Source of the DNA: Thiomargarita sp.
GTDB taxonomy: Bacteria > Pseudomonadota > Gammaproteobacteria > Beggiatoales > Beggiatoaceae
Direction: 5' to 3'
Length of the DNA stretch: 43,735 nucleotides
NCBI GenBank assembly: GCA_020720115.1
Contig: DYPD01000018.1
Coordinates: forward strand, 1-43,735
Shown here: positions 1 through 43,735 of the stretch, one piece after another
Layout of the letters: every line of letters begins with the position of its first letter
Position numbering within the stretch: the first letter of the stretch is position 1
The notes under the pieces: model-generated
Databases searched by the model: none
What the model was told of the DNA's origin: nothing
What the model saw: only the letters and a program-made list of their open reading frames with translations
Made by a program: the position numbers and the translations under genes

Positions 1-63
1 TATCAAATCAAAGACGAGGATTTATTTAATAGAGCTTATGACTACATCAAAGAATGCTATTAA
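1..63 (+). CDS. 3' end of an unidentified gene (partial)
   Basis: Frame 1 is open from the first base and reads about 20 codons to a TAA at 61-63, ending in the residues YDYIKECY. The rest of the gene lies outside the window. The stretch is acidic/aromatic and is followed directly by hairpins and MITE-like repeats, so a transposase tail or another accessory gene is possible, but 20 residues are too few to assign a family. The open frame could be chance. Confidence 0.35.
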   Translation, partial: YQIKDEDLFNRAYDYIKECY

Positions 64-100
64 AGTGATACGGATTTTTTCCTTAGACATTTGCCTAATA

Positions 101-120
101 CTCGTCGCTGGAGCGACGAG
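101..120. repeat. Perfect 9-bp hairpin
   Basis: CTCGTCGCT and AGCGACGAG form a perfect 9-bp stem around a GG loop. It lies 37 bp after the partial gene and could terminate its transcription, although no strong T-tract follows. The central core CGCTGGAGCG is shared with the interrupted palindrome just downstream (128-252), so both look like members of one dispersed palindromic repeat family. Confidence 0.6.
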
Positions 121-127
121 ATATACA

Positions 128-252
128 CTCCCACGCTGGAGAGGCTGTAAAAGAACTCTCAAAATTGGCAATTTTTGCTTCGTAAGTCATTGATTTTACG
201 TTGTCGAAAATCCAGAAAATGAGGTTCTTTTACAGCCTTTGGAGCGTGGGAG
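128..252. repeat. Palindromic repeat interrupted by a MITE-like insertion
   Basis: The left arm CTCCCACGCT (128-137) and right arm AGCGTGGGAG (243-252) are exact reverse complements and would make a 10-bp hairpin with the same GG loop as the repeat at 101-120. A 98-bp segment separates them. The five bases TGGAG occur on both sides (137-141 and 240-244), as expected of a target-site duplication. Confidence 0.6.
142..239. mobile_element. MITE-like element, about 98 bp
   Basis: The element is bounded by 14-bp perfect terminal inverted repeats, GGCTGTAAAAGAAC at 143-156 and its complement at 224-237. It is AT-rich inside and has no coding capacity. It sits in the loop of a palindromic repeat and is flanked by a possible 5-bp duplication (TGGAG). 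These are the hallmarks of a miniature inverted-repeat transposable element mobilised in trans by an unidentified transposase. The IS family cannot be told from this sequence. Confidence 0.6.
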
Positions 253-263
253 CGAGAAAAAAC

Positions 264-482
264 TTAATTCCATTCATCACGCATTCTTCTTTGAATTTCT
301 ACGGGATCGCCATTGAAATTAGGACTATCCTTGAGAATTCCACCAAATGTAGCAAAACTATTTTGTTCTTCCTTTAAAATAAAAGGTTGCAAACGGTTTT
401 TTAATAAATTCAATACCTTTAATTGCTCTTGCTCAGAAAGCATTAAAAGTTGATTATCAATTTCTTGAACTGATAAATTCAT
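264..482 (-). CDS. Small antitoxin-like protein (hypothetical)
   Basis: The gene encodes 72 residues and starts at an ATG preceded by a good Shine-Dalgarno (AGGAGA, about 7 bases upstream). The N-terminal half is helical and charged with a leucine-rich pattern. The C-terminus ends in DPVEIQRRMRDEWN, which resembles the tails of small addiction-module antitoxins that mask a toxin partner. No toxin gene follows: the downstream DNA (1-260) holds only repeats. It is therefore either an orphan antitoxin or an unrelated small protein. The family assignment rests on general resemblance only. Confidence 0.5.
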   Translation of the reverse strand: MNLSVQEIDNQLLMLSEQEQLKVLNLLKNRLQPFILKEEQNSFATFGGILKDSPNFNGDPVEIQRRMRDEWN

Positions 483-519
483 TTCTTAAATCTCCTAGTT
501 TTATAGTTAAAACTATATT

Positions 520-620
520 AGACTTGTTGTAATAAATAAAATCAATAAGTTAAATGAAAACAAATATAGCGTTAAATCATAACACACTATTTTTAATGGT
601 TTTATAATTGCCACAAGTCT
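520..620. mobile_element. MITE-like element, about 101 bp
   Basis: The ends are inverted repeats matching at 12 of 14 positions: AGACTTGTTGTAAT at 520-533, and 607-620, whose complement is AGACTTGTGGCAAT. The interior is very AT-rich and non-coding. The trinucleotide ATT flanks both ends (517-519 and 621-623), possibly a 3-bp target duplication, though in AT-rich DNA this could be chance. The element ends only 38 bp upstream of the 72-aa gene's start and may carry or disturb its promoter. Confidence 0.5.
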
Positions 621-632
621 ATTATTTTTGCC

Positions 633-786
633 TCGTTCCAGCGTTCTACGCAGCCTGGCGGTTTTCGCGCTCTGCGCGTTTTGTACAGAGTGCAGAATTA
701 TTTTCATGACGCTGGTATTCAGCGTCCGTTGCCGCGACACCATGCAAATTAAATTTAATCAATTATACTGCGCCCCGCCTGGAACC
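633..786. repeat. Complex palindromic repeat (REP/BIME-like)
   Basis: A GC-rich island sits in AT-rich surroundings. It contains hairpins CGCGC-TCT-GCGCG (666-678) and GACGCTG-GTATT-CAGCGTC (708-726). Its outer ends CGTTCCAGCG and CGCCTGGAACC are roughly inverted copies of each other. The arrangement resembles dispersed palindromic intergenic elements. It has no credible coding potential. Confidence 0.45.
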
Positions 787-827
787 GCTCTCAGGCATGT
801 TGGTTAAGTGGTTAAAAATCAATCATT

Positions 828-1763
828 TTATTCTTTCGTTTCAAATCCCACCGCGCCCACCACACTAGACACAGCTTGCAGACGAGATAACAAGGAATCT
901 CGCTGTGAAACCAATTTCAATATCACTTCCGATTGTTCATTATGCGCTACCACAATAGAATCCAACTGCTGGCGTAAATAGTTGACTTGCTCAGTCAAGT
1001 CTGTGCGCTCTGTAAGTAATTGTTTTACTTTCTTTTTTAGGGCGGGCAAGTCTTTGCTGTCTTGCAGTAACTGTTGATATTGTGCTTGTAATTTTGCTAA
1101 AGATAATAATTCAAGCTGTGCAGTTCTATATTGTTTTTGCAAACGTAAAATTTCTTCACTCAAGTTTGCTTGCTGTTCTTTAAGCTGATAATACTCAGTT
1201 TCAATTTTTTTCAGTGCAGTACAATGTGTTTGTAGCCCGCTATGTTCATGTTTTAATGCTTGATGCTGTTCCATTAAATTGTCAGTCAGCAATTTAGCAC
1301 TGGATAGCTTTTCCTCTAACTCAGTATTGGTTTTTGTAAGCAAAGCAACTTGCCGCTGTGTAAGGTCGAACTTTTTCAGCGTTAATTGTAATTGAGTTTG
1401 ATTAGCTTTTAATTCCTCAGCGAGAGAAGCTATTTTGGTTTTACATATATCATATTTCTTTAGTTCTATTAGTAAGTGTTCGCGTTCTTGTTCTGAGGCT
1501 TCTAACTGAGTTTGTAAGCTATTAGTTGCATAGGTTTGGCTGGCTAATTGTTCATTCACATCAGCAAATTTTTTCTGCCATTGATGCGAGCGAATTTCCC
1601 ATTCATCCCGTTGTTTATGTACTTGGGTTAACTCTGCCTGACAGTGCTTTTTTTCTGCCAAAATCATCCGCTCGTTGCTTTTACACAAAAAGCGTCCTAA
1701 TAAAGCACTGAGGCAAGCAGTAGCTAAAAGCAGAAAGAAAACTTCATTAATTAAATAGGTCAT
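828..1763 (-). CDS. Membrane-anchored coiled-coil protein
   Basis: This 311-residue protein has one hydrophobic helix at about residues 6-24. Almost all the rest (about 27-300) is Glu/Gln/Lys/Leu-rich with continuous heptad character, predicting one long coiled coil. No catalytic motif is visible and no named family is recognised. It is the last gene of a minus-strand operon, starting 28 bp after the OmpA-type protein, which itself follows an MscS-type channel. This context suggests a structural or tethering role at the inner membrane. Orientation is not certain: the short N-terminus points to a cytoplasmic or periplasmic rod anchored at one end. Confidence 0.75.
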   Translation of the reverse strand: MTYLINEVFFLLLATACLSALLGRFLCKSNERMILAEKKHCQAELTQVHKQRDEWEIRSHQWQKKFADVNEQLASQTYATNSLQTQLEASEQEREHLLIELKKYDICKTKIASLAEELKANQTQLQLTLKKFDLTQRQVALLTKTNTELEEKLSSAKLLTDNLMEQHQALKHEHSGLQTHCTALKKIETEYYQLKEQQANLSEEILRLQKQYRTAQLELLSLAKLQAQYQQLLQDSKDLPALKKKVKQLLTERTDLTEQVNYLRQQLDSIVVAHNEQSEVILKLVSQRDSLLSRLQAVSSVVGAVGFETKE

Positions 1764-1791
1764 TAATAGAATCCTAATAGTCTACTCAAGT

Positions 1792-3582
1792 TTAGTAGCC
1801 TTGAATCCGAAATTCGATACGTCTATTGCGCGCACGTCCAGCGAGTGTTGCATTATCTGCAATAGGATGTGCTTTCCCATATCCAATGGATTTAAACTGT
1901 GTTGCAGAAAATCCATGATGAATTAAATAGTTTTTCACCGCATCAGCACGTTGCTGACTGAGTTGCAAATTTTTATCCGGGTTACCAATATTATCTGTGT
2001 ACCCGGCAATAGTAATCTTAGCTTTTGGGCAACTTTGCATGACGGCAATTAATTCATTTAACAAAGCATAACTGCTGCCTTTAATGATTGCACTGTTTGA
2101 ATCAAACTCAATATTATTTTTTTCCAATAAGGTATTGAATTTGGCTTGGCATAAACGCTCTTGACTATCAGCCGCATAAACATAAAGCTGCAAAAGATAA
2201 TTGTATTTTAACAATTGAGCAGGTAATTTCTGTAAAGCATTGGCGGTTTCTGTGGTGGCGACAGTGCCAGTTAGACGTATTTCATAATTGCTGATTTCTA
2301 ATCGCCCCTGTTCAAACTTTTGTAAAGCGGGGAGCAATAAGTTAATCGCTTGCAACCAATGCGCGGGTTCACCGGAAGCCAGAGTTATGCCTTCTTCTAC
2401 AAAACCCTTATTACCGAATAACTTTCTGGTGCTGGTAATGAGTGTTTGGCGGTCTTCTAATCTTGGAACATAGCCTGATACATGCAGGATTTGTCGTTGA
2501 TAATCAGCGATAAAAGTATAAGGATTGACGCGCTGAAGTGGTTGTTTTTCATCTGCTGCATTTAGGTATAAATAGAGTTGATAGTGCTGGTTTTTTAGGC
2601 TGGCTAGGGCTTGTGTTACTTGTTCTAATTGCGGTGTTGTTTGTGTTACACCAACTAGGCGTATAGTGTAATTGATGATTTCTAAGCGAATGCTTTGAAA
2701 CTGGTTGAGTTGTTCCAACATGAGCAAAAGCATGGGTTGCCAGGCATCGGGTGCGCCAGACGCTAATTGTAATTGTATTTCTGGCGAAGCTTGAGTAAAT
2801 AAATCGGCAAGCTTTGTTTCTATTAATTGTTGAGTTTGAGCATCAGCTACATAGCCAGTGACCTGTAGCCTGTTGTTTTGATAGTTAAGCGTAAAGCTGT
2901 AGGGACTTTGTATGGGTAATTCTTCTGCAACCTGTAAGTAAAGATAGGGAACATAATGATAGTTTTGCAAGGTTTTGAATTGTTGTTTAAGTTGTTCTGC
3001 AATAACTTCTGTTTCTACTACGCCACTCAAGCGTACATCATAATTCACTATTTCTAAACGCGCATCCTGCACTTGCGGTAATTGCGCAAAAATCAGGTTC
3101 AATGCGGTGTGCCAGTCACTCGGTTCTCCAGCCGCTAATGCTAAGGTGTTTTCTATGTGGTATTGCGCAAAGTGCTGTTGTAGTTTTTCTTGCAATGCTT
3201 GGCGATATTGTTCATCTGGTGCATAGCCGGTGAGGTGTATCTGTTGGTTGTGTAATTCTAAGTTTAAGCGATAGGGTGTTATGCGTTCTAGTTGAACTTT
3301 AATCTGGTTGTTCAGTTGACGGATGCCGTGTATCTCGGCTATGAGGTGGATAACTTGGTTGTAGCTTTGGCTATTGCTGGCAGTGCCTTCTAAAGTTACA
3401 TCGCGCCCGGTCACTGACACTTCAACCCAATTCATATCTTGTGCTTGTAAGGTCTGTTGGATTTCTTGCTTGAGTTTAATTTCAATCCGCTGTGCTAAGT
3501 AGGGTACATAATCTAGCAAACCAATAGCGGATAAAACAAATATCAGCGATACTAGGATAAGGTCTTTAAGTTTATGCGGCAT
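1792..3582 (-). CDS. Membrane-anchored repeat protein with OmpA peptidoglycan-binding C-terminus
   Basis: This is a 596-residue envelope protein. An N-terminal hydrophobic segment (about 7-27) anchors it. A BON-like segment follows (about 37-100). Three similar units of roughly 125 residues come next (about 100-222, 223-350, 351-475), each with a strand ending in TGY or SGY, an ASGEP-like turn before a Trp, and an RLEIxNYxIRLxG block. The C-terminus (about 485-596) is a typical OmpA domain with NIEFDS, YTDNIG, LSQQRADAV and NRRIEFRI, known to bind diaminopimelate in peptidoglycan. The design recalls BON-OmpA proteins such as mycobacterial ArfA but with extra repeats. It probably links the inner membrane to the cell wall. 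It lies 26 bp downstream of the MscS gene. Confidence 0.8.
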   Translation of the reverse strand: MPHKLKDLILVSLIFVLSAIGLLDYVPYLAQRIEIKLKQEIQQTLQAQDMNWVEVSVTGRDVTLEGTASNSQSYNQVIHLIAEIHGIRQLNNQIKVQLERITPYRLNLELHNQQIHLTGYAPDEQYRQALQEKLQQHFAQYHIENTLALAAGEPSDWHTALNLIFAQLPQVQDARLEIVNYDVRLSGVVETEVIAEQLKQQFKTLQNYHYVPYLYLQVAEELPIQSPYSFTLNYQNNRLQVTGYVADAQTQQLIETKLADLFTQASPEIQLQLASGAPDAWQPMLLLMLEQLNQFQSIRLEIINYTIRLVGVTQTTPQLEQVTQALASLKNQHYQLYLYLNAADEKQPLQRVNPYTFIADYQRQILHVSGYVPRLEDRQTLITSTRKLFGNKGFVEEGITLASGEPAHWLQAINLLLPALQKFEQGRLEISNYEIRLTGTVATTETANALQKLPAQLLKYNYLLQLYVYAADSQERLCQAKFNTLLEKNNIEFDSNSAIIKGSSYALLNELIAVMQSCPKAKITIAGYTDNIGNPDKNLQLSQQRADAVKNYLIHHGFSATQFKSIGYGKAHPIADNATLAGRARNRRIEFRIQGY

Positions 3583-3608
3583 ACAGTAAGCTCGGTTTAT
3601 GCAAATAA

Positions 3609-5036
3609 TTATTCACCATCCCTACCTTCATCTTGCATCATGCTTGCGTCATCGTCGTGCTGGCTATGCTTTAATGGTGTGCCTATTAAAGAATTGGTTG
3701 TTTGATTTTTCGCTTTTATTTGGGTTGTAGGAGCAGGTTTTGCACTGGGTTTAGTGGGTGTAGCGGCTGTGGTTTTTTGGGGTTGTGGGGCGGCGGTGCG
3801 TGATAGTTTGCTGATAACAGGGTTTTTAATCTGGGCTTTGAGCAAAATATCTTCGGCTTTTTCCAAAATGGGTGTGGTTATTTTGTCGGTGGATTTACCA
3901 AATAGAGAGGGCATGTCTGTGATGTGGATTTTGTGTTCTGTGTGTGGCATTTCTTTTATGTAAATCTGTTGTCCGGTTGCGGGTAATTCATGAACATAGA
4001 TGCTGTTTTCTTTGGGTTTGTAAATGGGTATGGCTAATTCTTGAAAACGAGAGTAAATCATTTCATTGAGGGCAAATTCGACTAAATAGCGGTTGCTGTT
4101 TGGTGCTATCCAAGATAACAAGCGACAATGTAAATATTCTGTTTCTAGTTCAACTAATTTGACTACACTGCCAGGCTTTTTGAGCACGGCGGCATTATCG
4201 TCGGCAATGGCTAAAATTTCTTGACGTATTTGGTTGAGATTGCTGCCATAGGGGAGGCGTACGTCCACTGCAATCATGCGGTTTTCTTCTGTGCTACTGG
4301 ATTCGTTGACAATTTTGCTATTGCCGATTTTGGCATTAGGTAAGGTGACATCAAAGTTTTCGACGGTTAGTAGGCGGGTGCTGCGGATGCCGATATGGGT
4401 GATTTTTCCACGTGTGCCGTCTTCTAAAATGACCAGATCGCCAACGCGATAAGGGGCGTCAGTGAGAATGAGCACGCCAGCAATCACGTCGGAGAGGGTG
4501 TCGCGTGCCGCCATGCCGATGGCTAAACCGACAATGCCAGCGGAAGCCAGTAAAGCGGACATATCCACGTTCCAGGTGGAAAACGTCATGTAAATCGCGC
4601 TTAATGCTACGATCAGGACGGCTAGATTGCTGAATAAAGGTAGGGTTTGTGGTTGTATGAGGCTAAAAGCTTTGGTGTTGTTGGCGGACATTTGTAGCAG
4701 TAACTTACTTAGGCGTAGGCTAAAACCGGCTAACACCAGGATCAGCAGCGTGCGCAATCCTGCTTGTAAGATAAAGGTTAGATTGGCGCTCAGTTGCAAA
4801 AGCTCTACGGAGAAAATCAAGCCGAGAATGAGGACGACGGAAGATGCGGGGGCGGATAGTAAGCCAAGCAGGGCTTCGCTACCCTTGATTTTGAGTGTAT
4901 TGGTTAGCTTGTGTAAGACTTTGGGCAAAAAGTGAGTGACTAATCGCGCTAGTAAATAAGTCAAGGCGCTGGCAAGCAGGGCTTGCAGCCAAGGGGTGTT
5001 GAAAAAGAAGGCGATTGCTGCATTCAGAATTTGCAT
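3609..5036 (-). CDS. MscS-family mechanosensitive ion channel
   Basis: The 475-residue protein has an N-terminal set of hydrophobic helices, then the diagnostic Ala/Gly-rich pore helix (about 165-192: SAGIVGLAIGMAARDTLSDV). After this comes the beta-barrel MscS domain with YRVGDLVILEDGTRGKI and NAKIGNSKIVNES. Channels of this family open on membrane tension and release solutes during osmotic down-shock. The C-terminal ~100 residues are an extension rich in Ala, Pro, Thr and Lys, preceded by imperfect 12-residue repeats. It is the first gene of the operon with the OmpA-type and coiled-coil proteins. Start: an ATG at 5036, divergent from rluD. Confidence 0.9.
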   Translation of the reverse strand: MQILNAAIAFFFNTPWLQALLASALTYLLARLVTHFLPKVLHKLTNTLKIKGSEALLGLLSAPASSVVLILGLIFSVELLQLSANLTFILQAGLRTLLILVLAGFSLRLSKLLLQMSANNTKAFSLIQPQTLPLFSNLAVLIVALSAIYMTFSTWNVDMSALLASAGIVGLAIGMAARDTLSDVIAGVLILTDAPYRVGDLVILEDGTRGKITHIGIRSTRLLTVENFDVTLPNAKIGNSKIVNESSSTEENRMIAVDVRLPYGSNLNQIRQEILAIADDNAAVLKKPGSVVKLVELETEYLHCRLLSWIAPNSNRYLVEFALNEMIYSRFQELAIPIYKPKENSIYVHELPATGQQIYIKEMPHTEHKIHITDMPSLFGKSTDKITTPILEKAEDILLKAQIKNPVISKLSRTAAPQPQKTTAATPTKPSAKPAPTTQIKAKNQTTNSLIGTPLKHSQHDDDASMMQDEGRDGE

Positions 5037-5283
5037 GAAATCTCTTGTAATTAAACGGCGAATAAAAATGACGTGCGGTAAAACGCAAGATTCTGTTGTA
5101 AGGGGCCGCTATAAGGGCGTGAAGGCGGCACGGTTGTGCTCAGCAGTGCTATATTATGCCGACTGCCATTTAATCCTAAAAACCGTTTTAAAAACTAGCC
5201 TATTGAGGATACGCCATACATGTGCAAAATTTTCTGCTGCTTCTCGCGCAAGTGTTCTGCGCCATTCAAGGTTGTTATCAAGC

Positions 5284-6252
5284 ATGTCTAAAACCTGTGT
5301 TCAATTGAGTGAAATTATTCCCGATGCAATGGCGGGGTATCGTTTGGATCAGGCGCTGGCTGAATTATTTCCAGACTATTCCCGCGCTCGCTTGCAACAA
5401 TGGATCCGCGCTGGGCAGGTGCAGGTAGATGCCGCCTTGAAAAAGCCGCGTGATAAGGTGTATGGCGGCGAGCAGGTGGAAGTGCGAGCGGAATTGGTGG
5501 CGGAGGGCGACTGGCAAGCCCAAGCGATTCCGCTGGACATCGTTTATGCCGATGATTGGTTACTGATTATCAACAAGCCGCCCGGGTTAGTGGTGCATCC
5601 GGGCGCGGGTAATACCGCTGGGACGCTGGTTAATGCGTTGCTGCATCAGATGCCGGAATTAGCCAATGTGCCCCGTGCTGGAGTGGTGCATCGTTTGGAT
5701 AAAGATACTTCGGGGCTGTTGGTGGTGGCGCGGCAACTGAGCGCACATCATGCGCTGGTAGAGCAACTGCAAGCGCGAGCATTTGAGCGCGAATACCAGG
5801 CAGTGGTCAGCGGTGTGCTCACGGCCGGCGGTATGGTGGAAGCGCCGCTGGGGCGTCATCATACGCAACGCACGCGCATGGCAGTGGTTGAAAGTGGTAA
5901 GCCGGCGATTACGCATTATCGTGTGGAGCATCGCTTCCGCGCCCATAGCCTGTTGCAAGTTCAACTGGAAACTGGACGCACGCACCAGATTCGCGTACAC
6001 ATGGCACATATTAAACACCCGGTGTTAGGCGACCCACTGTATGCGGGGCGTTCGCGTCTGCCGCCGGACTGTTCGCCAGAATTGCGCGAGTCGCTAGAAC
6101 AGTTCAGACGCCAAGCCTTGCACGCAACGCGCTTGGGCTTGGAACATCCGCACACAGGCGAATGGCTGGAATGGGAAGTTGCCCCACCAGCGGATATGCA
6201 AACTCTGCTGGCGGTATTAGCGCAAGATCAAGCGCAGCACAAACTCCGCTGA
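5284..6252 (+). CDS. rluD: 23S rRNA pseudouridine synthase RluD
   Basis: RluD converts U1911, U1915 and U1917 of 23S rRNA helix 69 to pseudouridine. From the ATG at 5284 the protein has 322 residues, close to the usual ~326. The open frame continues upstream to 4996 but that part is unlike the family. An N-terminal S4 RNA-binding domain (YRLDQALAELFP) precedes the catalytic domain, with the NKPPGLVVHPG block and the catalytic aspartate in HRLDKDTSG. GRTHQIRVHMAH near the end is also typical. RluA/RluC-type paralogues are possible, but length and sequence fit RluD best. It runs convergently into fxsA, with a 6-bp gap. Confidence 0.92.
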   Translation: MSKTCVQLSEIIPDAMAGYRLDQALAELFPDYSRARLQQWIRAGQVQVDAALKKPRDKVYGGEQVEVRAELVAEGDWQAQAIPLDIVYADDWLLIINKPPGLVVHPGAGNTAGTLVNALLHQMPELANVPRAGVVHRLDKDTSGLLVVARQLSAHHALVEQLQARAFEREYQAVVSGVLTAGGMVEAPLGRHHTQRTRMAVVESGKPAITHYRVEHRFRAHSLLQVQLETGRTHQIRVHMAHIKHPVLGDPLYAGRSRLPPDCSPELRESLEQFRRQALHATRLGLEHPHTGEWLEWEVAPPADMQTLLAVLAQDQAQHKLR

Positions 6253-6258
6253 TTATGC

Positions 6259-6699
6259 TTAATCGGGTTCGCGCTTGTATTCGCCTTCCAAAGTGGCGGC
6301 GTGCGGCGGCGGCGTGTGGTGAGGGGCGGGCGAAATGGCAGACGAGAGGATAACGCGACTGCTAAAATAAGCTATCAACCAGCGCCGTGACCAGGGTAAC
6401 AAACACAGAAAACCCAAGACATCGGTGATAAAGCCAGGGGTTATCAATAGCACGCCGCCAATCAGCAACAGCAAGGCTTCCAGCATGGCTTGCGCGGGGA
6501 CTTCGCCGCGCTGCACTTGCGCCTGACAGTGTTTCAGCAAGGTCGTGCTTTGGCTACGCAACATGGCAACGCCAACCAGGGCAGCCAGGATAATCAAGGC
6601 AAGCGTGGGCAGCAGACCTATCTGTTTACCAACGGCAATGAGTAGGTAAATTTCAATAAAGGGTAAGCTGATGAAAGCCAACAATAAATAGGTAATCAT
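6259..6699 (-). CDS. fxsA: FxsA family membrane protein
   Basis: This is a 146-residue inner-membrane protein with hydrophobic segments at about 1-24, 28-46 and 72-100. It carries the family hallmarks LPFIEIYLLIAVG and GGVLLITPGFITDVLG. FxsA is a cytoplasmic-membrane protein named for suppressing F-plasmid exclusion of phage T7; its normal role is unclear. It starts 18 bp after the hydrogenase stop codon, with no evident Shine-Dalgarno, so it may be translated from the same transcript. This is an unusual partner for a hydrogenase. Confidence 0.88.
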   Translation of the reverse strand: MITYLLLAFISLPFIEIYLLIAVGKQIGLLPTLALIILAALVGVAMLRSQSTTLLKHCQAQVQRGEVPAQAMLEALLLLIGGVLLITPGFITDVLGFLCLLPWSRRWLIAYFSSRVILSSAISPAPHHTPPPHAATLEGEYKREPD

Positions 6700-6717
6700 G
6701 GCGATTTTGTTGCGAGT

Positions 6718-8442
6718 TTAGCCCTGGATGTTGAGCTTGAGCATTTCTGTGCCGTCGGCGTCGCTGAGATGCACTGCGCAGGCGATGCAGGGATCGAAGC
6801 TGTGAATAGTGCGCAGGATTTCTATTGGCTGTTTGGGATCATGCAGTTTGTGTCCTTTAAGCGCGGCTTCGTAAGGACCTGCTTGCCCTTGCGCATCTTG
6901 CGGTCCGGCGTTCCAGGTGGTGGGGACAACCGCCTGATAATTAGCGATTTTTTCATCTTCAATCACAATCCAATGTGCCAGTGCGCCACGCGGGGCTTCC
7001 ATGAAACCAACGCCCTGGCAGCGTTTAGGCCAACTGGCGGGCGACCAGAGGGTTTCGTTGAAGGTTTTGGTATCGCCCGCTTTGATGTTTGCCAGCAAAT
7101 GGTCAAACCAGACTTGCATAGTGTCGGCGATGATTTTGGTTTCTAAAGTCCGGGCAGCAGTGCGCCCTAACGTAGAAAACAGTGCGGTAATGGGTAAATC
7201 CAGGGTTTTTAGGCTGTAATCCACCAGTTCTACGGCTTGCGCGTGTTTCGTGGCATACAGCATCAGCATTCGCGCTAAAGGACCTACTTCTACCGGCTTG
7301 TCGCGCCAGCGCGGAGCTTTTAACCAGGAATAAGATTGTTCAACATCCAGGTGTTTGTAAGGCGGGGTGGGACCTGTGTAATTTAATTGAGTTTCGCCTT
7401 CGTAAGGATGCAAGCCGGTTGTTTTGCCAGTGCTGTAATCATACCAAGCATGAGAAACATATTCTTTGACTTGTTCTTTATCGTGTAAATCAACGGGTTC
7501 AAAACTGGAAATATCTCGATTGAGAATCACGCCGCCAGGAATCAAGAAAGAACTGGGATCATCCATCCCTTTTTCGGGGAAATCACCATAGGTCATGAAA
7601 TTCCCCACGCCTTCCCCTTGCGTTGCCCATTCTTTATAGAAACCAGCAATGGCTAAAGTATCCGGTAGATAGACTTGTTCAACAAAGTTTTTCATTTGAT
7701 GAATGACATCTTGTATCTCTGCCAGTTTCTTCGCATTAATAGCAGAATCTGAATTCAAATCAATTGGGCAAGCAACGCCGCCAACGACGAAGTTAGGGTG
7801 GGGGTTTTTGCCGCCAAAAATCGCATGTAGTTTGACTACATCGCGTTGCCATTCCAATGCTTCCAGATAATGCGCAACCGCCATAAGATTGGCTTCTGGC
7901 GGTAATTTATAGGCGGGATGTCCCCAATAGGCTTGGGCAAAAATACCTAATTGTCCGGCTTCGGCGAAATTTTTCAGCTTCTTTTTCATATCTGCAAAAT
8001 AGCCAGGGGAGGTCTTAGGATTATGCGGACTGACACTTTGCGCCAATTCAGAAGTGGCTTTGGGATCAGCTTGCAGAGCGGAAATTAAATCCACCCAATC
8101 CAGCGCATGTAAGTGATAAAAGTGCATTACATGATCATGCACATATTGCGCAGCATTCATCAGGTTACGGATCAATTGGGCATTGGGTGGAATACGGTAG
8201 TTAAGTGCATTTTCCACCGAGCGGATGGACGCCATGCCATGCACTAAGGTGCAAACCCCGCAAATGCGCTGCGCGAATGCCCAGGCATCACGCGGATCGC
8301 GTCCTTTCAGGATGAGTTCAATGCCGCGCACCATAGTGCCTGACGAATACGCTTGGGCGATGGTATCGCCGTCCATTTGCGCTTCAATGCGCAGATGACC
8401 TTCAATGCGGGTGATTGGGTCAACAACTATGCGTTCGCTCAT
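6718..8442 (-). CDS. [NiFe] hydrogenase large subunit (solitary)
   Basis: The 574-residue catalytic subunit matches the HyaB/HupL/HynL uptake type, binding the Ni-Fe active site. All four ligand cysteines are present: RICGVC (Cys61, Cys64) and DPCIACAVH (Cys552, Cys555). A 16-residue tail after His558 would be removed by a HyaD-type maturation protease, so the protein looks intact. A Shine-Dalgarno (GAGAGG) precedes the ATG. No small subunit, cytochrome, Isp proteins or maturation genes adjoin: upstream is a terminator and ctpA, downstream fxsA. In group 1e (Isp-type) hydrogenases the two subunits are encoded apart; sequence resemblance to that group is from memory. Confidence 0.93.
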   Translation of the reverse strand: MSERIVVDPITRIEGHLRIEAQMDGDTIAQAYSSGTMVRGIELILKGRDPRDAWAFAQRICGVCTLVHGMASIRSVENALNYRIPPNAQLIRNLMNAAQYVHDHVMHFYHLHALDWVDLISALQADPKATSELAQSVSPHNPKTSPGYFADMKKKLKNFAEAGQLGIFAQAYWGHPAYKLPPEANLMAVAHYLEALEWQRDVVKLHAIFGGKNPHPNFVVGGVACPIDLNSDSAINAKKLAEIQDVIHQMKNFVEQVYLPDTLAIAGFYKEWATQGEGVGNFMTYGDFPEKGMDDPSSFLIPGGVILNRDISSFEPVDLHDKEQVKEYVSHAWYDYSTGKTTGLHPYEGETQLNYTGPTPPYKHLDVEQSYSWLKAPRWRDKPVEVGPLARMLMLYATKHAQAVELVDYSLKTLDLPITALFSTLGRTAARTLETKIIADTMQVWFDHLLANIKAGDTKTFNETLWSPASWPKRCQGVGFMEAPRGALAHWIVIEDEKIANYQAVVPTTWNAGPQDAQGQAGPYEAALKGHKLHDPKQPIEILRTIHSFDPCIACAVHLSDADGTEMLKLNIQG

Positions 8443-8550
8443 GGTTAGCCTCTCGAATATTGTCTTGTTTGACGTTGAATAAGATGCTTTGCTTGTATGG
8501 ATTTAGAGTCTACACGAAATCAAAAAGGTTTGAACTCACTCTCTCAATAC

Positions 8551-8562
8551 TAATAGCTATTA
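8551..8562. promoter_or_regulatory. 12-bp perfect palindrome upstream of hydrogenase gene
   Basis: TAATAGCTATTA is a perfect palindrome about 110 bp upstream of the hydrogenase start and 43 bp from the ctpA terminator. It is the right size for a dimeric regulator site. No regulator is identified, and no clear sigma-54 or sigma-70 promoter could be placed in this 8443-8600 spacer. A single AT-rich 12-mer palindrome can also arise by chance. Confidence 0.3.
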
Positions 8563-8600
8563 TTGGGTAGTGTCTTGGAAAGACAGGGCGCATTTGAGCA

Positions 8601-8637
8601 CAAAAAAACCGGCATCTGCATAAAGACTGCCGGTTTT
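8601..8637 (-). terminator. Rho-independent terminator of ctpA
   Basis: AAAACCGGCA (8605-8614) and TGCCGGTTTT (8628-8637) make a perfect 10-bp stem with a 13-base loop. Read on the minus strand it is followed by a run of seven T. It lies 24 bp past the ctpA stop codon and separates ctpA from the hydrogenase transcript. Confidence 0.85.
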
Positions 8638-8660
8638 GCCTGCTGCTGCGGGTATGAGTT

Positions 8661-10091
8661 TTAATGCGTGCCGATAATACTCAAGCCTTTAAGCAGATTC
8701 AAAGCTTCGTACAGTGAGTAATCAGATTTTGCCAGCGGAACATCTTTCTCTTTCTCTTTCTCTTTCTCTTTATCTTTCTCTTTATCTTTCTCTTTATCTT
8801 TCTCTTTATCTTTCTCTTTATTTTTAGGCTTAGTTTGTTCCTCGGTTTTCTCGCCGTCCTTATCTGATGACATGGGTTTTTTAGCGTCTTGTTCCTTGCC
8901 ATTCGGTTCTTTGCCATTGGAGAGATGCCCACGCAAATCAGCCTCAGTAAACGAGGTGCTGTCTTCTGGGATTTCAACTGAGGCAATTTCTACGCGATTT
9001 TGCACAATATCAGGGATGATGCCTTCGGCTTGGATAGAGCGTCCGTTAGGAGTGAAGTAACGGGCGGTGGTAATTTTTAAGGCAGCACTCTCGTTGATGG
9101 GCTGAATCGTTTGTACCGAGCCTTTGCCAAAGGTTTTTGTGCCCATGATGATGGCACGTTTGTGATCTTGGAGCGCACCAGCGACAATTTCTGAAGCCGA
9201 AGCCGAACCGCCATTGACTAACACCACAATAGGCGCATTGTTTAGATAATCTTTGGGTTTGGCTTTGAAGCTGAGTTTGGAATCTTTAATGCGCCCTTCG
9301 GTGTAAACAATCAGCCCGTGTCGCAAAAAGGTATCAGCAACACCAACAGCGGCATTTAATACGCCCCCTGGATTGTTGCGTAAATCTAGCACCAGCCCTT
9401 TCAATTCAGCTTTATTTTCATCGCTTAGGGTTTTTAAGGCTTGCTGCAAATCTTCAGTGGTATGGGTTTGGAATTGGCTAATGCGCACATAACCATAACC
9501 AGGGTCAAGCAAGCGGCTCTTAATGCTTTTAACTTGAATCACGTCACGAGTGACAGTAATGCGTAGCGGTTTGTTTTCGCCTTCGCGTACCACTGTTAAA
9601 GTAATATCAGTGCCTGGCTTGCCGCGCATGAGTTTAACTGCATCGTTTAAGCTCATACCTTTGACGGGTTCTTCATCTAAACGCACAATTAAATCACCAG
9701 CTTCAATGCCAGCCCGTTGTGCCGGGGTATCGTCAATTGGCGTAACCACTTTGACAAAGCCGTCTTCCATATTGACTTCAATCCCTAAGCCGCCAAATTC
9801 TCCGCTGGTGCCCACTTGCAGTTCTTTGAATTCTTCTTCATCCAAATAGGCGGAATGCGGATCAAGTCCACTTAACATACCTTTAATGGCATATTCTAAT
9901 AACTTTTCATCGCTGACTTCTTCTACATAATCTTCTTTGATACGGGTAAAAATTTCCGTGAAGGTGTGCAGTTCTTTCAGCGGCAGTTCCGGCAAAGGTT
10001 GCTCGCGTTCAGCAAAAACACTGTGTCCTAAAGAAATCATAATGCCCAACGAAGTTCCTAAAAACAACGAAGGTAAATGACGCGACAGCAT
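8661..10091 (-). CDS. ctpA: Carboxy-terminal processing protease CtpA (S41 family)
   Basis: This periplasmic serine endopeptidase cleaves C-terminal regions of envelope proteins. The start at 10091 gives a 476-residue protein with a signal peptide (MLSRHLPSLFLG, cleaved near VFA) and a Shine-Dalgarno GGGGAG; the frame extends upstream to 10169 without support. A PDZ domain (around GFVKVVTPIDDTPAQRAGI) precedes the protease domain, with catalytic Ser in GGSASASEI and Lys in GTKTFGKGSVQ. Near the C-terminus is a strikingly charged Lys/Glu/Asp repeat tract, encoded by a DNA microsatellite. It follows gpsA and has its own terminator. Many relatives sit beside envC; here that gene is absent. Confidence 0.92.
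   Translation of the reverse strand: MLSRHLPSLFLGTSLGIMISLGHSVFAEREQPLPELPLKELHTFTEIFTRIKEDYVEEVSDEKLLEYAIKGMLSGLDPHSAYLDEEEFKELQVGTSGEFGGLGIEVNMEDGFVKVVTPIDDTPAQRAGIEAGDLIVRLDEEPVKGMSLNDAVKLMRGKPGTDITLTVVREGENKPLRITVTRDVIQVKSIKSRLLDPGYGYVRISQFQTHTTEDLQQALKTLSDENKAELKGLVLDLRNNPGGVLNAAVGVADTFLRHGLIVYTEGRIKDSKLSFKAKPKDYLNNAPIVVLVNGGSASASEIVAGALQDHKRAIIMGTKTFGKGSVQTIQPINESAALKITTARYFTPNGRSIQAEGIIPDIVQNRVEIASVEIPEDSTSFTEADLRGHLSNGKEPNGKEQDAKKPMSSDKDGEKTEEQTKPKNKEKDKEKDKEKDKEKDKEKEKEKEKDVPLAKSDYSLYEALNLLKGLSIIGTH
8743..8822. repeat. In-frame microsatellite in ctpA
   Basis: This polypyrimidine tract is built of TTTCTC and TTTATC hexamers, in the second half alternating as a 12-bp unit. On the coding strand it encodes tandem KEKE and KDKE runs. 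All units are multiples of three, so copy-number change would alter only the length of the charged linker and not the reading frame. Confidence 0.85.
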
Positions 10092-10193
10092 AGAGTGTTC
10101 TCCCCAAGTCTTTGCAATAGTCATCTGAGTATTTTTGAGATCAGTGTGCGGCTTGTTAATCAAGTTCAAGTGTGACGTGCCAGCCAGTTAGAT

Positions 10194-11201
10194 TTAAGCA
10201 TTTTCTGCTTTGGGTTCACGCGAGAGCAAGTTATGTACTGCTTGCTCTGGTGTACAAAGCCCCTGTACTACGAGACTGACTTGTTCGCTGATTGGCATAT
10301 CAATCTGCATCTGCTGTGCGAGTTTAACAATTTGCACAACACTGTGCAGCCCTTCAACCACTTGCCCAATGTTGCGCAATGCATGTTCAACACTGTAGCC
10401 CTGCGCCAGCGCGTAACCAAAGCGGCGATTGCGTGATTGATCATCGGTACAGGTTAGCAGCAAATCACCTAAGCCAGTTAGTCCCATGAAAGTTTCTTTA
10501 TGCCCACCCAAGGCAACCCCTAATTTCATGATTTCATTTAAGCCTCGAGTGATCAAGGCTGCGCGGGTATTAGCTCCAAAACCCAAGCCGTCGGCAATGC
10601 CGGCTGCGATAGCGATGACATTTTTCGCCGCCGCACCCACTTGCACGCCAATCATGTCTGTGCAGGTGTAAACGCGGCAATTGTCGCTACGCAGCAAATC
10701 CGCTAAGGTGTCGGCATAAGCCTGCTGAGTTGCCGCAACAGTCATCGCAGTGGGTAAGCCTGTTGCCACTTCTTTTGCAAAGGTAGGACCTGAGATCACC
10801 GCCAGCGGGCGTTGCTCGCCTAACAGTTTGAATGCCACCTGGTGTAGTGGTTGGCAACTGTTAGGTTCTAAGCCTTTAGTCCCCCAGGACACTGGCGTGG
10901 TTGCCGGCAACGTTGGCGCGATCATTTGCAACACCTGATGAAAAGCTTCGCTGGGCACGACTATCAGTACATGTGCCACTTGCGTTAAATAGGGTTGTAA
11001 ATCAAGGATGGGGGTAAGGGCGGATGGAAACCTCAAGCCAGGCAAAAATTGGCAATTTTCCCGTTCTGCTTGCAGCCGCGCCATCTGTTCTTGATCGTGT
11101 CCCCAGAGCAGAGTGGAATGCTGGTTCTGACTCAGTAAAATCGCCAGCGCAGTGCCCCAAGAGCCTGCACCAATCACCAAGATTTGCTGTTGTTGCGGCA
11201 T
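10194..11201 (-). CDS. gpsA: Glycerol-3-phosphate dehydrogenase [NAD(P)+]
   Basis: GpsA reduces dihydroxyacetone phosphate to sn-glycerol 3-phosphate, the backbone for phospholipids. Starting at 11201 the protein has 335 residues, the usual size; the upstream extension to 11294 overlaps secB and is not family-like. The N-terminal Rossmann motif is GAGSWGTALA. Further hallmarks are SGPTFAKEVATG, GAAAKNVIAIAAGIADGLGFG with the catalytic lysine, and GLTGLGDLLLTC. It begins 17 bp after the secB stop, the same order as the E. coli yibN-grxC-secB-gpsA operon. Confidence 0.95.
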   Translation of the reverse strand: MPQQQQILVIGAGSWGTALAILLSQNQHSTLLWGHDQEQMARLQAERENCQFLPGLRFPSALTPILDLQPYLTQVAHVLIVVPSEAFHQVLQMIAPTLPATTPVSWGTKGLEPNSCQPLHQVAFKLLGEQRPLAVISGPTFAKEVATGLPTAMTVAATQQAYADTLADLLRSDNCRVYTCTDMIGVQVGAAAKNVIAIAAGIADGLGFGANTRAALITRGLNEIMKLGVALGGHKETFMGLTGLGDLLLTCTDDQSRNRRFGYALAQGYSVEHALRNIGQVVEGLHSVVQIVKLAQQMQIDMPISEQVSLVVQGLCTPEQAVHNLLSREPKAENA

Positions 11202-11217
11202 GAGCGGCAAACAAAAC

Positions 11218-11736
11218 CTAAGCGGTGGCTGAAGCAGCTTGCGCGGCAGCCTGTTGCTGAGCGCGTTGCATCTGTTGGGTAAACACTGCGTCAAAATTGA
11301 TGGGGTCTAACAACAGCTGCGGGAAACCACCGCGTACTACTGTATCAGACACGGTTTCACGCACAAAAGGAAACAAAATGTTTGGGCAATAGCTACTGAT
11401 GAGATAGGGTATTTGTTCTTCTTTGAAGCCCTGAATGCTGAACAAACCCGCTTGTTGCACTTCAACTAAAAAGGCTGTTTTTTCCCCCATAGTCACAGTA
11501 ACAGTGGCTTTTAGCACTACTTCATGCAAATCAGCCTGCAAATAGCTGTGCGAGGTTGACATCTGAAAATTGACACTGGGCGCAACCTGTGGTGGATTGA
11601 GGAAGATGCTAGGGGTGTTGGGCGTTTCAAAAGAAACATCTTTAACGTAGACTTTTTGCACTGCTACATGTTGGGTGGGGGTGTTGTTCTGCGCTCCAGC
11701 CATTGGCTGAGCTTGAGTGTTGGCGTCATCAGTCAC
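11218..11736 (-). CDS. secB: Protein-export chaperone SecB
   Basis: SecB is a cytosolic tetrameric chaperone that keeps preproteins unfolded and delivers them to SecA. The 172-residue protein contains the family core: VYVKDVSFETPNTPSIF, the beta strands around LHEVVLKATVTV, and CPNILFPFVRETVSDTVVRGGFPQLLLDPINFDAVF. The N-terminus (about 1-22) and C-terminus are Ala/Gln-rich and probably disordered. Its operon with gpsA and the upstream rhodanese matches enterobacterial order, except that grxC is missing between the rhodanese gene and secB. Confidence 0.96.
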   Translation of the reverse strand: MTDDANTQAQPMAGAQNNTPTQHVAVQKVYVKDVSFETPNTPSIFLNPPQVAPSVNFQMSTSHSYLQADLHEVVLKATVTVTMGEKTAFLVEVQQAGLFSIQGFKEEQIPYLISSYCPNILFPFVRETVSDTVVRGGFPQLLLDPINFDAVFTQQMQRAQQQAAAQAASATA

Positions 11737-11830
11737 AGAAGAACCTCAATAATAATGGAATTATGAAATTAGGAAACAACCAGAGGGGTATTGCGCTAAA
11801 CAGGCTGTCGACAACGGGTGAAAACAAGTG

Positions 11831-12316
11831 CTAATTGACTTTGTCAGCGATTTCAATATTTTTGGGTTTAAGCTTGTTTTTCTTCTTCTCAGCACCACGA
11901 GTCAAAGGCAAGTTAGCATTCTGCCAAGCTATGATGCCTCCGCGCAAATTGTAAACCTGTGTAAAACCGTTCTTTCTTAGCGTGTGGCAAGCTTGCGCTG
12001 AACGACTACCAGAAGCACAACTAATAATCACTGCTTGCTCACGGTGTTTTTCCAGACGCTTGAGATTATTGCTTAAAGAACCTAAAGGGATATGCAGAGA
12101 ATCCAGGATATGTCCATTTTCGTATTCACTTAATTCCCGCACATCCAGCACCAATGCGCTATCGTGATTAATTTTTTGCACTGCCTCCAACGGTGCTAGG
12201 CGCTGGCTACCTTGCGCATCTTCGGCAAATAAGTGCCACAGCAAAAAAGCTAAAGTCCCTACCCAAGCCAAGACCAGCAGCAAATGATTGGCGATAAACT
12301 CTGGCAAATGTTCCAT
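11831..12316 (-). CDS. Membrane-anchored rhodanese-domain protein (YibN-like)
   Basis: This 161-residue protein has an N-terminal transmembrane helix (about 11-29) and a cytoplasmic rhodanese domain (about 42-140). The putative catalytic cysteine lies in IISCASGSRS, and VLDVRELSEYENGHI is a typical rhodanese entry motif. Such domains accept sulfane sulfur as a cysteine persulfide. The C-terminal ~20 residues are Lys-rich. Position upstream of secB-gpsA equates it with E. coli YibN. Upstream lie a DUF2892 protein and an ArsR regulator, which together with a rhodanese make up the E. coli YgaV-YgaP module, so this gene may serve both contexts. Confidence 0.88.
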   Translation of the reverse strand: MEHLPEFIANHLLLVLAWVGTLAFLLWHLFAEDAQGSQRLAPLEAVQKINHDSALVLDVRELSEYENGHILDSLHIPLGSLSNNLKRLEKHREQAVIISCASGSRSAQACHTLRKNGFTQVYNLRGGIIAWQNANLPLTRGAEKKKNKLKPKNIEIADKVN

Positions 12317-12352
12317 CAGTGATTCCGCTTGGTAAGATGTATGTTGCTAATT

Positions 12353-12556
12353 TTAATTGCAGCAACCGGCTTTTTTCAAAATCAAAGCCAAAGGACAAAA
12401 CTTGGTAAAACCACTTTGAAATAGGTTAAAACCCACAAAGGCGGTGAAAAACAGCCAATATTCGCTTTGGAAAATCGGGCTAGCGGGCGCACCCAGCGCG
12501 AGACTTAACAACACAAAAAAACCAGCTACTATGTAAACCACGCGGTCAATAGTCAT
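12353..12556 (-). CDS. DUF2892 (YgaP-like) membrane protein
   Basis: The start at 12556 is supported by a strong Shine-Dalgarno (AAGGTGAG) and gives a 67-residue protein; the open frame upstream overlaps the ArsR gene. Two hydrophobic helices (about 5-20 and 30-48) are followed by [18 protein letters not shown], the conserved end of DUF2892 proteins with three cysteines. In E. coli YgaP this membrane part is fused to a rhodanese and moves sulfur species in or near the membrane. Here the rhodanese is the separate next gene, 36 bp downstream. Confidence 0.82.
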
Positions 12557-12632
12557 AAACTCACCTTGAAGTATTACGGGAATTTTGAGGATAAAAACGG
12601 TAGCGAAGTATAATGCAATCCGCTGGTGATGG

Positions 12633-12956
12633 CTACACGCAAAAGGAGCAAAAGACCTCACGCATCATGCTAATAAGGCGCAAAGTGCGGGAATCGCTGA
12701 CGCGGTAATAGACGCGGTTAGCGTCTTTGCGCGAAGCCAGAATGCCTTTATCGCGTAAAATGGCTAAATGCTGGGAGATGTTACTTTGAGAAGTGCCTAC
12801 ATTTTCCACAATATCCTGCACACTGAGTTCTTTTTCCCCCAAAGTGCAGAGGATTTTCAGGCGTAGCGGATGGGACATGGCTTTCATGGAGCGGGAAGCT
12901 CGCTCAATATCTTCATCCTGCGTGATGAGCGCAATGGTGCTGCTACTATCGGTCAT
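12633..12956 (-). CDS. ArsR-family winged-helix repressor (YgaV/BigR-like)
   Basis: A 107-residue protein with the ArsR fold: [23 protein letters not shown], recognition helix [19 protein letters not shown] and wing [11 protein letters not shown]. It lacks the metal-binding ELCVCDL motif of arsenic sensors. It does have Cys in KILCTL and two Cys in a C-terminal CSFC. Sulfide/persulfide sensors of the SqrR/BigR/YgaV type use a pair of distant cysteines at comparable places. The next genes are a DUF2892 protein and a rhodanese, as around E. coli ygaV-ygaP. A sulfur-responsive repressor is therefore likely, by inference. An AT-rich dyad lies just upstream (12977-12996). Confidence 0.85.
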
Positions 12957-12976
12957 GACATTTGGTTTCCAAAAGC

Positions 12977-12996
12977 ATATAAGAATCTTGTTATAT
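12977..12996. promoter_or_regulatory. Candidate ArsR operator (AT-rich dyad)
   Basis: ATATAAGAATCTTGTTATAT is symmetric at 16 of 20 positions, with perfect ATATAA/TTATAT arms. It lies 21 bp upstream of the arsR-like start codon. ArsR/SmtB-family repressors typically bind AT-rich imperfect dyads overlapping their own promoters, so autoregulation is plausible. No repeat of the site was found elsewhere in the window by eye. Confidence 0.45.
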
Positions 12997-13257
12997 TAGT
13001 ACAAAGCATAAGCTGGAGGATAATATATCAAGCAGGTAGCTGCTGACAATGAGAATCTCATGCGGGTAGGGATTTAGGCTGCGTGATCGCCTTAAGCGGT
13101 TTGCGCTGATCCTTTGTCATCTATAAACACCAGGGCTAACTAACGACCACTGCCATTAACTTAAGCCTGGGGCGTTAAGCGCCAATTTAGCTACCGCAAG
13201 CGACGGCAAACTAACCTGAAGGAGCAGCTCCCTGGCAAGTCCCACATACTTTGACGT
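12997..13257. other. Gene-free stretch with several hairpins
   Basis: The spacer between the arsR-like gene and the desaturase stop has no convincing ORF. It contains short inverted repeats: AGCAG-GTAG-CTGCT (13031-13044), an imperfect pair CCAGGGCTAA/TTAAGCCTGG (13130-13139, 13161-13170), GGCG-TTAAG-CGCC (13171-13183), CCG/CGG (13194-13206) and GGAGC-A-GCTCC (13221-13231). This density could reflect a small RNA, a 3' UTR of the desaturase gene, or a decayed repeat. It does not match tmRNA, 6S RNA, SRP RNA or a riboswitch that I recognise. Confidence 0.35.
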
Positions 13258-14265
13258 TTAAGCATTCAGAAAAGAAGCGCCGATGACGCCAGGGAAATTG
13301 GCAGCACGCAGTCTCGGTAAAGCCGTCATTTTCGGCATTCCCATGTGCGGGTTTGCCACGCGCTGCACACGAAACTGATGATAATTTTGCAACAGTGACG
13401 ACATTGGTAATTCGTGCTTTTCATAGGTCAGGCTTTGATGCAATTGCGGCAGGCGACACCAGGGAATAAATGGCTTGGCGTGATGTGCATTATGGTAGCC
13501 GAAATTTAAGGTGAGTAGATTGAGCCAGGTATAGGCAGGCGCAAAGACATTACTGTAAGTGTTGGCTTGTTCATAAGTTTTGTCATGCACGGGCAAAACT
13601 GGAATATTCCCCTGTGCATCAAGAATATGCGCACTGTAGGTATGCTGGTGCATGTCCATAAAGCGCAACACATGCAGCAAGAGCATATAAGCCAATAAAA
13701 AACCCCCTAATGCACGGGGTTGCAAAGTCAATAAACCAATAAACACGCAAGAATAGATAGCGAGAGCGGCTAGAATCAATTGACGATCAGCGCCGATTTG
13801 AGTCTGCCAGAGGCGTCTGATACTGTGCCATTTGATTAATAATTCAACCGCAGGAATGTAACAATATTCCAATCGCATTAATAGTTTTTGCTGAGCAGAA
13901 TGTTGTGCAAGGTGTGCATGAAAATCAAAATGAATCACATCAGCATGGTTACGGTGATGCGCAATATGCAATTGTTGGATTCGCGTAAAAGAAAAAAAGC
14001 CATGAAAGGTGAGCCAGATACAGAGTTTTCCAGCGATTCTATTCCAACTACCCAACTGAAAAATCGAACCATGCGCGAATTCATGCACAAAGAAAGCAGC
14101 TAATACCATGCTTTCTGCCAGCAACAGAATTCCTATAAGATTTAATCCCGCCAGCGAAGAAAACAACAACCACCAGCCGCCCAGGTAAAAACTGAGCAAT
14201 AGGCTTAATGCTGCTAGGTTATGGGTTACATCTGCTGGATACTTGAATAGCCGTACACTTTTCAT
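13258..14265 (-). CDS. Membrane fatty-acid desaturase family protein
   Basis: The 335-residue protein has several hydrophobic helices and the three histidine boxes of the non-heme diiron desaturase/hydroxylase superfamily: HEFAHG (His61, His65), HIAHHRNHAD (101-110) and HNAHH (about 260). Such enzymes insert double bonds or hydroxyls into acyl chains or carotenoids at the cytoplasmic membrane, using oxygen and an electron donor. The substrate cannot be told from sequence; no carotenoid genes are nearby. The last ~60 residues follow the third box and look soluble. It is followed by the hairpin-rich spacer and preceded by pdxH. Confidence 0.82.
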   Translation of the reverse strand: MKSVRLFKYPADVTHNLAALSLLLSFYLGGWWLLFSSLAGLNLIGILLLAESMVLAAFFVHEFAHGSIFQLGSWNRIAGKLCIWLTFHGFFSFTRIQQLHIAHHRNHADVIHFDFHAHLAQHSAQQKLLMRLEYCYIPAVELLIKWHSIRRLWQTQIGADRQLILAALAIYSCVFIGLLTLQPRALGGFLLAYMLLLHVLRFMDMHQHTYSAHILDAQGNIPVLPVHDKTYEQANTYSNVFAPAYTWLNLLTLNFGYHNAHHAKPFIPWCRLPQLHQSLTYEKHELPMSSLLQNYHQFRVQRVANPHMGMPKMTALPRLRAANFPGVIGASFLNA

Positions 14266-14319
14266 GCTTTATTTTCCTTCAATTCATCTTGGGTTAGCGT
14301 CAGGGTTTCAAACCTTCTT

Positions 14320-14904
14320 TTAAGGATTGAGCAAATACTTTGTCCAGGTATCGCCCTGTAGTTCATAGCACTGACGATAGTGCAGGCGAAACGGGCGTTC
14401 TTCCCAAAATTCAAAATAGGTGGGCAACACCCGATAGCCAGACCAGTGCGGCGGACGCGGAATGTTGCCGTCTGGGTATTGGGCAGCGATTTGTTGGTAA
14501 CGCCGCTCTAAATCTTCGCGCTGTTTTAGGATGTGCGATTGCTGTGACGCCCAGCCGCCAATGCGACTTTCCAGGGGGCGCGTGACCCAATAGGCATTCG
14601 CTTCGGCGTCAGTGACACTTTCGACAGTGCCCCGTATGCGTATTTGACGTTGCAATTTTTCCCAATAAAACAATAACTCAGCTTGCGGATTGAGGCGCAA
14701 ATCCTGCGCTTTAGCGCTCTGCTGATTGGTGTAAAACACCAAGCCACGTTCATCCAATTCCTTTAATAGCACCACACGCGCACTCGGGCGCCCTTGTGCG
14801 TCAGCGGTTGCCAGCGTCATGGCATTAGGATAGGTGAGGGCTAATTGCTGGGCTTGAGCCAACAACGCCTGACATTGTGCCATTGCTTGCGCATATAAAG
14901 ACAT
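14320..14904 (-). CDS. pdxH: Pyridoxamine 5'-phosphate oxidase
   Basis: PdxH oxidises pyridoxine or pyridoxamine 5'-phosphate to pyridoxal 5'-phosphate using FMN. At 194 residues it lacks about 20 N-terminal residues of the E. coli enzyme, but the ATG has an excellent Shine-Dalgarno (AAGGAGAT). Core motifs are MTLATADAQGRPSARVVLLK, FYTNQQSAKAQDL, and near the end RPPHWSGYRV and FRLHYRQ. It lies 44 bp upstream of the desaturase and 44 bp downstream of the EH_Signature-like gene. The pathway role is standard, and nothing suggests inactivation. Confidence 0.94.
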   Translation of the reverse strand: MSLYAQAMAQCQALLAQAQQLALTYPNAMTLATADAQGRPSARVVLLKELDERGLVFYTNQQSAKAQDLRLNPQAELLFYWEKLQRQIRIRGTVESVTDAEANAYWVTRPLESRIGGWASQQSHILKQREDLERRYQQIAAQYPDGNIPRPPHWSGYRVLPTYFEFWEERPFRLHYRQCYELQGDTWTKYLLNP

Positions 14905-14948
14905 CTTTTTATCTCCTTGTTATTGCAATAAAAAACTTGTTTTTTGTG

Positions 14949-16334
14949 CTATTTGAGTAAAACTGGCAATTGGGCATATTGGCGGATAATTTGCCCTAAT
15001 GCCTGTCGCCAATGATCATTATGCGGGATTTTTTCTGCGTGCAAAGACAGCCCAGAAACCTCATAAAATGGCTTATAAGGCTCTGGTATATAAGGGTTTT
15101 TACTTTGCCATACATAGGTATATCCAGCCTCGATCCAATCGGCAATGAGCACATTTTGTAAGCGCACTAACAGCACCACTTCCTGTGCATTGCCCTCAAT
15201 GTGGCTTTGCACGGCATAAGCGCCTTGAATATCTTGCCGCGTTGCCAGGGTTTGTGCGGCAGTTTCACCGCACACCAGCCAAGCCGCATCAAACAACCCG
15301 CGCTTTTGGTAATGCGCCCAAAATTCTTGGCGAATGCGCCAATTCGAGCTGGGTTGCTGCTGTTCTGTGAGTTGGAAAAACGCTTCTAACAGGCTATCGC
15401 TGAGCCAATAATGCAGAATGCGCAACGCGGGCGTGCGCACGTCTTGCCAAGGCGCTTCCACTTGCCCCGGATGCCCGATGCGTTGCACTAAAAAAATCTG
15501 GAGCGCTTCGCGCAAAGCGGGCGGCGGTGCGCTTTGCAACCAAGGCAGCAAGAGCGTGTGCAGCAACTCTCGGCGACACGCAGGATAGCGCAGTTGTTCG
15601 CCGTCTAAACTCCAGCGGAAAAAATTAGGCAACAGCGGGATGACTTCTAACGGCTGCCGGTGCAAGCCCTTATCCAGCATTTTTAAGGCTTCCAGGTAGG
15701 CGCTCTGCGCAAACCCGGCATTGCGTAACTCGCCGCGCAATCCGGCATCATCCAACACCTCTAGCGCCTCTTTAAGCAAGCAGGTTTGTGCCAACTTGCC
15801 GGCAATGTCTTGCAGACTGAACAATTGGTAGCGTTGCTGACTGATTTTCCAGCGATATAGCAGCGAAGAAGGTAAGGCTTTTTCCACATGCTGGCGCAAA
15901 AATTCTGCGACCTGTGCGACATTGGGTTTATGTTCGGAAAAGTCGCGTAAATAAATGTAAATCAAGCGTTTAACCGCAGCTTCATCGCCGCTTAACTGTT
16001 CCAGCAAACGCGGCAGAAAACCCCGCTGAATGGCGGGCATATGAATTTTTTTGCCATACCAAAGCACCCAAGGCGCTCGCCGCCAATCCTGCCAAGCCAC
16101 ATCATGCCAGCTATCGGTAGCAAAGGCATGACCAAAACGCTTGTATAAATTCTGTAACTCCTCCTCGTCTGGCATGACGGGCGGTACATCAGGATAGCGG
16201 CAGGCATTCGCAGTTTCGCTCAAGCGCGGCACGGGAAACCGCACTTGCGCCAAGTATTTGGCGCTACGCAAGCTGCTTTGACATTGTTCTCGTAGGGACA
16301 TAGGTTCATTAAGGTGGCTAACAAGTGGATTCAT
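14949..16334 (-). CDS. EH_Signature-domain-like protein (ZorC-like), orphan
   Basis: This soluble protein of up to 461 residues (450 if it starts at the Met at 16301; neither start has a clear Shine-Dalgarno) has no signal peptide or membrane helix. Segments recall the EH_Signature family: DWRRAPWVLW (about 81-90), RLIYIYLRDF (about 120), RQEFWAHYQKRGLFDAAW (about 343), VVLLVRLQNVLIADWIEAG (about 390) and a late H-x2-W (NDHW). In Zorya anti-phage systems such a protein, ZorC, works with the ZorA/ZorB motor and the ZorD helicase. None of these is next door: neighbours are pdxH and, divergently, a PhnD-like lipoprotein. The family call is from remembered motifs. It could be an unrelated helical protein. 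Confidence 0.6.
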   Translation of the reverse strand: MNPLVSHLNEPMSLREQCQSSLRSAKYLAQVRFPVPRLSETANACRYPDVPPVMPDEEELQNLYKRFGHAFATDSWHDVAWQDWRRAPWVLWYGKKIHMPAIQRGFLPRLLEQLSGDEAAVKRLIYIYLRDFSEHKPNVAQVAEFLRQHVEKALPSSLLYRWKISQQRYQLFSLQDIAGKLAQTCLLKEALEVLDDAGLRGELRNAGFAQSAYLEALKMLDKGLHRQPLEVIPLLPNFFRWSLDGEQLRYPACRRELLHTLLLPWLQSAPPPALREALQIFLVQRIGHPGQVEAPWQDVRTPALRILHYWLSDSLLEAFFQLTEQQQPSSNWRIRQEFWAHYQKRGLFDAAWLVCGETAAQTLATRQDIQGAYAVQSHIEGNAQEVVLLVRLQNVLIADWIEAGYTYVWQSKNPYIPEPYKPFYEVSGLSLHAEKIPHNDHWRQALGQIIRQYAQLPVLLK

Positions 16335-16397
16335 AATACTGCCAAACTTGAGATTTATACTAACCCATTTAGCGTCCTATCTCATGCGAGGCACTGT

Positions 16398-17300
16398 ATG
16401 CAAGCTTTTTCCCGTTTAGTTTATCTTGTGTTTTACCTGCTGCTGTCAATGATTGCTGGTTGTGGGCAAAATCCCGCGCCAGGTGCCGCCAACAAACCTG
16501 CGGGTGCTTGGGATAAGGAATTGTTTTTCGGTGTGATTCCGATTGAATCAGAAGCCCGTACTCGTGAGCGTTATGCACGTTTTATGGGGTATCTTGAACA
16601 ACGTCTGGGCAGCCAAATTACCCTGGTGGTACCGCAAGATTATGCGGGTGTGATTGACGGCTTGGCGCAGAAAAAGCTGCATTTTGCCTTGTTGGGACCC
16701 AAATCCTATGTAGAAGCCTCAAAACGCGCCAAGATCGTGAGTGCGGTGCGTATGCTGGGCATGGAAGGGGAAAACGGCTACAAAGGCATCATTATCACAC
16801 TGAAGACATCCGGGCTAAACAACCTCAGCGATCTCAAAGGCAAAAGTTGGGCTTTTACTGACCAAAATTCTACCAGTGGCAATTTGATTCCCAGCGTGTA
16901 TTTTGCCGCCGAAGCGCAGATTGATCCCACAAGTTATTTTTCCAAAGTGGTGTTTTCTGGTAACCACGAAAAATCCATTTTAATGGTGAAAAACGGCGAA
17001 ATTGATGCCGCCGCCACCAACAATGTAGACCTTGCCCGCGATTCTGGGCGTAACTGGCATCAAGAAGATTTCAACATTATTTGGGAATCTCAATTAATTC
17101 CGCATGATACCTTGGTTTATCAGCGCGATATTGCAACCGAATTGCAGCAAGCCTTTATACAAGCGGCGTTAGCTTATGACGACGCCGAAGGCTTAAAAGA
17201 CATGGCGATTTCTAAATTCATTCCTTCACAAGATGAAGATTATGTCTTTGTGCGCCAATTAGAAGCGTTCCGAGAAACCATGCAGAAATCTGCTCAATAA
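16398..17300 (+). CDS. PhnD-like periplasmic-binding lipoprotein
   Basis: From the ATG at 16398 (GAGG seven bases upstream) the protein has 300 residues and a lipoprotein signal with lipobox IAGC. The body matches the phosphate/phosphonate-binding PhnD group: FFGVIPIESEARTRERYARF, LHFALLGPKSYV and DLKGKSWAFTDQNSTSGNLIP. These proteins normally feed an ABC permease, but none is nearby. Its TAA overlaps the ATG of a membrane phosphatase (TAATG), indicating translational coupling. It therefore probably acts as a ligand sensor for that phosphatase. The ligand is unknown; the PhnD fold also binds other oxyanions. Confidence 0.88.
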   Translation: MQAFSRLVYLVFYLLLSMIAGCGQNPAPGAANKPAGAWDKELFFGVIPIESEARTRERYARFMGYLEQRLGSQITLVVPQDYAGVIDGLAQKKLHFALLGPKSYVEASKRAKIVSAVRMLGMEGENGYKGIIITLKTSGLNNLSDLKGKSWAFTDQNSTSGNLIPSVYFAAEAQIDPTSYFSKVVFSGNHEKSILMVKNGEIDAAATNNVDLARDSGRNWHQEDFNIIWESQLIPHDTLVYQRDIATELQQAFIQAALAYDDAEGLKDMAISKFIPSQDEDYVFVRQLEAFRETMQKSAQ

Positions 17301-19438
17301 TGATGTCTCCCTTGCGTTACCTTTATAGCCGCTTGAGTCTGCGCACCGCATTAACAGTGCCTTTTTTGCTGTTGATTCTGTTGGGCTTGGGCGTAACTGG
17401 CTGGCTGTCGCTGCAAAACAGCGAACGCGCCATTAACGAGGTAACGTTGCAATTGCGCCAAGAAATAGGCACGCGCATTCAAGAACACTTAGACCATTAT
17501 CTGCATATTCCTAAAATCACTAATCAACATACTATCAGTGAGCTACAAGAAAATCTGATTGATTTCACCCTACCGCAAGGCATCCAACAGCACATTATTC
17601 ATCAATTACTCTCTTATCCACAGATGAGTCACATCCAAATTGGCACAACCAAGGGCGAAATGATCGGCGTTGAACGCGGGCAAGACGGGTTTTTCCGCTT
17701 GGAAATAGCCAATCCTTCCACCGAGTTCAACCTGTACGTCTACAAAGTGGATACGCAGACTAAACTCATGCAGAAAAAACCCTTGCGCGTGGTGCCCAAT
17801 TACGATCCACGCAGCCTGGATTGGTATCAGCAAACTGCCGCACAGCAGACTTCTCGGTGGCTCATTCAATCGGGAAAATCACAATGGAGCCAAGTGTTTA
17901 ACTTTTTAGGGCACACCTGGTTGGCGCTCAGTTACAGCACCCCGATAGTCTCCGAATCAGGCGAATTGCAAGCCGTTATTTCTTCCGGCGTAGTGCTGGA
18001 TAAAGTCAGCAAATTTTTACAAAGCTTGCGCATTGGCAAATCTGGGCAAACCTTTATCTTAGAGCGCAACGGCACTTTGGTAGCGACTTCAACCCAAGAA
18101 AAGCTGTATGAATTGGATTTAGAAACCCTGCAAGCCAAGCGTTTTTCTGCCCAACAAAGCGGTAGTCCACTGATTCAGTCAGCCTATGCCTTTTTGTTGC
18201 AGCAATTTGGCAATTTAGACACATTGCAACATGCACAAAGCCTGGATTTCAAGCTCGCCGGAGAACGCCAGTTTTTACAAATTTTACCTTATAAAACAGC
18301 AGGTTTAGATTGGTTAATTGCAGTTTCGGTACCCGAAGCGGATTATCTGGAAAAAATCAATGAAAACAAAAAAATAACTTTAATTTTTATGGTATTAACT
18401 TCAATTATTGCAGGTTTAATCGGTATTTTGTTAGTCAACTGGCTCACGCGCCCGTTGCGTACCTTAAATCACGCCGCACAAAAACTCACCGCAGGTGAAT
18501 GGGAATATGAATTTGAAAGCCATCATCGGCAAGATGAATTAGGACAGCTTTCACGCGCTTTTCAATTGATGGTAGAACAACTCAAAGATTTGTTTAGCAA
18601 CCTAGAAGCAAAAGTTGCTGAACGCACCACTGAATTAGAAAAAGCCAATGAAGAAATCCGTTCTTTGAATGATTATTTGCAAGCAGACAATGTGCGCATG
18701 ATGGCAGAATTGGATGTCACGCGACAATTTCAAAGCATGATTCTACCGCGTAAAGAAGAACTCGCCGCCATTACCGAACTGGATATTGCCGGCTTTATGG
18801 AACCCGCAGAAGAAGTCGGCGGCGATTATTACGACGTACTGCGTTATGGCGATACGATAAAAATTGCTATCGGTGACGTTACCGGACATGGTTTAGCCAG
18901 CGGCATGTTGATGCTCATGGTGCAAACCGCAATCCGCACCCTATACGCCAGCGATATGTATGATCCCGAAACCTGTCTGATTACTTTAAACAAGGCAATC
19001 TACGACAATTTGCAACGTATGCAATCAGATAAAAACCTGACTTTAACTATCATTGATTATCGCCAAGGGCGCGTAACCATCAGTGGACAGCATGAAGAAG
19101 TGCTGTTAGTGCGTAGCAATGGTGAAGTTGAGCGCATTGATACCCTGGATTTGGGCTATCCGGTGGGCATTTTGCCCTGCATCGAAAGTCTGGTTGCGCA
19201 TAAAAATCTGCATATTAACAGCGGCGATGGTTTGGTGTTGTACACCGACGGCATCACCGAAGCCATGAATGCACAGGGCACGTTGTACGGCGTGGAACGC
19301 CTCTGCACCCTAGTCAGTCAGTATTGGCAAGCACCCGCGCAACAAATCCAGCAGGCAATCATCCGTGATCTAAAAACCTATGCGCTGGGCAGCACTTACC
19401 ACGATGACTTGACGCTGGTCGTGATGAAGCGGGTGTGA
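17300..19438 (+). CDS. Membrane sensor SpoIIE-type (PP2C) serine phosphatase with HAMP domain
   Basis: A 712-residue protein with TM1 at about 16-36, a periplasmic Cache-like sensor (about 40-350), TM2 (about 358-380), HAMP (380-432), a coiled coil (433-480) and a C-terminal PP2C/SpoIIE phosphatase. Metal ligands are visible as Asp509 (GGDYYD), Asp526 (GDVTGHG), Asp650 (YTDGITEA) and Asp702-703 (HDDLTLVV). Such enzymes dephosphorylate a Ser/Thr-phosphorylated STAS antagonist; the design parallels Pseudomonas SiaA. A STAS protein and a GHKL kinase-like protein are encoded 0.8-1.7 kb away on the other strand. Overlap with the PhnD-like lipoprotein gene suggests that it supplies the input signal. 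Confidence 0.9.
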   Translation: MMSPLRYLYSRLSLRTALTVPFLLLILLGLGVTGWLSLQNSERAINEVTLQLRQEIGTRIQEHLDHYLHIPKITNQHTISELQENLIDFTLPQGIQQHIIHQLLSYPQMSHIQIGTTKGEMIGVERGQDGFFRLEIANPSTEFNLYVYKVDTQTKLMQKKPLRVVPNYDPRSLDWYQQTAAQQTSRWLIQSGKSQWSQVFNFLGHTWLALSYSTPIVSESGELQAVISSGVVLDKVSKFLQSLRIGKSGQTFILERNGTLVATSTQEKLYELDLETLQAKRFSAQQSGSPLIQSAYAFLLQQFGNLDTLQHAQSLDFKLAGERQFLQILPYKTAGLDWLIAVSVPEADYLEKINENKKITLIFMVLTSIIAGLIGILLVNWLTRPLRTLNHAAQKLTAGEWEYEFESHHRQDELGQLSRAFQLMVEQLKDLFSNLEAKVAERTTELEKANEEIRSLNDYLQADNVRMMAELDVTRQFQSMILPRKEELAAITELDIAGFMEPAEEVGGDYYDVLRYGDTIKIAIGDVTGHGLASGMLMLMVQTAIRTLYASDMYDPETCLITLNKAIYDNLQRMQSDKNLTLTIIDYRQGRVTISGQHEEVLLVRSNGEVERIDTLDLGYPVGILPCIESLVAHKNLHINSGDGLVLYTDGITEAMNAQGTLYGVERLCTLVSQYWQAPAQQIQQAIIRDLKTYALGSTYHDDLTLVVMKRV

Positions 19439-19444
19439 GGCGGA

Positions 19445-20071
19445 TTAATCGGCAATTTTCCCGCGCCCCAATACATACACTTCGCGCGATTGCGAACGTG
19501 AGGCTTTAGGTTTGCGGATCAATAGGTTAGCGAATGCTGGGCGAAGCACGCGCAGATACTCATCAAAGCCCTCGCCCTGAAACAGCTTGCATAAAAAATT
19601 CCCGCCTGGTTTGAGCAATTCCAGCGCCGCATCGCGGGCTAACTCCGCCAATAACATGGCTCGCGGCTGATCCACTGCTTTCACGCCCGAACTATTCGGC
19701 GCTAGATCAGACATCACTAAATCCACCGCTTGACCCGCTAAAGCCGTGCGCAATTCCTCCAGCACCGCCAGTTCAGTGAAATCCCCTTGAATAAACCGCA
19801 CTTCAGGCAACGCATCCATCGGCAAAATATCCAGCGCGATAATCTGCGCTCTGCCATCCAAGCGTTTTTGCGCCCACTGCGACCAACCGCCAGGCGCCGC
19901 GCCCAAATCTACAATGCGCATTCCTGGCTTAAACAGCCGGTCACGTTGTTCAATTTCTTCGAGTTTATACACAGCACGGGAACGAAAGCCTTCTTTTTGT
20001 GCGCGCTGCACATAGGGATCGCTGGCTTGGCGTTGAAGCCAACGGGTACTGCTGTGACTGCGTTTTCTCAT
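19445..20071 (-). CDS. rlmE: 23S rRNA 2'-O-methyltransferase RlmE (RrmJ/FtsJ)
   Basis: RlmE methylates the 2'-OH of U2552 in the 23S rRNA A-loop. Starting at MRKRSHSS (20071) the protein has 208 residues, as in E. coli. The frame extends to 20152 through the terminator hairpin, which argues against the longer form. The K-D-K-E catalytic tetrad is visible in RSRAVYKLEEIE, MSDLAPN, LCKLFQG and SREVYVLG; the SAM-binding motif is VDLGAAPGGWSQWA. It lies between the two halves of the signalling circuit and converges on the phosphatase gene, 6 bp apart. In many bacteria ftsH follows; here it does not. Confidence 0.95.
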   Translation of the reverse strand: MRKRSHSSTRWLQRQASDPYVQRAQKEGFRSRAVYKLEEIEQRDRLFKPGMRIVDLGAAPGGWSQWAQKRLDGRAQIIALDILPMDALPEVRFIQGDFTELAVLEELRTALAGQAVDLVMSDLAPNSSGVKAVDQPRAMLLAELARDAALELLKPGGNFLCKLFQGEGFDEYLRVLRPAFANLLIRKPKASRSQSREVYVLGRGKIAD

Positions 20072-20107
20072 AAAATATCGCCAACCTAAATGAATTGTAT
20101 AATAAAA

Positions 20108-20140
20108 AAACCTGGCAGGTTGTGCAAACCTGCCAGGTTT
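20108..20140. terminator. Terminator hairpin / dispersed palindromic repeat
   Basis: AAACCTGGCAGGT (20108-20120) and ACCTGCCAGGTTT (20128-20140) form a perfect 13-bp stem with a 7-base loop. Read on the minus strand a run of seven T follows, so it should end the kinase-STAS transcript; it lies 64 bp past the STAS stop. Each arm is itself nearly palindromic (AACCTG/CAGGTT), and a degenerate copy occurs at 42814-42826. This suggests that a dispersed repeat was recruited as terminator. Confidence 0.8.
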
Positions 20141-20203
20141 TATAGTGCCCAAACAGCAACTAAATATATTTCCGCTATAGGTTTTTGTAGAATCCCCAGG
20201 TGT

Positions 20204-20548
20204 TTATTGCTCAACAGCCAGCAAATCAGGCATAAGACGCTGTAGATTGCTGACCAATTTCATTTGCCAGGCTTGTTCGGCAGCATAATGAATGCTTAAT
20301 TGTGGGGTCTTTTGATTGCGTACTAGAATGACGAATTTCGTCATAGTGTTGATACCAGAACTATTAATAAAATCTAAGTTACAGATATTCAAAGTCAAGC
20401 TATCTGACACCTGTTCACTGGCTTGTTTTAATAATTCCAAGATGGGTAGATATTCTTCTGTGCCCGCTAACATTAACGAACCTTGGCAAGTAATTTCTTG
20501 CTTTATCTCATTAAAAGAGACGCAGTAACCTTCTTGGTTAATTTCCAT
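20204..20548 (-). CDS. STAS-domain anti-sigma-antagonist-like protein (slr1659-type)
   Basis: Starting at 20548 (Shine-Dalgarno AGGAGA) the protein has 114 residues; the longer frame to 20584 would overlap the upstream gene by 14 bp. The fold-typical segment ITCQGSLML, the strand SLTLNICNLDFINSSGINTM with the expected phosphorylatable Ser pair, and the helix TKFVILV mark a STAS domain. Such proteins switch partners according to phosphorylation by a GHKL kinase and dephosphorylation by a SpoIIE phosphatase. Both enzyme types are encoded here, the kinase-like gene 22 bp upstream and the phosphatase beyond rlmE. Similarity to the cyanobacterial slr1659 group is recalled, not computed. Confidence 0.85.
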   Translation of the reverse strand: MEINQEGYCVSFNEIKQEITCQGSLMLAGTEEYLPILELLKQASEQVSDSLTLNICNLDFINSSGINTMTKFVILVRNQKTPQLSIHYAAEQAWQMKLVSNLQRLMPDLLAVEQ

Positions 20549-20570
20549 AGATATTTTTTCTCCTGATAAC

Positions 20571-21173
20571 TTATACATCAACACAAACCATTGTGGTTAC
20601 AACGGAGACGGGTTTGCCGTCGGTGCTGTCGCCGTCAAGTGACGCATCAAATTTCCACGCCAGCTTTGCCGAATAATCGCAATTCATGCTGAGAAACCCC
20701 AAACCAGACGCGGTGCTCTCAGGGTCTAAAGCGTTGGCTTCCATTTGTTCGATATACAAAGCATTGGCATCACAACTGAGCAATTTACGGATATAGATTT
20801 GAAATTTTTCTCTATTAACCGCACTGATGCTGTTGGTGACATAGAAAATCAAGCGTTCTTCATGCAGATAAAATGAAATGCGGGTTGAATAACGAGCGGA
20901 TTCATCGCTAAATTTCATCGCATTTTCTAACAATTCATTAGCAATATATTTGGTGGCATTATGGCTATGTGCTGGGATCGTTTCTCCGTTGCGCAACGCG
21001 TTACCGCGCCGCCCAACAAAAAAAGTTTGCAGGTAGCCAGCAATAAAATCAGCAGATAAGCCTTTGTTTTTCCAGCGTTGTTTTAAAGGCAAAGAAGCAC
21101 TGGAAAAGCCCACAATGAGGTATTCAACTTCATCTTTTTGCGGTTCAATGAAATCTCCAAAAATTTCAGCCAT
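20571..21173 (-). CDS. GHKL (anti-sigma/SiaB-like) serine-kinase-type protein
   Basis: This 200-residue soluble protein has an ATPase N-box, NATKYIANELLENAMKFSDE (about 92-111), and a glycine-rich ATP-lid motif ASGLGFLSM (about 154-162), as in HATPase_c anti-sigma kinases. No HisKA region is present. Size and motifs resemble the SiaB/DUF6272 and slr1658 groups, which phosphorylate a small partner protein on Ser or Thr. It is operonic with the STAS protein, so it should be that protein's kinase, opposed by the membrane phosphatase at 17300-19438. The ultimate target (sigma factor, cyclase or other) is not in the window. Confidence 0.8.
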   Translation of the reverse strand: MAEIFGDFIEPQKDEVEYLIVGFSSASLPLKQRWKNKGLSADFIAGYLQTFFVGRRGNALRNGETIPAHSHNATKYIANELLENAMKFSDESARYSTRISFYLHEERLIFYVTNSISAVNREKFQIYIRKLLSCDANALYIEQMEANALDPESTASGLGFLSMNCDYSAKLAWKFDASLDGDSTDGKPVSVVTTMVCVDV

Positions 21174-21530
21174 GTTGTCTACCTATAGTCATCTGTCCAT
21201 GTGTGGATATGCGCATCATGACAAGAGCGCATGATGAATTTACCTTAGCTGCTCACCCATTACCCGCGCTATTATTTAGGATAGGTCTGCAAAGCGCAAT
21301 CAGGTTGCTGTTGAAACCACAAAAGTGTCACAATTTCCAGAGTAATCGTAGGCTTTTAGCTAAAAAATCAATTTATATACACATAGGCTGGATATATTAG
21401 GAAGAAGGCTAAGGTTTTTTATAGTTTTACACCGTGCTCTAAATACCCAGATTCGCCGCAGGCAGAGTATAATAAGCGGTTTTTGACTTTCGTATAGACA
21501 CTTAAACCAACATTCCTCAGGAGAAACTGC
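21174..21530. other. Divergent intergenic region (kinase gene / adk)
   Basis: This 357-bp stretch separates the leftward kinase-like gene from adk. A small plus-strand frame at 21203-21400 has no Shine-Dalgarno or recognisable sequence and is unlikely to be real. The right part carries the adk promoter candidate and ribosome-binding site; the left part should hold the promoter for the kinase-STAS operon, which I could not place. Confidence 0.5.
21468..21473 (+). promoter_or_regulatory. Candidate -10 box of adk promoter
   Basis: TATAAT, the exact sigma-70 -10 consensus, stands about 58 bp upstream of the adk start. No good TTGACA-like -35 box is seen 16-18 bp upstream, so the promoter may depend on an activator or the match may be fortuitous. 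Confidence 0.4.
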
Positions 21531-22172
21531 ATGAAATTGATTTTATTAGGTGCGCCAGGCGCGGGTAAAGGGACTGTCGCCAAAAGACTGACTGCCATTG
21601 ACGGTTCAGTACAAATCTCAACGGGCGATATTTTGCGCGGTGCGGTCAAAGAAGGCACGGAATTAGGCAAACAAGCCGAAGCCTTCATGAAAGCTGGCGA
21701 TCTCGTACCCGATGATTTAATCATGGGTATCATGGAGGAACGCTTGCAGGAAGACGATTGCAAAAACGGCTTCTTGCTAGACGGTTTTCCGCGCACCATT
21801 CCACAAGCAGAAGCCTTAAAAGGACTTTTAACGCGCATCAACGCCCAACTGGATTTTGTCGTTAATTTGGATGTACCGCGTGATGTGATTTTGGATCGTT
21901 TAACCACGCGCCGTACCTGCGTAGATTGCGGTGCGATCTATAACGTAAAAAGTATGCCCACCAAGGTAGAAGGCGTGTGCGATAAATGCGGTGGTAAAGT
22001 AGTACAACGCGACGACGAAACGGAAGAAGCGATTTCTAACCGTCTTGACGTGTACAACGCGAAAACCGCGCCTTTAGTAGATTTCTATGGAAAAGAAGGC
22101 ATGTTATTAAGTGTAACAGCTACTTCCAGCGATCTGGTCGTTAGCACCATTCAGGAAAAACTAGGTTTGTAA
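21531..22172 (+). CDS. adk: Adenylate kinase with zinc-type LID
   Basis: Adk catalyses AMP + ATP <=> 2 ADP. The 213-residue protein has the P-loop GAPGAGKGT, STGDILR, DGFPRTIPQAEAL and the long-form LID domain. The LID has four cysteines (Cys130, Cys133, Cys150, Cys153; TCVDCG and VCDKCG), the zinc-binding version common in Gram-positive bacteria. The E. coli enzyme instead uses a hydrogen-bond network. A strong Shine-Dalgarno (CAGGAGAA) precedes the ATG and a terminator hairpin follows. Confidence 0.97.
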   Translation: MKLILLGAPGAGKGTVAKRLTAIDGSVQISTGDILRGAVKEGTELGKQAEAFMKAGDLVPDDLIMGIMEERLQEDDCKNGFLLDGFPRTIPQAEALKGLLTRINAQLDFVVNLDVPRDVILDRLTTRRTCVDCGAIYNVKSMPTKVEGVCDKCGGKVVQRDDETEEAISNRLDVYNAKTAPLVDFYGKEGMLLSVTATSSDLVVSTIQEKLGL

Positions 22173-22197
22173 AACAACTGGGGTTGCCATCCACTAC

Positions 22198-22234
22198 AAA
22201 ACCCAAACCCGTCCAGGTTTGGGTTTTGTTTTTT
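22198..22234. terminator. Terminator between convergent adk and uup
   Basis: AAAACCCAAACC (22198-22209) and GGTTTGGGTTTT (22216-22227) pair perfectly over 12 bp with a 6-base loop. On the plus strand it is followed by G and a run of six T, typical of a rho-independent terminator for adk. On the minus strand a shorter T run could help end uup transcription. Confidence 0.88.
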
Positions 22235-22276
22235 CTACTTGAGATTGCTACGAAGAGAAAATGCTGCAAAGATTTT

Positions 22277-24181
22277 TTAGCTTTCCAATGCTTCCCAACG
22301 CGCATAACAGCTTGCCAGTTGCTTTTCTAATTCAGCCAGTTGTTGTGTGGTTTGATTGACTTTAGCTGAGTCTTGTTTGTAAAAATCTTTCTGCGCCATT
22401 TGATTTTGTACCTGGCGCAGTTGAGTTTCTAGTTGCTCAATTTTCAGCGGCAGTTCTTCCAATTCACGCTTGTCTTTGTAGCTGAGTTTTTTGCTGGTTG
22501 CTGGCACGGAAGGCTTGTTTGCGTTGTTTTCTGATTTGGGCACGGCACGCGGTGCTGGCGCTGGATTTTGTGCTGGGGCACTGGCAGCTTGACGCTGTTG
22601 CACCGACAGCCAATCGGCATAACCGCCAACGTATTCGCTGATGTATCCGTTGCCTTCAAACACCAGTGTGGAGGTCACCACATTGTCAAGAAAATCACGG
22701 TCATGGCTGACCAGCAGCAGGGTGCCAGGATAGTCCATGAGCAATTCTTCCAGCAATTCCAGGGTTTCCACATCCAAGTCATTGGTCGGTTCGTCCATCA
22801 CCAGCAGGTTCGCGGGTTGGGTAAATAACTTGGCTAATAACAAGCGGTTACGCTCACCGCCGGAGAGGGATTTGACCGGTGAACGGGCGCGGGCGGCGGG
22901 AAATAGAAAGTCACCTAAATAGGACATGACGTGCTTTTTCGCGCCGTTGATTTCGACAAAATCTTTGCCATCGGCGATGGTGTCTACCACACTAATGTCT
23001 GGGTTGAGTTGGGCGCGTAATTGGTCAAAGTAGGCGACTTGCAGCTTAGTACCGTGTCGAATTTCGCCCTTTTGCGGGGTTAAATCACCCAGCAGCAATT
23101 TAAGCAGCGTGGTTTTGCCCACACCGTTGGGACCCAACAAACCTAACCGGTCGCCGCGCACAATAATGGTGGAAAAGTCCTGCACAATCGGCTTGCTGTC
23201 CCAGGCATAGCTGATGTTTTCTGCTTCAATCACCAGCTTGCCGGAAGCTTCGCCCGCGTTGAGCGTGGCTTTGACTTGTCCTTTGCGTTCGCGGCGTTCG
23301 GCGCGCTCGTTGCGCAAGGCTTTCAGCGCCCGCACCCGTCCTTCGTTGCGGGTGCGCCGTGCTTTGATGCCTTGACGAATCCACACTTCTTCTTGCGCGA
23401 GTTTCTTATCAAACTTAGCAGCTTGGGCGGCTTCGGCTTCCAGTTCGGCGGCTTTGGTGCGCTGATAAGTTGGGTAATCGCCTGGATAAGAGCGCAATTG
23501 TCCGCGATCTAGCTCGATAATGCGGGTTGCCAGCTTTTTCACAAAGGCGCGGTCATGGCTGATAAACAGCATTGCGCCCTGGAATTCCAGCAGCATTTTT
23601 TCCATCCATTCAATGGCTTCAATGTCTAAATGGTTGGTTGGCTCGTCTAACAGCAACACATCTGGCTGCATGACCAATGCTCGCGCCAGCGTCACACGCC
23701 GCCGCCAACCGCCCGATAAGCTGCTCATCAGCGCATCTGCCGTCAGTGACAGGCGCGTGAGCACGGTTTCCACGCGCTGTTGTAAAGTCCAGCCATCCAG
23801 CGCCTCCAAATCATGCTGCACTTGCGCCAGCCGCGCCATGTGCGCTTCGTCAAAATGCGGATGAGCGATGAGTTCGTGATATTCCGCAACCAAAGCGCCG
23901 ACTTTTCCCAGCCCTTGCGCAGTGGCTTGATACACGGTATCAGTCGGCGAAAAATCCGGTTCTTGCGCCAAATACGCCAAGCGGCTGCCGCTTTGTACAT
24001 CCACTTTGCCGCTGTCGGCATGTACTTCGCCGGTGAGAATTTTCATCAGGGTGGATTTGCCTTCGCCATTACGTCCTAGCAGGCACACGCGCTCACCTTT
24101 GTCTAGGCTCAGTGTGGCTTTGTCCAATAAGGAAACGTGACCAAAGGCAATGGTCAAGTTGTCAACAGTGATAATCGGCAT
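22277..24181 (-). CDS. uup: ABC-F family ATPase Uup
   Basis: This 634-residue soluble protein has two ABC ATPase domains and no membrane segments. The first has Walker A GRNGEGKST and signature LSGGWRRR; the second has GPNGVGKTT, LSGGERNR and Walker B VMDEPTNDLD. A linker between them (about 230-310) is rich in charged residues. The C-terminal ~90 residues form the coiled coil characteristic of Uup, which binds branched DNA, after a Pro/Ala-rich spacer. ABC-F proteins act on ribosomes or DNA rather than in transport. Uup is preferred over EttA or YheS because of the C-terminal domain. Confidence 0.93.
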   Translation of the reverse strand: MPIITVDNLTIAFGHVSLLDKATLSLDKGERVCLLGRNGEGKSTLMKILTGEVHADSGKVDVQSGSRLAYLAQEPDFSPTDTVYQATAQGLGKVGALVAEYHELIAHPHFDEAHMARLAQVQHDLEALDGWTLQQRVETVLTRLSLTADALMSSLSGGWRRRVTLARALVMQPDVLLLDEPTNHLDIEAIEWMEKMLLEFQGAMLFISHDRAFVKKLATRIIELDRGQLRSYPGDYPTYQRTKAAELEAEAAQAAKFDKKLAQEEVWIRQGIKARRTRNEGRVRALKALRNERAERRERKGQVKATLNAGEASGKLVIEAENISYAWDSKPIVQDFSTIIVRGDRLGLLGPNGVGKTTLLKLLLGDLTPQKGEIRHGTKLQVAYFDQLRAQLNPDISVVDTIADGKDFVEINGAKKHVMSYLGDFLFPAARARSPVKSLSGGERNRLLLAKLFTQPANLLVMDEPTNDLDVETLELLEELLMDYPGTLLLVSHDRDFLDNVVTSTLVFEGNGYISEYVGGYADWLSVQQRQAASAPAQNPAPAPRAVPKSENNANKPSVPATSKKLSYKDKRELEELPLKIEQLETQLRQVQNQMAQKDFYKQDSAKVNQTTQQLAELEKQLASCYARWEALES

Positions 24182-24286
24182 AGAAGGATTTACTTGTGGT
24201 TAGGCAGTCTAATGTTTGCCTGCGCGTCGCATGACTGCTATAGCGTCGTCAGGATTGGTGGGCACTGTGATATTTGAAACGATGAA

Positions 24287-26224
24287 TTAGGTTTCTACAA
24301 AATACATACTCATTTCACCCTTGCCTTTCACTGCAAGAGCGCCGCGTGCTTGAATAGGAAATTGATCTTTCACTAAATCATAGGTTGTTTGTGAAATATT
24401 AATGCGCATAGGCTCAGAGTTTGATTCCATCCGCGAAGCGGTATTAATGGTATCGCCAAATACATCATAAATATATTTTTTCACGCCTACCACGCCGCCT
24501 ACCACTTTACCCGAATGAATACCAATACGAATGCGCCATTGAATTTCAGAACGCTTATTGCGCTCCTGCATATAATGAATAATTTCTATTGCTGAACGCA
24601 CCATATTATGCGCATGATGCGGATTAGGCGTCGGCATACCACACACGCATAAATAAGCATCACCAATGGTTTTTACCCGTTCACATTGATGGTGTTCAAC
24701 AATATTGTCAAAGGCGGTGAAAATATCATTCAATTCATCAATCAAGAACTTAGGTTCTAGCTGCGATGATAAATTAGTAAAACCTACCACATCAGAAAAA
24801 TAAACAGTTACTTCCTCAAAGGATTCTGGTTCAGTTTTGCCGGTTTCTTTCAAATCATTTGCCACCCGTACCGGCAAAATATTGAGCAATAACTGATCAG
24901 ATTTTTCTTTTTCCTGACGAATCAAGTTATTGGCTTCTTCAAGTTTTTGATTGGCTTTTTTCTCAAAGCGATAACGATTAAAGAGCACAAATACCAGGAT
25001 AAAAATAAACAACAAGCCGCCCATTAACGAATTGCGCAATAAAGTTTGCTTAACAATGGCTAATTGTTGGATTTCATTATCCTTTTTAAGCAAGGTGATT
25101 TCCTGCTCTTTTTTCTCGGTTTCATATTTTGTTTGTACATCAGCAATCGCTTGCTGGCTTTTTTCATTCAAAATGCTGTCTTTTACTTCGGTAGACAGGC
25201 GATAATAGGCTAATGCAGCTTCAAAGTTATTTTGTGCGGCGTATAATTGAGAAAACAATTCATAGTTTTCTCGGATTAAATCTTTGGAATCCGCTTCTAC
25301 TGCCTGTTGCAAGCCGCGAATCAAATACACCACTGCCTGGTCAAAGTTTTTTTTCAAAATATATAAGGCTGCAATATTATTAGAGATATTGGCTACCTCA
25401 TACTTATCACTTAAGCGCTCACGCATTTTTAAGGCAGATTCAAAATACCTCAGTGCTTCATCATATTGCTCTAAGCCTTTGTACGTTAAGCCTACATTGT
25501 TTAAGGATTTAGCAATCCCTTGTTCATCATGGATAGCACGGCGGATTTTTAAGGATTCTACATAATTTTCTAAGGCTTCTTTGTATTGTCCAGAAAAATA
25601 ATGAATAATACCGATATTGTTCAGAGAATCAGCAATGCCGGCTTGATCATTTAACTTTTGCCGAATAGCCAGCGCACGATGGTGGTGTTCTAGTGCAACC
25701 GTATAATTACCCAACAAGTCATTAATAATACCCAATTGATGTAGGGAAGAAGCAATGAGGGAATCATCTTGCAAATGCTCTGCGAGTTTTAAGGCATCCA
25801 AGCACTTGCTCAATGCCTTATCATAATCCCCCATGCGCCAATACACATTGCCCAGAGCTAACAGGGTTTTAGCTATACGCGGCTGGTTTTCCTGTGCTGT
25901 CCAGAGTTCTAAAGCGTGCTGATAGGGCAACAAAGCTTCAGCAAAATTGCCCTTCTGGGTTTTTAAGCGCCCCAACATCACCAAGGCTTCAGCCGCGTTG
26001 AGGTTATCTTCGGCTTGTTCTGCAAGCTGTTGTGCTTGCTCGGCATAAGTCATGGATTGCAGCGGATCATTAAATTGCGTAACACGAGCCAGGTTAAGTA
26101 GAATTGGCGGCTTTTCTGGAGGGCTGGCACTAGCAAGCTGGGCTTGCAGGGCTTCAATGGAGTCGTCAGCACGCACTGACAAACTGAAACCGCACACAGC
26201 AAGGATAAAGAGATAACGTAGCAT
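24287..26224 (-). CDS. TPR-repeat class III adenylate cyclase
   Basis: Starting at 26224 (signal peptide MLRYLFILAVCG) the protein has 645 residues. A periplasmic region carries about seven tetratricopeptide repeats (about 60-380), several nearly consensus (NNIGIIHYFSGQYKEALENY). One transmembrane helix (about 415-435) and a coiled coil lead to a cytoplasmic class III cyclase domain. The metal Asp lies in YFSDVVGFTN. The purine-specifying pair is Lys (VKTIGDAYL) and Asp (YDVFGDTIN), and the catalytic Asn/Arg lie in NTASRMES. The Lys/Asp pair predicts ATP, giving cAMP. A receiver-only protein is encoded 230 bp upstream in the same direction. Confidence 0.9.
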   Translation of the reverse strand: MLRYLFILAVCGFSLSVRADDSIEALQAQLASASPPEKPPILLNLARVTQFNDPLQSMTYAEQAQQLAEQAEDNLNAAEALVMLGRLKTQKGNFAEALLPYQHALELWTAQENQPRIAKTLLALGNVYWRMGDYDKALSKCLDALKLAEHLQDDSLIASSLHQLGIINDLLGNYTVALEHHHRALAIRQKLNDQAGIADSLNNIGIIHYFSGQYKEALENYVESLKIRRAIHDEQGIAKSLNNVGLTYKGLEQYDEALRYFESALKMRERLSDKYEVANISNNIAALYILKKNFDQAVVYLIRGLQQAVEADSKDLIRENYELFSQLYAAQNNFEAALAYYRLSTEVKDSILNEKSQQAIADVQTKYETEKKEQEITLLKKDNEIQQLAIVKQTLLRNSLMGGLLFIFILVFVLFNRYRFEKKANQKLEEANNLIRQEKEKSDQLLLNILPVRVANDLKETGKTEPESFEEVTVYFSDVVGFTNLSSQLEPKFLIDELNDIFTAFDNIVEHHQCERVKTIGDAYLCVCGMPTPNPHHAHNMVRSAIEIIHYMQERNKRSEIQWRIRIGIHSGKVVGGVVGVKKYIYDVFGDTINTASRMESNSEPMRINISQTTYDLVKDQFPIQARGALAVKGKGEMSMYFVET

Positions 26225-26454
26225 AAGGCTTGATGCGATCCGTGAGTCGTCAATCGAGTCTACTAATGAAGGCATTGGGTCTAACTCAGCAGCGCCTTGG
26301 AAAAGCTATTATAAACATTTGTCTGAGGGCTTTATAACAATAACTCTCATGGCCATTCCAAAAAACTTAAGGGAAAATCCCTGTGTTTATTATTTGACTA
26401 ACGGGTATTACGCCGCCGCTTTAAGCACCTGTACACTTCAGCAATAGCCTTAAG

Positions 26455-26841
26455 CTAAATCATTTGTAGCGTCCTGGCGGCATCGGCTTCGCCTAAGAAA
26501 CTCAACATTTGCGCTTCATTAATGGGTTTAGTGATAAAAATTAAATCCAAATCAGCAGCAACAGGTCCAATGGTTTCCAGCGCATCAGCGGTCAAAAGTC
26601 CCATTTTCAGCTTGGGAAAACGTGCGCGTAGGCGCTGTGCTAAATCCAATCCACCCATTTCTGGCATGTGTAGATCAACGGTCGCCACCGTCAAAGTGTC
26701 ATTGCCAATCTTATTCAAAGCATCCACGCCATCCTCGGCTTCGATAATGCGTGCATCAGGGTAGGCACGTCGAATAATCGCACCTATCAACATTCTGGAA
26801 ATCTGGCTATCATCAGCAATCAGAACCGTGTGAGTTGACAT
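26455..26841 (-). CDS. Single-domain response regulator (receiver only)
   Basis: With the start at 26841 (Shine-Dalgarno AAGGAT) this is a 128-residue CheY-like protein. The acidic pair is in VLIADDSQISR, the phosphoacceptor Asp in VDLHMPEMGG, and the conserved Lys in FITKPI. There is no output domain, so it must signal by protein contact or phosphotransfer. It lies 230 bp upstream of the TPR-cyclase gene in the same orientation and could regulate it, but no direct evidence is visible. The small ferredoxin gene starts divergently 51 bp away. Confidence 0.92.
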   Translation of the reverse strand: MSTHTVLIADDSQISRMLIGAIIRRAYPDARIIEAEDGVDALNKIGNDTLTVATVDLHMPEMGGLDLAQRLRARFPKLKMGLLTADALETIGPVAADLDLIFITKPINEAQMLSFLGEADAARTLQMI

Positions 26842-26892
26842 ATAACATCCTTTTGTTATTAAACGTATTTTCACTTATCAAGGAGCGCTTTA

Positions 26893-27219
26893 ATGAATCA
26901 CCCTAGTTACTATCAATACCATGTGTTTTTCTGCACTAACCAACGTGAAGCGGGAGAGCGCTGTTGTGCCAATCAGGACGCAGCAGAAATGCGTGATTAT
27001 GCCAAAAACCGTATTAAAGAACTGCAACTACACAAAAATAACCAGGTGCGCATTAATGCGGCGGGTTGTTTAAATCGCTGTGCGCGGGGACCTGTCATAG
27101 TGGTCTATCCCGAAGATACCTGGTATACCTGGACAAATCAGGCAGATATTGACGAAATCATCAACGAACATCTGAGTCAAGGACGCATTGTCCAGCGTCT
27201 GCAAATCCCTCATGAATAA
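26893..27219 (+). CDS. Thioredoxin-like [2Fe-2S] ferredoxin
   Basis: The 108-residue protein matches the thioredoxin-fold 2Fe-2S ferredoxins related to the NuoE C-terminal domain and Azotobacter FeFd1. The cluster ligands are Cys14, Cys24 or Cys25, Cys59 (AAGCLNRC) and Cys63, in the usual C-x9/10-C and C-x3-C spacing, followed by GPVIVVYPEDTWYT. It should transfer single electrons in the cytoplasm; its partner is unknown. AAGGAG stands eight bases before the ATG. Its stop codon overlaps the start of the alpha/beta-hydrolase gene (ATGAATAA), so the two are translated together. Confidence 0.92.
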   Translation: MNHPSYYQYHVFFCTNQREAGERCCANQDAAEMRDYAKNRIKELQLHKNNQVRINAAGCLNRCARGPVIVVYPEDTWYTWTNQADIDEIINEHLSQGRIVQRLQIPHE

Positions 27220-27853
27220 CCCGCCACTTTGCCAAGAACAAAGACGCCTGGTACCTGGCAGCATTGGCGATCTGGAGGTATTCATTGAATGCCCCAAGCA
27301 GCAACTGGCAGAGCGCACCCTCGCCATTATTTGCCATCCGCATCCGTTGCAAGGCGGCAGCCTGGACAACAAAGTAGTCTACATGTTGGCAAGTGCGCTA
27401 CGCCAGCAAGGCGCTATCAGCCTACGTTTTAATTTTCGTGGTGTAGGGCGCAGTAGCGGCAGTTTTGCTCAAGGCGTTGGCGAAACCGAAGACTTGTTAA
27501 GGCTGGCGGAATGGAGTGAGGCTTATTTTGCCCCGCAACAGCTATGGTTGGCAGGGTTTTCTTTCGGTAGCTACGTTGCACTACGAGCACACCGGCGGTT
27601 ATCTCCTAAACGCTTGATTTTAGTAGCGCCGCCCGTGCAAAAGTGGGATTTTTCTAGCCTCACCTTAAGTGCTGTGCCGACGCTGGTGCTGCAAGGCGAC
27701 GCTGACACGGTAGTTGTTCCAAAAGAGGTGCGAGAGTGGCTGTCAACCCAAGCTCATATGCCGGATTTTATAGAATTTACTGGCGCTGACCATTTTTTTC
27801 ACGGACGCTTAACTGAATTGCGTGAAAAGGTGAGTCAATGGGTGGCGGGGTAA
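27212..27853 (+). CDS. Alpha/beta hydrolase (dienelactone-hydrolase-like)
   Basis: The ATG at 27212 overlaps the ferredoxin stop and gives 213 residues. Motifs are ICHPHPLQGGSLDNKVVY near the N-terminus, RFNFRGVGRSSG, the nucleophile elbow GFSFGS, the acid in LQGDADTVVP and the His in GADHFFHG, so the Ser-Asp-His triad is complete. The HPHPxxGG/NKVV pattern defines a bacterial group often annotated simply as alpha/beta hydrolase. The substrate is unknown. The pairing with a 2Fe-2S ferredoxin recurs in Proteobacteria by recollection. Confidence 0.9.
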   Translation: MNNPPLCQEQRRLVPGSIGDLEVFIECPKQQLAERTLAIICHPHPLQGGSLDNKVVYMLASALRQQGAISLRFNFRGVGRSSGSFAQGVGETEDLLRLAEWSEAYFAPQQLWLAGFSFGSYVALRAHRRLSPKRLILVAPPVQKWDFSSLTLSAVPTLVLQGDADTVVVPKEVREWLSTQAHMPDFIEFTGADHFFHGRLTELREKVSQWVAG

Positions 27854-27885
27854 TTAACGCCCATGCCAAACACTGACTGAGCCTG

Positions 27886-29100
27886 CTACCCTCGGCGTGT
27901 ATCCAAGGCTTCGCGCAGGGCTTCGCCGATAAAAATCAATAAAATCAAAGTACCTACCAGCACGCTGAAAGTGGTGACGGATAGCCACCAGGCTTCAATG
28001 TTGGCTTTACCCTGTGCCAGTAATTCACCCAAGCTGGGCGTGGTGGGGGGTACGCCTAAACCTAAATAATCCAGGCTGGTCAAGGCGATAATAGAACCAC
28101 TGATGCGAAACGGCAGAAAAGTCAACACCGGCGCTAAACCGTTTGGCAGCAGATGCCGCCACATGATGCGAAAATCTGAGACACCCAAGGCGCGAGCGGC
28201 TTTGACATACTCTAGGTTGCGTCCGCGTAAAAATTCTGCACGCACATAATCAGATAAGCCCATCCAGCCAAATAATGACAATAAAATCAATAATAAAGCC
28301 AGGCTTGGATTGAAAATAGAAGCGAAAATAATGAGTAAATAGAGTTCGGGCAAGGCGCTCCACAGCTCGATAAAACGCTGCATGAATAAATCAAAACGCC
28401 CGCCGAAATAGCCCTGTAGCGCACCCGCCGCAATCCCCACCAGCGTGCCAATCAGTGTGAGCACAAAAGCAAACAATACCGATAGACGAAAGCCGTACAG
28501 CAACCGCGCCAGCACGTCGCGCCCGCGATCATCAGTGCCGAGGAAGTTGTCTGCCGACGGCGGTGCGGGATTGGGCTGCTCGCTGTGGTAGTTAATGCTG
28601 TTGTAGCTATAAGGATTAGGCGCATACCAGACCCAGTTCCCTGATGCTTGCAGTTTTTCTTTCAAATACAAATCGTTATAGTCCGCTTCTGTATCAAAAT
28701 CACCGCCAAACGCGGTTTCTGGGTAAGTGCGCCACAGCGGATAGTAGTAAGCGCCCTGGTAATAAACCAGCAGGGGTTTGTCATTGCTTAACACCTCAGC
28801 AAAGAGGCTAATGCTAAACAGGATGCCGAATAGCCACAGGCTGAAATAGCCGCGTTTGTTGGCTTTGAAGCGCCGCCAACTGCGCTGTGCGGGTGTGAGC
28901 GGTGTGCTGCGCTTGTCAAGCGATGGACTGAGCCTGTCGTCAAAGTGCGGTGCGCTGAGCTTGTCGTCAAAGCGCGGTGCGCTGAGCTTGTCGTCAAAGC
29001 GCGGTGCGCTGAGCTTGTCGTCAAAGCGCGGTGCGCTGAGCCTGTCGTCAAAGCGCGGTGCGCTGAGCTTGTCGAAGCGTGGGGCTGGAGTATGCGGCAT
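27886..29100 (-). CDS. yejE: YejE-type ABC peptide/microcin transporter permease with repeated N-terminus
   Basis: This 404-residue inner-membrane permease has about six transmembrane helices and the BPD_transp motif in EYVKAARALGVSDFRIMWRHLLPN. NFLGTDDRGRDVLARLLYGFRLS and the large periplasmic insert (about 100-180) identify the YejE/OppC C-type permease of the YejABEF system. That system needs YejA, YejB and YejF, none of which is in the window. Residues 1-60 are not permease-like: they are 9-residue repeats (SAPRFDDKL and variants) encoded by 27-bp DNA repeats. A true start near residue 65 cannot be excluded. The gene follows exbB by 20 bp. Confidence 0.88.
   Translation of the reverse strand: MPHTPAPRFDKLSAPRFDDRLSAPRFDDKLSAPRFDDKLSAPRFDDKLSAPHFDDRLSPSLDKRSTPLTPAQRSWRRFKANKRGYFSLWLFGILFSISLFAEVLSNDKPLLVYYQGAYYYPLWRTYPETAFGGDFDTEADYNDLYLKEKLQASGNWVWYAPNPYSYNSINYHSEQPNPAPPSADNFLGTDDRGRDVLARLLYGFRLSVLFAFVLTLIGTLVGIAAGALQGYFGGRFDLFMQRFIELWSALPELYLLIIFASIFNPSLALLLILLSLFGWMGLSDYVRAEFLRGRNLEYVKAARALGVSDFRIMWRHLLPNGLAPVLTFLPFRISGSIIALTSLDYLGLGVPPTTPSLGELLAQGKANIEAWWLSVTTFSVLVGTLILLIFIGEALREALDTRRG
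28928..29079. repeat. 27-bp tandem repeat in the 5' end of yejE
   Basis: Five full units (28928-28954, 28955-28981, 28982-29008, 29009-29035, 29036-29062) plus a partial sixth (29063-29079) share the core CTGAGCTTGTCG, differing at one to three positions. The last partial unit contains CTGAGCTTGTCGAAGCG, a form that recurs as a dispersed repeat in many bacterial genomes by recollection. Because 27 is a multiple of three the yejE frame stays open. Confidence 0.9.
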
Positions 29101-29120
29101 TGCTGGGTCGCTTTTAGAAG

Positions 29121-30476
29121 TTAAGTGGGATGCACTGGCGAATGCAGGGCTTCCGCTTGTCGCGCAATTAAGGCGGCGCTCTGTTCGTCAAGAATCTGGA
29201 TCAAGCTGTTGCTCATGCCACGCAGCCAACTGTGTGATAACAATAAGGGAATGGCGACTATAAGCCCAAACTCAGTCGTCACCAGGGCTTCAGAAATGCC
29301 GCCGGATAGGAGTTTAGGATCGCCTGTGCCTTGCAGCGTAATGACTTGAAAAGTATGAATAATGCCGGTTACTGTGCCGAGCAAACCCAGCAAAGGCGCG
29401 ACTGTAGCGAGTACACCAATACTGCTTAAACCCCGTCGAAGCGGCGGAATTTCGCGCAAAATCGCTTCATCCAGCTTGAGTTCTAGGGTTTCGATGTCGC
29501 GTCCGGGTTGTTCTAAATACACAGCAAAAACTCGCCATAATGGATTTTTTCCAGGTTTTTCAGGCTGTTGCAGTTGCCGCTGCACGCGCCTGTACATCCA
29601 CCAAAGCACGCTGAAACGCTCCAACACCAGCAGCAACCCCAGCGCCCCTAAAACGAGAATCAAGTAGCCGATCACACCGCCTTGTTGCAGGCGCTCCTGC
29701 CAGTTGGGTGCTTGGTCCAACTCATTCAACAGGTCGCCCTGCGAAGGATCGATCACGCCAGGCGTCAGCCCAGTGTGGGCTTGCTGCTGCGTGGCGGCGC
29801 TGGTTTGCCAGCGGGTAGCGGGCTGCTGGGCGCTGACGATGAGCTTGCCGGTGTCTGGCAAATAGCGCAAAAACGCACCTTCAGACACCGCAGTAAAGCT
29901 GCCGGTGCGCAACACTTGGCGCTGCTGTTCCTGCCCCTCAGAGGTAATAATCGCCGTAGAAAAGCGGCTGATTTGGCTGCTCGCCACCATGTCTTCCAGC
30001 AGCATATGCCAAAGCTGTTTGAAATGCTCAAGGCTCAGGGTGTCGGGGCTGTCGAGCAGGTTTTGCAACAGCTTGGCGCGTTGCGGATTTTGCGCGGCTA
30101 TCAGCGAATGCGTGAGGCGCGGCTGCACGTCGGTGACAAACTGGCGAAAGTGCTGAAACAGGCTTTGCAAATCCGCGCTCTGCTGTTCCAGTTGCGTCTG
30201 TGTTTGCAGAAATCTTTGATTATTATCAGTAAATTGCTGTCTTAACTGGGCATTTTGGGCTTGCTGTGCGCTCAACTCAGCTTGCGCTTGCGCCAACAAA
30301 GCCGCTTGTTGGTCGCGTCTGGCTTTAAACTCAGCCAAACGCTGCGCATTAAGTTGTTGTTCTTGCACGCGATCTTCTTTTACCATCTGCAAAAGCTGTG
30401 GCAAGCTATGCGGCGTTTGCGCACTAGCAAGACTCCCGCAGCACAAGAGCACAAAATAGCTAACAAATAGGCGCAT
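29121..30476 (-). CDS. ExbB/TolQ-type proton channel with long periplasmic N-domain
   Basis: The 451-residue protein has a signal peptide (cleaved after ASA), a Gln/Ala-rich periplasmic coiled coil (about 25-105) and a globular part to ~255. Three transmembrane helices form a MotA/TolQ/ExbB domain (about 265-440), with IGVLATVAPLLGLLGTVTGI and SGGISEALVTTEFGLIVAIP. Such long ExbB forms energise TonB-like systems together with a DUF3450 protein, a second ExbB, ExbD and TonB. The DUF3450 gene directly precedes it (TAATG overlap). The usual downstream exbB-exbD-tonB genes are missing: a YejE permease follows instead. Confidence 0.92.
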   Translation of the reverse strand: MRLFVSYFVLLCCGSLASAQTPHSLPQLLQMVKEDRVQEQQLNAQRLAEFKARRDQQAALLAQAQAELSAQQAQNAQLRQQFTDNNQRFLQTQTQLEQQSADLQSLFQHFRQFVTDVQPRLTHSLIAAQNPQRAKLLQNLLDSPDTLSLEHFKQLWHMLLEDMVASSQISRFSTAIITSEGQEQQRQVLRTGSFTAVSEGAFLRYLPDTGKLIVSAQQPATRWQTSAATQQQAHTGLTPGVIDPSQGDLLNELDQAPNWQERLQQGGVIGYLILVLGALGLLLVLERFSVLWWMYRRVQRQLQQPEKPGKNPLWRVFAVYLEQPGRDIETLELKLDEAILREIPPLRRGLSSIGVLATVAPLLGLLGTVTGIIHTFQVITLQGTGDPKLLSGGISEALVTTEFGLIVAIPLLLSHSWLRGMSNSLIQILDEQSAALIARQAEALHSPVHPT

Positions 30477-31285
30477 TAGGGAGTTTCCTGGGCAGCGGGC
30501 AGCGGCAGCAACAGCAATTGTGCATTCGCTTGCCCTTTGGTGATACGGATGGCGGTACGCACGGTGGCGCGGTATTCAGGCGCTAAAGCCTGCCATTGTT
30601 GCGCGGTGGCGTCCCAAATCGCCGCTTGCGTGCCGTCTAAACTCAAGTAATACAGCGCCACGCGCCCCAAGCGCAAGAAATTCACCAATTGCCCGCCCGT
30701 CGCTGATTCAGCATGAAGGGTCGCGCTGTAGCTTTCTAAGCTGTGTCCGTAGCCCATTTCCACCTGGTAGGCTTGCCACAGGCGTTGATATTTATCCGCC
30801 AAGCTCAAAGCGGGATCGTCTTGTGCGTCGCGCAACGCCTGCAAACGCTGCTGGCGTTCCTGCGGCAAAAAAGGTAAGTCCAGGCGCACAAACTCTTCCA
30901 ACACCTTAAGCATTTGTTCTAATAAGGGCGCAAGTTCGCTACGGGTGCTATCAAGCTGCAGGATTTGCTGCTGCAAACGGCTGTGTTCGCTGTTTTGCTT
31001 GTCAATCATGCGTTGCAATTGCGCGTTTTGCGCTTGCAGTTGCTCACTCTGTTGCAGCACTTGCTGGTATGCTTGTAGCAGGCGTTGCTGCTCGTCGTCT
31101 AATTGCTCGACCTGTTGTTGCGTAGCAACCGCCTCTTGTTGAATGCGCAATTGTGTCTGGAGGGCTTCTTGCAGCGTATCAGTGCCGGCAACAGCGAGCA
31201 GCGGCAGTATGGCAAGAGCACCAAACACCAGGGCGTTGTTGCGCCAAGACGTTGTTTTAGGCGCTACGAAAAAAGGTTGTTTCAT
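30476..31285 (-). CDS. DUF3450 periplasmic coiled-coil protein (TonB-system associated)
   Basis: The 269-residue protein has an N-terminal signal sequence (about 15-33, cleaved near AVAG) and a Gln-rich coiled coil (about 45-130). The C-terminal domain has features of DUF3450: LPFLPQERQQRL, YQVEMGYGHSLESYSATL, LRLGRVALYYLSLDG and WDATAQQWQAL. It is conserved at the head of TonB2/ExbB-type energy-transduction operons in Gammaproteobacteria, and probably contacts the periplasmic part of the long ExbB. Its TAA overlaps the exbB ATG by one base. Confidence 0.9.
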   Translation of the reverse strand: MKQPFFVAPKTTSWRNNALVFGALAILPLLAVAGTDTLQEALQTQLRIQQEAVATQQQVEQLDDEQQRLLQAYQQVLQQSEQLQAQNAQLQRMIDKQNSEHSRLQQQILQLDSTRSELAPLLEQMLKVLEEFVRLDLPFLPQERQQRLQALRDAQDDPALSLADKYQRLWQAYQVEMGYGHSLESYSATLHAESATGGQLVNFLRLGRVALYYLSLDGTQAAIWDATAQQWQALAPEYRATVRTAIRITKGQANAQLLLLPLPAAQETP

Positions 31286-31565
31286 CTATTTACTCACTGG
31301 TATCTACCTAAAAAAGTTCGCAATTCTCAAGTGTTGTTTGCCCACACGTCAAGCCTATGTGCAGATGCAGCAAATTAAATACTTGATTTACAACTAAAGT
31401 TACCCAAATTCTTGAGGCTTTCGGATTTCAACATAAGTGGTAAAATCATTCACCGACACCCGACTCACTCTATCCCAAAGTGTTTTTTGCGCCGCAACAG
31501 TGCGCAGAGGCACTGCAAACCAGTGCGCTTACAAACTGATGTGACGATAATAAAGTATTGCGACT

Positions 31566-31889
31566 ATGGCAAACCCAACCAACAATCCGCTGTTTGATGA
31601 CGACCTCGCGGTGCAGGAAGCGCAGCCTAAGCTGAAGCAACCGCCACTGTACAAGGTGGTCTTGTTAAACGATGATTACACACCGATGGAATTCGTCGTG
31701 CATGTACTAGAAGCTTTTTTTAATATGCACCGCGAATTAGCAGTGCATGTCATGCTCGACATCCACACCAAAGGCAAAGGCGTCTGCGGCACTTACACAC
31801 GCGATATTGCAGAAACCAAAGTGGCTTTGGTCAACGATTATTCAAGAGAAAACCAGCATCCCCTGCTGTGTACTATGGAACCGGCTTAA
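31566..31889 (+). CDS. clpS: ATP-dependent Clp protease adaptor ClpS
   Basis: ClpS delivers N-end-rule substrates to ClpAP. The 107-residue protein matches family length. The disordered N-terminus is followed by the folded core with [20 protein letters not shown] (the substrate pocket Asn-Asp and Met), [20 protein letters not shown] and [19 protein letters not shown]. clpA follows after 16 bp in the standard order. It is transcribed divergently from the DUF3450-exbB operon across a 280-bp spacer, in which I could not place a confident promoter. Confidence 0.97.
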
Positions 31890-31905
31890 AACGAGGCTAA
31901 GTTGT

Positions 31906-34173
31906 ATGTTAAGCAAAGAACTGGAAATTACCCTAAACGCCGCTTTTCAACAAGCGCGAGACAAACGCCACGAATTCATGACAGTCGAGCATCTGTTGCT
32001 GGCGTTATTAGATAATTCGGCGTCAACCCAGGTCTTAAAAGCCTGCGGCGTCAATTTGAATGCACTACGCAAAGATTTGCAGACTTTTTTAGATGAAAGC
32101 ACACCCAAGTTAGCGCCAAAAGACGAGCGCGATACGCAACCCACCATTGGTTTTCAGCGGGTGTTGCAACGCGCTGTTTTTCATGTGCAATCCTCTGGTA
32201 AAAAAGAAGTCACGGGCGCTAATGTGCTGGTAGCAATTTTTGGCGAGCGCGAATCGCAGGCGGTATTTTATCTTGATAAACAGCAGGTTACGCGACTTAA
32301 TGTAGTAAACTATATTTCGCACGGCATTTCTAAAATTAACGAAGAAGCAGAAACAACCGGCACCCCAGAAGACGCACAAGAACAAGCAGAAGCAGCAGCA
32401 GCGAAAAATCCGCTGGAAGCCTTTACCCTCAACCTCAATGAGCAAGCAAAGCAGGGCAAAATTGATCCGCTGATCGGACGCCAAGCTGAAATTGAGCGCA
32501 CCCTGCAAGTGCTGTGTCGGCGGCGCAAAAATAACCCGCTGTATGTCGGCGAAGCGGGCGTCGGCAAAACCGCCATTGCTGAAGGGCTGGCAAAGCTGAT
32601 TGTCGAGAAAAAAGTCCCAGAAATTTTGCAAGATGCGGTGATTTACGCACTGGATTTGGGCGCTTTGCTGGCGGGTACTAAGTATCGGGGCGACTTTGAA
32701 AAACGCCTCAAAGCCATTTTAACTCAACTGGCTAAAGAACCCGGCTCAGTGCTATTCATTGACGAAATCCATACCATTATCGGCGCAGGCGCGGCTTCTG
32801 GTGGTGCTATGGATGCCTCTAACCTGATTAAACCGGCGCTGGCGTCGGGCAACATGAAATGTATAGGTTCTACCACTTATCAAGAATATCGCGGCATTTT
32901 CGAGAAAGATCGCGCCTTATCGCGGCGCTTCCAGAAAATTGACGTACCAGAGCCAACCGTAGAAGAAACCATTCTCATCTTGCACGGGCTGAAATCGCGT
33001 TTTGAAGAACATCATGACATCAAATACGCCAAGCAATCCTTGCGCGCCGCAGCGGAATTATCCGAAAAATACATCACGGATCGGCATTTACCCGATAAAG
33101 CGATTGACGTGATTGACGAAGCCGGCGCTAAACAACGCCTGCAACCGCCGTCAAAGCGCAAAAAAGTCATCAACGTCACAGATATTGAAGAAATTGTTTC
33201 CAAAATTGCACGGATTCCGCCAAAAAGTGTTTCCGCCTCAGACAAGGATGTGCTGCAAAATTTAGAGCGCAACCTGAAAATGGTGGTGTTCGGGCAAGAG
33301 CAAGCCATTGGTACGCTGGCGTCGGCGATCAAAATGTCGCGTTCGGGGCTTGGCAACACACAAAAACCCATCGGCTCATTCCTGTTTTCCGGTCCCACTG
33401 GCGTAGGCAAAACCGAAGTTACACGCCAATTAGCCAAGTTAATGGGCATTGAACTCATCCGCTTTGATATGTCCGAATACATGGAACGTCACACAGTTTC
33501 GCGCTTGATCGGCGCACCGCCAGGCTATGTGGGCTTTGACCAAGGTGGCTTGCTGACTGAAGCCATCAACAAACACCCGCACGCGGTGTTGCTGCTTGAC
33601 GAAATCGAAAAAGCCCATCCCGACGTGTTCAACTTGCTGCTACAAGTCATGGATCATGGCAAACTCACTGACACCAACGGGCGGCAAACCGATTTTCGCA
33701 ATGTTATCATCGTCATGACCACCAACGCCGGCGCTGATCAACTGAGCCGCGCTTCCATCGGCTTTACTGTGCAAAATCACGCAAGCGACGGCATGGAAGC
33801 CATTAAACGCATGTTTAGCCCAGAATTTCGCAACCGTTTGGACGTGATTGTGCAATTCAAGGCGCTCACGCAAGAAAACATTGCGCATGTGGTGGACAAA
33901 TTCATTATCGAATTGGAAACCCAACTAGAAGACAAGCATGTGACGCTAGAAGTGACCGACGAAGCCCGCGTGTGGTTGGCAGAACATGGCTACGATCCAC
34001 TCATGGGCGCACGTCCAATGGCGCGGCTGATTCAAGAAAAAATCAAGAAAAACCTGGCGGAAGAATTATTGTTCGGGCGTCTGGAAAAAGGCGGTCATGC
34101 TATAGTCAATGCGCGTGACGGAGAAATCATCATTGAATTTACTGAAGAAGCACTTGAAGCAGATTTAGCCTAA
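31906..34173 (+). CDS. clpA: ATP-dependent Clp protease ATP-binding subunit ClpA
   Basis: The start at 31906 ([10 protein letters not shown]) gives 755 residues, against 758 in E. coli; the longer frame from 31747 overlaps clpS in another phase. The N-domain (1-145) binds ClpS. The first AAA+ module has [14 protein letters not shown] and VLFIDEIHT; the second has [15 protein letters not shown] and [15 protein letters not shown]. No ClpB-type middle coiled coil is present. A hydrophobic ClpP-binding loop is expected in the second module between residues ~600 and 630. ClpA unfolds proteins and feeds them to ClpP, whose gene is not in the window. Confidence 0.97.
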
Positions 34174-34219
34174 AATTCAGCCTCAACTATTGCACTCTGC
34201 TGTCACCGGCGTGCGTGCA

Positions 34220-37200
34220 TTAAATCTTCAGTTCTAGTGGTGCGCTCTGCGCTTCGGTTTGTCGCTTGAGCAAGCTGCGCACTGCTTTCATATCCAAATG
34301 ATCGGCATATTGATGTAGCTGCCGAGCAACGCCCGCGTAAGCTTCCCCGCTGTTGGCTAATTCTTCCGCATATTCTTGAATTTCAATAATTTTTCCGCTC
34401 TGAGCAAATTCATTCAGACGGCTGAGTGCGGCAGGTGGCAAAGGTACTGCGTCTGTTTCTGCGGTAGCGTTTTGTGCTGCTTGCGCTTTGTGCTCGTCTT
34501 GCACAAAGAGCCATTGCAGGGGCAAATGTTGGCGCAGTAAAGAAAACAACAGGTCTTCGCTGAACGGTTTATCAATGTGCGCTTGGCAGCCTGCGTCTAG
34601 GCTGTCTTGGCGATGACTGGCAAAGGCGCTGGCGGATACGGCGATGATCGGCGTTTGCGTGTAGTTAGGCATTTGGCGTAAGCAGCGCGTGGCTTCCAAA
34701 CCATCCAGTACGGGCATGACTAAATCCATCAAGATCGCATCTGCTTGCCAGCAGGCGGCGATTTCTAAGGCTAATTGACCATTTTGCGCTACGCGGCAGA
34801 CAAAACCGATGCTTTCTAGCAGCTGTACCAGTAATTGCCGATTTTCCAAAATATCGTCCACAATCAAAATTTGCAACGCTTGGCTTTGCCCGTCGGTGCG
34901 CTGATAGCCGTTGATGCGTTGGGTGGCGTTTGAAGCTGTGACTAGGGGTTGCGGATGTTGCAAACGGGCTAAATGCAGTTCAGCCCAAAACACGCTCCCT
35001 TGCTGTGGCGTACTGAGTACATGGAGATCGCCGTGCATGAGATTGACCAGTTTGCGGGTAATTGCCAGCCCCAAGCCAGTGCCTTGCGCCTTGTAACGGT
35101 TGCTTCCCGCTTGGCTAAAGGGTTTAAAAATCTGTTTGAGTTCGGTTTCGTTCATACCCACGCCAGTATCTTCCACCAACACTAGCAAAATATCCGCAGC
35201 CGCATCGGAGCGGTAATGCAGCTTGAGATGGACGTAGCCAGTTTCAGTAAATTTAACTGCGTTGCCCAGCAGGTTAATAAGGATTTGGCGCAGGCGTTTT
35301 TCATCTGCTAGGAGGAAGTCAGGCAACGCCGAGCGGGCAGTAAACTTAAAAGCAATACCTTTTTCCTGACAGCGTAGGCTAAATAGGGCGCAAATATCTT
35401 GCAACAAATGTCCTAGATGGCAGGGTTCGGGCAGCAGCTCCATGTGACCTGCTTCGATTTTCGATAAATCTAAGATTTCGTTGATCAATTCCAACAAATA
35501 ACTGCCGCTGTTGTAGATTACATGCAGATTATCCCGCTGTTGCGGATTCAGGCTAGAATCGCGTTTGAGCAACTGAGCATAGCCTAAGATGGCATTCAGC
35601 GGAGTGCGCAACTCGTGCGACATGCTGGCGAGAAACACGGATTTCGCTTGGCTGGCACTTTCAGCGGCTTCTTTTGCCTGTTGCAAATCCAATTCAAAAC
35701 GCTTGCGTTCGGTAATGTCTTGTACCAAGCCCAACATGCGTAGCGGTGCGCCTTGCGCATCATAATGTACTTCGCCTTGCTCCAGCACCAGGCGCTCAAC
35801 GCCGTTGGGATGTACCACACGGTGCTCAATGCAATACGGAGTTTGGTTGTCAATCGCGGTTTTCACTGCTACTTCAACAATGCTACGATCTTCTGGATGG
35901 ATGCGCTTTAAAAACGCCGGATAGGTGGGCACAAATTGCTGTGGATGCAGCCCAAAAATGCGGAAAATCTCGTCAGACCAGTAGAGATCATTGCTGCGAA
36001 TATCCCACTCCCAACTGCCCACATGCCCAATTTGTTGTGAAAGATTGAGACGTTCTTCGCTATTGCGCAGCTTGTTTTGGATTTTTTGGCTTTCAGCAAT
36101 GTCTCGCGCAATGCTGGAAATAAAAGCCGGTGTTCCGTCGCTGCTTAAGGTGGTAAACAATACCTGTGAGCAGGGAATGCTGCGCCCATCGCGGGTTAAA
36201 AAGAGGGTTTCACCTTGCCAAAAGCCTTTTTGCAGCACTTCGGGGAAAATGTGCTCACGCATTTGTTGAGCCACCAGGGAATCATGATAAGCCTCCAATC
36301 CCAAGCGTGATACCTCTTTTTCCGCGCCAAAACCCAACATTTTGCGTCCAGCTTGATTCAGATACACAGTGTTGCCTGCACGGTCAAAAGACATGATTAA
36401 ATCAGTCGCATTTTCCAAAATATCCAGCATGTGTTGACGCAGTTGCTGCATTTCGTACAGATGACTGACATCTTGCACGGTGCTGATAAAGGTTTTGGGC
36501 TGTCCTTGAAGATCATGGAACACTTCGCCCACCGCATGTAAATGGCGGATTTCTCCACTGCGCCGCACAATGCGAAATTCGCAACGATAACCGGGCGCAC
36601 CCCCTTGGGTTGCGTTATTAAAGGCGTTCAACACATGCACCCGTTCATTGGCATGGACGCGCTGAAAAAAGCGCATAAAAAGCTGCTGAGTTGCGGTATT
36701 TCTCGGCACATCCAGGAGCTCGAACATTTCTTCTGACCAGTGCGAAATGCCTTCGGGTAATTCGTATTCCCAACTGCCAATGCGAGCGATACGTTGCGCA
36801 TTTTCCAGTTGCAACTGATGATGCTGTAAAGCGCGTAACAGGTTTTTACCCTTGCTCTGTTTGCCTTTACCCACTTTTAAGCTGGCTTCCAATTGGCGGC
36901 GTTCGGTTAAATCTTGATAAGTCACACAGAGCACAGATTGACCACCGAGTTTTAGCGCCAGCGTGCTGAGCGCGGCAGGAATTGAGTAACCCTGCGCGTG
37001 TTGCAGTTCTATTTCCACTGGCTGCTTGGTTGGGTGATCTGCTACAAGCACTGCCTGTGCAGCCGCTTGCCAATGGGTAGCCTGTAAATCCACATAACGC
37101 ATTGTCTGCAACTGTGCTTGCGCATAGCCCAAGAGTTTTTCCGCCGTCTGATTGGCGCGTAAAATGTTGCCGCTGTCAGGGTCCACCAGCAACATGGCTG

Positions 37201-38182
37201 CTGGGTTATGCGTAAACAGGCTTTGGAAGCGTGTCTCGCTTTCATTGTGTAACGCCGCTTGTTGCCGGTCTATTAGCCAGCCCTGTAAATCTTGCAAATG
37301 CGCCAATTGCACACTGAGCAGTTGCGCTTGCTGTTGCAGTAGTAGGCGCTGCGCGTAACTCAATTCCAGCGCCTTGGCACTACTTGCCAGCACTAAACCC
37401 CACAGCAGACGATCCTTATACAGCGCCAAACTGAGCACCGAAGCTTGAGCGGACTGCTGCCAATGTGTGCGTAGCTCAGGCGGCAAACCCAGCAATTGTG
37501 CACCACTCAAATCCAGTTGTTCCGCCACAATTTCGGTGCTTGCGGGGGTACAAAGCGGTACTGGCTGATAATCCAAATGATTGACCCAATGCAGCGCCAC
37601 CTGCTGAAAAAAGTGCCGTACTTGTGGTAGGTCTGGTGTTGTCAAATTAATCGGCAGCGCAGGCGTACCTGGACGTGCCTTTTCGTAGAGCAACTCAGCC
37701 TCGTCAGCGGCGTGCAAAGTGTAGATAGCAATATGCTCAAAAGCCTGGGTTTTTAACCATTCATTGACGCAAATGCTGAGCAGTTCTGAAGCGTCGAGCG
37801 CCCTTGCCAGGCGCTGGCTGAGGTGCATCGTTTGCTGCAAAACCTGGCTTGCGCTGGGTTCTTGGCGCCAGATTTCTAGTTCTAATACCAAGCCCTGCCC
37901 GTTGTGATGCACTATTGCCAGGAATTTTGCACACATTGCCGGACTTTGATAGACCAGCGTCAGTGGATTGATTTGCAGCAAAGGCTGTGCGCCTTGTACC
38001 GCTTTGTGCAAAATTTGCACTTGCGGCGCGGCAAAAAACTCACCTAACGTCTTACCGAGCAGAGCGGAGGCTGACTGTCCTAGCCACTCGAAGCAATTGC
38101 CACTGACCGCTTGAATGCTGAGATCACTGGGGTCTAACAGCAAGAACAAGCCACGCGGTTGAAGTCCATCAAAATACAGCAT
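34220..38182 (-). CDS. Multi-PAS hybrid sensor histidine kinase
   Basis: The 1320-residue protein has no membrane helix, so sensing is cytoplasmic. Order: a PAS-like N-domain (1-105, starting LYFDGLQPRGLFLLL), a GAF-like region (115-295), PAS domains at about 315-430, 455-575, 585-700 and 705-830, HisKA with His856 (SHELRTPLN), HATPase (LLGNAVKFTE, DTGVGMN, GTGLGLA) and a receiver with Asp1153 (ILMDLVMP). A helical tail follows (1250-1310). The first domain recalls the phytochrome-type N-terminal PAS, but no bilin-binding Cys-His motif is visible. It is the last of three hybrid kinases; no DNA-binding regulator is next to it. Signal unknown. Confidence 0.92.
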   Translation of the reverse strand: MLYFDGLQPRGLFLLLDPSDLSIQAVSGNCFEWLGQSASALLGKTLGEFFAAPQVQILHKAVQGAQPLLQINPLTLVYQSPAMCAKFLAIVHHNGQGLVLELEIWRQEPSASQVLQQTMHLSQRLARALDASELLSICVNEWLKTQAFEHIAIYTLHAADEAELLYEKARPGTPALPINLTTPDLPQVRHFFQQVALHWVNHLDYQPVPLCTPASTEIVAEQLDLSGAQLLGLPPELRTHWQQSAQASVLSLALYKDRLLWGLVLASSAKALELSYAQRLLLQQQAQLLSVQLAHLQDLQGWLIDRQQAALHNESETRFQSLFTHNPAAMLLVDPDSGNILRANQTAEKLLGYAQAQLQTMRYVDLQATHWQAAAQAVLVADHPTKQPVEIELQHAQGYSIPAALSTLALKLGGQSVLCVTYQDLTERRQLEASLKVGKGKQSKGKNLLRALQHHQLQLENAQRIARIGSWEYELPEGISHWSEEMFELLDVPRNTATQQLFMRFFQRVHANERVHVLNAFNNATQGGAPGYRCEFRIVRRSGEIRHLHAVGEVFHDLQGQPKTFISTVQDVSHLYEMQQLRQHMLDILENATDLIMSFDRAGNTVYLNQAGRKMLGFGAEKEVSRLGLEAYHDSLVAQQMREHIFPEVLQKGFWQGETLFLTRDGRSIPCSQVLFTTLSSDGTPAFISSIARDIAESQKIQNKLRNSEERLNLSQQIGHVGSWEWDIRSNDLYWSDEIFRIFGLHPQQFVPTYPAFLKRIHPEDRSIVEVAVKTAIDNQTPYCIEHRVVHPNGVERLVLEQGEVHYDAQGAPLRMLGLVQDITERKRFELDLQQAKEAAESASQAKSVFLASMSHELRTPLNAILGYAQLLKRDSSLNPQQRDNLHVIYNSGSYLLELINEILDLSKIEAGHMELLPEPCHLGHLLQDICALFSLRCQEKGIAFKFTARSALPDFLLADEKRLRQILINLLGNAVKFTETGYVHLKLHYRSDAAADILLVLVEDTGVGMNETELKQIFKPFSQAGSNRYKAQGTGLGLAITRKLVNLMHGDLHVLSTPQQGSVFWAELHLARLQHPQPLVTASNATQRINGYQRTDGQSQALQILIVDDILENRQLLVQLLESIGFVCRVAQNGQLALEIAACWQADAILMDLVMPVLDGLEATRCLRQMPNYTQTPIIAVSASAFASHRQDSLDAGCQAHIDKPFSEDLLFSLLRQHLPLQWLFVQDEHKAQAAQNATAETDAVPLPPAALSRLNEFAQSGKIIEIQEYAEELANSGEAYAGVARQLHQYADHLDMKAVRSLLKRQTEAQSAPLELKI

Positions 38183-38291
38183 GAATGATAAACCCTAAAA
38201 AAATGCCAACTTTAAATCCGTTGGTTAAACCAAAAATCTATTTTCATTCAGATGCTTACAGGGAATAAAAGCTTCAGATGAAAACAACCCC

Positions 38292-40652
38292 TTAACGATG
38301 TGCGTTCTTGACGCTGTATTGTTGCAAACGCTCGCGTATTGCTTTGATTTTGAAATTATCTGCCAAGGCTTGCAATTCTTGCAAAAACACCGGCACTGGG
38401 TAATCAGTTGGCAAAAGTCGCAACAGGTAATCCTTAAAACTACGAATATCACCCCGTTTAACATGTGCTGTGAGTTGTTCTAGTTGTTCCTGATTCAAAT
38501 GCCAATCACATTCTTCCTGTTGCTTAGATGACAGCGGTTGAACTGGTGCATGAATAGTTTGATATATCCAATGGATACCCAGATGGATTTCCAATTTGCT
38601 GAGGAGTTCTACTGCGTCAACCGGTTTGGTAATGAAATCATCACAGCCGTTATGCAAAGCTTCTTGTTGCTGATTTTCCAACGCACTGGCAGACACCATG
38701 ATGATTTTTGCTTGTAGTAAACGTGTCCGTAGTAAGCGCGTAGCTTCCATGCCGTTCATGCCAGGCATCACCCAATCCATGAGAATTAAATCAGGCTGCC
38801 AGCGTTCTGCTTGTTCTATGGCGCCTTGTCCGTTCTCTGCTTGCTGCAATAAAAAGCCGAGGGGATTAAGCAATTCTTCTAATAAACAGAGGTTCATGAG
38901 GCTGTCATCCACTAAGAGGATTTTCCGCCGCACGCCCCGATAACCGATAATTTGGCTAAATTGCTGGATATGGGTTGCTAATGCTTGCTGCATTTCGGCG
39001 GATTCCAACGGCGGCAAATGAATTTCTAGCCAAAAACGACTGCCCACGCCTGGTTGGCTTTCCACATACAGGCGCGATCCCATAAGTTCTACCAAGCTGC
39101 GCGTGATAGACAGCCCCAAGCCCGTACCATCGGCTTTGTGTGGCAGTCCAACTTGTTGAAAAGGATTGAAAATATGCTCTATTTCTGCGCTTTCGATACC
39201 AATGCCAGTATCTGATACTTCAAAACGCACCCGATCTTGAAAATATTCCACCACAAAGCACACTGCGCCGCGTTCAGTGAATTTCACGGCATTGCTGAGT
39301 AGGTTTAACAGAATCTGGCGCAAATGTTTGGCATCGCCGAGCACCTGTTGGGGCAAATGGGCACAGGGCTGATAGTGAAGATGCAAGCCTTTTTGTTCGG
39401 CACGTATACGCAGAGGTTCAATTAATTCCTGTAGCAAATTGCTTAAATTCAGTGGACGCTGTTCTATTTCTAGGCGTCCAGCTTCAATTTTTGCTTGATC
39501 TAAAATATCATTGACCAAGGTCAACAGGTATTCACCGCTGCGGTGAATCACTTCTACATGACGCCGGTGTTCTTGTTCTAACTGTTTGTCGCGCAAGAGC
39601 AATTGGGTATAGCCGAGAATGCCGTTTAAGGGCGTGCGTAGTTCATGGCTCATGTTGGCTAGAAACAAGCTTTTGGCGCGATTGGCGCTGTCGGCTGCCA
39701 GTTGATCTTGACGTTTTTCAATGGCCGAGCCAATGGCAAGCGACATGGAATGCAAAAAAGACGTTTCTACTAAATCGCGCAAGCGGGCTTCTTCATAATT
39801 TTCAATCATCAGCATTCCGTGTAGCTTGTCATACACGGTGAGCGGTAACAATAAGATAGACAAGGCACCTGTGGCAAAGAAAAAACGTGCTTCGGCAGCC
39901 GGTAAGTCCGCAACATTCGCGGCTAAGAAGTTATTTTGGCTTAAGGTTTCCTGCCAGCGTAAAAAATGCGGCGCATAGTAAAAATGCTCACGCTGATGTT
40001 CGGCAATGGTTTCAGGCACCAGATTGTCGTTGCGCCATTCTTCCACTAACTGAGCCGACCAGCGTTCCTGATCATCGCTACGGTTTTCGTATAGGCTCAC
40101 TCGGTCGGCATAAGCAGCAACCCCAACCAGTTGTAGCACTTCTTGGTAGGGTAAGTCGCCACTGATAGGCGCGTTGCTCAGTTGCCGTTGGGTTTCGGTA
40201 AGCGTGGCAAAATACACCTCATGCCGCGCCAGTTCTTCTTTGAGCTGCTGCTGTTCGCGTTTGCGTAGCTGCATTTCATGAGCGCGGCGCGAACTAATGT
40301 CGCGTAGCACGCCGACAAAACGGCGCTCTTCTCCCTGTAGGTGGGTCACTTCGTCAACAGAAATTTCTAGCGCAAAAATTTCGCCGTTTTTACGCCGCCC
40401 TTCCACTTCGCGTAACAGCCCGATGATGTGTTTTTCGTTGGAGGCGCAATAGCGTTGCAAATAGCCGTCGTGCGCTTCTCGATAAGGAGAAGGCATCAGG
40501 CAACTGACATTGCTACCCAGCACTTCTTGCGTTGTATAACCAAAGATTTTTTGCACGCCGGCATTAGCAGACAGAATAATGCCGCTTTCATTGATGGTGA
40601 GAATGCCGTCTGGCGCGGCTTCCAGAATACGTTGTTCGTGGGTCATGGGCAT
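38292..40652 (-). CDS. PAS-GAF hybrid sensor histidine kinase
   Basis: This 786-residue cytoplasmic protein starts with a FixL-like PAS domain (6-122), a short coiled coil, and a GAF-like domain (165-310). HisKA follows with His336 (MSHELRTPLNGI), then HATPase (LLSNAVKFTE, DTGIGIE, GTGLGLS) and a receiver with Asp626 (LMDWVMPGMNG). The tail (about 718-778) resembles those of both neighbouring kinases. The FixL heme-binding His is not evident from motif alone, so oxygen sensing is unproved. It starts 28 bp after the upstream kinase gene's stop and ends 109 bp before the next kinase's start. Confidence 0.92.
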   Translation of the reverse strand: MPMTHEQRILEAAPDGILTINESGIILSANAGVQKIFGYTTQEVLGSNVSCLMPSPYREAHDGYLQRYCASNEKHIIGLLREVEGRRKNGEIFALEISVDEVTHLQGEERRFVGVLRDISSRRAHEMQLRKREQQQLKEELARHEVYFATLTETQRQLSNAPISGDLPYQEVLQLVGVAAYADRVSLYENRSDDQERWSAQLVEEWRNDNLVPETIAEHQREHFYYAPHFLRWQETLSQNNFLAANVADLPAAEARFFFATGALSILLLPLTVYDKLHGMLMIENYEEARLRDLVETSFLHSMSLAIGSAIEKRQDQLAADSANRAKSLFLANMSHELRTPLNGILGYTQLLLRDKQLEQEHRRHVEVIHRSGEYLLTLVNDILDQAKIEAGRLEIEQRPLNLSNLLQELIEPLRIRAEQKGLHLHYQPCAHLPQQVLGDAKHLRQILLNLLSNAVKFTERGAVCFVVEYFQDRVRFEVSDTGIGIESAEIEHIFNPFQQVGLPHKADGTGLGLSITRSLVELMGSRLYVESQPGVGSRFWLEIHLPPLESAEMQQALATHIQQFSQIIGYRGVRRKILLVDDSLMNLCLLEELLNPLGFLLQQAENGQGAIEQAERWQPDLILMDWVMPGMNGMEATRLLRTRLLQAKIIMVSASALENQQQEALHNGCDDFITKPVDAVELLSKLEIHLGIHWIYQTIHAPVQPLSSKQQEECDWHLNQEQLEQLTAHVKRGDIRSFKDYLLRLLPTDYPVPVFLQELQALADNFKIKAIRERLQQYSVKNAHR

Positions 40653-40680
40653 TAGTTAGCCAGCCGATGGTTAAGCCTGG

Positions 40681-42096
40681 TTAGGCTTGTGTCTGCTGCG
40701 CATATTTTTCTAAAAGCATCCGTAGCTGTTTAATGCGCATGTCTTGCGCTAAACCTGTGACTTCCTGGCAAAAAGCTTTTAATGTTTGATCTTGCAGACA
40801 CAGTTGTTCAAGTATTTCTTGTAACCAAAGAATATCACCCATACGCGCTGCCGCGATTAATTGCTGCAAATCTGTGTGTGTTGGCACGGTTTTGTACGCT
40901 TGCGGCGCTACTACGACAGGCGCTTCTTTCGCTGTTAAGCAGTGCGGGGCTTGGTGCAATTGCACTGCTATCGGTGCAGCCTGCGCTACACTGGGCAGGG
41001 TAAAAAAGAAGCGCGAACCTTGTCCTTCCTGACTTTCCACGCCAACGCGCCCGCTGAGTTTAGCGATAATGCGCTCGACAATGGATAAACCCAAGCCGTG
41101 TCCCTCTTCGCCAGAATGCTGACGTAAGCGCGTAAAAGGCGTAAAAATCTTTTCCTGTGCCTCCAAACTTAAGCCGGGTCCTTGATCTTTCACCCAAAAA
41201 CACGCCTGCTCACCCTCTTGTGCCGCACCAATTTCCAGATACGGCGGTGTACCGCCGTATTTCAGCCCGTTAGTCAGATAATTCATCCACACCTCCTCAA
41301 TCCACTGCGGCTGCCCATACACCTGGGGCCAAGCGGCTGGAAAACGCACCTGCGCCTGACGCTCTGCCAGCATCGGCTGCAAGCGTTGCATGACCTGCTG
41401 CATAACCAGATTCATATCCAGAATTTGCGGCTCTAGGTGCTGTTTAGAAACCCGCGCTAACAGCAGCAAAGCATCAATGATTTCCCGCATTTTCTCAGCA
41501 GAATTGCGAATATCTTGTAAGTTATCCAGCAATTCAGCCTCTTGTGAATAGTGTTGACACAGCCTATGAGACAAACCAGAAATAATCCCCAAAGGATTTT
41601 TTAGGTCATGCGCAACCGTATGCGCAAAGGCATCCAACTCAGCGTTACGCTCTTGCAACTGTGCAATGTGCATTGCCTGTTCACGTTGTAAGCGGCGCAA
41701 ATTCGAGTGAGTGCGCACCCGTGCGCTGACTTCTTCATGCTGAATAGGTTTAGTGATGTAATCCACCGCTCCCAACCGAAAACCCGACAGCCGATGCTCC
41801 ATATGGGTGAGCGCAGTCAAAAAAATGACTGGAACATCCTGCGTCAATGGATTTTGCTTTAAACGCCGACACACCTCAAAACCATCCATATCCGGCATCA
41901 TGACATCCAGCAAAATAACATCTGGCTGCTCATTAATTGCCGTTTGCAAACCGCTTCCGCCTTCCTCCGCAATCAGAATCTCGTAACCTTCGCCGCTCAG
42001 CAAATTAAACAGCACACCAATATTTTCCGGCACATCGTCAATGATTAACAATTTACCAGGGCAAATAGCCGAAGTGGAAAAATGGAATTGAGTCAT
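40681..42096 (-). CDS. Receiver-first sensor histidine kinase
   Basis: The start at 42096 gives 471 residues: the frame is open to 42354 but that part overlaps rraA and is not domain-like. The order is inverted: receiver first (about 14-130, Asp64 in VILLDVMMPDMDG), then HisKA with His163 (VAHDLKNPLG), HATPase (NYLTNGLKYGG, DQGPGLS, GHGLGLSI) and a helical tail (about 408-466). Such REC-HK proteins usually receive phosphate from another kinase and pass it on. The two hybrid kinases downstream are obvious candidates. It follows rraA by 31 bp and may share its transcript. Confidence 0.9.
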   Translation of the reverse strand: MTQFHFSTSAICPGKLLIIDDVPENIGVLFNLLSGEGYEILIAEEGGSGLQTAINEQPDVILLDVMMPDMDGFEVCRRLKQNPLTQDVPVIFLTALTHMEHRLSGFRLGAVDYITKPIQHEEVSARVRTHSNLRRLQREQAMHIAQLQERNAELDAFAHTVAHDLKNPLGIISGLSHRLCQHYSQEAELLDNLQDIRNSAEKMREIIDALLLLARVSKQHLEPQILDMNLVMQQVMQRLQPMLAERQAQVRFPAAWPQVYGQPQWIEEVWMNYLTNGLKYGGTPPYLEIGAAQEGEQACFWVKDQGPGLSLEAQEKIFTPFTRLRQHSGEEGHGLGLSIVERIIAKLSGRVGVESQEGQGSRFFFTLPSVAQAAPIAVQLHQAPHCLTAKEAPVVVAPQAYKTVPTHTDLQQLIAAARMGDILWLQEILEQLCLQDQTLKAFCQEVTGLAQDMRIKQLRMLLEKYAQQTQA

Positions 42097-42127
42097 AGCT
42101 TTAGGGTGTTTGAGAAAGCGAAGGAAC

Positions 42128-42604
42128 TTACTTAAGGCGCTGTTCGGCGACCAGCACACCATCGGCATCCGCATACAGATAATGCCCAGGAACAAAAGTA
42201 ACACCGGCAAAGGATAGCGGAATATTCTGCTCCCCGTGTCCTTTACGGATACTTTTACGCGGAAAGGTATTGAGTGCCTTAATGCCAATATCAATCTGCG
42301 CAATCGCCGCACAATCGCGGATGCAACCATACACCACAATACCCTGCCAGCCATTTTTCACTGCCAAGTTTGCCAAGTTATCCCCCACCAAGGCACAATG
42401 CAGCGAAGCGCCACCATCCACCACCAGCACCCCCGCATTAACGGTGCGGCTCAATAGCTCCCTAACCAGCGCATTGTCTTCATGCACCTTAACCGTGTAA
42501 ATCTCGCCAGCAAAAGTCTGCACTGCGCCGTAGGACTTAAAAATCGGATCAGCGACCCGTATTTTTTCCGCAAACTCATCACATAAATCCGCCGTAAAAT
42601 ACAT
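42128..42604 (-). CDS. rraA: Regulator of ribonuclease E activity A
   Basis: RraA trimers bind RNase E and its degradosome and inhibit RNA cleavage. Relatives are aldolase/demethylmenaquinone-methyltransferase-like folds without methyltransferase activity. The 158-residue protein is the usual length and shows TADLCDEF near the start, VVDGGASLHCALVGDNLANLA, GIVVYGCIRDCAAI and PRKSIRKGHGEQNIPLSFAG. It begins a leftward run that continues into the three kinases. A few family members are hydroxymethyl-aspartate aldolases, but the bacterial RraA signature is clear here. Confidence 0.95.
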   Translation of the reverse strand: MYFTADLCDEFAEKIRVADPIFKSYGAVQTFAGEIYTVKVHEDNALVRELLSRTVNAGVLVVDGGASLHCALVGDNLANLAVKNGWQGIVVYGCIRDCAAIAQIDIGIKALNTFPRKSIRKGHGEQNIPLSFAGVTFVPGHYLYADADGVLVAEQRLK

Positions 42605-42985
42605 AATAATTCCTTATAAATTCAGATGTTAGTGAGACAATCATGGCGCTTTTCCGCGCCCTTTGACCAGCCCAGGAAACAGAAATCGCGCCCAGTCGCT
42701 GAAAGTTTATACGAATCCCACTGTGTGCGAGCATTTCACACCGCATGAGTGATTCCCCACAGAGCACGAAAACCCCATGCCAAGTATGGAGAACACAAAT
42801 CAATTGTACGACAAACCTGACAGGTTCCTAAAACCAGCTAGATACCACAATCTATTGAAACTTAGTCTTGATGCTTAAGCATAACTGAAATATTATCCAT
42901 ATCTTCTAGGTAACATTAGAAATTACGTTTAAGATAAATTTTGTTATTACATGTTTTCTTACCTACTTCAAAGGAGTTGTACAGT
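42605..42985. other. Divergent intergenic region (rraA / secreted protein)
   Basis: No gene is apparent in these 381 bp. They contain a small palindrome AACCTG-A-CAGGTT (42814-42826), related to the terminator repeat at 20108-20140, and a perfect 12-bp palindrome ATGCTTAAGCAT (42871-42882). Promoters for both flanking genes are expected here; the region before the secreted-protein gene is AT-rich and has several weak -10-like hexamers, none decisive. Confidence 0.5.
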
Positions 42986-43534
42986 ATGAACCGTTTGTCA
43001 TCATTTATTACATTTGGATATTTTCGGTTATTTATAGCCATCCTGGGTTTAATGAGTATTATGCCTGTTCAGGCATTTCTGACCTCCACAGAGAACAATA
43101 CCCCAGGAGGCGTTTCAGTTAAGCTTGAAACTATCAGTAGTTTTTGGTACTTAGAACCTCCAAGCGGAGCTTTATTGCTGAATGTAACTATCCGTAATTT
43201 AACAGAAAAAGACTTGTCTGGTGAAGCTCGCCTATTGTTCTTAGCGATTGGCGGGAAGCTTAATTTTGATGCGTTACAAATTGAGCCGGTGATTTGTAAC
43301 AATGAGCAAGAAAACTGTTCTATACAAAAAGGATTTTTCACAGAAAATCAATCTATTAAATCTGGCGAAGAAAAGCAAATATTTCTATTTGTAACGCTGC
43401 CATTAGTGTATTGTCAGACAGCTATTCCTTTGCAAGTTGCTCTACTATTTCGTGGGCAAGATGACGAACAAAAACCGTATTCGGCGAAAGATGTTTTTTT
43501 TCTGCAACCTTCTGATTCGTTGTACACAAAGTAA
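42986..43534 (+). CDS. Secreted protein of unknown function
   Basis: The ATG at 42986 is preceded by AAGGAG and encodes 182 residues. An N-terminal signal peptide (about 1-30, likely cut at VQA-FL) exports it. The mature part is beta-rich with alternating hydrophobic residues (ALLLNVTIRNLTEKDLSG, QIFLFVTLPL) and has three cysteines (ICNNEQENC, YCQT). This pattern could suit an immunoglobulin-like or other beta-sandwich fold. I do not recognise a family. The lower GC content compared with the central genes resembles that of the window's first 800 bp. It is followed at 43718 by another start codon in the same direction. Confidence 0.75.
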   Translation: MNRLSSFITFGYFRLFIAILGLMSIMPVQAFLTSTENNTPGGVSVKLETISSFWYLEPPSGALLLNVTIRNLTEKDLSGEARLLFLAIGGKLNFDALQIEPVICNNEQENCSIQKGFFTENQSIKSGEEKQIFLFVTLPLVYCQTAIPLQVALLFRGQDDEQKPYSAKDVFFLQPSDSLYTK

Positions 43535-43717
43535 GAAATATGTTAGATTTCAAATTTTGAAGTAATTTTATTATGAAGTACCTTTATGCGACTGTATCTC
43601 ATCTGAGGCAGTTTTTTGTCATTTAATTTAACTGTAGGAGTCAGCCCTGTCAAGGTGAGTAATTTACTGTAAAATAAGGACTATTTTTATAATCAACGAA
43701 ATACTGAGGACTATACA

Positions 43718-43735
43718 ATGATTTTCAACCCAATT
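43718..43735 (+). CDS. 5' end of next gene (partial)
   Basis: An ATG preceded by TGAGGA eight bases upstream opens a frame (MIFNPI) that runs off the window end. Six codons are too few to name it. The 183 bp between it and the previous gene are AT-rich and show no terminator I can support. Confidence 0.35.

Follow-up and report, generated by a model that had tools for sequence, protein, structure and literature searches.

Two questions are raised by the locus at positions 16398 to 21173 of a 43,735-nucleotide contig of Thiomargarita sp. (that whole stretch is called the window here): does a periplasmic binding protein gate a Ser/Thr partner switch, and do the four signaling genes found there work as one circuit? 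An earlier note had read them as a single unit with a periplasmic oxyanion-type sensor as input, an interpretation that proved partly supported as a whole. Our own reading, which we hold with somewhat better than even confidence, is that the locus comprises two adjacent signaling units, namely, a PhnD-gated SpoIIE phosphatase and a free-standing slr1658-slr1659 pair of the type on which such phosphatases would act.

The first gene (16398..17300, + strand) codes for a PhnD-like periplasmic lipoprotein of 300 residues, a predicted ligand-binding sensor. The protein matches PF12974 (Pfam E value, 3e-64) and TIGR01098 (227.3 bits, above the cut-off of 112.05) and stays below the cut-off of the PhnD equivalog model TIGR03431 (247.8 bits versus 261.1). 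By eye, its N terminus has a hydrophobic signal stretch and an IAGC lipobox, whose cysteine is the only one in the protein. A profile built from eight PhnD orthologs matched E. coli PhnD (3p7i) at 1.1e-51, PtxB at 4.8e-46, and AioX at 1.6e-10, i.e., the protein is nearer to PhnD and PtxB than to AioX. All nine ligand-contact positions of E. coli PhnD are kept in the window protein, Glu177 as Asp; both acidic amine contacts are retained in only three of the eight orthologs. The PhnD-like family assignment of the proposed oxyanion-type sensor is supported, and the predicted ligand class can be sharpened to the phosphonate/phosphite type. In the available portions of the work on AioX, ArxX, and ArrX, a PhnD-fold periplasmic protein is likewise the first signaling component and not part of a transporter, but its partner is a histidine kinase, whereas here it is a SpoIIE phosphatase. 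Arsenic sensing of the AioX type was dropped as a candidate function because the AioX pocket cysteine (Cys106) is absent and the match to AioX is the weaker one.

The PhnD-like protein might instead be an uptake receptor, either left over or moonlighting, that serves a transporter encoded elsewhere, its link to SpoIIE being only transcriptional. The closest relatives listed from outside the order (46%; Poseidonibacter, a Sulfurimonas MAG, and an Arcobacter MAG) would fit such a role, as their genes directly follow an ABC ATPase gene and precede a gene for 285 to 299 residues, as in uptake operons. Neither SpoIIE nor slr1658/slr1659 was detected with window-seeded models at any of the 80 PhnD-relative loci listed in a scan of genome contigs (at least 80 exist); our own PhnD model recognized the PhnD open reading frame (ORF) in 61 of these 80, and relatives of the window protein may be missing among them. 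Against the uptake receptor, no PhnE permease was above the cut-off in the whole genome, which is 99.49% complete (best score, 25.3 bits versus 216.7), in agreement with the initial description of a PhnD-like lipoprotein with no transporter. A census within the order argues the same way. The listed PF12974 matches scoring roughly 90 bits and upward numbered 85; setting aside 11 that sit within large ORFs left 74 PhnD-like ORFs. By our own crude models, the gene that comes next on the same strand, no more than 400 bp away, encoded a histidine kinase in 30 of these, SpoIIE in 14, GGDEF/EAL in 2, and an ABC ATPase in none; a signaling gene thus follows 46 of the 74. We consider the uptake explanation very unlikely.

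The second gene (17300..19438, + strand) codes for a membrane phosphatase of 712 residues with dCache-HAMP-SpoIIE architecture, identified by Pfam and by its metal-site motifs. The SpoIIE domain was matched by PF07228 at 2.9e-36 (125.6 bits versus a cut-off of 25), HAMP at 1.2e-12, and dCache at 7e-12, with 45.8 bits for a cut-off of 45. The motifs GGDYYD, GDVTGHG, TDG, and HDD, which we take to be the metal-site residues of SpoIIE, are all present. A match to GepA over residues 10 to 439 was rejected as a clue to c-di-GMP turnover, because it covers only the sensor-HAMP part, which also matches other large ORFs, including three in this genome at 34 to 38% identity.

The PhnD-like and SpoIIE genes, which the earlier note had called translationally coupled, overlap by one base at a TAATG junction, and the pairing is conserved in relatives. 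SpoIIE lies directly downstream of the PhnD ortholog in six of the eight ortholog genomes, the window included, and was not found beside it in the other two; in G034, the PhnD ortholog is likewise paired with a full-length SpoIIE 67% identical to that of the window. The PhnD-SpoIIE pair is thus supported as a conserved unit. Binding proteins paired with a signaling partner are familiar from LuxP-LuxQ, TorT-TorS, NspS-MbaA, and HptA-HptS, whose outputs are histidine kinases or c-di-GMP enzymes, with no SpoIIE phosphatase among them. The available parts of the literature on LuxP and TorT describe both as periplasmic binding proteins acting in signal transduction. Searches of openly licensed full texts returned no paper treating PhnD and SpoIIE together, which is not proof of absence, and none on partner switching with a periplasmic binding protein and a phosphatase; a looser search gave no such system among the titles checked. 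If PhnD gating of SpoIIE is true, sensing through binding proteins would reach beyond histidine kinases and c-di-GMP enzymes into Ser/Thr partner switching.

The remaining two genes belong to families known from Synechocystis. The kinase candidate (20571..21173, - strand; 200 residues), GHKL-like and presumably Ser/Thr specific, scored 210.9 bits with the slr1658 model NF052618 (cut-off, 200) and 197.4 bits with NF047703 (cut-off, 100), and the STAS switch protein (20204..20584, - strand) scored 123.6 bits with NF047705 (slr1659_superfam; cut-off, 100). Curated cut-offs therefore uphold the assignment of a STAS protein and a GHKL kinase-like protein. The STAS ORF opens at GTG 20584, and the family alignment favors a start at ATG 20548. 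In alignments that took in 22 of 26 slr1658 and 21 of 24 slr1659 sequences, all from 24 chosen loci, NELLENAMK of the kinase family was invariant in 22/22 rows, as were N74, S75, S76, and I78 of the STAS protein in 21/21; Ser75 in the NSSG motif is the predicted phosphoacceptor. AlphaFold2 on single sequences gave mean pLDDT values of 48.5 (STAS) and 44.6 (kinase). Profile searches of the PDB yielded no match for slr1658 at E values up to 1 and five weak matches for slr1659, the best being a non-STAS protein (0.059) and the best STAS protein following at 0.15.

In the order, slr1658 is above the cut-off in 33 of the 42 genomes examined, all of one family, and 24 of 86 slr1658 genes (89 before three short ORFs were dropped) have a SpoIIE gene no more than 1.5 kb away on their own strand. 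The available portions of the Synechocystis literature report that disruption of slr1658 weakens recovery from iron limitation, and they describe no phosphatase input, in contrast to this neighboring SpoIIE.

Is the window phosphatase wired to the window pair? The two lie only 0.77 kb apart, the earlier note having called them close by, but the slr1658/slr1659 pair forms a separate two-gene unit on the minus strand, convergent with SpoIIE, and the unrelated gene rlmE stands between (FtsJ methyltransferase; 19445..20152, - strand; PF01728, 8.5e-56; likely start by eye, ATG near 20071). An intrinsic-terminator-like hairpin with a 15-pair stem and a T-rich tail follows the STAS gene (20141-20107, - strand); it has the longest stem of six terminator-like sites in the region, versus 6.3 in shuffled sequences, and promoter-like sites are no commoner than in shuffles (8 versus 9.2). 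The convergent strands and the hairpin would suit two independent modules, the PhnD-gated SpoIIE serving another STAS protein, such as that of contig C31, and the window pair answering to another phosphatase. Three further slr1659 loci occur in this genome; on C31, a kinase, a STAS protein, and a GGDEF-EAL output are encoded, with no SpoIIE on that contig, and the genome holds 15 SpoIIE copies versus four slr1658/slr1659 pairs, which also suits independence. Speaking for a connection, SpoIIE elsewhere in the genome adjoins a pair only on C10 and C128, and the distance is nominally unlikely by simulation, with p of ~0.006 for one named SpoIIE lying so close to any of the four pairs and ~0.037 for any of 13 SpoIIEs lying close to one of the two pairs that lack their own phosphatase. 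Proximity by itself is weak evidence.

Comparison across genomes also leans toward independence. Among the places listed, down to about 27 bits and with some contigs short, two of the 42 genomes, namely, that of the window and G003, place PhnD and slr1658 less than 10 kb apart. The two genes are 13 kb apart in G016, and the PhnD ortholog of G004 is 31 kb from slr1658. In the seven other PhnD-ortholog genomes, no slr1658 was found within 10 kb among the listed places, the contigs of G034 (7.7 kb) and G013 (16 kb) being too short to exclude one. All eight PhnD-ortholog genomes have slr1658 above the cut-off, versus 33/42 overall (p ~0.12). The same-genus genome G001 carries orthologs of the window pair (76% and 65%) at another place and lacks a window-type PhnD; its rlmE (80% identical) has other surroundings, and that region holds neither unit. 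A conserved four-gene locus was therefore rejected, and the claim that the four genes of the window form one unit is not supported; rare co-occurrence had been named as its refuting observation. Independent modules are a serious contender, at a little under even odds; a connection between the window SpoIIE and the window STAS protein is plausible.

That such circuits exist is suggested by G003, in which PhnD, SpoIIE, slr1658, slr1659, and a histidine kinase gene follow one another on the same strand with gaps of 10 to 61 bp, apparently as one operon; its PhnD is only 27 to 28% identical to that of the window. In a SpoIIE tree of 47 rows, a group of 13 (support, 82/81) contains six long and five short PhnD-coupled phosphatases, that of G003, and one more; the window SpoIIE falls inside it, with the G003 phosphatase (moderate support). 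Its neighbor in the tree is a group that includes seven SpoIIEs encoded in slr1658 operons, and the two together have a support of 91/78. Three of the eight short PhnD-associated SpoIIEs (L272, L273, and L317) lie outside the group of 13, and two loci of G035 (L276 and L278) have identical SpoIIEs, perhaps an assembly duplicate. An earlier tree of 42 rows, three long-branch rows of which (L162, L163) are omitted from the 47-row tree, did not join the window to the PhnD-coupled group. The models for PhnD, SpoIIE, slr1658/slr1659, and the stalk motif described below were seeded from window or neighboring sequences, so that divergent members are missed. Because of the G003 operon and the tree grouping, PhnD-gated partner switching is a credible circuit type. 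The same two findings count against PhnD-coupled SpoIIEs acting on another STAS protein or phosphoprotein and never on an slr1659-type one. We judge that alternative unlikely, even with 15 SpoIIE copies in the genome, most of them not near slr1658, and other STAS-like ORFs at hand, e.g., a candidate seen by eye at 13477-13794 of L058.

In the two-unit reading that we prefer, the lipoprotein would bind a phosphonate-, phosphite-, or phosphate-type ligand in the periplasm and dock on its partner's dCache domain, altering cytoplasmic SpoIIE activity through HAMP. The slr1658-type kinase would phosphorylate the NSSG serine of the slr1659-type STAS protein, and SpoIIE would remove the phosphate. 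Chlamydia RsbU has a periplasmic ligand domain, and we know of no binding-protein partner for it. As far as the available sources go, Chlamydia RsbU/RsbV/RsbW forms the same partner switch of sensor phosphatase, kinase, and STAS antagonist, but its target is a sigma factor.

The SiaABCD system of Pseudomonas aeruginosa, in the sections of its description at hand, consists of the PP2C phosphatase SiaA, the kinase SiaB, the STAS-like SiaC, and the diguanylate cyclase SiaD, on whose stalk SiaC binds two motifs. Both systems combine a phosphatase in the membrane with a small kinase, a STAS-like switch carrying an N-[ST]-S site, and outputs that bear coiled-coil stalks; the N-S-S that is invariant in slr1659 is similar to N67-T68-S69 of SiaC. 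A PhnD protein is added at the input here, unlike in SiaABCD. The window proteins were rejected as SiaABC members, since the scores for SiaB (NF038262, 21.6 versus 85), SiaC (PF09345, 16.8 versus 24.5), and SiaA (NF038263, 128.9 versus 700) all stay below the cut-offs. When unphosphorylated, the STAS protein probably attaches to the coiled-coil stalks of output proteins, as SiaC does to that of SiaD. An output had been overlooked in the initial account of a full kinase/phosphatase/antagonist set; its four components are all present, and no stalked output was found beside the window pair. More tentatively, a lineage of SpoIIEs gated by transporter-free PhnD-type proteins may sense external phosphonate-like compounds and drive slr1658/slr1659 switching, the STAS protein docking on a repeated stalk motif of differing outputs (histidine kinases, GGDEF-EAL enzymes, and perhaps a LuxR-type regulator) and the binding proteins having been recruited from uptake systems. 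If true, the little-studied slr1658/slr1659 families gain a testable input, the phosphatase, and a testable output, the stalked proteins.

Many genes beside slr1658/slr1659 share a coiled-coil motif, often repeated, that recalls the SiaC-binding stalk of SiaD; its sequence in this order differs from the SiaD residues named in the available part of that work. The profile for it was made from 20 of 22 proteins from slr1658 neighborhoods. Of 54 stalk-motif proteins outside the profile set, 18 have slr1658 no more than 3.5 kb away; the 54 include the two left-over proteins and some close relatives of the 20, and a stricter count gives 16 of 52.

The earlier note had placed a PhnD-like lipoprotein, a SpoIIE phosphatase, a STAS protein and a GHKL kinase-like protein in a single candidate PhnD-gated partner-switching circuit at 16398-21173. 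The underlying observation was confirmed: the stop codon of the PhnD-like lipoprotein gene (16398-17300, + strand) shares one base with the start of the next gene, which encodes a dCache-HAMP-SpoIIE protein (17300-19438, +), and STAS and GHKL-like genes are found nearby. The latter form a two-gene unit (21173 to 20204, − strand). It codes for a GHKL-like protein of 200 aa, which scores over the NCBIfam curated cut-off for slr1658, a candidate kinase family, and for a STAS protein, which does so for slr1659, a STAS switch family. The rlmE gene (19445-20152, −), convergent to the SpoIIE gene, lies between the latter and the kinase-STAS unit. That unit is in turn separated from rlmE by a terminator-like hairpin (20141-20107, −), which has the longest stem among the six detected. 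The window genes are two convergent units, PhnD-SpoIIE versus slr1658-slr1659.

Among 42 genomes analyzed from the order, which belong to a single family, 7 besides the window's own have PhnD orthologs (42-66% identity to the window PhnD), the next matches being at most 37% identical. A SpoIIE gene directly follows the ortholog in G034, G005, G035, G004 and G014, with gaps of −1 to 177 bp, and the five phosphatases are 45-67% identical to that of the window over nearly their whole length, sensor included. Adjacency is found in 6 of the 8 ortholog genomes, window counted; in G002, PhnD is followed by a gene on the other strand, and the 342 bp left between PhnD and the contig end in G013 show no SpoIIE start. 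PhnD and SpoIIE form a genuine unit. Elsewhere in the window's genome, contig C44 carries a PhnD-like gene and a SpoIIE gene approximately 4 kb apart on opposite strands (L061, 5923-12229), perhaps a broken-up pair, as the gene for the closest relative of this SpoIIE, found in the same-genus G001, comes immediately after a PhnD-like gene (L275, 4903-7253).

In the order, PF12974 matches 85 places with scores of at least about 90 bits, of which 11 inside large ORFs were left out. Using crude neighbor models made for this analysis, the first gene found on the same strand no more than 400 bp after each of the remaining 74 was assigned to a histidine kinase (30), SpoIIE (14), GGDEF/EAL (2), another PhnD (2) or other (11), with none in 15 cases; an ABC ATPase was found in 0 of the 74. 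These counts show that the PhnD-like proteins of the order mostly adjoin signaling genes, SpoIIE being one of several partner types. In the window's genome, hybrid histidine kinase genes come immediately after two further PhnD-like genes (L062, 13-3889; L063, 6755-10566).

The best solved relatives of the PhnD-ortholog clade are Escherichia coli PhnD (1.1e-51) and PtxB (4.8e-46), AioX being a far weaker match (1.6e-10). Ligand contacts named in the AioX paper were placed through a profile alignment, with some PhnD residue numbers derived from a construct offset. On this basis, Y47, S68, Y93, S127, T128 and S129 (E. coli PhnD numbering) are kept in 8/8 orthologs and H157 in 7/8. E177 and D205 are acidic residues that in PhnD face the ligand's positive end. 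Asp occupies each of these positions in the window, G034 and G002, and at least one of them is non-acidic in each of the remaining five orthologs, which suggests a phosphonate-type ligand for the window protein and perhaps another ligand in the rest. The earlier note had described the sensor as lacking a transporter, and no PhnE permease scores at its cut-off in the genome. Among the matches listed, the closest relatives outside the order (46% identity) adjoin an ABC ATPase gene; the sensor was therefore likely recruited from an uptake system.

The candidate kinase family slr1658 scores over cut-off in 33 of the 42 genomes, and a same-strand SpoIIE gene lies within 1.5 kb of 24 of 86 slr1658 genes in the order. 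The window's genome encodes four slr1658 and five slr1659 domains: beside the window locus, C10 carries SpoIIE-slr1658-slr1659-HK, C128 carries SpoIIE (its N-terminal part resembling a response regulator by eye), slr1658, tandem slr1659 and HK, and C31 carries slr1658-slr1659-PAS-GGDEF-EAL with no SpoIIE on the contig. In slr1659, a site N-S-S-[GA]-I has N, S, S and I invariant in 21/21 aligned rows and resembles the SiaC peptide LLYLNTSSIK; T68 of this peptide is the phosphorylated residue, and SiaD binding requires N67-T68-S69. Membership of the window STAS protein and kinase in the SiaC and SiaB families was rejected. Because homology is below cut-off, we propose only that slr1659 and slr1658 proteins work like SiaC and SiaB.

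Are the two units one circuit? Their co-location is not conserved: among the places listed, with PhnD matches down to approximately 27 bits and some contigs short (7.7 kb for the PhnD contig of G034), only the window and G003 have PhnD and slr1658 no more than 10 kb apart, the distance being 13 kb in G016 and 31 kb in G004. In G001, the orthologs of the window slr1658-slr1659 pair (76% and 65%) stand apart, no window-type PhnD is found (best identity 31%), and the rlmE region harbors neither unit. G003, however, carries PhnD-SpoIIE-slr1658-slr1659-HK on a single strand, neighboring genes being 10 to 61 bp apart; its PhnD is only 27-28% identical to the window's. In a 47-row SpoIIE-domain tree of moderate supports, six long PhnD-coupled SpoIIEs (the window's among them), five short ones (two identical), the G003 phosphatase and the C44 SpoIIE fall in one group (82/81); in the drawn topology, seven slr1658-operon SpoIIEs and two others make up a group that attaches to it at 91/78. 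Three further PhnD-associated SpoIIEs (L272, L273, L317) fall outside, and in the initial 42-row tree the window was not part of the group. Weighed against the non-conserved co-location, the G003 gene set and the tree make slr1659-type proteins the probable targets of PhnD-coupled SpoIIEs, the window STAS protein being one of four candidate loci for the window phosphatase in its genome. The earlier interpretation is thus partly supported: the PhnD-SpoIIE half and the G003 arrangement speak for it, and the convergent window units and the co-occurrence check speak against a fixed four-gene set. The circuit type would be the known partner switching with a new, binding-protein input.

Of 88 slr1658 genes, 36 have, at a distance of up to 3.5 kb, a gene for a protein with a conserved coiled coil (LEIxLExxTEHAD); such proteins encoded beside slr1658/slr1659 often repeat the motif (L058, 9339-10580; L059, 9807-12014; L060, 2524-4608; L074, 10885-11877; and others). 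It precedes HisKA/HATPase in three of four cassette proteins tested and PAS-GGDEF-EAL in one. With a profile built from 20 of these coiled-coil segments, 74 proteins were identified in 27/42 genomes, 25 with two or more copies. Of those not used in building it, 18/54 (16/52 minus two already seen there) lie within 3.5 kb of slr1658, for a rough chance expectation well under 1%, some being close relatives of the 20. The repeats are reminiscent of the SiaD stalk, which has two SiaC-binding motifs, and we propose the coil as a predicted docking site of slr1659 proteins.

No stalk-motif gene lies beside the window slr1658-slr1659 pair. Outside the other three cassettes, the genome has a single match, a weak one (31.9 bits) on C119, a contig with no slr1658 match; the small protein that contains it (L343, 4160-4690) ends in a LuxR-type DNA-binding domain (GerE, 6.2e-21) and is a possible transcriptional output. 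Near the pair, a TPR protein with an adenylate/guanylate cyclase domain (24287-26275, −; PF00211, 2.3e-61), devoid of the motif in a scan, might be an output but has no support as one.

A ZorC-like EH_Signature protein (14949-16334, −; PADLOC ZorC1, 5.8e-64) is encoded divergently from the PhnD gene and is the only strong Zorya match among four window proteins tested; the match of ZorB to an OmpA/MotB-like protein (1792-3582) is weak (3e-12). A permease-like ORF (27886-29100) contains, close to its start, a 27-bp tandem repeat of 5.4 copies (28928-29074) that encodes repeated LSAPRFDDK.
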